Assembly (NCBI GenBank): GCA_903918755.1
Contig: CAIXFN010000036.1
Span: 1-39,952 of the forward strand
Direction: 5' to 3'
Length of the DNA stretch: 39,952 nucleotides
From: an uncultured Pedosphaera sp.
Lineage (GTDB): Bacteria; Verrucomicrobiota; Verrucomicrobiia; Limisphaerales; Pedosphaeraceae
The notes under the pieces are model-generated. The model did no database searches and was not told where the DNA came from. It saw only the letters and a program-made list of their open reading frames with translations. The translations under genes were made by a program, and so were the position numbers. Positions 1-39,952 of this stretch are shown here, piece after piece (within the stretch, counting starts at the first letter, position 1; each line of letters starts with the position of its first letter).

Positions 1-54
1 GGATGGAGCCGGTATTGCGGCGCGCCTTGCGGGCCGCCCGCTGACGGCGATCGC

Positions 55-774
55 TCAGGGGTCTTCGGCTTCTCCGGATTCCTTGCGAACGGAGGAAGTC
101 CGGGGGCCGAAGAGCGCCGTTCCCACCCGGACGATCGTGGCGCCTTCCTCGATCGCCACTTCGAAATCGCCGCTCATGCCCATGCTGAGAACGGGCAGAG
201 GCGCCGCCAAAATCTGTTCACATTGATCCCGCAACAGCCGCAATTGCCGGAACACCGGTCGCACCTTTTCCGGGGTGGTGCTATAGGGCGCGATGGTCAT
301 GAGACCGTGGATTTCCAGGCGCTTGAGGGCGGCAATCTGGGCGAAGTCGGCGAGGACCGCCTTCGGGGCATAGCCAAACTTGCTTGATTCCCCGGCGACG
401 TTCACCTCCAGCAGAATCGGCATCGTCTTGGACAATTTTTCCGCCCAACGGTCGAGTTCGATGGCCAGGTTGAGGCTGTCCACGCTTTGGATGAAGGAAA
501 AAAGCTGGATGGCATCCCGGCATTTGTTGGATTGGAGGTGCCCGATCATGTGCCAGCGGAGGTTGCCGGGGCATTGGCCGATTTTAAGGCGGGCCTCCTG
601 CACCTTGTTCTCCCCGAACAAGCGCAACCCGAGCGCTCCCGCCGCCCGGATGGCGGGGGCCATTTGGCCCTTGCTGACGGCCATTAATTCCACCGAGGCC
701 GGGTTGCGCCCGGCCCGTTCGCAAGCTGCGGCCATCCGCGTCCGTATGTGTGCCAAATTCTCCGCCAAATCCAT
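55..774 (-). CDS. yggS: YggS-family pyridoxal-phosphate homeostasis protein
   Basis: A 239-residue single-domain protein of the YggS/PROSC (PLPBP) family, a cytosolic PLP-binding TIM-barrel protein that buffers free PLP and affects amino-acid and keto-acid pools. Visible family marks are MAVSKGQ with the expected PLP lysine at K35, the MIGHLQSNK segment near residue 76, and the C-terminal phosphate-binding stretch LSMGMSGDFEVAIEEG followed by VRVGTALFG. Length is normal for the family (about 225-245). The start at 774 gives the usual N-terminus (MDLAENLAHIRTRM). It is not co-directional with the next gene, the EVE-domain protein, which begins 120 bases away on the other strand. No regulatory site is evident. 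The family call is secure; a precise metabolic role is not derivable here. Confidence 0.93.
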   Translation of the reverse strand: MDLAENLAHIRTRMAAACERAGRNPASVELMAVSKGQMAPAIRAAGALGLRLFGENKVQEARLKIGQCPGNLRWHMIGHLQSNKCRDAIQLFSFIQSVDSLNLAIELDRWAEKLSKTMPILLEVNVAGESSKFGYAPKAVLADFAQIAALKRLEIHGLMTIAPYSTTPEKVRPVFRQLRLLRDQCEQILAAPLPVLSMGMSGDFEVAIEEGATIVRVGTALFGPRTSSVRKESGEAEDP

Positions 775-894
775 GGAGGCATTAAGCCACAGGTGGAGCC
801 GGGAGGGAATGCAGATTTTGCCGCCCCGGGTTTCCCGGCTTGCCGGGCTCGGTTCCCGGGACTAACGTTTTGACCGGCAATTGGAAAGCGTCCC

Positions 895-1308
895 ATGGCA
901 AAAAACTACTGGTTGGTGAAATCGGAACCGGCGTCCTACGCATGGCCCACCCTGGTCAAAGACGGTCGGACCGCCTGGACCGGCGTGCGGAATTATCTGG
1001 CCCGGAATCATCTGCGCGCCATGCAGGTGGGTGACCCGGTGCTCTTCTACCACAGCGTCACCGGCAAGCAGGTCGTGGGATTGGCCAAGGTCTTGCGCTC
1101 CGCCTATGCTGATCCCACCGCCACTGAGGGAGATTGGTCCGCCGTGGATCTGGGGCCGACGGAGACTTTGGCCAAGCCCGTGGATTTGGCGACCATGAAG
1201 GCCGATCCGCTCCTCAGTCAGATGATGTTGTTTCGCCAGTCACGGCTCTCGGTCATTGCCTTGACCCGGGAGGAATTTGAACACCTTTTGGCTCTGGCCC
1301 GGGAGTAA
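895..1308 (+). CDS. EVE domain-containing protein
   Basis: A 137-residue protein that is almost entirely one EVE domain, the PUA-like fold of the thymocyte nuclear protein 1 family, thought to bind modified bases in DNA or RNA. The N-terminus YWLVKSEPASYAW followed by TAWTGVRNYLARNHLRAM and VGDPVLFYHS is the classic signature. The C-terminal part with PLLSQMMLFRQSRLSVIAL is also typical. Length matches bacterial stand-alone EVE proteins. The ATG at 895 follows a weak purine-rich stretch (GGAAAG, about 8 bases upstream). It stands between the divergently placed yggS and the DUF485/symporter pair, with 123 bases before the next start, so it is probably its own unit. The biological substrate in bacteria is not settled. 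Confidence 0.93.
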   Translation: MAKNYWLVKSEPASYAWPTLVKDGRTAWTGVRNYLARNHLRAMQVGDPVLFYHSVTGKQVVGLAKVLRSAYADPTATEGDWSAVDLGPTETLAKPVDLATMKADPLLSQMMLFRQSRLSVIALTREEFEHLLALARE

Positions 1309-1431
1309 CTGACCCCGGCGGTGCCGGACGGGACACGCCGGATGGACGGCCGAACCAGGGTTTACGAGGATTTCTCTCGCCGCCGTCACGTGGCAATTGC
1401 CAAAGGCCAGTTACTCTGCTAAACCCTCGCC

Positions 1432-1746
1432 GTGAAAAATCCCGCCCCAACCCCGATTGACATTCACAGCGAAGAGTTCCTTCGCGTTTTGATGCGCCGC
1501 CAGCTCACCCTCTCGGTCTGTTGTGCCGGAGCTTTTCTGGTGGCGCTGCTGGGTCTGCCGCTGGCGAATTATTTCTTCCCGGAATTCATGGCCACGCGGG
1601 TGTTGGGCTTCACGTTGACCTGGCTGATCCTCGGGGTCCTGTTTTTCCCCTTCGTCTGGATCATTGCCTGGGTGTTCATCAAACGATCCATTGCGTTGGA
1701 AGACGCCGAAACGGCGGAAGTCGTTCGCTCCGGCCGAAAGCAATAA
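1432..1746 (+). CDS. DUF485-type small membrane protein, symporter partner
   Basis: A 104-residue protein starting with GTG. It has a hydrophilic N-terminus (about 25 residues) and two transmembrane segments (about residues 26-48 and 60-83), then a short charged tail. This layout fits the DUF485/YjcH family, small proteins encoded immediately upstream of acetate/solute symporters of the SSS family. The next gene is exactly such a symporter, starting within about 20-50 bases, so the two are very likely co-transcribed and may form a complex. DUF4212, the alternative small partner of VC_2705-type symporters, has a similar topology and cannot be fully excluded. The GTG start is chosen because it is the only in-frame start ahead of the conserved region. 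Confidence 0.75.
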   Translation: MKNPAPTPIDIHSEEFLRVLMRRQLTLSVCCAGAFLVALLGLPLANYFFPEFMATRVLGFTLTWLILGVLFFPFVWIIAWVFIKRSIALEDAETAEVVRSGRKQ

Positions 1747-1767
1747 GGAACGGTCCCGGTTGAACCA

Positions 1768-3807
1768 TTGCTGCCCATGATCACCCCATTCCTAGCCATG
1801 ACGGTGGATCCCTGGATCCTGGCGTTTTCTCTCATTACCGTTTCCGCCACGATTTTCATGGGCTTTTGGTCGGCCCGACAGTCGCGCACGGCGAGCGATT
1901 TTTTTGTGGCGGGCCGGTCGGTGTCGGTGGGATGGAACGCTTCGGCGATTTCCGGGGAATACCTCTCCGCCGCCTCCTTCATGGGGATTGCCGGGATGGT
2001 GATGAAGAACGGCTACGACGCGCTGTGGTATCCGGTTTGTTATGCCTGCGGTTACCTTTTTCTGCTGTTGTTCATCGCGGGACCGTTGCGGCGGTTCGGC
2101 GCGTACACCATCCCTGATTTCGCGGAAGGCCGGTATGATTCGCCGATCTTCCGCAAAGTAGCGGTGATTTTCGTCCTGTTCATTGGCTTCTTTTATACGA
2201 TGCCGCAGATGAAAGGGGCGGGCACGACCCTGGCCTACATATTCCCCGGCTTGGATTATCGCTGGGGCGTGATCCTGGTGGGCGCAGTCATCACCCTGAA
2301 TGTGTCCCTGGGCGGCATGAAAGGGATCACACTGGTGCAGGCCTTTCAATATTGGGCCAAGATGTTTGCGATTTCGGTGCCGATTTTTGTGCTGATGGCG
2401 GTCTATGGCAATTACGGGTCGCAACTGCTGCCCAATGCCGCCGGGCGCAAACCGCTCCCCGCCACCGCACCGGCGGATACCACCTGGGGCAGTCCCTTCG
2501 GTCCGTTGACCACGAAAGCCGCGAAGGCGGCGAATGCCTCACCCCGCTTCCATTTACCGCCGGAGTTCCGGGCCGGATTGGTGGAACTGCTGGCGTCCCA
2601 ATCACCTCCGACGCCGCCGACTGCCGCCGGATTGTCCAATGTCCCCGTGGCAGTGTTGGTGGAAAAATATGCCAGCCTGCAGGGAGCCAAGGTGCTGACG
2701 TCCTCCAATTTCCCTACACGGTTGGTGAGTTATCCAACTCCGGCCAAGGAACCGACGGCCGCGGAGTTCAAGTCGGGATTGGAGCAAACCTTGACCCGGG
2801 AAGGCATCACGGTCATTCCGGGCGGAACCGGGGAAATCTGGGCGGTGCCGACGGCTGAGTTGTCCTCTTACCGGCTGCCGCCCGTGAATGTGCGGGCCTT
2901 ATCGCTCCTCTACACGTATTCGCTCATTATTGCGCTGGTCTGCGGCACCGCCGGGTTGCCGCACATTCTGGTGCGGTTTTACACGAATCCTGATGGGGTG
3001 GCGGCCAAGCGGACCACCATGTGGGTGATGATTTTGATCGGGATCTTTTATGTGTTTCCCCCGATCTTTGGCGTGCTGGGGCGCAATTTGTTGCCGGAAC
3101 TTTATTCCGCGGTGGGGGCCAAGGGAACAGACAAGGTCGTGCTGGAACTCCCCAGTTTGCTGAATCAAAAGGTGCCGGGTTTGGGTTCAGTGCTGAGCGG
3201 CATCACGTGCGCCGGGGCATTTGCGGCGTTCATGAGCACCTTTAGCGGGCTGCTGGTCTCCATGACCGGGGCGCTCGCGCATGACGTTTACGGACGCATC
3301 CTGCGCCCCCAAGCCACTCCGGCCGAGCGGATGCGGGCGTTCAAGTTTTCGGCGGTGATTATTGGCATCGTGGCGATCCTCCTCGGCATGCGGGTGGAAA
3401 AATTGGACATCAACTTTATGGTCGGCCAGGCCTTCGCCATCGCCGCCGCAAGTTATTTTCCGCTCCTCTTTCTCAGCGCCTGGTGGCGCGGGATGACCGT
3501 GAAGGGTGCCGCCACTGGCATGCTGGTGGGAGGCTTGCTGGCGCTGGTCGGGGTTTCCCTGACCAGCTTCACGGATCTCAAGGTGTTGCCACTCGATGCC
3601 TATTGGGCGGCGCATCCCCTGGCGCGGATTCTTTGTGAGCAACCCGCCATCTGGGCGGTACCGCTGGCGATTCTTTTGATGATTGTGGTTTCCAAGCTGA
3701 CCGCCCGAGATATCCCGGCCGATGTGCGCATGAAAATGCTGGTGCTACACGCGCCCGAGCAGCTGGGTTTGAAGCAGGAGTATATCCAGGAACATCAGGG
3801 ACACTGA
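1768..3807 (+). CDS. Sodium:solute symporter (SSS family) with large central soluble insertion
   Basis: A 679-residue multi-spanning membrane protein of the sodium:solute symporter family (ActP/VC_2705-like), expected to couple Na+ entry to uptake of a small organic anion such as acetate. Early segments carry SARQSRTASDFFVAGRSV and SAISGEYLSAASFMGIAG, the standard SSS signature around TM1-TM2. Late segments include LSGITCAGAFAAFMSTFSGLL, also typical. Residues about 214-372 are a hydrophilic stretch inserted between membrane segments. They are rich in Pro/Ala and end in a possible small folded module (see findings), which makes the protein longer than the usual ~550-600. The TTG at 1768 is the longest start; ATGs at 1777 and 1798 are equally plausible. 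It lies directly after the DUF485 gene. Substrate is unknown. Confidence 0.88.
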   Translation: MLPMITPFLAMTVDPWILAFSLITVSATIFMGFWSARQSRTASDFFVAGRSVSVGWNASAISGEYLSAASFMGIAGMVMKNGYDALWYPVCYACGYLFLLLFIAGPLRRFGAYTIPDFAEGRYDSPIFRKVAVIFVLFIGFFYTMPQMKGAGTTLAYIFPGLDYRWGVILVGAVITLNVSLGGMKGITLVQAFQYWAKMFAISVPIFVLMAVYGNYGSQLLPNAAGRKPLPATAPADTTWGSPFGPLTTKAAKAANASPRFHLPPEFRAGLVELLASQSPPTPPTAAGLSNVPVAVLVEKYASLQGAKVLTSSNFPTRLVSYPTPAKEPTAAEFKSGLEQTLTREGITVIPGGTGEIWAVPTAELSSYRLPPVNVRALSLLYTYSLIIALVCGTAGLPHILVRFYTNPDGVAAKRTTMWVMILIGIFYVFPPIFGVLGRNLLPELYSAVGAKGTDKVVLELPSLLNQKVPGLGSVLSGITCAGAFAAFMSTFSGLLVSMTGALAHDVYGRILRPQATPAERMRAFKFSAVIIGIVAILLGMRVEKLDINFMVGQAFAIAAASYFPLLFLSAWWRGMTVKGAATGMLVGGLLALVGVSLTSFTDLKVLPLDAYWAAHPLARILCEQPAIWAVPLAILLMIVVSKLTARDIPADVRMKMLVLHAPEQLGLKQEYIQEHQGH

Positions 3808-3828
3808 ATCGCGCCACCCGCCGCCGGA

Positions 3829-5292
3829 TCAAGGGGCCTGGGCGGGCAGCACTTCGCGCACGGATTCGGCCAGGGCGGCCACCATGCGTAATGCCTGTTT
3901 CCGAGTCGTGCAATACGGTGGCAGCAGCACGATGACATTGCCGATCGGGCGGGTGAGCACCCCCCGTCGGGCCATGGCTTCACAGACCCGGATGCCCGCC
4001 CTTTCCCGCAAATCATAAGATTCGCGGGTCTGCCAGTTTTTCACCAACTCGATGCCCACAACGAGGCCGACCTGGCGGATGTCCCCGATTTGTGGCAGTT
4101 CCCACAAGCCGCGCAATTCCTGGCGCAAGGTTTCCTGCAGCATCCGCCGGGCGCGCAAAGAAGCGGCGCCGGCCAGGAGATCAAGGCTGGCCAGGGCTGC
4201 CGCCGCCCCCAGTTGATTGCCGGTGAAACTGTGACCGTGGAAGAAAGTTTTGAATTCCGCGTAATCTCCCAGGAAGGAATCGAAGACCCCGGTCGTTGTC
4301 AGGGTGGCGGCCATCGGCAGGTAGCCGCCGGTCAAACCCTTGGCCACGGCTAGGTAATCCGGTTGAACGCCTTCCTGGTGACTGGCAAACAGGCTGGAGG
4401 TGGTTTCCGAATCCGTTGGCTCGCCGGGGCCGGTGCGTCCGAATCCCGTCATCACCTCGTCCGCGATCAATTGGGCTCCGTGGGCTCGGGCGATTTCCGC
4501 GGCCTGACGTAACCATCCATCCGGTTGCGCGATGATGCCGGCGGCGCCTTGTACCCGCGGTTCGACGACGAAGGCGGCGTACGGATTCCCCTTCTTCCTT
4601 CGCGTGGTGAATTTTTGCTCCACCAGGCTCAGGCATTCCGTTCCACATTTTCGATAGCTTCGGGCGTCGGCGCGATCCGGCCGGGCACGATTGAACGGGC
4701 AGCGGTAGCAATACGGCGACATAACCTGGTCCGTGCGGAAGAGCAGGCCCGCGTAAGCTTTGTGGAAAAGATCGATGTGGCCCAGGGCAACGGCCCCCAC
4801 GGTGTCGCCGTGGTAAGCCCCTGTGAGGGAAAGAAACCGGGGGCGCTTGGAAAAGCCGGAGCGAATGGCGTGGACGTACGCCAGTTTCAGGGCGACTTCC
4901 ATGGCGGTGGATCCGTCGTCCGAGAAGAAAACCTTGGTCAAGGAGGTGGCCGACCGCACCGGGGGCACGGGTTGGGCCGCACTCACCAGGCGCGCGGCCA
5001 GGAGGGACGCGGGTTCATTGGCCAGTCCCAGGGCGGAAGAATGCGCGATCTTGCGCAATTGGCGGGTGATGGCGCCGTTGATTTTGGGATGGGCGTGGCC
5101 GTGGAGATTGGTCCAAATGGAGGAATTGCCATCCAGATACTCCTTGCCATTCACATCCCGCAGGACCGCCCCCTCGCCGGAGACAATCACGATGGGTTCC
5201 TGATTTAACCAGTCCCGCATTTGCGTGAACGGATGCCAGACATGTTGGTGGTCCAGGCGGGCCAGTGGATGGGGGGCAGGGCGGCGGCTCAT
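3829..5292 (-). CDS. bioA: Adenosylmethionine-8-amino-7-oxononanoate aminotransferase
   Basis: DAPA aminotransferase, the class-III PLP aminotransferase that converts KAPA to 7,8-diaminopelargonate using S-adenosylmethionine in biotin synthesis. The N-terminal HVWHPFTQM is diagnostic of BioA. The PLP lysine is K318 in AVAKGLTGGYLPM, preceded by the LIADEVMTGFGRTG aspartate motif. At 487 residues it is longer than Escherichia coli BioA (about 430). The excess includes a stretch with four cysteines (C195, C198, C216, C220). The ATG at 5292 overlaps the bioF stop by 4 bases, so the two are translationally coupled and act in consecutive steps. No bioB, bioC or bioD is present in the window. A convergent symporter gene ends 22 bases beyond the stop. 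Confidence 0.95.
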   Translation of the reverse strand: MSRRPAPHPLARLDHQHVWHPFTQMRDWLNQEPIVIVSGEGAVLRDVNGKEYLDGNSSIWTNLHGHAHPKINGAITRQLRKIAHSSALGLANEPASLLAARLVSAAQPVPPVRSATSLTKVFFSDDGSTAMEVALKLAYVHAIRSGFSKRPRFLSLTGAYHGDTVGAVALGHIDLFHKAYAGLLFRTDQVMSPYCYRCPFNRARPDRADARSYRKCGTECLSLVEQKFTTRRKKGNPYAAFVVEPRVQGAAGIIAQPDGWLRQAAEIARAHGAQLIADEVMTGFGRTGPGEPTDSETTSSLFASHQEGVQPDYLAVAKGLTGGYLPMAATLTTTGVFDSFLGDYAEFKTFFHGHSFTGNQLGAAAALASLDLLAGAASLRARRMLQETLRQELRGLWELPQIGDIRQVGLVVGIELVKNWQTRESYDLRERAGIRVCEAMARRGVLTRPIGNVIVLLPPYCTTRKQALRMVAALAESVREVLPAQAP

Positions 5293-6497
5293 GACAGTGG
5301 CAAGGTCGGCCGGATTTCCACCAGCGCACCGGCGAGCCGTTCCAGATCTTCCCGGGTGTGGGCAGCGGAAAGCGTCAGCCGCAGGCGGGCGGAGCCGCGC
5401 GCCACGGTGGGATAACGGATGGCCGGGATAAAAATGCCCCGCTCCCGCAAGTGGGTGGCCGCCGCGACGGCCGCCGTTTCGTCCCCGATCACCAACGGGA
5501 CGATGGGGCTGCTAAATTCCGGGACCGGCCATCCGGCCGCCCCTAACATGGCACGGACCTCCGCGATATTGGCCCACAATTGCGCGGCGCGTTCCGCGCC
5601 TTCGGGCGAACGGACCAGATCCACCGCTGCATGCGCTGCCGCCGCGGCGGCGGGCGGCGGAGCGGTGGAGAAAATAAAGGAACGGGCGCGGTTGATCAGG
5701 TAATCGATCAGTTCCGGAGCCCCGCAAATGTAGCCCCCCGCCGACCCCAGCGCCTTGCCGAGGGTGCCCAATTGGATCTCAATCCGGCCCGTGACCCCGG
5801 CCGCCTCCGCCACACCCCGGCGGTGGTCTCCGAATACGCCTGTGGCGTGCGCCTCATCCACCATCAACCAGGCGCCAAAGCGTTCTTTCAGCGCCACCAA
5901 CTCAGCCAGCGGAGCCGCATCGCCGTCCATCGAGAAGATGCTTTCGGTGACTATCAACACCTGGGAGCCCCGGCTTTCACTGCCGGTGGGACGGTCGGCC
6001 GCCCATTTCAGGATCTCCTCCAAGGCGGCCAGATCATTGTGGGGAAACACCCGGAGTTTGGCCCCGCTCAAGCGGGCGGCATCCACCAGGCTGGCATGGA
6101 CGAGTTTGTCCAGAACAATGATGTCCTCTTTGCCGACGAGCGCGCCGATGGTTCCCAGCGCCGCCGCATAGCCCGAAGCAAACGAAAGCGCCCCGCCCGT
6201 TCCCTTGAACTCCGCCAAGGCGGTTTCCAGTTCGTGGTGCGGGGCCAGCGAGCCGCAGATCAGGCGCGAGGCGCCGCTTCCGGTACCATATCGCGCGGTG
6301 GCTTCCAGCGCGGCGGTTTTGAGCCGGGGGTGGTCCGCCAGCCCCAGATAATCGTTGGAAGAGAAATTGAGGAATTCCTGGTCGTTGAACCGGATGAGCC
6401 GTGATTGCGCCGAATCAATCCGGCGCAGGACGCGATGCAATCCTTGCGCCTGAATGGCGTCCAACCGCTGGCGAAGCTCACTCGCGAAACGATTCAT
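5289..6497 (-). CDS. bioF: 8-amino-7-oxononanoate synthase
   Basis: KAPA synthase, an alpha-oxoamine synthase that condenses pimeloyl-ACP (or -CoA) with L-alanine in the first committed step of biotin ring assembly. The 402 residues match the family. Visible motifs are FLNFSSNDYLGLADHP near the N-terminus, YGTGSGASRLICGS, the VDEAHATGVFG aspartate/histidine segment, and LGTLGKALGSAGG with the PLP lysine at K248. Glycine-C-acetyltransferase is the nearest alternative, but the adjacent bioA settles the call. It starts 15 bases after the amidohydrolase stop and overlaps bioA by 4 bases, so it looks like the third gene of a four-gene operon led by hpf. Confidence 0.95.
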   Translation of the reverse strand: MNRFASELRQRLDAIQAQGLHRVLRRIDSAQSRLIRFNDQEFLNFSSNDYLGLADHPRLKTAALEATARYGTGSGASRLICGSLAPHHELETALAEFKGTGGALSFASGYAAALGTIGALVGKEDIIVLDKLVHASLVDAARLSGAKLRVFPHNDLAALEEILKWAADRPTGSESRGSQVLIVTESIFSMDGDAAPLAELVALKERFGAWLMVDEAHATGVFGDHRRGVAEAAGVTGRIEIQLGTLGKALGSAGGYICGAPELIDYLINRARSFIFSTAPPPAAAAAAHAAVDLVRSPEGAERAAQLWANIAEVRAMLGAAGWPVPEFSSPIVPLVIGDETAAVAAATHLRERGIFIPAIRYPTVARGSARLRLTLSAAHTREDLERLAGALVEIRPTLPLS

Positions 6498-6512
6498 GGC
6501 GGCAGGCGGTGG

Positions 6513-7778
6513 CTATGGCCGGATGGCCCATTCGCCTGCAATCATGCTGGCCGCCACCAGTCCCCGATGGGCCAGGACGCCTTCATACGCCTCCCTGGTC
6601 GCGCCGGTGAACGGAATCGCGATCAGGTCGGCGTAAGCCCGGGCGGAGAGTTCGCCCACTTTACCGGCCAGGCCCAGCGCGCGGGCGCCATTCACGGTGG
6701 CCATTTGCAAAACGGTCCGCGGCGCGAGGGCCGGAAAGGCCTCCGCGAATTGGCGCAACTCGGCGAACATGTCCAGTTCGGCCGGCTTTTTCCTGACCTG
6801 GTGAACGCTGGCCAGACTGTCGGTGCCCAGACAAACGTTCACGCCCGCCCGGGTGAGTTCCGCCAAGGGAAAGGGCGGACGATTGAAATACGAATGACTG
6901 CGCGGGCAGTGCGCCACGCTGACTTTGCGGCGGCTGAGCAAATCTGCATCCCCGGGTCCCAGGCAGTTGGCATGCACCGCCAGCACATTTTTGTTCAATG
7001 CCCCGTGCCGTTCGTAATGTTGCACCGGAGTGCCCAGACCGCAATCCGCCATGTCCCGGCCGTTCTTGGTCAGCCATTCGAACAACTCGCCCCGGCCGTG
7101 GGTGAACATGTCGAATTCCTCGTCGGATTCCGCCAGATGCGTTACCATCGGGCACCGTCGCCGACGGGCGGCGGCGGCCGTCAGACGGAGTAAACCCGGC
7201 GCGGTGGAGTAGGGGGCATGCGGGGAGAAGCCCGTGGCACAGCGGCTCCGGGGCAGGGATTCAATTTTCGTCTCGGCTTCGCCGAGAATTTCCGCCGGGG
7301 GGCGACGGCGGATGACTCCCGTCATTTCCAGGCACGAAATCACCCGCAACGGGGTGGCGGTCCAGACCTCGGGGAGCAGGTCCGGCACCATTTCCACATC
7401 GCCCACGGTCGTGGTGCCATTCCGGAGGAGCATTTTGGCGCCGGTGATCCAGGAAGCCGCGAAATCGGAGTAGAGCCAGCCGGATTTGTTGGCCGTGATG
7501 AGCTTCAACCAGCCGGTAAAGGTGCGGGGGGCGGCGATTTCCCCCGCCATGTGGGTGTAGTCCAAATGACAATGGGCATTGATCATCCCTGGCAGGAGAA
7601 TAACTTCTCCGAGGTCCACGCAGTCGTCCCCGCGGCTTGCCAGCCGTTGCCAAGGCCCCACGGCACTGATTCGCCCTCCCGTGATGGCCACCGCGCCGTT
7701 ATCCAGCGGTGGCCGGGACACCGGAAGCACGGTCCGGGCCCGGAGGATGATGGTATTTTCGCGACCAGTCCGGGTCAC
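6513..7778 (-). CDS. Amidohydrolase-superfamily deaminase/chlorohydrolase-like enzyme
   Basis: A 421-residue metal-dependent hydrolase of the TRZ/ATZ/SAH-deaminase branch of the amidohydrolase superfamily. It shows the expected metal and catalytic sites in order: NAHCHLDYTHM (HxH), FSPHAPYS, THLAES with the third metal histidine, VHANCL, and LGTDSLAS with the final aspartate. The beta-sandwich flanks (IILRARTVLPV... and ...GLVAASMIAGEW) are present. Candidate reactions from the family are deamination of S-adenosylhomocysteine, 5'-methylthioadenosine or aminodeoxyfutalosine; the sequence alone does not decide. Its start overlaps the hpf stop by 4 bases and its stop is 15 bases before bioF, placing it inside an hpf-bioF-bioA operon. 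That context does not obviously explain its substrate. Confidence 0.85.
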   Translation of the reverse strand: MTRTGRENTIILRARTVLPVSRPPLDNGAVAITGGRISAVGPWQRLASRGDDCVDLGEVILLPGMINAHCHLDYTHMAGEIAAPRTFTGWLKLITANKSGWLYSDFAASWITGAKMLLRNGTTTVGDVEMVPDLLPEVWTATPLRVISCLEMTGVIRRRPPAEILGEAETKIESLPRSRCATGFSPHAPYSTAPGLLRLTAAAARRRRCPMVTHLAESDEEFDMFTHGRGELFEWLTKNGRDMADCGLGTPVQHYERHGALNKNVLAVHANCLGPGDADLLSRRKVSVAHCPRSHSYFNRPPFPLAELTRAGVNVCLGTDSLASVHQVRKKPAELDMFAELRQFAEAFPALAPRTVLQMATVNGARALGLAGKVGELSARAYADLIAIPFTGATREAYEGVLAHRGLVAASMIAGEWAIRP

Positions 7779-8128
7779 GCTTCGGCTTCCTGACGGGTGC
7801 GTTTTTTGCGGGAAGCCTCAGTGTGATTCCGGGCTTTGAATTTGCTCTGCCGTTTCCGGATCTGTTGCTCGATTTTCTTGGTAACAACGTCGATGGCGGC
7901 GTACAGATCGCCTTCGGAATCCTGCGCAAAGAGGTCGGGACCGGGAACGGCCAGGCGCATGGAGCAAACGAACTGCCGCTCCGGGGCCTTGGTGGAATCA
8001 TGGTCCAGGGTGACGCGAACGTTGATGGCAAACCGGTCGAGGTGCTCCAGTTTGTCAATCCGGCTGAGAATATGCTCCTCGATAGCCTGAGTGTAAGTAA
8101 TGTTGTGCGTCGTAAGAATGAACTTCAT
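7775..8128 (-). CDS. hpf: Ribosome hibernation-promoting factor, short form (HPF/RaiA family)
   Basis: A 117-residue protein of the HPF/YfiA (sigma-54 modulation) family, which binds the decoding region of idle 30S/70S ribosomes. The beginning MKFILTTHNITYTQAIEEHI and the central region with DLYAAIDVVTKKIEQQIRK are characteristic. A basic C-terminal tail follows (KARNHTEASRKKRTRQ). It lacks the second, dimerising domain of long HPF proteins (about 180 residues), so it is a short-type HPF. It is the first gene of the apparent minus-strand operon with the amidohydrolase, bioF and bioA, and its stop overlaps the next start. The 83-base gap upstream presumably holds the promoter, but I could not define one. 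Confidence 0.9.
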   Translation of the reverse strand: MKFILTTHNITYTQAIEEHILSRIDKLEHLDRFAINVRVTLDHDSTKAPERQFVCSMRLAVPGPDLFAQDSEGDLYAAIDVVTKKIEQQIRKRQSKFKARNHTEASRKKRTRQEAEA

Positions 8129-8211
8129 GTAAACAGTGTGCTTCGTCTTGGCGGGGAAATCCAGTAAAACTCTGCATCAAAAACTGGCAAACCTGCCGCC
8201 TTCTTTGCCCC

Positions 8212-9801
8212 TTAGCGGCCCTTGCTGGCGGGAGCGGCCGGCCAGGCCAGCACCTGCTTTTCGGCCCGCAATTGTGCTTGCAAGCGGGGAACGTCCACTT
8301 GTTGCACCGTCTGGCCCGCCTCCAGCGCCTGACAGGCGGCCGCGGCCGCCGAGTGTCCCAGCACCATGAATACCGGTTCCATCCGGATGGAGCCGTAGGC
8401 GATGTGGGTGGCGGATAGACAGACGGGTACGAGCAAATTTTCGCACTGGCCGGCTTTCGGCACCAGGGCCCGGTAGGCGATGGGGTAGGGGGGGAATCCG
8501 CCCACCTGCACATCGCCCTCATTCGCCGCTTTGCCCTGCTGCACGAGCCGCTGGCAATTGTGGGAATCCATGGTGTAAGCCGCCAGGCCGATGGTGTCCT
8601 CCGCTTTCACCTCGCCCCGGCAATTGTGTTCCGTCATGACATAATCCGACACCATCCGCCGCGCTTCCCGGATGTACAACTGATGTGGCCAACCGTCCGT
8701 GTCCGGAAATTCATCCTTGGCCAGGCCCCAGGCCTGCATTTCTTTCCGCAACGACTCCGGCAGTCGCGGGCTGGTGGCCAGAAAATGGAGAATACCGCGG
8801 GTGTAGTCCACATGGGCCTGCCAGATGGCTGCCCGCCGGCCATAATCCCCGTTGGGGTAGGCATAATTAGCCCCAATGTAGTCGGTGGAAAAACCGCCAT
8901 TATTGTTGATGTCGGTCTTGCCATTGGGCATCGGCTGGATGTGCATCAGTTCACCCAGTTTGGGTGGTTTGCCGGCCGCCACCAAAGCTTCGACATAACG
9001 CGCGAGCAATTCGAAGTCGGCGGGATTGTAATGCGCGGGCGGTAGAATCGGACGCTGGTTGGCCGGGTTCCGCGTCAGGCACAACCGGAAATTGTAAGCC
9101 TGGACCGCCTGGTCGCCGGCTCCGGGAGTGCCGCCATCACCCGGTTGAATGAAGGTCAACAACCCGCTGGCCGGGTCGCCCGGCGTCTTGAATGGATCAA
9201 CCGCTGCCAGGAATTGATGCTTGGGAGTCTGGGCGCGGACGCCGTTGATGGTCTCCTGATACTGGGAGTTGGCCTCGCGCCCGACGCTGAAACTCACTCC
9301 GGCCCGGGCCATCAGGTCGCCTTCATAACTGGCGTCAATGAACATGCGGGCGCGGAAAACCTTCCCGTTTTCCATGGTGATTTCCCTTAAATGCGTGCCC
9401 TCCATCCGCACACTGGCCAGGCGCTGCTGAAAATAAACCGGGGTCTTGGCCTCATCCACCAGGTCGAAGAAAACCGTTTCGGCCACGCTGGGTTCCAGGG
9501 TCCATTGTTCGGCCAGCCCGTAGTGTTTGCCCATCCGCGCATAGAACTCGCGGGCGATCCCACCGATCGCGGCCTTGTTGCCTATGTCGGTCTGGCTGAG
9601 TCCGCCCGAGGTCATCCCGCCGAGGTGATTACCAAATTCGGCAATCACCGCCGAATGCCCCAACCGGCTGGCTTCGACCGCCGCCGCCACGCCGCCGGCC
9701 GTGCCGCCATAGACGCAGAGGTCCGCCTCGATGATCTCCGCTCGCGCCGGCTGGGCCAGCACCGCAATTGCCAGCCAAACCACCGCCCAAAAGGCTTTCA
9801 T
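8212..9801 (-). CDS. Secreted FAD-dependent oxidoreductase
   Basis: A 529-residue protein with a cleavable signal peptide (about residues 1-21, ending PARA) and then a Rossmann FAD-binding start, ADLCVYGGTAGGVAAAVEA, in the FAD_oxidored (PF12831-like) family common in Verrucomicrobiota and Planctomycetota. Further family marks are HLGGMTSGGLSQTDIG and the region MFIDASYEGDLMARAGVSFS. C-terminal sequence includes NLLVPVCLSATHIAYGSIRMEP, usual for this group. It probably acts outside the cytoplasm on a carbohydrate-derived or other organic substrate that cannot be predicted. The start overlaps the stop of the upstream HTH protein by 4 bases, so the two genes are translated together. Confidence 0.88.
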   Translation of the reverse strand: MKAFWAVVWLAIAVLAQPARAEIIEADLCVYGGTAGGVAAAVEASRLGHSAVIAEFGNHLGGMTSGGLSQTDIGNKAAIGGIAREFYARMGKHYGLAEQWTLEPSVAETVFFDLVDEAKTPVYFQQRLASVRMEGTHLREITMENGKVFRARMFIDASYEGDLMARAGVSFSVGREANSQYQETINGVRAQTPKHQFLAAVDPFKTPGDPASGLLTFIQPGDGGTPGAGDQAVQAYNFRLCLTRNPANQRPILPPAHYNPADFELLARYVEALVAAGKPPKLGELMHIQPMPNGKTDINNNGGFSTDYIGANYAYPNGDYGRRAAIWQAHVDYTRGILHFLATSPRLPESLRKEMQAWGLAKDEFPDTDGWPHQLYIREARRMVSDYVMTEHNCRGEVKAEDTIGLAAYTMDSHNCQRLVQQGKAANEGDVQVGGFPPYPIAYRALVPKAGQCENLLVPVCLSATHIAYGSIRMEPVFMVLGHSAAAAACQALEAGQTVQQVDVPRLQAQLRAEKQVLAWPAAPASKGR

Positions 9802-10310
9802 TTGCGCGCCGCGGATTTGCCGGAGGCTTCGTTAGTTTCCGCGGTGGACGGCTTTTTCAGGGTGCGAAAGTTGCCTTCCTCGCAACACTGCACAAATCCC
9901 TCGGTAACGGATTTCAATTCCTCCCAGCGGACGCGGATGGCCTTGGCTTCATCGTGACTGATCTGGTTGTCCGCCACCGCGTTGGCAATCACCGCCAGCA
10001 GGTCGGCAAATTCCTGGATGATTTGGTTGGTGGCCGGGATCAGAAAATCCGGCTGCACGTGGTGCGACTTGGGATTTTTGATGAAGAATCCGCCCGCTCG
10101 TTGGCAAATCCATTGCACAATCCGGGGGTCCGCCGTGCAGCGTTGGAGCGCGTCAATCCGGTCCAACGGATTGGTGGTGCCGCTACCCATCGGCGCTTCC
10201 GGGGGTTCGGCCCACTTGTAGATCATGGATAGGGATAACCCCAATTCTGCAGCGACCTGCTTCGCGCTGCTCTTCTGGAAAACTTCACGCAATAACTCGT
10301 GGGACTGCAT
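9798..10310 (-). CDS. HTH protein, possibly phage CII-like regulator
   Basis: A protein of about 170 residues starting at the ATG at 10310 (MQSHELLREVF); a start 12 codons upstream at 10346 is also open. Residues about 12-32 (SSAKQVAAELGLSLSMIYKW) read as a helix-turn-helix, and the AELGLSLSMIYKWAEPP stretch resembles the N-terminus of the phage regulatory protein CII family. The middle has QWICQRAGGFFIKNP and a helical C-terminal half, ending in a low-complexity Lys/Ser/Ala tail. It overlaps the following secreted FAD oxidoreductase by 4 bases, which suggests co-expression. A DNA-binding role is inference from the HTH only; no phage genes surround it. Confidence 0.65.
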   Translation of the reverse strand: MQSHELLREVFQKSSAKQVAAELGLSLSMIYKWAEPPEAPMGSGTTNPLDRIDALQRCTADPRIVQWICQRAGGFFIKNPKSHHVQPDFLIPATNQIIQEFADLLAVIANAVADNQISHDEAKAIRVRWEELKSVTEGFVQCCEEGNFRTLKKPSTAETNEASGKSAARK

Positions 10311-10398
10311 GGGGTGAAAAATGCCGTCCGTCTGGTCCGTTGGCAAGCTTGAAGCGCCGGTCCGGCGGATTGCCGGTTCGGACCAGGGTTCCCCCGGA

Positions 10399-10584
10399 TC
10401 AAAGATCTGAAAGTTCGTTTTTCTTCCGGTCGTAGTCTGCCTGCGTGATAGCGCCGCGCTCGCGTAACTTATTCAGCTGCTTTAGATCTTTGGCAGGATT
10501 GCGGCGCAGAATAAGTTTGAGAATGGAAAAGGCGGCATAAAAAAGGATCGCCACGAGGAAGAACTTGTAGAAATCGCCAGGCAT
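10399..10584 (-). CDS. Small membrane protein with SHOCT-like tail
   Basis: A 61-residue protein from the ATG at 10584 (MPGDFYKFFLVAILF); an upstream in-frame start at 10647 would add 21 unremarkable residues. One transmembrane helix (about residues 5-24) is followed by a basic stretch. The short C-terminal segment LNKLRERGAITQADYDRKK resembles a SHOCT motif, the helical hairpin found at the ends of many small bacterial proteins and thought to mediate oligomerisation or membrane association. It lies between the HTH gene and the divergent giant fusion gene. Function unknown. Confidence 0.6.
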   Translation of the reverse strand: MPGDFYKFFLVAILFYAAFSILKLILRRNPAKDLKQLNKLRERGAITQADYDRKKNELSDL

Positions 10585-10769
10585 GGGGTGATGGTAGTTG
10601 ATCGGGCCGGCACCGCAAGTTCCCAGATGTTCCGGCCTCAATTCCACCTTGTGGTCAGGGTCTTGGTTGGGGTACGGGTCCCCTTTTGGCGCTTCGGCCC
10701 GGCTAAACTTCGGGCCGGAATTGCAAATGGTCTTGCGGTTCTGGGGTGGGCGCGGTTATCCCTTCGTTG

Positions 10770-13700
10770 ATGCACGTTCTCCCGACTTTCTCCCGCTGGT
10801 GGGCAGTCTGGCTGGCCTCGGTTTTTCTCGGTATGCCGGTTGGTAGCCCAGCGCAACCAGCGGTTGCAGAACGCGTGTTCCAGGCGGGCGCGTCCGTCGT
10901 GGATATCACGCCGACGAATTACCCGGTGATCGTCAACGCGATGTTCGAGGAGCGGAGCGCCACCAATGCAGCCGACCCTCTGCGTTGCCGCAGCCTGGTG
11001 TTGGATGACGGCCAGGAACGCATCGTCATTGCGGTGGTGGACACTTGCATGATGCCCCGGGATTTGATTGATCAAGCCAAAGCCATCGCTTCCCGCGCCA
11101 CGGGTATTCCCCCGGAACGAATGTTGGTGAGTGCCACGCACACGCACTCGGCGCCGGCCGCGATGGGCTGCCTGGGTAGTCGCGTGGATCCGGGTTATGC
11201 GCTTATGCTGCCTGGAAAAGTTGCGGCCGGAATTATTCGGGCGGCGCAAAATTTGCAGCCCGCCCGGGTGGGTTGGGGCGTGGTGGATGACTACACCCAT
11301 ACCTTTTGCCGACGCTGGATTCGCCGTCCCGACCGGCTCCTAACCGATCCTTTCGGCGATAAAACCGTCCGCGCCAACATGCACCCCGGTTATCTGAGTC
11401 CGGACGCCATTGCACCCAGCGGCCCGGTGGATCCCGCTTTGTCCCTGCTTTCGGTGCAAACCCGCGACGGCAAACCGCTGGCCGTGCTGGCCAATTATTC
11501 GATGCATTATTACGAGTCCCCGTTGCTCAGCGCGGACTATTACGGGGTCTTCGCGACCAAGCTGGCGGCTTTGATCGGGGGCGAGAGTGGTAACGAACCT
11601 TTCGTGGGGATCATGTCGCAAGGCACCAGCGGCGACCAGATGTGGATGGATTACGGCCGGCCCGTCCGAACGATCGGCCTGGCCGCGTATGCGCGGGAAG
11701 TGGCCGAAGTGGCCGCGGCGGCGTGGCGCAAGATCCAGCATCAGGACTGGGTCTCGCTGGCCATGGCCCAGACTAATTGTGTCCTCAACTTCCGGGTGCC
11801 GGACGTGAACCGGTTGGCGTGGGCGCGCGACGTGGTGGCGAAGCAGAAAGGTCCCGTTCCCCGGGGCATGGCGGAAATTTATGCCCACGAGGCCATTTAT
11901 CTCCACCGACGTCCGCAGGCGGACCTGATCCTACAGGCGCTCCGGATCGGCGAACTCGGAATCGTGGCCATTCCCAATGAGGTGTTCGCCATCACCGGAC
12001 TTAAGCTCAAGGCCCAGAGTCCATTGCCACTGACCTTTAATATCGAACTGGCGAATGGCGCCGAGGGTTACATCCCCCCGGCGGAACAGCATTGGCTGGG
12101 CGGTTACACCACCTGGCCCGCGCGCACCGCCGGGCTCGAAGTGGGGGCGGAAGCCCGCATCGTCGCCGAGACTCTGGGACTGCTGGAAATGGTTTCCGGC
12201 CAGCGCCGCAAGCCCATTGTCGAAGCTCCGGGTGAGTACACCCAGGCCATTTTGCAAGCGCAGCCACTGGCCTGCTGGCGCCTGAATGAATTTAACGGGC
12301 CGTCGGCTCGGGACGCCAGCGGCCACGGGCGCGCAGCTATTTTCGAAAGCGGCATTGCGTTCTATCTGGACGGCCCGCAATCGCCGGCTTTCAGCGGCGC
12401 GCAAACCAACCGGGCACCGCACTTTGCCGGTGGGCGATTGCGCCTGGGTTTCGCGGAATTGACCAATCGCTATTCGGTTTCCTTCTGGTTCTGGAATGGC
12501 CTGACCAACGACGTGCGGGACGTAACGGGCTATCTTTTCTCCCAGGGGCCGGATGGAGGGAGCGATGCCCCGGGTGGCCATCTCGGACTCGGCGGCCTTT
12601 ACGAACACCAAGAGGGGCGGCTGTTTTTCTACAATGGCAACCGGCTGAAAAATGTGGTCACAGGCTATACGGTGATCGCGCCCAAAACCTGGAACCAGGT
12701 GGTGCTGGTGCGGGAAGGCACCCGAATACGTGTCTTCCTGAATGGCAACATCCAACCGGAAATCGAAAGTGATTTTGAATGGCCGGCGGAAGCGAATGGC
12801 AGTCCGATGTTCCTGGGCGGGCGCAGTGACAATTACGCGAACTTCGAAGGCAAGCTGGACGAGGTCGCGGTGTTCGATCGCGCGCTCTCTGGCGATGAAG
12901 TGGCAAACCTTTATCGTGCCTCGGGAATGCCGGCCAAACCCAATACCCTGCCGCCCCAGACCAGTTCCACCGCCAAATCGCCCGCGGAATCCCTGGCCCT
13001 CCTGCACGTTAAGGAAGGGTTTGTGGCGGAATTGATGGCCGCCGAGCCGCTCATCACCTCGCCGGTGGCAATTGATTGGGGGCTGGATGGCCGGTTGTGG
13101 GTGGTGGAAATGGTGGATTACCCGATGGGCATGAATGGTCGGATGCAGCCGGGCGGGCGCGTGCGCTTTTTGCAGGACACCAAGGGTAACGGGGTATACG
13201 ACAAATCCACGGTGTTCATGGAAGGGGTGCGTTTCCCCAACGGCATCATTTCGTGGGGCAAGGGCGTGATCATCACCGCCGCACCGGACATCATTTACGC
13301 GGAGGATACCGATGGCGACGGCAAGGCGGACAAGTTCGAGACGCTCTATACGGGCTTTGCCGAGGGGAATCTACAATTGCGGGTGAACGGATTGCGCTGG
13401 GGTTTGGACAATTGGCTGCACTGCGCCAATGGCTGGAGTGGTGGCCAACCACGATCCGCAAAAACCGGCGCGCAGATTGACCTCAATGGCCGCGATCTGC
13501 GCTTGGAACCGACGACGGGTTTGCTCGAGGTCGAATCCGGTCAATCGGAGTTTGGCCGCAACCGCACCGATTGGGATGACTGGTTTGGTTGCGACAACAG
13601 TTTCCCCCTGTTTCATTTCGTGCTGGAGGATCGCTACATGCGCCGCAATCCCTACACCGCCGCGCCTTCCGCCAAGCGCCAGGTTTATCTGCCGGCCAAC

Positions 13701-14402
13701 CCCAAGGTGTATCCCCTGAGTGAGGGACAGAAACGATTTCACACCTTTGATCAGGCCGGTCATTTCACCTCCGCATGTTCCACGGATTTGTATCGCGATG
13801 AGCTCCTCTTTGCGCGGGGCGGGGAAACCCACGTCTTTACGTGTGAACCCGTCCATAATCTCGTGCAGCATCTGCTCCTGAGCCCGGACGGAACAAGTTT
13901 TTCCGCGCGCCGGGCTGAGGCGGAAACCGAACCGGACTTCCTGGCCTCGCGGGATCAGTGGTTCCGTCCCGTGATGGCGCGCACCGGTCCGGACGGCGCG
14001 CTCTGGATCGTGGACATGTATCGTTACATGATCGAACACCCGGACTGGCTGCCGCCGGAAGGGCGGCGGGAATTGGCGCCATTTTATCGGTTGGGCGAGG
14101 AGCGCGGTCGCATCTACCGCGTGTTCCCAGAAGGGAAGCGTCCGCAGCTCAATACCCTGCGTCCGGCCCGGCTCGACACGCTTTCCGCCGGCGAATTGGT
14201 GGCGTTGCTGGAAAGTCCCAGTGGTTGGATTCGCGACAAGGCGCAGCAGTTGCTGCTCTGGAAACATGAAGCTTCCGTCGTGCCGGCCCTGGCCGCCCTG
14301 GCGGCGCACGGAGTCAGCCCGCTCGCGCGGGTGCATGCGCTCTGCACTCTGGATGGTCTGGGGGCCCTTGACGCCCGCGCTGTTGGAACCGGCTTTGGGT
14401 GA
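10770..14402 (+). CDS. Ceramidase-like / LamG / haem-protein propeller fusion, 5' part of a frameshifted gene
   Basis: The first part of a giant exported protein. Start taken at the ATG at 10770 (MHVLPTFSRWW..., signal peptide of ~25-30 residues); a GTG at 10746 is the longer option. Residues about 40-490 resemble the neutral/alkaline ceramidase N-terminal domain, with VSATHTHSAPAAMG as the likely zinc-binding histidine motif. About 500-720 is a LamG/concanavalin-like domain (LACWRLNEFNG, VSFWFWNG, LDEVAVFDRALSGDEV). From about 745 the sequence is the beta-propeller of PVC haem proteins (VAELMAAEPLITSPVAI, RLWVVEMVDYPMGMNG, VDMYRYMIEHPDWLPPEG), then the first HEAT-like repeats. The frame breaks near 14,367 and ends at a TGA at 14400. 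The natural continuation is in the +1 frame (next entry). Ceramide as substrate is not certain; the domain may act on other amides. Confidence 0.82.
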   Translation: MHVLPTFSRWWAVWLASVFLGMPVGSPAQPAVAERVFQAGASVVDITPTNYPVIVNAMFEERSATNAADPLRCRSLVLDDGQERIVIAVVDTCMMPRDLIDQAKAIASRATGIPPERMLVSATHTHSAPAAMGCLGSRVDPGYALMLPGKVAAGIIRAAQNLQPARVGWGVVDDYTHTFCRRWIRRPDRLLTDPFGDKTVRANMHPGYLSPDAIAPSGPVDPALSLLSVQTRDGKPLAVLANYSMHYYESPLLSADYYGVFATKLAALIGGESGNEPFVGIMSQGTSGDQMWMDYGRPVRTIGLAAYAREVAEVAAAAWRKIQHQDWVSLAMAQTNCVLNFRVPDVNRLAWARDVVAKQKGPVPRGMAEIYAHEAIYLHRRPQADLILQALRIGELGIVAIPNEVFAITGLKLKAQSPLPLTFNIELANGAEGYIPPAEQHWLGGYTTWPARTAGLEVGAEARIVAETLGLLEMVSGQRRKPIVEAPGEYTQAILQAQPLACWRLNEFNGPSARDASGHGRAAIFESGIAFYLDGPQSPAFSGAQTNRAPHFAGGRLRLGFAELTNRYSVSFWFWNGLTNDVRDVTGYLFSQGPDGGSDAPGGHLGLGGLYEHQEGRLFFYNGNRLKNVVTGYTVIAPKTWNQVVLVREGTRIRVFLNGNIQPEIESDFEWPAEANGSPMFLGGRSDNYANFEGKLDEVAVFDRALSGDEVANLYRASGMPAKPNTLPPQTSSTAKSPAESLALLHVKEGFVAELMAAEPLITSPVAIDWGLDGRLWVVEMVDYPMGMNGRMQPGGRVRFLQDTKGNGVYDKSTVFMEGVRFPNGIISWGKGVIITAAPDIIYAEDTDGDGKADKFETLYTGFAEGNLQLRVNGLRWGLDNWLHCANGWSGGQPRSAKTGAQIDLNGRDLRLEPTTGLLEVESGQSEFGRNRTDWDDWFGCDNSFPLFHFVLEDRYMRRNPYTAAPSAKRQVYLPANPKVYPLSEGQKRFHTFDQAGHFTSACSTDLYRDELLFARGGETHVFTCEPVHNLVQHLLLSPDGTSFSARRAEAETEPDFLASRDQWFRPVMARTGPDGALWIVDMYRYMIEHPDWLPPEGRRELAPFYRLGEERGRIYRVFPEGKRPQLNTLRPARLDTLSAGELVALLESPSGWIRDKAQQLLLWKHEASVVPALAALAAHGVSPLARVHALCTLDGLGALDARAVGTGFG
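14361..14371 (+). other. Frameshift point (one extra base) in the fusion gene
   Basis: The sequence GGGGGCCCTTGACG spans runs of five G (14360-14364) and three C (14365-14367). Upstream coding is in the frame of 10770, and downstream coding in the +1 frame, with conserved sequence on both sides. Removing one base here makes a single reading frame of about 1,685 residues. A homopolymer indel, either true mutation or sequencing error, is the simplest explanation. Confidence 0.8.
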
Positions 14403-15825
14403 TGTTGCGGCGGGAGTGCGTCGCCATGCGGTGCGCCTCGCCGAAACGCGGGCGGGAACCGGTAACCGGCTGGGTGAATTGGCCGCCCGGCTGGCGGATG
14501 ATCCGGATCCCCAAGTCCGCCTGCAACTGGCGTTGACCCTGGGAGCCTGGCAAGATTCGGCGGCGGGTGTCGCGCTTGCCCGATTGGCGGTGAATTCCGG
14601 CTCCGACCCGGCCATCGCCGCTGCCGTCCTAAGTTCCGTGGTCAATCATGCCGAAGTTTTGATCGCGGCGGTCACGCAAGCGAATAACGAAGTGCGGGAG
14701 GTGTTTGCCGACCCGCTCCTCGATATGTCGCTGGCCTTGGATCGGCGTGACTTGGTGATGCAGTTTTTGCGACCGACGCTGGCGCCGGCCGACGGCCATT
14801 TCACCGCGGGGCAGTTTCATGCCTTCACTCATTTCGTCGATGCGCTCGCCCGGAAAAAGCTGTCTTTCATTGAATACTCGGAAACCGGTGATGAGAAACT
14901 CCGGGAATTGGCCCGGCAGGCGGTGGCGATGGTGGCCCAGGCCCGCCGGGTGGCGGCCGATGCGACGCAGGTGGTTAATCTTCGGGTGGCGGCCCTGGGC
15001 TTGCTGGGGCGCAGTGGCGCGGGTTCGGCAACGGACATTTCCCGCCTGGCGGTCCTGCTGCAACCCAGTGTTCCCGGCGAGGTCCAACGCGCCGCGGTGC
15101 AGGCGCTCGGCCGGGCAGGGGACGCGGCCACGCCGGGCTGGTTGCTGGCGGACTGGCCCGCGCATTCGCCCGCCACCCGTGCCACCGTCTTCAATAGCCT
15201 GCTCGGCCGCGAGTCGTGGGCATTGGAGTTGTTGCGACGACTGGAGCGAGGTCAGATCGCATCGGTGGACCTGGAGGTTGCCCAGCGTGATCGCTTGCTC
15301 AAACATTCCTCGGAAAAGGTTCGCCAACTCGCCGGTACCGTTTTTGCGGCGACCATCAATCCCGACCGGCAGAAGGCCATCGCGAGCTTTCAACCTGCGC
15401 TATTTTTGACGGGCGACGTAACGCGGGGCCGGGCCGTCTTTGCCAAAACCTGTGCCACGTGCCATCAATTGGACGGAGTCGGGCGTGAGGTGGGTCCCAA
15501 TTTGATCTCGGTGAAGGCGCATCCGCCCGAGAAATTGCTCACCTCCATCCTGGACCCGAGCCGCGAGGTGGAGCCGCGGTACCTGGCCTATAACTGCGAA
15601 CTGACTGGGGGCGACGAACTCTACGGCATCATCGCCAGTGAGACCGGCAACGGTCTGGTGTTCAAACTGCCGGATGGCACGACTCGAAACATCCTGCGCT
15701 CTGACATTAAATCCCTGCGCAGCACCAAACTTTCGTTAATGCCCGACGGTCTGGAAGCCGCCCTGACCCACCAAGACCTGGCCGACCTGCTGCGCTACCT
15801 CCGTCACCAACCGGGAGGGGAGTAA
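14368..15825 (+). CDS. HEAT-repeat and cytochrome c 3' part of the frameshifted fusion gene
   Basis: Continuation of the preceding gene in the other frame. Joining ...HALCTLDGLGA to LTPALLEPALGDV restores an uninterrupted HEAT repeat. Read from 14368 it gives about 485 residues: HEAT repeats of the PVC haem-protein type to about 15,400, then a cytochrome c domain with one haem site CATCH at 15451-15465 (context AKTCATCHQLDGVG). The C-terminal region includes LLTSILDPSREVEPRYLAYN and LSLMPDGLEAAL, conserved in these haem-binding proteins. An open frame also extends upstream to a GTG at 14221, but that part is out of frame with real coding sequence. It has no signal of its own, so as a separate protein it would not be exported. 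It is convergent with the PPC gene 5 bases on. Confidence 0.82.
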   Translation: MTPALLEPALGDVAAGVRRHAVRLAETRAGTGNRLGELAARLADDPDPQVRLQLALTLGAWQDSAAGVALARLAVNSGSDPAIAAAVLSSVVNHAEVLIAAVTQANNEVREVFADPLLDMSLALDRRDLVMQFLRPTLAPADGHFTAGQFHAFTHFVDALARKKLSFIEYSETGDEKLRELARQAVAMVAQARRVAADATQVVNLRVAALGLLGRSGAGSATDISRLAVLLQPSVPGEVQRAAVQALGRAGDAATPGWLLADWPAHSPATRATVFNSLLGRESWALELLRRLERGQIASVDLEVAQRDRLLKHSSEKVRQLAGTVFAATINPDRQKAIASFQPALFLTGDVTRGRAVFAKTCATCHQLDGVGREVGPNLISVKAHPPEKLLTSILDPSREVEPRYLAYNCELTGGDELYGIIASETGNGLVFKLPDGTTRNILRSDIKSLRSTKLSLMPDGLEAALTHQDLADLLRYLRHQPGGE

Positions 15826-15830
15826 TCGAT

Positions 15831-17372
15831 CTATTTCTTCCCGTCCTGTTCGGCCGGTTTGACCGGCTCGGGCGCCGGGATCGTCAGCCAAAGCCACGGG
15901 GTGCGGTCGGCCAGCAGGACGCGGTAGCCGCCGGGGACTCCATTGTCGCTGGAGGAACCGGTCAAGAGGAAGGGGACCGGCTGGTCTTGTCCGGAAACCT
16001 GGTCGTGCGCGTTGAGCTGGAAGGGACCCTGATACGGGGGCGCGTTGGTTGGGGCGATGAACTGGAGATTGATCTCGCCATCCTTGGTCGGCGCCGCCAC
16101 CGGTTCACAGGAGATGCCGGCGGGCAGGTCCCGGGCGGTGAGTTGGACCGCGTTGGTGAAGCCACGTAAGCGCGCGAAAACCACCTTGAGTTGATTGGTG
16201 GTTCCGGGCTTCAAGATCATGGAACTGGCCGTAGCCGTGAGGGTGAAAGCTGGTTCCACGCGGTGGAGGGAAAAGCGGAAGCGATGATCTTCGCCGGCCT
16301 GCCGGGTCAAGGATCCCACCACGATCGTGTAATCGGTGTTAGTGGTGACCTGCCATTCCAGGTAGGGATCGCGGCTGCCATTGTGGTCGTCGTTACGGCT
16401 GAGTTGTTTGCCGTCGTGGTCATCCACGCGCAGCCAGGCGTCGAGGGGGGAACCGATGCTCTCGGCATGGATTTCGGCGGCGGCCCAGCCGGGTTCCTTC
16501 ACGTGGAGGCGGACCCGATGCAATTGCCCCGGAACGCGGATGGCATTCTCCAAGGTCAGCGGCAGCTCCACCAGCGGGGGCGGCGTGGCGGTGGAATCCA
16601 CGCCATGGGTCAGGACGGGCGCGGAGTTGGTCAGGGCCAGTTTGAGGCGATAGATGGCGCCATCGCTGCCGGTAAACCGGATGTCAGAGGAGCCGGGGTA
16701 GGGGAAGCCGAACACTTGGACAACGACGCTTTGGTCGTTGGTGGTGTGCCAGATCAGGCGCGGGTCCAGGGTGGCGAAATCATGGTTCCAGGCTAGTTGC
16801 ACTCCATTGGTGGTGACCACGCGCAGAACGGCATCCAGTCGGCTCATCAGGACGATGCTGTCCACGGCGGCGTCCAGCGTCTGGCCGGCTTTCAATTCCA
16901 CTTGGAAGGAATCGACATCGTCGGCCTTGTTCAATCGGCCGTTGATGGTTACCGGCAGGCGCTCAATTCGCTGGGCTTGGGCGAAATGGTCGTTTGGTTC
17001 AACTTCCAGAATTTCCGGGCCGGCGCCGATCGCGAAAGGTCGCGGTTCACTCACCCCGGCTTCATTGAAGAAACGGATGAGCCGCACGCCGGGGGTGGCC
17101 CCGGCCGCCACGTTTACCTGAAACTCCCCGGCGTTCGTGCGGGCGAGAAAGGACACTCCCGCAGAGTCCACCCAGACCTTGGGTGGCCAGGGCTCGAACT
17201 TGCCGGGAACTTGGACTGTGTTGGTGGAACCCACGGCGGCCCCGGGTGGGTGAAAGAACTCCAAAGTCGGTGGGCTGGCCCAGGCTGGTGGGAGGTGGAG
17301 CAGCAGGAGGAGCAAGGTCGGAATAATAATCCTGAAGCTGCGGCGAAGGTCCGGGCGGAACCCGTCACTCAC
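15831..17372 (-). CDS. Secreted PPC-domain protein of the DUF1501/DUF1549 cluster
   Basis: About 513 residues from a GTG at 17372, whose GTGA overlaps the TGA stop of the upstream DUF1501 gene. The open frame continues to 17606, but that extension lies wholly inside the DUF1501 gene. A signal peptide with a poly-leucine core (PTLLLLLLHLPPAWA) follows a short basic N-terminus. The body is beta-rich and contains bacterial pre-peptidase C-terminal (PPC)-like domains, e.g. EILEVEPNDHFAQAQRI with INGRLNKADDVDSFQVELKAG, and a second around residues 300-390 (RVPGQLHRVRLHVKEPG). Such proteins regularly follow DUF1501 genes in PVC bacteria. Role is unknown, probably extracellular or periplasmic binding. 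The C-terminus is a charged tail. It converges with the fusion gene, with no room for a terminator between them. Confidence 0.8.
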   Translation of the reverse strand: MSDGFRPDLRRSFRIIIPTLLLLLLHLPPAWASPPTLEFFHPPGAAVGSTNTVQVPGKFEPWPPKVWVDSAGVSFLARTNAGEFQVNVAAGATPGVRLIRFFNEAGVSEPRPFAIGAGPEILEVEPNDHFAQAQRIERLPVTINGRLNKADDVDSFQVELKAGQTLDAAVDSIVLMSRLDAVLRVVTTNGVQLAWNHDFATLDPRLIWHTTNDQSVVVQVFGFPYPGSSDIRFTGSDGAIYRLKLALTNSAPVLTHGVDSTATPPPLVELPLTLENAIRVPGQLHRVRLHVKEPGWAAAEIHAESIGSPLDAWLRVDDHDGKQLSRNDDHNGSRDPYLEWQVTTNTDYTIVVGSLTRQAGEDHRFRFSLHRVEPAFTLTATASSMILKPGTTNQLKVVFARLRGFTNAVQLTARDLPAGISCEPVAAPTKDGEINLQFIAPTNAPPYQGPFQLNAHDQVSGQDQPVPFLLTGSSSDNGVPGGYRVLLADRTPWLWLTIPAPEPVKPAEQDGKK

Positions 17373-18715
17373 GCAAACAGCTCCTTGATCAGATTTCCCT
17401 GGTTCACGAGCGGGATCGGGCGGCCGGTGTTCGAGTGGAGCACCTGGTTCGGATCGATGCCGAGCTTGGTGTAGAGCGTGGCGGCGAAATCCTCCGGGCG
17501 ATAGACCTTGTCCGACGCGTAATAGCCCTTGGGATCCGTCGCGCCCACCACCTGGCCGCGCGGGATTCCGGCTCCCGCCATCAACACCGACATGGCTCCG
17601 GGCCAATGATCGCGTCCCGCGTCCTTGTTTACTTTGGGAGTGCGCCCGAACTCACCCAGGGCGATGACCAGCGTGTTGTCGAGTTGTCCCCGGTCATCCA
17701 GATCCTTGATCAAAGCCGCCATGGCCTGGTCAAAGTGCTTCATATGATCGCCCTTATAGGCGTCAAAAATCTTCGTGTGATGATCCCAGCCGCCATAGTA
17801 AACCGTCACGAAGCTCACGCCCACCGAGACCAGGCGGCGCGCCAGCAACAGGCGCTGACCAAAATCATGACGGCCATAGGCGTCGCGGACTTTCTCCTCC
17901 TCACTGCCGATATCGAACGCTTTTTGGGCCGCAGGCGAATGCACCAACTGCAAGCCCTGCGCGTAAAATTGATCGAACGTGACCGCCGGATCATCGAACA
18001 ATTTGTCCGCGTAACGCTGCATGGAATCCAACGATTGCTGCAATTGGAGTCGGGTCGTGGTCCGGCCCTCGCTGATCTCCGTCGGCAGGGTGACATCGCG
18101 CACGCGGAAACCCTGGCTGTTGGGATTGCCGTCGATGACGAACGGGGCGTGCTGACCGCCCAGGAAATTGGGGCCGCCGGAGCGCGAAACCTGGGGCATG
18201 GAAACGTAAGCCGGCAGACCCTGGCGCAGCCCGCGCTTGTAGGAAACCGCCGAACCAAATGACGGATGAAAGGTCACGAAGGCGCCGCAGGCCACCGGCA
18301 CCGGGGTGGGCGCCCCGGTCATCATATAATGGTTTCCACCACCGTGATTGGGATCCTTGTGATGAATCGATCGCACAATGCTGAGCTTGTCCGCCACGCC
18401 GGCCAGTTTGGGCACGCACTCGCTGAAATGGATTCCCGGCACGCGGGTGGAGATGGACTTGAACTCCCCCCGAATCTCCGACGGTGCGTCCGGCTTGGGA
18501 TCGAAGGTTTCGTAATGAGAAGGGCCCCCATCCAACCAGACCAGGATGCAATTGATGTTCGAACCGGCCAGGGTTTTGGCGGGCATCGGCAATTCCGCCG
18601 CGCCGGCGCGCAGCCGCAACAAATCACAAAAACCGAGTCCCAACGCGCCCCCCAGACCAATTTGGAGAAAATCCCGGCGCCGCATTCCCGCGCAGTTGGA
18701 ATTCAAGTGGCTCAT
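17369..18715 (-). CDS. DUF1501 domain-containing Tat-exported protein
   Basis: About 448 residues from the ATG at 18715; a further in-frame ATG at 18742 would overlap the upstream gene, and one at residue 11 directly precedes the Tat motif. A twin-arginine signal (MRRRDFLQIGLGGALGLG) is evident. The remainder is a DUF1501 domain, related to the alkaline-phosphatase/sulfatase fold: ILVWLDGGPSHYETFDPK, HHKDPNHGGGNHYMMTG, VTVYYGGWDHHTKIF, VIALGEFGRTPKVN and GRDHWPGAMSVLMAG. These segments hold the likely metal ligands. It is the middle gene of a three-gene set with the DUF1549/DUF1553 cytochrome upstream (10 bases between them) and the PPC protein downstream (GTGA overlap). Function of the family is not established. 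Confidence 0.93.
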   Translation of the reverse strand: MSHLNSNCAGMRRRDFLQIGLGGALGLGFCDLLRLRAGAAELPMPAKTLAGSNINCILVWLDGGPSHYETFDPKPDAPSEIRGEFKSISTRVPGIHFSECVPKLAGVADKLSIVRSIHHKDPNHGGGNHYMMTGAPTPVPVACGAFVTFHPSFGSAVSYKRGLRQGLPAYVSMPQVSRSGGPNFLGGQHAPFVIDGNPNSQGFRVRDVTLPTEISEGRTTTRLQLQQSLDSMQRYADKLFDDPAVTFDQFYAQGLQLVHSPAAQKAFDIGSEEEKVRDAYGRHDFGQRLLLARRLVSVGVSFVTVYYGGWDHHTKIFDAYKGDHMKHFDQAMAALIKDLDDRGQLDNTLVIALGEFGRTPKVNKDAGRDHWPGAMSVLMAGAGIPRGQVVGATDPKGYYASDKVYRPEDFAATLYTKLGIDPNQVLHSNTGRPIPLVNQGNLIKELFA

Positions 18716-18725
18716 GAGGTCTTGA

Positions 18726-21700
18726 TCAATGATTAAATACAAACTCGGGCGAATTCAGCAAGGCCCAAAGCACGTCTTCCGCCGCCTGCTGGCGCGGCGC
18801 TTTCTCCTCCTTAAACCCGGCGGTCGCGGTGGCCAGCTCTTTGGGCGTGGGCAGGCGACTATAAGCGGCCAGGTAAAGTTCTGTGACGATTTCAGCGGGC
18901 GACCGGCCCGCCTCGACGATCTGCCGCACCCGCCCTTTCGCATCGGTGAGCTTGGCTTGCAGTTCCCGGGAATTCATCAAGTGCAGGGCCTGCCCCACGC
19001 TGGTCTTCAGATCCCGTTCACACGGTGCGTCCGTGCTGGAATTGGGACGTCCGAACGCGTCGAGGAAGTGGGAGCCGATCTTGAAGGTCCAGGTGCCGAT
19101 GGCGCGCGTGCCCGGCGGGCAGCCTTCAAAGTGCTCCGGCACGCGGGTGACATCACAGACCGCATCCAACGCCACTTCCGCGGGCAGACGACGGCGGTAC
19201 GAACGCGAAAAGTTTTTTGTATCCGTGAGGTTGCTCTCGTTCGGGGTGGAACTCAATTGATACAGCTCCGAGGACAAGATCCTGCGCATCAATTGTTTCA
19301 GGTCATACCCATGGCTTTGGAAATCCTGCGCCAGCGCGTCGAGCAGGGGCTCGTTGACGGCCGGGTTGGACGCGCGAAAATCATCCACAGGTTCCACCAC
19401 GCCGCGACCGAAAAACGCTCCCCACACCCGGTTCACCGCGGCTTTGGCAAAAAAAGGATTTTCCGGTTTCGTCAGCCATTCCACCAAGGCCTCCCGGGGA
19501 TCCCGCCCTTCCGCTACCGAAAAACCGGCGGCATCCGGGGGGCGCGGTTTCATGATGGCATCTGTGACCGGGTTGTGGGCCTCGGCACCAGCCGCGAAAT
19601 AAAACTCCTCGGTCCCCGCGGAAATAGGCGGTGAGAGTCCGTCCCCCTTCTGTTTCACGGGCGCGAAAAACGCGGCGAACTGATAGAAATCATCCTGGCT
19701 CCACTTTTCGTTGGGATGATGATGACACTTGGCGCACTCCAGACGGACCCCCAGAAAGAGCTGGCTGAACATGGTGGTCAATTCTGGCGGCTCGCGACGG
19801 TCGCGATAAACCACCGCCGGGCCGTCCCGGTGGTTGCTGCCTTCCGCCGTGATGATGGCGGCGGCAAACTGATCCAGGGGCAGGTTCTGGCGAAAAGCGC
19901 TGCGCAACCATTGATCCAACACATAGACACTTTTCACCCCCACCCGGTCGGGGTTGGGGCGCAATAAGTCCGCCCATTTGTTGGCCCAATAGTCCGCCCA
20001 GGCGGGTTGCTCGAGGAGATGCTCAATCCATCGCTTTCGCTTATCCGGCGCTAGGTCCGCCAGGAACGCGCGCGTCTCTTCGGGCGTGGGCAGCATGCCG
20101 ATCGTGTCCAACGTGGAGCGACGGAGGAATTCCGCGTCCGAACAACGGTCGGAGGGGAGCAGTCCCAGCTTCTCAAAATGCGCGTAAGCACGCTCGTCGA
20201 TGAAATTGGCAATGGGCAATTCCCGATAGCGGGCAGAGGTAAACACATGATCCGCGGGAACCGTCACATGCGCGGTGGCCACCAACCCCATAAAACGCGT
20301 CACGATGACGCTTTCGCCGGTAAGCTGGCCAATCCGCACCTGACCAGACTCGTCCACCGTGGCCAACTCCTTATCCTGCGATACAAATTCGGCCAGCGCC
20401 GTGACGTCGCGTGTGGAGTTGTCGGCATATCGCGCCGTGACTTTCAGCGCCTGCCGCGTGCCGTGTCGGTAAGAGCCGGTCGCCGGTTCCACCTGGATGC
20501 CGGCCAAGGCGGGTTCATTGGTTGCCTGGTAGGGCATGCCGCCGGCAATCCAGCGCACGAGCAGGCGATAGGTTGCCGAATCGCGCTCAAATCGCTGGCC
20601 GCCTTCATGATCGACGGAAAGTGTTGGCTTCAGCAGTAGCAGACTTTCTGACGGCGCCGCCGGAAAAATGCGTCGGCCCCGACCATCCTTAACAATCGCC
20701 GCGTAATCCGCCGGGGGATTGTAATTAAAGACGGAAAGCTTGAATCCATTCTGGCCCTCCGGTTTCGCGTGGCAGGAACCCGCCATGCAACCGGCCTTCG
20801 ACAACGCGGGCAGCACATCGTGAACGAACGAGGGAACGGCCAGGCGATCCGGGGGCTGGTTTGCCGGGGTGGTCCATTTTTTCGCCGGTTTGCTTTTCCC
20901 CGGGGGATTCTGGGCGACGATCGTTTTGTTGCCTTCGGGGATCGTTACCACGGGTGGTGCAAACGTGGCCAGCACCGCGCCTTTATCATTGAGCAAACGC
21001 ACCCTACCATCGTGGCCACCAATGGCGATGCGACTGCCATCCGCCTGGATCGCCAACGCTTCCAGGGTGTCATCCCATTTGCCCAGTTGTTGCTCCCGGG
21101 CCGTTTCGGAACTTTGCGCGCCGGTGTGGCGATTGAATTCCTTGAACGTGTAGAGCCGGCCATCGTCATCCGTCGCGGCGACCGTTTTGCCATCCGCCGA
21201 CCAAACGCCTGCCGTCAGGCCGTGCCGCCGACCGCCGATGGTGATGATGCCTTCGCGCGATTTCACATCCCAGATTTTCAGCTGTTTGTCCGCCCCCACC
21301 GAGAGCAGTTCAGAAGCATCCGCATTAAAGCCGACCCCCCGCACGGCCCCGACATGGCCTTCGTAACGGGCGATCTCCTGGTGGGAAATGGCCTCCCAAA
21401 GCCGGATCAATTTGTCATTGCCGGCAGTCGCCAGGCGCCCGCCATCCGGGCTGATCGCCAGTGCGTTGATGGCATCTTCATGCGCCGGCCAGGCGCTGAT
21501 TTCGTGGCCCGTGTCGGCGGCGAAAAACCTCACCCACGCGGGTTCGGCTGTCGGGTTGTCCGCAGCCACCAGCGCCCCGCCAAACGGGGTGAACGCCAGC
21601 GCCCCCACGCGCCCCAGCAGGTTGGTGCCCGCCCGCCACAACACGGAGAAGTCTCTGGCGTTACGCACCGCAATCTCCCGATAGCTGCCGCAGGCCAGCC

Positions 21701-22289
21701 TTTGCCCATCCGGGCTCCAGGCGAGGGAGCGCACCACATCCGCGCCCGCCTCCGTATCGAGCAGGACGGGGAAATTCGTGGCGAGCAAATCATGCACCAC
21801 CAGCCGGTTGCCCCGACCGAGGGCCAGGCGGGAACCGTCCGGCGAAAGCGCCACCGCCATGACGGGGTTATACCCGGCTGGCAGGGGGGACAATTGCACC
21901 GGCTCGTGACGGTTTTTTTCGGAAAGCGCCGACTCATCCCATTTCGCACCGGCGGTGATCCAATCTTTCACCACCCGGATCTGGCGCGGACTGAGCTGCT
22001 TCTTCGGCGGCATGTGGGGATCGCTGTCCGCCTGCAAGGCTTGGAACAGGGAGCTCTTGTCCGCGTTGCCGGGGACCACGACCGGCCCTTCGGTCCCACC
22101 TGCCAGCAAGCCCTTTCGCGTCAGCAGATTCAAACCACCCTTGTGCTTATCGCTATTATGACAACTGAGGCAATTGTCCCGCACCAGGCGCATTGCGCCC
22201 ACCGTGTTCGGGTCCGCCTTGGCGAACCCCGAAATGCAGCCCAATCCCCACCCGATCCCGGCCAGGACGATCCACCGTAACGCGTTCAT
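18726..22289 (-). CDS. Multidomain cytochrome: haem c, WD40 repeats, DUF1549 and DUF1553
   Basis: About 1,187 residues from the ATG at 22289, which gives a clean signal peptide (MNALRWIVLAGIGWGLG...); an ATG at 22328 adds 13 residues. Order of parts: a planctomycete-type cytochrome c (DNCLSCHNSDKHKGG, with MPPKKQLSPRQI typical after it); WD40 repeats over roughly residues 130-450 (DKLIRLWEAISHQEIARYEGH and similar); a second haem-like region with AGCMAGSCHAKPEGQNG; an Ig-like BIG2 segment; DUF1549 (FLRRSTLDTIGMLPTPEE) with a further haem site in LECAKCHHHPNEKWSQDD; and C-terminal DUF1553 (AVNRVWGAFFGRGVVEPVDD, ending NSPEFVFNH). Such proteins are PVC hallmarks, exported, and suspected of electron transfer linked to polymer degradation. 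The DUF1501 gene follows closely. Confidence 0.93.
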   Translation of the reverse strand: MNALRWIVLAGIGWGLGCISGFAKADPNTVGAMRLVRDNCLSCHNSDKHKGGLNLLTRKGLLAGGTEGPVVVPGNADKSSLFQALQADSDPHMPPKKQLSPRQIRVVKDWITAGAKWDESALSEKNRHEPVQLSPLPAGYNPVMAVALSPDGSRLALGRGNRLVVHDLLATNFPVLLDTEAGADVVRSLAWSPDGQRLACGSYREIAVRNARDFSVLWRAGTNLLGRVGALAFTPFGGALVAADNPTAEPAWVRFFAADTGHEISAWPAHEDAINALAISPDGGRLATAGNDKLIRLWEAISHQEIARYEGHVGAVRGVGFNADASELLSVGADKQLKIWDVKSREGIITIGGRRHGLTAGVWSADGKTVAATDDDGRLYTFKEFNRHTGAQSSETAREQQLGKWDDTLEALAIQADGSRIAIGGHDGRVRLLNDKGAVLATFAPPVVTIPEGNKTIVAQNPPGKSKPAKKWTTPANQPPDRLAVPSFVHDVLPALSKAGCMAGSCHAKPEGQNGFKLSVFNYNPPADYAAIVKDGRGRRIFPAAPSESLLLLKPTLSVDHEGGQRFERDSATYRLLVRWIAGGMPYQATNEPALAGIQVEPATGSYRHGTRQALKVTARYADNSTRDVTALAEFVSQDKELATVDESGQVRIGQLTGESVIVTRFMGLVATAHVTVPADHVFTSARYRELPIANFIDERAYAHFEKLGLLPSDRCSDAEFLRRSTLDTIGMLPTPEETRAFLADLAPDKRKRWIEHLLEQPAWADYWANKWADLLRPNPDRVGVKSVYVLDQWLRSAFRQNLPLDQFAAAIITAEGSNHRDGPAVVYRDRREPPELTTMFSQLFLGVRLECAKCHHHPNEKWSQDDFYQFAAFFAPVKQKGDGLSPPISAGTEEFYFAAGAEAHNPVTDAIMKPRPPDAAGFSVAEGRDPREALVEWLTKPENPFFAKAAVNRVWGAFFGRGVVEPVDDFRASNPAVNEPLLDALAQDFQSHGYDLKQLMRRILSSELYQLSSTPNESNLTDTKNFSRSYRRRLPAEVALDAVCDVTRVPEHFEGCPPGTRAIGTWTFKIGSHFLDAFGRPNSSTDAPCERDLKTSVGQALHLMNSRELQAKLTDAKGRVRQIVEAGRSPAEIVTELYLAAYSRLPTPKELATATAGFKEEKAPRQQAAEDVLWALLNSPEFVFNH

Positions 22290-22427
22290 TCGCCATGAAA
22301 ATGGCGCGCGAGGGTGGTTGAGCTGCATGTCTCAAGAGATAACGTGTTGACGCGGATTCGACAAGCCTTCGTGCCGCCTGTACGGCCGTCCGCAGGTAGG
22401 CTTTCGGTTGGCGAATTGCCCGGCGCT

Positions 22428-22464
22428 AAAAAAACGATGCGGCCCCATTGCTGGAGCCGCATCG
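22428..22464 (-). terminator. Rho-independent terminator of the small secreted-protein gene
   Basis: On the minus strand a perfect 9-bp stem (plus-strand arms 22435-22443 and 22456-22464, CGATGCGGC/GCCGCATCG) is followed at once by seven T residues (plus-strand A run 22428-22434). It lies about 40 bases beyond the stop of the 22504-23001 gene. This is the clearest intrinsic terminator in the window and suggests that gene is a single transcription unit. Confidence 0.88.
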
Positions 22465-22503
22465 GCAAAGCTAGTTAAACTAAAGAGGAACCGGGAGGAA
22501 TGC

Positions 22504-23001
22504 TTACTTGGCGTCGGTGGCCGCGGCTTCCTTCTTCTCGGTGTCCCGCTTGGCTTCCCATTCGGTCGTGCGGGGGTCTTGCCCTTCCACTTCGACTTCG
22601 ATCTTGCCCTTGATGGTGTCACCACTGACTTTGCCGGTGAACTTTTGGACCATGGGGTTGCCACCATTGCGGCCAGCGCGGGTGACCTTGAAAGTCAGTT
22701 GATCACCGGCGAGCTTCACGTCTTCCAATTTCGTCTCGCGGGGAGCGGCGGCAGCAGCGCCATCCGCGGCGGCGCGTCCGCGACCACCACCACTGATGGT
22801 GCCGACCAATTTGTCCGCTTCCATTTTGAGTTTGATGGTCTGGGGGCGTCCAGGATTGCCATTGCGGCCGGGACCGGTCCAGGTCCAGGCGCCCACCGCG
22901 TTGACCTTGGCGTCTTCCGCTTTGATTTGAACGACGGTGCCGAGCGCGAGCAGGGCGCAGAGTCCGATTTTGACCAGTGAAGCTAAGCTGTAACGTTGCA
23001 T
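22504..23001 (-). CDS. Small exported protein of unknown function, Gly/Asn/Arg-rich
   Basis: 165 residues from the ATG at 23001 (MQRYSLASLVKIGLCALLALG); the frame is open to 23067 but the first 22 residues there are not signal-like. A signal peptide ends about residue 28 (VVQIKAEDAK). The mature part is a short beta-rich domain. GAWTWTGPGRNGNPGRPQTI and VKLAGDQLTFKVTRAGRNGG alternate with KLVGTISGGGRGRAAADG and FTGKVSGDTIKGKIEVE. This resembles small exported PVC proteins that repeat 'gtw.w....G..g....l.l...g..ltGt.sg' strands. The C-terminus is charged (KRDTEKKEAAATDAK). It has its own strong terminator and a 417-base upstream gap, so it is probably monocistronic. No enzymatic motif seen. 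Confidence 0.78.
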   Translation of the reverse strand: MQRYSLASLVKIGLCALLALGTVVQIKAEDAKVNAVGAWTWTGPGRNGNPGRPQTIKLKMEADKLVGTISGGGRGRAAADGAAAAAPRETKLEDVKLAGDQLTFKVTRAGRNGGNPMVQKFTGKVSGDTIKGKIEVEVEGQDPRTTEWEAKRDTEKKEAAATDAK

Positions 23002-23418
23002 AATGATTTTGAGTTGCTTTTGTTTAGTTGCTTGCCGTGCCCGGGCATGCACTTCGTTGGCATACACTGGCGACAGTCAATCTTTCAGGGCAGACGCTGC
23101 GACCTTCGGCAAGGTTACAAGTTGCCGCAATGTCAACCCGTCGCCTTGACATGCAACCCGTCGGAAATCTCGTAACACATTGATAGTGAATTGGATGGGA
23201 ATGGAAATGTCGGGGTGAAGCAGGGTAGGTAGATTTCCGGCCAGCGGGAATATTCTCTGGGGCCAGGGTTGCCGCTAGCCCCGAAAGGGGGGCGATTCTC
23301 CCCGCTTAAGGCGGACGGGAATTGCCACGTGGGCGGGATTCGTTCAAACTCCGCCTAATCCATTTCCAATTTGATTGGCGGGGGTTGCCGGTCGATTCCG
23401 GGCGGATGGGTTTGATTT
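23002..23418. other. 417-base divergent intergenic region
   Basis: Lies between the start of the small exported-protein gene (minus) and the start of the second haem protein (plus), so it must hold both promoters. I see no gene in it. It contains the repeated decamer described separately (23131-23163), and a GNRA-type hairpin GCCCC-GAAA-GGGG at 23278-23290 that could fold in the 5' leader of the plus-strand gene. No convincing Shine-Dalgarno precedes the ATG at 23419. Confidence 0.5.
23131..23163. promoter_or_regulatory. Possible operator: direct repeat with 20-bp period
   Basis: The decamer CAACCCGTCG occurs at 23134-23143 and again at 23154-23163, exactly 20 bp (about two helical turns) apart. 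The intervening sequence also gives an inverted pair TGTCAA (23131-23136) / TTGACA (23146-23151), the second of which is a perfect -35 hexamer in the plus direction, though no good -10 follows at 16-18 bases. The spacing suggests binding of a dimeric regulator on one face of DNA. Function is inference only. Confidence 0.25.
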
Positions 23419-26400
23419 ATGAAATTGCGTTGCAGCCTCTTCACCACCGTCTTGCTCGGTGTCGCTCTGGTCAATCCGGCGGCGGCCGGCGCGGCGGATT
23501 TTCCCAAAATTTACAATTCCCATGAAGTTGGCCCCACGCCCTTGTTACCGGCGGATGAGGCCGTCAAAGGGATCCACCTCCCGCCGGGATTCCAGGCCAC
23601 CGTGTTTGCGGCGGAGCCCGACGTTCAACAGCCCATTGCCATGACCACGGACGCGCGCGGCCGGTTGTGGGTCGCCGAGAATTACACCTATTCCGAACAG
23701 AAACTGAATTTTGACCTGAAACTCCATGATCGCATCGTGATTTTGGAGGATACCACGCACTCGGGGCATTTTGACCGGCGCACGGTCTTTTGGGATCAGG
23801 CGCAGAAGTTGACCAGCGTGGCGGTTGGCTTTGGGGGAGTTTATGTGCTGTGCCCGCCCCGCCTGCTCTTTCTGCCGGATCGCAACCACGACGACATTCC
23901 GGACGGCGAGCCGGAGGTGTTGCTGGACGGTTTCGATGACGGGGCAGTCCGGCACAATATTGCCAATGGCCTGAAATGGGGGCCCGACGGCTGGCTTTAC
24001 GGGCGGCATGGCATTCTGGCGTCCAGCAACGTCGGGCATCCCGGAGATCCCGAGGATCGCCGCACCCGCGTGAACGCCGGGATCTGGCGGTTTCACCCGG
24101 TGACCCGCCGGTTTGAAGTCGTCGCGGCTGGGACTACCAATCCGTGGGGCTCGGATTGGGATGACCTCGGTCAGATGTTTTTTATTAACACGGTGATCGG
24201 CCATCTCTGGCAGGTGATCCCGGGCGCGTATTATCGGCGCATGTACGGGGAACATCCCAACCCGCACCTTTACGAATTGATCGATCAGACCGCCGACCAC
24301 CTGCATTGGAATACTGCGGAAACGTGGGACCAGATTCGTAAACTCGGAGTCACCGGTCCGACCTCATTGGCCGGGGGTGGTCATGCCCATTCCGGCCTGA
24401 TGATGTACCTGGGCGACAATTGGCCGGACCAGTATCGCAACACAATGTTTACCGCCAATTTCCATGGGCGACGGATCAATAATGATCGCCTGGAGCGCGC
24501 GGGCGCCAGTTACACCGCCCGGCATGCGCCGGATTTCATGAGCATCGACGATCCCTGGTTTCGCGGGCTGGAACTGCTTTCTGGTTCAGATGGGTCCGTG
24601 TTTGTGAGTGATTGGTCGGACTTCGGCGAGTGCCATAATCAGGAAGGCATCCACCGGACTTCCGGGCGGATCTATCGGCTGGCCTACGGCACGCCCAAGG
24701 CCTGGACGGGTGATATTTCCGCGCTGCCGGACGCGGAGTTGGTCCGTCTGCAGCTCGAAAAGAATGACTGGTTTGTGCGCCAGGCGCGGCAGACGCTGCA
24801 GGAACGTGCCGCGCAGGGGAAGGACAGGGCGGCGGTCCACGTGGCGCTGCACGCCCAGTTCCGCGATCAGGCGGAGGTGAGCCGCAAACTGCGCGCCTTG
24901 TGGGCGTTGTATGTGACCGGAGGCGTGACCGAAGCCTGGCTGCGGGAGTTGCTGCACGCGCCCGACGAAGCGATCCGCGTCTGGGCCATTCAACTGGCCA
25001 CCGACCAGGGCGCGCCATCCCAGGCAATGCAATCGGAATTTTCCACGCTGGCGCGGCAGGATCCCTCCGGATTGGTGTTGACGTTCCTCGCCTCCGCCCT
25101 CCGACGGTTTCCGTTGGAGCAGCGTTGGGAATTGGCGCGGGGGCTGGCCGAGCGCGCGGAATTTGCCAATGACCGGGTGTTTCCCCTCATGCTGTGGTAT
25201 GGGATCGAGCCAGCTGTGCCGGGTTTTTCCAAGGAGGCGGTCGCGTTGGCTCTGGATTCCCGGATCCCAAAATTGCGACGTTTCCTGGCCCGGCGGATTG
25301 GCGAAGAACTGGTCCCCAATCCCACCGCGGCCAACGAGCTTGTCGGGCTCCTTACTGCAACCAGCAACACGCGCTTCCGCCTGGACGTGCTGGGCGGCCT
25401 GAGCGAGGCGTTGAACGGGGTGAAGCATGCGGTCGCGCCGGTCGCGTGGCCGGCGGTGGTCGCCAAGCTGGCGACGGATCCCGAGCCCCGGGTGTCCACG
25501 CTCACGCGGGAATTGAGCGCGGTCTTTGGGGATGCCGGAGCGCTCACGAAATTGCGCGCCACTCTCGTTGATCGCTCGGCCGGGGTGGGGGATCGCCGAC
25601 AAGCCTTGCGCACCCTCCTGCAAAATCCCGATCCGGGCCTGCCCGCCTTGTTGGCCGGATTGTTGGACGATGCCGACCTGGCCTTGGATGCCCTGCGCGG
25701 ACTGGCGGCCTTGGGGGATACCAATACCCCGGCGCTCCTGCTACAACATTACGCCGACTTAAAGACCGACGCCGCCCGCGCCGAGGCCATCAACACATTG
25801 ATTTCACGCCCCGCGTTTGCCACCGCCACCCTGACCGCCGTGCAACGCGGTCGCCTGCCCCGTCCGGCGATCGGCCCCACGCAAATTCGCCAACTACTCA
25901 GTTTTTCGGATGCCGGCATTATCGAGCAAGTACACCGGCTCTGGCCGCGGTTGGATGATTCCGCGGGCGGACGGCGGGAACTACTGGTTAAGTATCAAGG
26001 ACTACTGACCCCGGCCCGGCTGCAGGCGGCCTCGCCCGCAGCTGGCCGAAAGGTGTTTCAACAAACTTGCGCGGTGTGCCATTCGCTTTACGGGGAAGGC
26101 GCCAAAATTGGTCCCGACCTCACCGGTTCCGACCGCCACAACCTCGAATACCTGCTGGACAACATCCTGGATCCCAGCGCCGTGGTACCCGAGAGTTATC
26201 GGGTTTCCACCGTGACTCTGAAGGATGAGCGCGTCATCAATGGCATTGTGCTTTCTCAAACGGATCAGGTTTTGAAGGTGCAATCCATCTCGGAACAACT
26301 GGTCGTGCCCCGCGCGGAGATCGCCACCATCGCCGAGTCCCGGTTGTCCCTCATGCCGGACGGTTTGCTCGAAGCCCTGCCGGAACCATCGGTGTGCGAT

Positions 26401-26463
26401 TTGATCGCCTATTTGATGACCGACTCCCCGCTTTCCCCGCCAGCGGTTTTGCCCGCGAAATAG
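23419..26463 (+). CDS. PVC-type haem-binding dehydrogenase-like protein (propeller, HEAT, cytochrome c)
   Basis: A 1,014-residue exported protein. Signal peptide about residues 1-26 (MKLRCSLFTTVLLGVALVNP...). Residues about 45-400 form the N-terminal beta-propeller of the PVC haem-protein family (HLPPGFQATVFAAEPDVQQP, GRLWVAENYTYSEQ, GLKWGPDGWLYGRHG, GGGHAHSGLMMYLG). Then come HEAT-like repeats over roughly 430-850. A C-terminal cytochrome c follows with a single haem site CAVCH at 26068-26082 (residue 884 on), and the trailing YLLDNILDPSAVVPESYR and LSLMPDGLLEAL characteristic of this family. It has the same architecture as the 3' half of the fusion gene at 10.8-15.8 kb, so the two are paralogous in that part. 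Presumed periplasmic electron-transfer enzyme; substrate unknown. No downstream gene seems co-transcribed tightly (90-base gap to mscS). Confidence 0.92.
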   Translation: MKLRCSLFTTVLLGVALVNPAAAGAADFPKIYNSHEVGPTPLLPADEAVKGIHLPPGFQATVFAAEPDVQQPIAMTTDARGRLWVAENYTYSEQKLNFDLKLHDRIVILEDTTHSGHFDRRTVFWDQAQKLTSVAVGFGGVYVLCPPRLLFLPDRNHDDIPDGEPEVLLDGFDDGAVRHNIANGLKWGPDGWLYGRHGILASSNVGHPGDPEDRRTRVNAGIWRFHPVTRRFEVVAAGTTNPWGSDWDDLGQMFFINTVIGHLWQVIPGAYYRRMYGEHPNPHLYELIDQTADHLHWNTAETWDQIRKLGVTGPTSLAGGGHAHSGLMMYLGDNWPDQYRNTMFTANFHGRRINNDRLERAGASYTARHAPDFMSIDDPWFRGLELLSGSDGSVFVSDWSDFGECHNQEGIHRTSGRIYRLAYGTPKAWTGDISALPDAELVRLQLEKNDWFVRQARQTLQERAAQGKDRAAVHVALHAQFRDQAEVSRKLRALWALYVTGGVTEAWLRELLHAPDEAIRVWAIQLATDQGAPSQAMQSEFSTLARQDPSGLVLTFLASALRRFPLEQRWELARGLAERAEFANDRVFPLMLWYGIEPAVPGFSKEAVALALDSRIPKLRRFLARRIGEELVPNPTAANELVGLLTATSNTRFRLDVLGGLSEALNGVKHAVAPVAWPAVVAKLATDPEPRVSTLTRELSAVFGDAGALTKLRATLVDRSAGVGDRRQALRTLLQNPDPGLPALLAGLLDDADLALDALRGLAALGDTNTPALLLQHYADLKTDAARAEAINTLISRPAFATATLTAVQRGRLPRPAIGPTQIRQLLSFSDAGIIEQVHRLWPRLDDSAGGRRELLVKYQGLLTPARLQAASPAAGRKVFQQTCAVCHSLYGEGAKIGPDLTGSDRHNLEYLLDNILDPSAVVPESYRVSTVTLKDERVINGIVLSQTDQVLKVQSISEQLVVPRAEIATIAESRLSLMPDGLLEALPEPSVCDLIAYLMTDSPLSPPAVLPAK

Positions 26464-26553
26464 GCTTTTTTTGCCGCCCGGTCACGATTTTCCGCTTCAA
26501 TTGTCGCGACCAGACTGGTATTTAACCGCCGGAAATTAGTTCAATAAACGATT

Positions 26554-27411
26554 ATGGCCGACCCCATCAACGCGGTGCAGAACGCTGCCGAACATGTGAC
26601 CTCCCGGATTGAGCACGTGAAGGATCAACTCATCAAATTTGCCTCCGATTACGGGATGCAAGTCATTGGCGGCATCATCATCCTCATTATTGGGTTCTTT
26701 GTTTCCCGCTGGGTCGGGAAGGTTTTGCAAGGCTGGCTGGACCGGCAGGAGCTGGAGCCACCGGTCAAAACCCTGTTTGTCCGACTGGCACGATTGATCG
26801 TCATGATCTTCACGCTGGTGATGGTGCTCGACCGGTTTGGCGTCCCCATTGCCGCGCTGGTCACCAGCATCGGCGTGGCCGGCGTCGGCATCAGCCTGGC
26901 GTTGCAAGGCGTGCTGGGCAACCTGGTGGCGGGCCTCACTATTATCTTCACGAAGCCGTTCCGCGTGGGTGAATACGTGGAATTGGCCGGCGTGAACGGC
27001 CAGGTGACCGCGATTGACCTTTTTTCCACCAAGCTGGCCCATGCCGACCTTTCGCGGGTGGTCATTCCCAATCGCAAGATCATCGGCGAAATCCTGCATA
27101 ATTACGGCGCCATCCGGCAACTGGACCTTTCCGTGGGCGTGGGTTACCGCACCAAACCGGCCGAAGCCCTGGCGGTGGTCAACGAGATCCTGGCCCGCAA
27201 TCCCCGCGTGCTTAAGAAACCCGCCCCCGTGGTGGGCATCGCCAGTCTAGGCGATTCTTCCATCGTCATCGCCATCAAACCCTGGACCTCGCTGGCGGAT
27301 TTTGGTCCCGTGGGGGCGGAAATTTATCAGGCCGTCCTCGACGAGTTTAACGCGAAGAAAATTGAAATTCCCTTCCCGCAGCGGGAAGTGCGGATGCTGC
27401 ACCAGGGTTGA
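26554..27411 (+). CDS. mscS: Small-conductance mechanosensitive channel, MscS family
   Basis: A 285-residue inner-membrane channel of the MscS family, which opens under membrane tension to release solutes on hypo-osmotic shock. Three transmembrane helices lie about residues 33-55, 80-100 and 108-135. The pore helix TM3 has the Gly/Ala pattern VTSIGVAGVGISLALQG followed by VLGNLVAGL. The cytoplasmic beta domain follows, with FTKPFRVGEYVELAGVNGQV, VVIPNRKIIGEILHNYG and the C-terminal alpha/beta domain ending IEIPFPQREVRML. Length equals Escherichia coli MscS (286). ATG at 26554 without a clear ribosome binding site. The downstream uracil-DNA glycosylase is convergent, 2 bases away. Confidence 0.95.
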   Translation: MADPINAVQNAAEHVTSRIEHVKDQLIKFASDYGMQVIGGIIILIIGFFVSRWVGKVLQGWLDRQELEPPVKTLFVRLARLIVMIFTLVMVLDRFGVPIAALVTSIGVAGVGISLALQGVLGNLVAGLTIIFTKPFRVGEYVELAGVNGQVTAIDLFSTKLAHADLSRVVIPNRKIIGEILHNYGAIRQLDLSVGVGYRTKPAEALAVVNEILARNPRVLKKPAPVVGIASLGDSSIVIAIKPWTSLADFGPVGAEIYQAVLDEFNAKKIEIPFPQREVRMLHQG

Positions 27412-27413
27412 GT

Positions 27414-28055
27414 CTAAGGGCGGAGCAATTCCCGGAAGGCCGGGTGCGCCCGCACGAGGCCCAGCGCCTTTTTGAGCAAGGTCTTTCCCGGCTCCATCCG
27501 GTGCCAGGGCGAGGCCCCGGATGGATGGGGCAGGGGCACCAGGTCAAAGGTTTGCCCGGCCAGGGTGGCTGTCAATTGCCGGCCGATCAGCAGATCCAAT
27601 TTTTCCGGGGGCAGAAACTGCTGGATGGCCAGCTTGCCCACCGGGATGACGAGGGCCGGTCGCAGGAGTTCGATTTCCCTTCGCAGCCACGCGGAACAGT
27701 TCTGGATTTCCGCCGGGTCGGGCACACGGTCCCCGCCCGTCGGCTTCTTTCCGGGGAAGCAACGGCACACCGCGGCCATATAGATCCGGGCGCGGAAGGT
27801 GGCCTCATCCATCCCCGCCGACTCCTGAAACCAGCGGAACAGCGTCTTCCCCGCGGTCCAGGCAAACGGGCGGCCCAGCACCGGCTCCTTGTCGCCCGGA
27901 GCCTGGCCCACCAGCATGACCCGGCTGACCACCGGCCCGCCGCTGACCACCGGTTTCAGCATGTTGGGGCATTGCCGGCAGTCCAGCAGTTGGCGGACAT
28001 GCTCGTTCAGGTGGCGGGCGACTGTTTTGGAACCGGGGTTCATTTTATTGGGCAA
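27414..28055 (-). CDS. Uracil-DNA glycosylase superfamily protein (family 4-like)
   Basis: 213 residues of a UDG-superfamily fold, removing uracil (or related damaged bases) from DNA in base-excision repair. Motif A is VGQAPGDKE (residues 49-57) and motif B is LPHPSGASPWHR near residue 180. Cysteines at 26 and 29 (CRQC), with later cysteines in AAVCRCFPG and QNCSAWL, fit the iron-sulfur cluster ligands of family 4/5-like enzymes, although the exact spacing needs alignment. The ATG at 28055 gives a short normal N-terminus; an internal ATG at residue 5 is equally possible. It is divergent from slyX with 27 bases between. Substrate specificity is inferred from family only. Confidence 0.85.
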   Translation of the reverse strand: MPNKMNPGSKTVARHLNEHVRQLLDCRQCPNMLKPVVSGGPVVSRVMLVGQAPGDKEPVLGRPFAWTAGKTLFRWFQESAGMDEATFRARIYMAAVCRCFPGKKPTGGDRVPDPAEIQNCSAWLRREIELLRPALVIPVGKLAIQQFLPPEKLDLLIGRQLTATLAGQTFDLVPLPHPSGASPWHRMEPGKTLLKKALGLVRAHPAFRELLRP

Positions 28056-28082
28056 GGGAGGGGTGGCGGCTTAAACTATGGC

Positions 28083-28295
28083 ATGGACAATGAAACCGCC
28101 GCGCGGTTGGAAAAGCTGGAATCACACCTGGCCCACCTGGAACATCTGGTGGATCAATTGAACCAGGTGGTGACGGACCAGTCCCGGCAATTTGCGCGGC
28201 TGCAAACACAACAACAGCGGCTCTCCGCCACGCTCGAGACCATCGAATTGGAACGGGTCAAAGCCACGAACTCGAAGCCGCCGCACTATCAATAA
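28083..28295 (+). CDS. slyX: SlyX family protein
   Basis: 70 residues. Almost the whole protein is one predicted coiled coil with heptad leucines (LEKLESHLAHLEHLVDQLNQ), followed by a short tail ending in KPPHYQ. The length, the coiled coil and the near-terminal PPHY are the hallmarks of SlyX, a small conserved protein of unknown function. A frame open further upstream to 27408 is antisense to the glycosylase gene; the ATG at 28083 is the real start. It converges on recN with an 11-base gap. Confidence 0.85.
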   Translation: MDNETAARLEKLESHLAHLEHLVDQLNQVVTDQSRQFARLQTQQQRLSATLETIELERVKATNSKPPHYQ

Positions 28296-28306
28296 GGGAC
28301 GCCGGG

Positions 28307-29989
28307 TCATGCCAGCAATTCTTCGGCATGTTTCCGGGCGGCCTCCGACTGGCCGCCCAGCATCCGCGCCAGTTCGGTGACGCGCTCGGCCTTGCCTAGG
28401 CTGGAAATCTCGGAGGTCGTGCGCCCTTCGCGGGTCTGCTTGGTCACTACATAGTGCGTCGTGGCTGCGGCGGCCACCGGGGCTAGGTGGGTGATGCACA
28501 ACACCTGGTGTTGCGTGGCGATCGAGCGCATTTTTCCGCCCACCGCGGCGGCTGTCTCCCCGCCCACGTTCGCATCCACCTCGTCGAAGACCAGCACCGG
28601 CACTTCATCCACCTGGGCCAGCGCGGTTTTCAGCGCGAGCATCACCCGCGCCATTTCGCCCGAAGACGCGATGGCTCGCAACGGCCGCGCGGGCTCCCCG
28701 GGATTGGGGGCAAATTGAAATTCGATGGTGTCCAGACCGGACGAACCAACCGCCGCGCCGGTTCCAGTTAGCGCCTCGCGGGCGGTGGTGGTCACCGTGA
28801 CGTCGAAATGGCTTTGCGCAAAGCCCAAGTCCTTGAGTTGCCGGGCGACCGATTTGGCGAGTTGCGGCACCAGCTTGCGCCGTTGGGCGGACAATTCCTG
28901 GCCGGTGGTCCACAATTCCGCCGTCACCTTCTTTAGTTCTTCATTGATCCGCGCCAATTCGCCATCGCGCTGCTCCAATTGCTGGAGTTTGGCCGCGGCC
29001 TCTTCGCCAAAGGCGATCACTTCCGCCAATGTCGCGCCATATTTGCGCTTGAGGGTGTGCAGGAGGTTGAGCCGTTCCTCGAGTTCCTGCAATCGGGCGG
29101 GATCGATGTCCACTTTGTCGGCGTAGTTGGACAACTCGGTTTGCAATTCCTGCCAACCCGCCATCGCCGCGGCGTGTTGTCTGGCCAATTCGGCGGCGCC
29201 CGCATCGATGCGCTGGAGATCGTGCAGCGTCCGCCCCAGCAAGCCGGCCTGGGTTAGGAGGGAGGATTCATCCCCATCCAGCAGCGCGAGGGCCGCCTGG
29301 CTTAATTCCAGGAGTCGCGCCGCGTTGCTCGCCCGGGCGTACTCCTGCTGCACCTGCTCTTCTTCCCCGGGTTGTAGTCGCGCCGCGGTGATTTCGTTGA
29401 CTTGAAAGCGCAGGAGATCGAGTTGCTGGGCATACGTGCGCTCATCCACCACCAGGGCGGCCTTTTCGGCTTCGAGGGCGCTCCGGCGGCGGAGCAGGGT
29501 GGCAAAGGCCTCGCGGCGGGGGGCGAGGTTGCCGAAAGCATCCAAAATGGTCAGTTGCTTGGCCGCATGCAGCAGGGATTGGTGATCGTGCGGTCCGTGC
29601 ATGTCCACCAGCCATTCGCCAATCGCCGCCAGCGCGGTCAAGGTGGTGGGCGAACCGTTGATAAATTGCCGGTTGGTGCCCGCCGCGGTGAAGGCGCGCT
29701 TGAGGACCAATTGGTGGTCTTCGCAGGGTTCCAGTCCGTTTTCCTCCAGCCAGGGCGCGAGCGCTCCCCGCAACTTGCGGATGTCGAAGACCGCCTCCAC
29801 GGAGCAGGCGTCGCTCCCGGTGCGGATGAGGGTGCGGTCCGCCCGTTCCCCGAGCACCAGGTTTAGTGCGCCAATGATGATCGACTTGCCCGCGCCGGTT
29901 TCCCCGGTGATCGCGTTGTAGCCCGGCTGCAGTTCCAGCGTCAGGTCCGTCACCAGCGCCAGATTTTTGATCCGTAAGGTGGTCAGCAT
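28307..29989 (-). CDS. recN: DNA repair protein RecN
   Basis: About 560 residues from the ATG at 29989 (MLTTLRIKNLALV), the standard RecN N-terminus. The frame is open to 30058, but the extra 23 residues have no counterpart and would run into the divergent MBL gene. RecN is an SMC-like cytoplasmic ATPase acting in double-strand break repair. Visible: Walker A GETGAGKSIIIGAL (from residue 29); a long helical coiled-coil middle (about 150-390) with many Leu/Glu/Gln; the ABC signature region IASSGEMARVMLALK; Walker B VLVFDEVDANVGGETA; and C-terminal CITHLAPVAAAA with the switch histidine. Length equals the family norm. Divergent from the MBL hydrolase with 62 bases between, which likely holds both promoters. 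Confidence 0.97.
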   Translation of the reverse strand: MLTTLRIKNLALVTDLTLELQPGYNAITGETGAGKSIIIGALNLVLGERADRTLIRTGSDACSVEAVFDIRKLRGALAPWLEENGLEPCEDHQLVLKRAFTAAGTNRQFINGSPTTLTALAAIGEWLVDMHGPHDHQSLLHAAKQLTILDAFGNLAPRREAFATLLRRRSALEAEKAALVVDERTYAQQLDLLRFQVNEITAARLQPGEEEQVQQEYARASNAARLLELSQAALALLDGDESSLLTQAGLLGRTLHDLQRIDAGAAELARQHAAAMAGWQELQTELSNYADKVDIDPARLQELEERLNLLHTLKRKYGATLAEVIAFGEEAAAKLQQLEQRDGELARINEELKKVTAELWTTGQELSAQRRKLVPQLAKSVARQLKDLGFAQSHFDVTVTTTAREALTGTGAAVGSSGLDTIEFQFAPNPGEPARPLRAIASSGEMARVMLALKTALAQVDEVPVLVFDEVDANVGGETAAAVGGKMRSIATQHQVLCITHLAPVAAAATTHYVVTKQTREGRTTSEISSLGKAERVTELARMLGGQSEAARKHAEELLA

Positions 29990-30051
29990 TTTAGGTTCGC
30001 TCCGCGCCAATTTGACCATTAAGCTGCCGTTCGGCAAAAGAAAACTTTGCA

Positions 30052-30837
30052 ATGGCATTTGAATTTACATTTCTCGGTTCCGGCACCTCGCAGGGCGTGC
30101 CGATGATCGGCTGCGACTATCCGCTCGCCTTTCTGGCCAACCCCAAAAACCATCGCACGCGCCCTTCGATTTACGTGGCCACAGGAGAGGTCCGCTTCAA
30201 TGTCGACACCTCCCCCGAGTTCCGCCTGCAGATGCTCCGGGAAAACATCCGCTGGCTGGACGCAGTGATTTTTACCCATCCCCACGCGGACCACATCATG
30301 GGCCTGGATGATTGCCGCCGTTTTTGCGATTTGCGCGGGGGGCGCCTGCCGATTTACGCGAATGCGGAGACCATGGCCGCGCTGGAGCGGGTCTTCGTTT
30401 ACGCCTTTCATGCCGGCCCCTGGCCCAAGGGTTACTTTGCCCCGGAACCGCATGTGATCACGGGCTCGTTCCGGCTCGGCGATCTGGAGATCATCCCCCT
30501 GGAACTGCCGCATGGGCGCATCACTACGCTGGGTTATTTGTTCATTCAGGACGGCCGCAAACGCCTGGCGTACCTGAGCGATTGCAAGGAAGTCCCCCCC
30601 GGAGTAGTCCGCCAGGTGCAAGGTGTGGAAGTGGTTGTTCTCGACGCTCTCCGTTATCAGCCTCACCCCACGCATATGTGTCTGGACGAGGCGTTGACCG
30701 CCGCCCGGCGGATCGCCGCTGGCCGCACCTACCTGACGCATCTGACCCACGATTACGATCACGATGCCGCGCAAGCCGAATTACCTGCGGGGATCGAATT
30801 CGCTTACGACGGGTTGAAGGTGAGTTGCGGGGGGTGA
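30052..30837 (+). CDS. MBL-fold metallo-hydrolase, PhnP-like
   Basis: 261 residues of the metallo-beta-lactamase fold. It begins [19 protein letters not shown], the usual start of the PhnP/YycJ-like branch. The metal-binding motif is [13 protein letters not shown] (H76, H78, D80, H81 visible), with DTSPEFRLQ ahead of it. Further ligands probably lie in ELPHG (residue ~160), YLSDCKEVP and [12 protein letters not shown]. Members cleave phosphodiesters such as ribosyl cyclic phosphates or act on nucleotides; the exact substrate here is unknown. ATG start at 30052. The following 290 bases hold a hairpin-rich repeat (next entry) and no gene. Confidence 0.92.
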
Positions 30838-30914
30838 ATTTTTCGCGGCAAGACTTCTGAGCCAAGGGAGCTTCCTGTGGCTGCGCCAAAATCGGACGCA
30901 AATATCCCCGCCCC

Positions 30915-31027
30915 CTCCCCAACACCAAAGGTGTTGTGCCAGCTAGCCCAAGGTTGGCGCGAGGCACGAGCGCCTACCTTGGGTACCCATAAATAAATTT
31001 CCCCAACCCCGAAGGAGGTTGTGGCCA
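30915..31027. repeat. Hairpin-rich dispersed-repeat-like element (REP/BIME type)
   Basis: Three hairpins in about 110 bases. First, CAACACC (30920-30926)-AAA-GGTGTTG (30930-30936), a perfect 7-bp stem. Second, CCCAAGGT-T-GGCGC (30947-30960), 9-base loop, GCGCC-T-ACCTTGGG (30970-30983): 8+5 bp around one T/T mismatch. Third, CAACC (31004-31008)/GGTTG (31017-31021). The outer two share a CCCCAAC...GTTGTG core, so the element is flanked by related palindromes. This matches the look of intergenic REP-type elements mobilised by RAYT transposases, and similar sequences recur in verrucomicrobial genomes to my memory. It may also terminate transcription of the MBL gene. No transposase is beside it. 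Confidence 0.6.
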
Positions 31028-31127
31028 ATTTTTCTCAGTGCCGAAATTAATTATTCCAATGTCGTCGGCGATGTCCTGAATCGGGGCGAACCGCCAACCG
31101 CCGACCCGGCACCCCGTCGCTTCCCCG

Positions 31128-31949
31128 TCAGGGATGGGTCTTCGGCGCGACCCATCCTTTGTGCCAGTTAAAATTCCAAAGATTGTCCAACCGGACGACC
31201 TCGGCATGGTTGTCGGCAAAGACCATGTTAATCATCCCGGGCAGCACCTGGCCGCGAACATAGCGTAGCGCCCTGGGCGCGGTAGCGGCGGACCGGTTGC
31301 TGTGCCGGTCAATCAGGCTCAGGCCCATGCCATGCTGGCAACCACTCCGATTGCCGAAATAGCCGTTGTACAGGTCGGCGGGATTCAGGGTGTTATCGCT
31401 TTCCAGCGGGAAAATATAATACCAAATGGAATCCAGAAACATCGGGGTATTGGATGGCAAATTCAGGTCCGCCTCCCGTTTGAAGAAAAACGTGGTGAAT
31501 CCATCCACCGGGGTGTGCTCCACCGAGAGCCAGCCGTTGATGGCATAGCTTCCGGCATTGTAAGCCGGGTTGGGCGTCGAACCGACAAAGGTTTGGTCGG
31601 CCGTGCCCCAGCCCCCGTCCCGAACTAACTTCGGCACGTGAGTTGACGGGCACACCTGGACCTGGGGATTCCCGCTTTGGATGGAGGAATCGATGCTGCC
31701 CTCATCGGCGGTGGCCAGGACCAAGGTCCCGGAGTGGTCATCAATGTAGAGGCGTCGCGCGAGCGCCGTTTGGCGCAAATTGTTCAGGCAGGCAATCCGC
31801 TGCCCTTTTAGTTTTGCCTTGCTCAGGACCGGCAACAACATGGCGGCAAGAATGGCAATGATGGCGATTACCACCAGCAATTCAATCAGGGTGAACGCAG
31901 TGGGGGTGCGTTTCCTTGCGGTTTGTGGGCGTAGCCGCTCGGGAGTCAT
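31128..31949 (-). CDS. Prepilin-type (type II secretion pseudopilin-like) secreted protein
   Basis: About 273 residues from the ATG at 31949 (MTPERLRPQ...); the frame is open to 32009, overlapping the GH43 stop, but the ATG at 31949 gives the shorter basic leader usual for prepilins. The class III signal is [20 protein letters not shown]: cleavage is expected before F19, with the conserved glutamate at +5 (E23) and a hydrophobic helix reaching about residue 44. The rest is a large globular domain with a C-terminal [15 protein letters not shown] motif (the 'aD.H' ending common in PVC pseudopilin-like proteins) and [12 protein letters not shown]. Such genes are hugely expanded in Verrucomicrobiota and often follow glycosidase genes, as here. 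Role probably surface attachment or secretion; unproven. Confidence 0.9.
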
Positions 31950-32005
31950 CAATCGACGATGCCCTAAACAACTGAGATTACAAGGATTTTTGGCTGCTAC
32001 TTCCT

Positions 32006-33658
32006 TCAAATCGCCGCAGCGGCAAAAGGATCTGCGCGGTAGCCACGCTCCTGGTATTCAAAAAAGGCAAAGTCGGCCGGCCGTGCGGTGCCCGCGGTGT
32101 CCTGACAGGCCATCCCGACAAACGCTCCGGTGAAGTTCGGTTGACCGGGCACCGTGGCTTCGTCGGACAGGATGCTCGCGTCAAATTGTTGCGGCAGCCA
32201 TTGCCACTTGCCATCCCCCCCTTCCAACCGGTAGGCAAAGTGCAGCCGTTCGAAATCGACTTCGACGCGCAAATAGACCGGTTTACCCGCGGGAATGGCC
32301 ACCGGCGGCGTGAAGGAATCGGATTGCGGGGAGTCGGGCGTGCAGGTCATGACGCGGAGGTGTTTACCCAGCGTCTCGTCGTGGGAGACATAAAGGTAAT
32401 GAAACTTGGCGCTGTTGTAATAACAGGTGAGTCCGGCGCTCTGCTGAAAATGCTCCGGTTCAAACTCCACCACCGTGCAGGCCGAAAAACAATGCGCCTG
32501 CTGCCGCCGCGCCACCAGTGCCTGCCGGAACTGGCTGCCGATCGTTTCCCGGCCAAGGAGGCGTAGGAATCCCGGCCGCGCCGTGAGGCTGAAGATCTCG
32601 TCGGGCCAGGGCGTCCGCAGCCATTGGAAGGCCAGGGGCAATTGCGGCGAGTTGAATTCCTCGCGGATGGGGGCTGGCGGGAAAGGGTGTGGGGGCAGTA
32701 ACGGGGCCGGTGATTCGGTCGTCGGCAGGCCTTGTCCGTCCATGGTCCGGAGCCAGCCATCCGCGCCCCAAACCATTTTTTGCAGGGCGGTTTCCCGGCC
32801 GAGCGTGCAGCGACCGCGATTGCGCAACGGCCGGCCGCAGAGATACACCATGTAGGTTTCCCCATCCGGCGTTTCGACCAGATCGGCATGGCCGGCGCGT
32901 TGCAGCTCGACATCCGGTCGGTTCCGCGCGCTCAGGATGGTGGTGTCCGGATGTAATTCGTACGGACCGGTCAGATTCCGTGAGCGGGCCATGGTCACGG
33001 CATGCCCCCAGCCGGTGCCGCCTTCAGCGGTGAGCAGGTAATACCAGCCGTCGCGTTTGTACAGATGCGCGCCCTCGGTGAATCCCAGGGGCGTGCCCCG
33101 AAAAATATTCCGCCGTTCGCCGATCAACCGCTTTTCGGACACCGAATACTCCTGCAAAACGATTCCGGCGAAACGATTGTTCCCGGGCCGATGGTCCCAC
33201 AACTGGTTCAGGAGATATTTCCGCCCATCGTCATCGTGAAACAATGACGGGTCGAAACCGCTGCTATTGAGTGGAATCGGATCCGACCATTCCCCATCGA
33301 TGCGCGGACTGGTCACGAGATAATTGTGGAAGTCACGCAAGGAAGCCCCGCTGGCGCCCCCCACCGTGGTGCGACCGTAGCGTTTCACGTCCGTGTAAAT
33401 CAGCCAGAACAATCCGTCCGCGCAGGTGAGGCACGGCGCCCACACGCCGCACGAGTCGGGATCGCCCAGCATGTTCAGCTGCGCCGGGCGGTTCAGCGGC
33501 CGGGTGAGCAACCGCCAATGAACCAAATCCCGGGAATGATGGATCTGCACGCCGGGGTACCACTCGAAGGTGGAGATCGCAATGTAGTAATCGTCACCGA
33601 CCCGCACAATGGACGGGTCAGGGTTGAAGCCGGGAAGGATGGGATTGTGGATGGTCAT
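32006..33658 (-). CDS. Glycoside hydrolase family 43 beta-xylosidase/arabinofuranosidase
   Basis: 550 residues from the ATG at 33658, whose ATGA overlaps the transporter stop; sequence further upstream in the frame is antisense to nothing real and is omitted. The N-terminal five-bladed propeller starts [19 protein letters not shown] with the general-base aspartate in NPDPS (D14). SCGVWAPCL lies in the middle, and [21 protein letters not shown] carries the likely general-acid glutamate. The second half (from about residue 340, [18 protein letters not shown]) is a concanavalin-like beta-sandwich as in GH43 beta-xylosidases. No signal peptide, so a cytoplasmic enzyme that cleaves imported xylo- or arabino-oligosaccharides. 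The preceding sugar symporter gene supports this. Xylosidase versus arabinofuranosidase is not resolved. Confidence 0.93.
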
Positions 33659-35100
33659 GAGGTTGCGGTGGCTGGAGTGGCGGCGGCGCGGCGGGCGGCC
33701 AGGTCGGTTTCGATCCGGTTCACCTGCGGCTGGCTCAGCGGGTAAATCCACAAGGCCGCAGCCTTCAGCAGGGCGAACCCCGCCGGGAAGAGCGAAAAGG
33801 TGAGGGTGATGCCGAGAATGGAGGCAGCGGATTGCGCCACATTCGGGAGATAGCCGTATTCCTTGAGCACCCAGGGCAGGAGCAGTCCGGCCAGGGCCGT
33901 GCCGGTTTTGATGGCGAACAGGGAAGCCGAATAAACGAGTCCGGTGGAGCGACGGCCAAATTTCCACTCGCCGTAGTCGGCCACGTCCGCATACATGGCC
34001 CAGACTAGCGCGGAAGCGGGGCCCATGCAAAAGCAGCCCAAGGCCTGGATGGCCAGTTGCAGCGCGAACGCATGCTTCGGAAAGAAGTAAAACGACGCCC
34101 AGCAGATCGCCGTGACGGTCGTGAGTGCGTACGAGAGAATCCGCTTGTCCGCCACCCGGGCGAATAGACTCAGGCAGTACGAGCCAAGCATCTGGCACGC
34201 CATGCCGAGGGAGACAAAAACCGTGAAGCGGTCAAATTGGCCGAACAGAACCGGCTGATTGTCGTAGCCCGCCACGTATTTGAAATAATAGATCGCGCTG
34301 CCATTACGCAGCCCGATGAAAGTGAGCGAAAAGATCGCGGACAGCAGCACCATGATCCAGGGGAAGTTGCCCAGCAGTTCCTTGATTTCGCCCCACGCGT
34401 GGTTCTTCTGCCCGGGCGGGACCGTGACGCGTTCCCGGGTGGTCGCAAAACAAATCAGGAACATCACCGCGGAAAGCACCGCGAAAATCAACATCGTGAG
34501 TTGGAAGCCCCGCAGTTCGTTGATGACCTTCCCCGCCGCGTTGGCCCCGCCGCCCAGCCATTTCACGAGGGGACGCACGAAAAGCGACACCAGCAGGCCG
34601 CCGCCGAAAGCCCCGACAAAACGGTAGCTGGAGGCCAGGGTCCGGATCCGCGGCGAAGGACTGATGACCCCGAGCATTGAGGAATACGGCACATTGATGA
34701 ACGAGTACGCCAGCATCATGAACGCGTACGTGATATAGGCGTACACCAGCTTGCCCGCGTTGCCGAGATCCGGGCTGGCGAACAGCAGGTAGCCGCCGAG
34801 CCCGTAGGGCAGGGCAAACCACAGCAGGTAGGGACGGAACTTGCCCCAGCGCGTCTGCGTGCGATCCGCCAGGAGGCCGATCAGGGGATCCGCGGCGGCA
34901 TCGAACAACCGGACCATAAGAAACATGGTGCCAATCGCCGCCGGCGCCAGTCCCCACACATCAGTGTAAAAGTAGGTGAGAAAAATGCCGAAGGACTGGA
35001 AAAACAGGTTCGAAGCCGTGTCCCCGAGGGCGTAGCCGACGTATTCGGCGGTCTTGAGTTCCGTGGGGTTGGCGGCTGGTCCGGAGGGCACTTTATTCAA
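33655..35100 (-). CDS. GPH-family sugar:cation symporter (MFS)
   Basis: About 480 residues with around 12 transmembrane helices, of the glycoside-pentoside-hexuronide:cation symporter family. The start KTAEYVGYALGDTASNLFFQ, then FLTYFYTDVWGLAPAAIGTM and RLFDAAADPLIGLLADRTQT with GKFRPYLLW, are the family signature (the RFDAxxDPxxG loop). The start is uncertain. A TTG at 35100 or a GTG at 35091 gives a normal N-terminus, while an ATG at 35259 adds about 53 basic residues that look non-coding. Overlap of its stop with the GH43 start shows an import-and-hydrolyse pair for oligo-xylosides or similar sugars. The gene lies at the left edge of the AT-rich region, but its own codon use is like the rest of the chromosome. 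Confidence 0.92.
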   Translation of the reverse strand: MNKVPSGPAANPTELKTAEYVGYALGDTASNLFFQSFGIFLTYFYTDVWGLAPAAIGTMFLMVRLFDAAADPLIGLLADRTQTRWGKFRPYLLWFALPYGLGGYLLFASPDLGNAGKLVYAYITYAFMMLAYSFINVPYSSMLGVISPSPRIRTLASSYRFVGAFGGGLLVSLFVRPLVKWLGGGANAAGKVINELRGFQLTMLIFAVLSAVMFLICFATTRERVTVPPGQKNHAWGEIKELLGNFPWIMVLLSAIFSLTFIGLRNGSAIYYFKYVAGYDNQPVLFGQFDRFTVFVSLGMACQMLGSYCLSLFARVADKRILSYALTTVTAICWASFYFFPKHAFALQLAIQALGCFCMGPASALVWAMYADVADYGEWKFGRRSTGLVYSASLFAIKTGTALAGLLLPWVLKEYGYLPNVAQSAASILGITLTFSLFPAGFALLKAAALWIYPLSQPQVNRIETDLAARRAAATPATATS

Positions 35101-35259
35101 AGGCTTTGGTTTCGTGGTTCGGGTTGCTGTGCGGTAGATTATTGACCAAACTCGCCGGGGTGTGAAGTCCTGATTTACCGGCCGCCAGCGATGCAGGAGC
35201 GTTCCGAACGGTGAGGTGAAGTTTACGAATACGCCGGTCGGAGTTCTGGTCGAATTCAT

Positions 35260-35933
35260 CCGAGCTATTGAAATAAACCAGATTGTTCATGTCATTCAAA
35301 TGGATTTTTTCCCGGTGATGCATAAGCTTTCAAAAATGCTTTCCATTTTGCGGGGTGTTAATTATGCCTGGTTCATCATAAAACCAAGGTCAAGGAATCG
35401 AATTAGGAAATTTCGTTGCTCATTGGCAACGCGCACATGCCGAAGGCGGAATAGTTCTGCCAGGTCATCGAGAATCGAGTGCAGGAGGCCTGAAAGGAAC
35501 ACCACACCCTGTTACGAAGACCTTGATGTGCTAACCGGGCCAAGACCAAAGTTGAAGATTAATTGCATCAATGGTGCAATATTTTGTGAAGTCAATGCAG
35601 GCAAGCGAACCATAAATCAACCATCCTTTGGGATTCCCGCTGCTATCTACGCAAAGCATTGCGGCGCATAATGTTAGAAGCACAGCTCGGAGGTCAATCG
35701 GCAGAAAAACAAAACGTTCACAGCAATAACCACAAGGGTAAAACATTCCCCAAAAACCGTTCGCACCCACACTGCAGGCAAAATTCCAAAGAGTATCTAA
35801 AACCATCCGTTCGGCACAAAAATGCAACTTGAGAAGCGCCATAGACAACAGAAAAGTGAAAAAGCAAATCATCGACTCGAAAACCAAGGCAGCCCGCAAT
35901 CACAAGAACATATAAAAAGCGATAAAAATTAAT
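35260..35933. other. AT-rich non-coding stretch at the island's left edge
   Basis: About 670 bases without a gene I can support. Base composition changes here from GC-rich to AT-rich. Short open frames exist on both strands (35216-35671 plus, 35531-35899 minus) but show no family features, no consistent codon pattern and poor starts. A small inverted repeat, ATTGCA (35562-35567)/TGCAAT (35575-35580), is present. No tRNA or integrase was seen, so there is no obvious attachment site. The right end must carry the promoter of the large ATPase gene. Confidence 0.5.
35361..35387 (-). promoter_or_regulatory. Possible promoter of the transporter-GH43 operon
   Basis: On the minus strand TTGGTT (plus 35382-35387) and CATAAT (plus 35361-35366) are separated by 15 bases, in the upstream region of the sugar transporter, within a GGTTxxxxxxxxAACC inverted repeat. 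The match to a housekeeping promoter is partial and the spacing short, so this is a guess. Confidence 0.2.
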
Positions 35934-35969
35934 TTGCCGCTTGACACGCAAAACAACGCTGAAGTAGTC

Positions 35970-38900
35970 ATGGGAGGCATGCCACCATCAGACGAACCGG
36001 ATGCACAACACAATCGGAAAGTTCCCTCGATCCAGGGGTTCAAAGAACTCTTCGCATCAGCGTCAGGAATCCCAGAGGGAGCAACTCTTCTTGTTTCAGG
36101 ACCTCCTGGTTCAGGCAAAACCACCTTCGCTTTAGCTCTGATTCGAGGATTGATGTCGCATGCGTCAAAGCTGGGCGCGAATGCCAAATGCCCACAGAAG
36201 GAACAAGAGGAAGCTTTAGTATACTATATCAGTTCGGAGGTTACGGAAAAAGCGCTGAGAAGTGCGTACGATTCATTCGGTTGGTTTGAGCAACAAAAGG
36301 ACAACACTGAAAAACCGTCGAAAACTAAAGAAGAACCCTTCCGATTTCGCATAGATGACCCAGCGCCCGATCGAACAAACTTTTTCCCCATTACGCCCCT
36401 TCCCGAAGTGGATCGACCCGTACCATCACCGGAGGAGCTTGTCAACAGCATATTCACCCGAATTGCGAATACTTTAACTCCAAGTGAGACGCCCCGGCAG
36501 AACACGAAAATCTACGTTATTGTCGATAGCATAACCGCCCTATTGAAAGGCTGTGCAAATCCAGGAGATGAACGACGCCAAACACATGAAATCGTCCACA
36601 GGCTACGCGATCGCTTCGGCCCGACAAATCTTAGCCTAACCATTTTATTGGCAGAACAAGATCACCGAGCGCTCGAATCAGAAATTGATCGACATTCAGT
36701 AACCCCGACGACGCCTTCCGTTGAGGATTACCTTGCTGACATCGTTTTCAGGTTGTACGTGCGCTCGCTTCCACTAGGCCGTCGCTCCCGGGTTCTTGAA
36801 GTGGTAAAATCTCAAGGTGTCAACATGATCTTGGGAGAGCATAGTTGGCAAATCATCACGCAAGACACATTTCAACAAATCCTGCGCCACGAAGGAATGC
36901 AGAAATCCATCAAGTTAGCATGTTCTGAAAACATCTTTCCAGAAAGGGCACGGCGATTGCAGGACATCATAACAGCAATGCTGGAAATTTTGCAAAAACA
37001 AATTCAGTCCTTTGCCAGCAAACAATTTCCAAAAAGCAAAAAAAGAGAAATCACTGCCCTTCTCAAGCAAAAGTCAACACAAGAAGGACTGGAGTATGCA
37101 TGCAAAGAACATTTTAAATGTGTCATGCTAGCGGAGAACACATGGCCTCAGGCACTAGACGAAGCTGGCTATTGTCAAAGACTTCTGTCGACTACAAAAG
37201 ACCTAGCATCTATTATCACGGAGCAGGACCTCATTGCTTTGCTAAATAAGAGTTTCAATTCCCAATCCGTCATTAAATGCTTATGGGGTGGTATAATACT
37301 TTTTCCGAGACCGCAATTGCAACGTAAGTATTCTTTTGGAGCTGAACGATCAACATCGCTGGAACAACTTCACTTAAACCCAGGTACAACGGGATTGGAG
37401 GACGTCATCATTACCCCGGGTACCACCACGTTGGTCGCTGGGCCTGTCGGAAGTGGCAAGACAACACTATGTAAGCAGTTTTTGAAGGCAAACCCAAGGT
37501 ACATAAACATAAAGAAAGCCATCACTCTCACTGATCTGCCACCAAAGCCACTACTACAACCAAAGCCTGTATTGATAAGTTTCGATATTTTTCCAGCAGG
37601 ATATGAAGATCGCAACATCGAAATCCTCGATTTTACTCAAACAAAATTCGACCTAAATGTTTTAGTTTCACACATTGGTTGGATCTTCGATGGTGATTCC
37701 CCCCCTGACAAAATTGGCTTCGATGGTCTCTCGGAATGGATAACGATGTTTGACGAACCAGAGGCCGCGCGCATGCTTGAAGTGCTGATGGTGACAGTTT
37801 TGCAAACAAGAAGAACTCCCGCTGTGTTCATGACATATGCACTGGAGCTAAATGATGATCCGCTGGGACCCCATGCCCTCGGAATGAATGCAGATAACAT
37901 TATTGTGGTAAGGCAAATCGCAATAAATGACCAGCTACGACGTATTCTTTACATTCTTAAAGGCGGGGGTGGCATTCGAGAACCGGAGACTCCGCGCGAA
38001 TGCATTCTGCTGCATCGAGAAAACAGCGATGAACCAGAGTTGGTCGTCGTTAAGGATACACTTGACTATTATACTGGTTTGCTGGGCCGCTCGGGCGATT
38101 TGAAATCAGCAAATGTCTTATTACAGTTGTTTGCTGAAAATAATAGTGAACAAAAGCTAAACAAAGAACTATATGAGGCCGTCAAACAACAACATGAAAG
38201 CCGTTTAAACATTACTTATACTCAATTTAGCAGATCTGAAATCGGAAGCACGCTTGACACCGCGCAAAACGATCACAGCCCCGGAGAATCCGCAACGCTA
38301 AAAGTGCAATCTGTAGATGAATGGTGGTTGGGTTCCAAAAAAACAACCGAATTTTTACGAGATATCGGCAACTTATGGAGCATGAATCCCGATTTAAATG
38401 AATCATCTACAGCGGATATTAAATTGGACGAGTTTAGCACGAACCACCGCACGGTCGGTTGGATTGACTATTGGTCCTTTGAGGTCGAAAAGGCAATTTC
38501 CAGAACAGCTAGAGGGGCGAATGAAAGTCTTAGCAAGATTCACAAAGGCGAAAAGTCAAATAGACGAAAAACAACAACAAAGCAAGAGTTAGACGTGTTG
38601 CAAATCCACGCAGTACCTAACTACATGGATTTTGGAATGCTGTGCATAAACGAAAGAATTTGGACAGCAGCCAAAGAAGCTTTGTCAAGAAATGAAATCA
38701 CATCGAATGGACAATCCAGGAAGGCTGAGACTGAGCGGGAACAAAGGGAGCGTCTCCGAAAGGAAAGCCGGAACAATTGGGTTGCTATCATAAGCCAGAT
38801 CCCTCGCCAATGGGTGCGTCATGCCGTCCTGAAGGGCAAGGAAAATATTAACTGGTTCTCTCTAAATCTCTCCGAAACTCAACATCGATCCCTCCTTGAG

Positions 38901-39836
38901 TTCGCATTATATATCACGGGACAAAATGATTTTGGCATTCTTGAGCGCAAACCAGTCTTTACCTTCGATCTCGGTACGCGAGAAACTTGTGTCTGCACTT
39001 TTCTTGAATTCGCCTGGGCGTTCGGCGCCAAGGAGGAATTTCTCGCTGTCACCTCCCCTGAGGACATTGATCGCCAGGTGGCAGCCGCTCAATCAGCGAT
39101 GACGTTTCTTCAATTCATGGTTTTGGAGGGTTTAATGCCGGAACGGGGGGCAATCGACAATTTGAATGCAGGATGTAACACACTGCTTATCCGTCATTTC
39201 TACAGCACGCTTGTAAAAACTCAGGAATCGATGATTAACTCAAAATCCCAAGTTAATGATAACTTTATTGCTTTGCCATTCATGCCCCTCGGAATCGAGT
39301 CGTCTGTTGAAGCATATAAGAGCGGATTTTTAGATATCGCCACCCGCTTGCGTTACTGGATTCAACGTGTCGATGAAATAATGGCACTCTATCACACCGA
39401 CAACCCTAAATCTTGCAAAAGCGCAATAGCACAAGTAGAAGACAACAAAATACTTGCATTACTTTTAGAAATAAAGCGGTGGCAAAAAAATAATGCAACG
39501 CAATCTGCTGACGACCCATCAATAGGCGAAGCTATAACATGCTACGACAACTGTCGATCCATTGTTCTGATTTTGGCGGGGCGCGGCGCCACTCAAGATC
39601 GAAATCGATACCCTCATCACCTCACAACGGTAGACGATCTGGTGGAACTGACTATTTGGGCAGCCCTTCGCCTTCTGCTTTTGATGGGCACTCCAACCGG
39701 CATGTTTCCATCGTTCACGCGATCAGTTGCTGACGGGGGGCATTTAGAGAACGGCATGGACGAGGTGAGAAGATTCCACCAGTATTTGCCAGATCTTAAA
39801 ACCTTAAAAATAGGCCGCGCAAGTTTTTTTCTGTAA
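35970..39836 (+). CDS. Double KaiC/RAD55-type ATPase with large unassigned C-terminal half
   Basis: About 1,288 residues from the ATG at 35970 (a TTG at 35934 is the longest start). Domain 1 (about residues 20-300) is KaiC/RecA-like: Walker A GPPGSGKTTFALAL (from residue 44), VYYISSEVTEKALRSA with the catalytic-type glutamate, Walker B KIYVIVDSITALL (D186), and SVEDYLADIVFRLYVRSL with the RVLEVVKSQG strand. Domain 2 (about 465-690): TTGLEDVIITPG, Walker A GPVGSGKTTLCKQFL (from 491), a weaker Walker B IGFDGLSEW (D585), and FMTYALELNDDPLG. Residues about 720-1288 match nothing firmly; several stretches resemble ABC solute-binding proteins (see findings). No signal peptide or membrane helix, so cytoplasmic. 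Codon use is AT-rich (many AAA, GAA, ATT), unlike all other genes here: likely transferred. Not a circadian-clock KaiC; role unknown. Confidence 0.85.
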   Translation: MGGMPPSDEPDAQHNRKVPSIQGFKELFASASGIPEGATLLVSGPPGSGKTTFALALIRGLMSHASKLGANAKCPQKEQEEALVYYISSEVTEKALRSAYDSFGWFEQQKDNTEKPSKTKEEPFRFRIDDPAPDRTNFFPITPLPEVDRPVPSPEELVNSIFTRIANTLTPSETPRQNTKIYVIVDSITALLKGCANPGDERRQTHEIVHRLRDRFGPTNLSLTILLAEQDHRALESEIDRHSVTPTTPSVEDYLADIVFRLYVRSLPLGRRSRVLEVVKSQGVNMILGEHSWQIITQDTFQQILRHEGMQKSIKLACSENIFPERARRLQDIITAMLEILQKQIQSFASKQFPKSKKREITALLKQKSTQEGLEYACKEHFKCVMLAENTWPQALDEAGYCQRLLSTTKDLASIITEQDLIALLNKSFNSQSVIKCLWGGIILFPRPQLQRKYSFGAERSTSLEQLHLNPGTTGLEDVIITPGTTTLVAGPVGSGKTTLCKQFLKANPRYINIKKAITLTDLPPKPLLQPKPVLISFDIFPAGYEDRNIEILDFTQTKFDLNVLVSHIGWIFDGDSPPDKIGFDGLSEWITMFDEPEAARMLEVLMVTVLQTRRTPAVFMTYALELNDDPLGPHALGMNADNIIVVRQIAINDQLRRILYILKGGGGIREPETPRECILLHRENSDEPELVVVKDTLDYYTGLLGRSGDLKSANVLLQLFAENNSEQKLNKELYEAVKQQHESRLNITYTQFSRSEIGSTLDTAQNDHSPGESATLKVQSVDEWWLGSKKTTEFLRDIGNLWSMNPDLNESSTADIKLDEFSTNHRTVGWIDYWSFEVEKAISRTARGANESLSKIHKGEKSNRRKTTTKQELDVLQIHAVPNYMDFGMLCINERIWTAAKEALSRNEITSNGQSRKAETEREQRERLRKESRNNWVAIISQIPRQWVRHAVLKGKENINWFSLNLSETQHRSLLEFALYITGQNDFGILERKPVFTFDLGTRETCVCTFLEFAWAFGAKEEFLAVTSPEDIDRQVAAAQSAMTFLQFMVLEGLMPERGAIDNLNAGCNTLLIRHFYSTLVKTQESMINSKSQVNDNFIALPFMPLGIESSVEAYKSGFLDIATRLRYWIQRVDEIMALYHTDNPKSCKSAIAQVEDNKILALLLEIKRWQKNNATQSADDPSIGEAITCYDNCRSIVLILAGRGATQDRNRYPHHLTTVDDLVELTIWAALRLLLLMGTPTGMFPSFTRSVADGGHLENGMDEVRRFHQYLPDLKTLKIGRASFFL

Positions 39837-39842
39837 AATGTT

Positions 39843-39952
39843 TTAGCATTTTGAACTGAGAGCTGGGTATTGGTTATCCATGTTGAGGTAAATTTTCTCG
39901 CTGAGCCATTCGTCGCTGATTTCGGCGAGGAGGGCGCTAATCAAACGGAGGA
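39843..39952 (-). CDS. Partial transposase, IS256-like C-terminus (gene runs off the window)
   Basis: The last 35 codons of a minus-strand gene, stop TAA at 39843-39845. The residues LRLISALLAEISDEWLSEKI followed by YLNMDNQ look like the C-terminal end of IS256 (Mutator-type) transposases, where a helix ending in 'eisdeW..gr.YlnM' is common. Only this fragment is visible, so the family call is moderate. Its stop is six bases from the stop of the ATPase gene, facing it. The terminal inverted repeat expected outside a transposase gene would therefore have to lie within the ATPase gene's 3' end, or be lost. Confidence 0.55.
   Translation of the reverse strand, partial: LRLISALLAEISDEWLSEKIYLNMDNQYPALSSKC

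What the first reader, a model, noticed from the sequence alone, without database searches (positions are those of the whole stretch)
35970..39836. Giant double-KaiC ATPase in a solitary, transferred setting
Seen: two P-loop domains with KaiC/RAD55 hallmarks (Walker A at residues 44 and 491, Walker B aspartates at 186 and 585) are joined by a ~160-residue helical linker and followed by ~570 extra residues. No kaiA/kaiB, histidine kinase or partner gene is nearby. Known: KaiC-family proteins act in clocks, signalling and diverse other roles, usually at 230-520 residues. Inference: this is a single-gene switch or sensor, possibly of defence type given the foreign codon use and nearby transposase. 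Domain 2's Walker B (FDGLSEW) is degenerate while domain 1 looks complete, suggesting one catalytic and one regulatory ATPase.
Basis: partly seen in the sequence, partly recalled or inferred. Interest (0 to 1): 0.8.

Follow-up and report, generated by a model that had tools for sequence, protein, structure and literature searches.

The report
Sensor-fused KaiC ATPase, partner cut off
A giant protein with two clock-protein-type motor domains and a sugar-binding-protein-like tail turns out to be the first half of a rare two-gene bacterial cassette, possibly an anti-virus system, and the copy in this window has been cut short by a jumping gene.

Summary
The ORF and its two KaiC-type ATPase domains are real, but "solitary" is not supported. 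The contig ends 116 bp past the stop codon, and an insertion sequence (from 39813; 22 right ends in this genome) cuts the ORF: residues 1282-1288 are IS-derived. Five complete relatives were found in five other genomes of the class. In 5 of 5 an AAA+ ATPase gene (729-823 aa as called) follows on the same strand, and the two proteins' divergences correlate (r=0.958; 2 of 120 labellings). That partner was not found in this assembly. The ~570 extra residues match ABC sugar-binding proteins by profile (only PDB hits: 6dtq, 1eu8). The relatives carry 106-124 further residues that the window copy lacks. Domain 2's Walker B Asp is invariant in 6 of 6, so it is not degenerate. In G914 the pair lies inside a DISARM-type locus (drmA, drmB). 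Relatives of the partner's AAA+ module sit near TIR, SIR2 or DUF4062 proteins above Pfam cut-off in 4 of 7 loci. Best reading: a two-component ATPase sensor cassette, probably of defence type, whose window copy is probably dead. Defence is inferred from context and untested.

The parts
35970..39812 (+). native part of the KaiC-KaiC-SBP-like protein gene (codons 1-1281)
36024..36860 (+). KaiC-type ATPase domain 1 (about residues 19-297): Walker A K50, Glu90, Walker B D186, all invariant in 6 of 6
36861..37382 (+). long inter-domain linker (residues 298-471, 174 residues; 61-119 in the five relatives)
37383..38069 (+). KaiC-type ATPase domain 2 (about residues 472-700): Walker A K497 (5 of 6), position 539 Asp here and Glu in the other 5, Walker B D585 (6 of 6), ADN 641-643 (6 of 6)
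38172..39812 (+). C-terminal region (residues 735-1281) resembling ABC sugar-binding proteins (MalE type); motifs DEWW, VPxYxDFGM, ET..FxExxWAFG; cut at its 3' end
39805..39812 (.). 8-bp TAAAAATA abutting the IS; 8 bp is the duplication length that pairs 13 of 20 tested right ends with left ends in this genome, but none of the 21 left ends has this octamer
39813..39952 (-). right end of an insertion sequence (22 right ends in the genome), to the contig end; supplies the last 7 codons and the stop of the ORF
35260..35969 (.). AT-rich upstream stretch (GC 0.437); contains only short ORFs, not searched further

Best explanation
The window gene is the first gene, truncated, of a rare two-gene cassette. 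Gene 1 encodes a fusion, presumably cytosolic, of two KaiC-type ATPase domains and a C-terminal domain of the ABC solute-binding-protein (MalE) kind. Gene 2 encodes an AAA+ ATPase whose N-terminal domain is shared with a wider family of (RyR-)AAA+ proteins. Proposed mechanism (inferred): the SBP-like tail closes on a small molecule or on an invader-derived ligand. This changes ATP turnover or assembly of the tandem KaiC ring. The ring then engages the AAA+ partner, which remodels the target or effector. Context makes defence against phages or plasmids the likeliest role. In this genome an IS has removed the end of the SBP-like domain and separated or lost gene 2, so this copy is probably non-functional. 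Shown: the KaiC domains, the IS cut, the pairing in 5 of 5, the co-divergence, and one DISARM-type context. Supported but not proven: the SBP-like fold. Inferred: ligand sensing, complex formation, defence.
For: Gene pair adjacent on one strand in 5 of 5 complete loci (G073, G920, G916, G914, G939). Co-divergence of the two proteins r=0.958, reached by 2 of 120 labellings, the true one included. KaiC domains. C-terminal region: a profile of 6 members against all PDB sequences gave only two hits at E up to 10, both maltose/trehalose-binding proteins (1.6e-5 and 7.8e-4), with blocks in colinear order. HHalign score 41.7 (44.0 with the 5 complete relatives) against a trehalose/maltose-type SBP set, where 60 column-shuffled decoys reached 20.7 at most, and 36.7 against a MalE/UgpB set, where 30 decoys reached 17.3 at most. 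IS right end at 39813 with 22 copies. 106-124 residues, including a conserved block, follow in the relatives and are absent here. G914: drmA E=5.6e-267, drmB E=7.1e-74 and PDC-S31 E=5.9e-29 next to the pair, plus an SNF2-type and an adenine-methyltransferase-type protein farther upstream on the same strand. Partner relatives near TIR, SIR2 or DUF4062 proteins above Pfam cut-off in 4 of 7 loci.
Against: Only 1 of 5 loci is clearly in a defence neighbourhood. G073 has an upstream SNF2-like helicase that could be housekeeping. Flanking proteins scanned with PADLOC at E up to 0.001: G916 0 of 4, G939 0 of 4, G920 1 of 3 with a match (a methyltransferase, mad2-like, E=1.9e-10). PADLOC gives no whole-protein match for the genes of the pair that were scanned. 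HHalign probabilities for the SBP relation are modest (15-57%), and no Pfam SBP family matches any of the 6 members even at E=10. The second SBP set was chosen with a query taken from the 1eu8 hit and includes one fragment, and one non-SBP control profile reached 22.4 against it. Single-sequence AlphaFold models were useless (pLDDT 35).
Confidence: 0.55

Rival explanations
1. The cassette is a metabolic or signalling device rather than defence: the SBP-like domain senses an intracellular sugar or nucleotide and the KaiC/AAA+ pair regulates a cellular process.
For: The SBP-like tail has sugar-binding relatives. N-terminal domains of the partner's wider family show a ribokinase-like signal (A6 against RbsK/PsuK/FruK score 41.3, 40 decoys at most 17.8). 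No PADLOC match among 4 flanking proteins scanned at G916 and 4 at G939.
Against: Very patchy distribution: 2 of 387 genomes of the phylum draw, 2 of 384 of the class draw, 1 of 320 of the order, 5 of 386 of the order of G073. GC below the flanks and changing neighbours. DISARM-type context in G914. The true partners' own N-termini gave no signal against ribokinases.
Confidence: 0.3
2. The window gene is a working stand-alone KaiC-type switch, and the missing C-terminal block and partner are dispensable.
For: The frame is open and the domain-1 catalytic residues are intact. The octamer at the IS junction has no left-end mate in the assembly, so the downstream sequence is unknown.
Against: 5 of 5 complete relatives have the block and the partner. 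The stop codon is IS-derived. The partner was not detected in this genome by single sequence or by profile (at most two candidates scored).
Confidence: 0.08
3. It is a divergent KaiC clock or output protein.
For: Tandem KaiC domains with the KaiC arrangement.
Against: Best KaiC family score 50.4 bits against a cut-off of 408. Gly-Met faces the Ser-Thr of 8zn5 KaiC next to the conserved second-domain Asp. The neighbour is an AAA+ ATPase, and there is an additional 500-600 aa tail. No KaiB search was run.
Confidence: 0.03

Closest known systems
KaiC / RAD55-type ATPases (PF06745), double-domain KaiC
   Same: Two tandem KaiC domains with Walker A, catalytic Glu and Walker B in register; plasmid KaiC proteins align across both domains of the G073 relative
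   Different: 500-600 aa SBP-like tail, AAA+ neighbour in 5 of 5 complete loci, no Ser-Thr at the phospho-site position in the window copy; far below the clock-KaiC cut-off
ABC sugar-binding proteins (MalE3, trehalose/maltose BP)
   Same: Colinear motif blocks in the C-terminal region
   Different: Fused behind two ATPase domains, so not at an N-terminus behind a signal peptide; no Pfam SBP match
RyR-AAA+ proteins near TIR/SIR2/DUF4062 genes
   Same: Same AAA+ module as gene 2 and a related N-terminal domain (HHalign 97%, E=1.1e-10)
   Different: The one true partner scanned with Pfam (P0004) has no RyR domain; tblastn of the KaiC-SBP proteins found nothing at E up to 1e-3 in the 8 loci held around such AAA+ relatives
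DISARM (drmA, drmB, methyltransferase, SNF2 helicase)
   Same: In G914 the pair lies between methyltransferase/SNF2-type genes and drmA/drmB, all on one strand apart from one opposite gene
   Different: No drmA/drmB among the flanking proteins scanned at the other four loci; KaiC-SBP and this AAA+ are not DISARM components as known (recalled)
MADS mad8 (PADLOC)
   Same: Match to mad8 (E=4e-11), best stretch residues 28-133 around the first P-loop
   Different: Two stretches only, best one covering part of a 314-position model; gene set differs (recalled)

Membership tests
KaiC/RAD55 ATPase superfamily | PF06745 match above gathering score | tested here: met
   70.6 bits vs 26.6, window protein; 97.6 bits, G073
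KaiC/RAD55 ATPase superfamily | Two tandem domains with Walker A and B | tested here: met
   6 of 6, except domain-2 Walker A Lys in 5 of 6
Circadian KaiC | Match to clock KaiC model above cut-off | tested here: not met
   50.4 of 408 bits and 24.6 of 546.25 bits
Circadian KaiC | Second-domain Ser/Thr phospho-sites | tested here: not met
   Gly-Met in the window at the positions facing Ser-Thr of 8zn5 KaiC; the role of these sites is recalled
Circadian KaiC | kaiB (kaiA) in the genome or operon | not tested
   no KaiB search was run
ABC solute-binding protein fold | Profile similarity to solved SBPs | tested here: met
   6dtq E=1.6e-5, 1eu8 E=7.8e-4, the only hits at E up to 10
ABC solute-binding protein fold | Pfam SBP family match | tested here: not met
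   0 of 6 members at E up to 10
ABC solute-binding protein fold | Structure | tested here: inconclusive
   single-sequence model pLDDT 35
RyR-AAA+ family (partner) | Shared AAA+ module | tested here: met
   32-40% identity over about 300 aa between partners and the two plasmid proteins
RyR-AAA+ family (partner) | RyR domain | tested here: not met
   P0004 (partner) and P0003 (Streptomyces) have no PF02026, whereas P0002, L111, L112 and L113 proteins have it; the other four partners were not scanned
DISARM | drmA, drmB and methyltransferase beside the pair | tested here: not met
   present in G914 only; not seen among the flanking proteins scanned elsewhere
Known PADLOC defence system | Whole-protein match of either gene | tested here: not met
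   only partial, mostly P-loop-level matches for the window, G073 and G939 gene 1; gene 2 of G073 only DolB E=0.05, of G920 none

The most novel reading that the evidence does not exclude
A previously undescribed two-gene immune system in which a tandem KaiC motor has captured a cytosolic maltose-binding-protein-type domain as sensor, possibly for an infection-made sugar or nucleotide signal, and hands the signal to an AAA+ partner; in at least one genome it sits inside a DISARM operon as an add-on module.
Probability: 0.35. Interest if true: 0.85.

Novelty: new variant of a known kind. Interest (0 to 1): 0.62.

Why it matters
KaiC-family ATPases are widespread but few have a known role outside the clock (recalled). 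This family ties a tandem KaiC motor to a solute-binding-protein-like sensor and to an AAA+ partner, and offers a small, testable two-gene unit. If it is defence, it adds a new sensor type and a KaiC motor to the bacterial immune repertoire and links the partner's AAA+ module to TIR/SIR2/DUF4062 neighbourhoods. It also shows how a contig end can create a false 'solitary gene'.

Tried and rejected
Gene 1: close-relative searches in genome contigs, viral contigs, plasmids (tail alone) and phages found no relative. Plasmid tblastn of the G073 protein matched 81 records, none over 80% of the query; those listed matched over its two ATPase domains, and where a feature was annotated there it was a KaiC-type or ATPase-domain protein. 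Gene 2: none in phages or, as single sequence, in viral contigs; the profile found one viral-collection contig. Partner in the window's own genome: the single-sequence search gave two weak matches (best E=0.045); the better one is a proteasomal-type AAA ATPase by eye (name recalled) and was rejected, the other (E=0.65) was not followed. The profile search gave none. An IS left-end hunt showed that 13 of 20 right ends pair with a left end by an identical 8-bp duplication (two of the 22 right ends were not tested). The window's right end is one of 7 unpaired. tblastn of the 21 left-end flanks (1.0-1.7 kb each) gave E=1.6 at best for the partner and 0.66 for the G073 KaiC protein, so the downstream side is missing or rearranged. 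A first repeat (C10/C12) was wrongly taken for the left end and dropped. Pairwise scoring of the window's last 151 native residues against the G073 tail was no better than shuffles, so the cut point relative to relatives rests on the 6-way alignment. Partner-type N-domain profile against PDB: no hit; against ribokinases: signal only for the RyR-type/plasmid relatives. AlphaFold jobs without relatives were unusable. Papers: seven full-text searches; I saw titles and abstract starts of capped lists (4 of 4, 20 of 119, 10 of 22,130, 25 of 1,903, 12 of 34, 10 of 33, 12 of 723), and none of those listed described this architecture. Two eLife papers were searched for KaiC, RyR, PfkB, ribokinase, RAD55 and RecA with 0 occurrences. 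One wanted paper is not held. Genome counts are lower bounds: at most two candidates per genome were scored, and the draws overlap. Loci L130-L133 were fetched in search of binding proteins and not used.
Full report
WHAT IS IN THE WINDOW. The frame 35970-39836 (+) encodes 1288 aa. The contig C36 is exactly 39952 bases long: the gene ends 116 bases before the contig does. The window's end recurs at 22 places of this genome (itself included), each reaching a contig end, apart from one base in one case. It is the right end of an insertion sequence that begins at 39813, at a codon boundary inside the ORF, so residues 1282-1288 and the stop come from the IS. By eye the IS fragment encodes the end of an IS256-type transposase (recalled, no family call). 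13 of 20 right ends tested find a left end with the same 8-bp duplication; the window's octamer finds none among 21 left ends. The downstream flank is therefore absent from the assembly or rearranged, and neither a partner nor its absence can be read from the window.

RELATIVES AND THE PARTNER. The family is rare: 2 of 387 genomes in a draw of the phylum, 2 of 384 of the class, 1 of 320 of the order, 5 of 386 of the order of G073. The draws overlap, and the first three counts include the window's own genome. Six holders in all: the window's genome and five others. In 5 of 5 of the others the KaiC gene (1122-1408 aa; 1229 aa for G073 from the chosen start) is followed on the same strand, with no gene between, by a gene of 729-823 aa as called, with an AAA+ module (Walker A GxPG[AS]GKS, DEFD, SR[LI]R segment). 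Gaps are 5, 48, 59 and 38 bases; in G916 the called frames overlap because gene 2 was called from a TTG start, so 823 aa is an upper bound. Both genes are poorer in GC than the surroundings: G073 0.51 against about 0.60, and 0.52-0.59 against mostly 0.6 or more in the other four loci. The neighbours differ. Pairwise identities of the two proteins across the five loci correlate (r=0.958; 2 of 120 labellings as high, the true one included). The partner was not found in the window's genome.

DOMAINS. Domain 1 keeps Walker A Lys, Glu90 and Walker B Asp186 in 6 of 6. Domain 2 keeps Walker B Asp585-Gly586 and Ala-Asp-Asn 641-643 in 6 of 6, Walker A Lys in 5 of 6, and a Glu at position 539 in 5 of 6, the window copy having Asp. 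So domain 2 is not degenerate as a family trait, only more relaxed. The linker is 174 residues in the window and 61-119 in the relatives. The C-terminal region has no meaningful Pfam match (6 members), but its motifs (VPxYxDFGM, ETxxCxFxExxWAFG, GxW..gV..LtSlk.Ak.RA..GaG.PaRkDFY) looked to me like those of sugar ABC binding proteins. A six-member profile then found exactly two PDB sequences at E up to 10: MalE3 (6dtq, 1.6e-5) and a trehalose/maltose-binding protein (1eu8, 7.8e-4), with blocks in the same order, most of them weak singly. A two-member profile had given MalE3 alone at E=0.21. HHalign against a ten-member SBP set scored 36.7 (30 decoys at most 17.3; permease, LivJ/K and unrelated profiles at most 18.2). 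Against a six-member trehalose/maltose-type set, picked with a query from the 1eu8 hit and including one fragment, it scored 41.7 (60 decoys at most 20.7; other profiles at most 22.4). The probabilities themselves are modest (20% and 44%; 15% and 57% without the truncated window member). I rate an SBP-like fold at about 0.8. It would be cytosolic, since it lies behind two ATPase domains (inference). Relatives carry 106-124 residues beyond the point where the window copy is cut, including the conserved PARkDFY block.

THE PARTNER'S WIDER FAMILY. The AAA+ module of gene 2 occurs in proteins on a Methylobacterium plasmid (with a RyR domain) and a Streptomyces plasmid, in five further genomes of the phylum draw (6 of 387 with G073) and on one IMG/VR contig. 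Of the proteins scanned, P0002, L111, L112 and L113 have PF02026 (RyR) above cut-off, and P0003 and the true partner P0004 do not. Of the seven plasmid and genome loci, four hold a neighbouring protein above Pfam cut-off of a kind met in immune systems: SIR2 (L102), DUF4062 with a sub-threshold NACHT (L111), TIR and DUF4062 with TPR (L112), DUF4062 with AAA_16 and WD40 (L113). Two have only sub-threshold matches of interest (L114 DUF4231/SLATT, L103 AAA_16/NACHT), and L115's neighbours were not scanned. None of these loci, nor the IMG/VR contig, has a tblastn match to the KaiC-SBP proteins at E up to 1e-3 (8 loci). Their N-terminal domains show a ribokinase-like signal (score 41.3, decoys at most 17.8), and the true partners' N-terminal domains are related to them (97%, E=1.1e-10) but gave no signal against ribokinases directly. 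[quoted passage not shown] abstract and passages seen). That makes nucleotide signalling a natural guess for that wider family, not evidence for this pair.

DEFENCE CONTEXT. At G914 the locus reads, on one strand: SNF2/RapA-like protein of 1079 aa, adenine-methyltransferase-like protein of 1336 aa (E=7e-5), PDC-S31 (E=5.9e-29), then an opposite-strand gene (best PADLOC model capP, E=1.4e-18), then again on the first strand KaiC-SBP, partner, DrmA (E=5.6e-267), DrmB (E=7.1e-74). I read this as a DISARM-type locus with the pair inside it; the two upstream genes were typed only by PDB similarity. At G073 the gene upstream is an SNF2-type helicase (best PADLOC model DpdE, E=3e-202), which may be housekeeping, and the one downstream of the partner a methyltransferase (mad2 E=6.6e-4). 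Elsewhere PADLOC matched 0 of 4 flanking proteins scanned at G916, 0 of 4 at G939 and 1 of 3 at G920 (mad2-like methyltransferase, E=1.9e-10). So defence is favoured, not shown.

VERDICT. The 'solitary single-gene' reading is unsupported: the contig end and an IS hide the downstream side. The thing is a truncated member of a rare two-gene KaiC-SBP / AAA+ cassette. No description of this architecture was among the papers listed (capped lists, titles and abstract starts seen, in a library that lacks most subscription papers).

Noticed in passing
window 39813-39952; G000 contig ends: An IS with 22 right ends and 21 left ends fragments this genome; 13 of 20 tested right ends pair with left ends by 8-bp duplications, a ready map of insertions.
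   Followed up: partly
L128 / L152 (G914:C455): The two-gene cassette sits inside a DISARM-type locus, between methyltransferase/SNF2-type genes and drmA-drmB.
   Followed up: partly
L102:5048-15425 (Methylobacterium plasmid pA): RyR-AAA+ protein near a 2082-aa SIR2-TPR protein, with transposase genes around.
   Followed up: no
L112 and L113: RyR-AAA+ proteins near DUF4062 proteins with TPR or WD40 repeats, with a TIR protein (L112) or a sub-threshold TIR match (L113): a recurrent conflict-like neighbourhood.
   Followed up: partly
L110:8240-11134: A 964-aa AAA+ relative of the partner on a 117-kb IMG/VR contig; neighbouring genes look more like a plasmid than a phage, by eye only.
   Followed up: no
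window 31128-35259: Minus-strand genes upstream: a prepilin-type N-terminal methylation-like protein, a glycoside-hydrolase-like protein and an MFS-type transporter, by eye; GC about 0.6 up to the AT-rich break at about 35260.
   Followed up: no
L127:4276-8205 linker: The G916 relative has an acidic EEA-type repeat in the inter-domain linker, the stretch that is also extended in the window copy.
   Followed up: no
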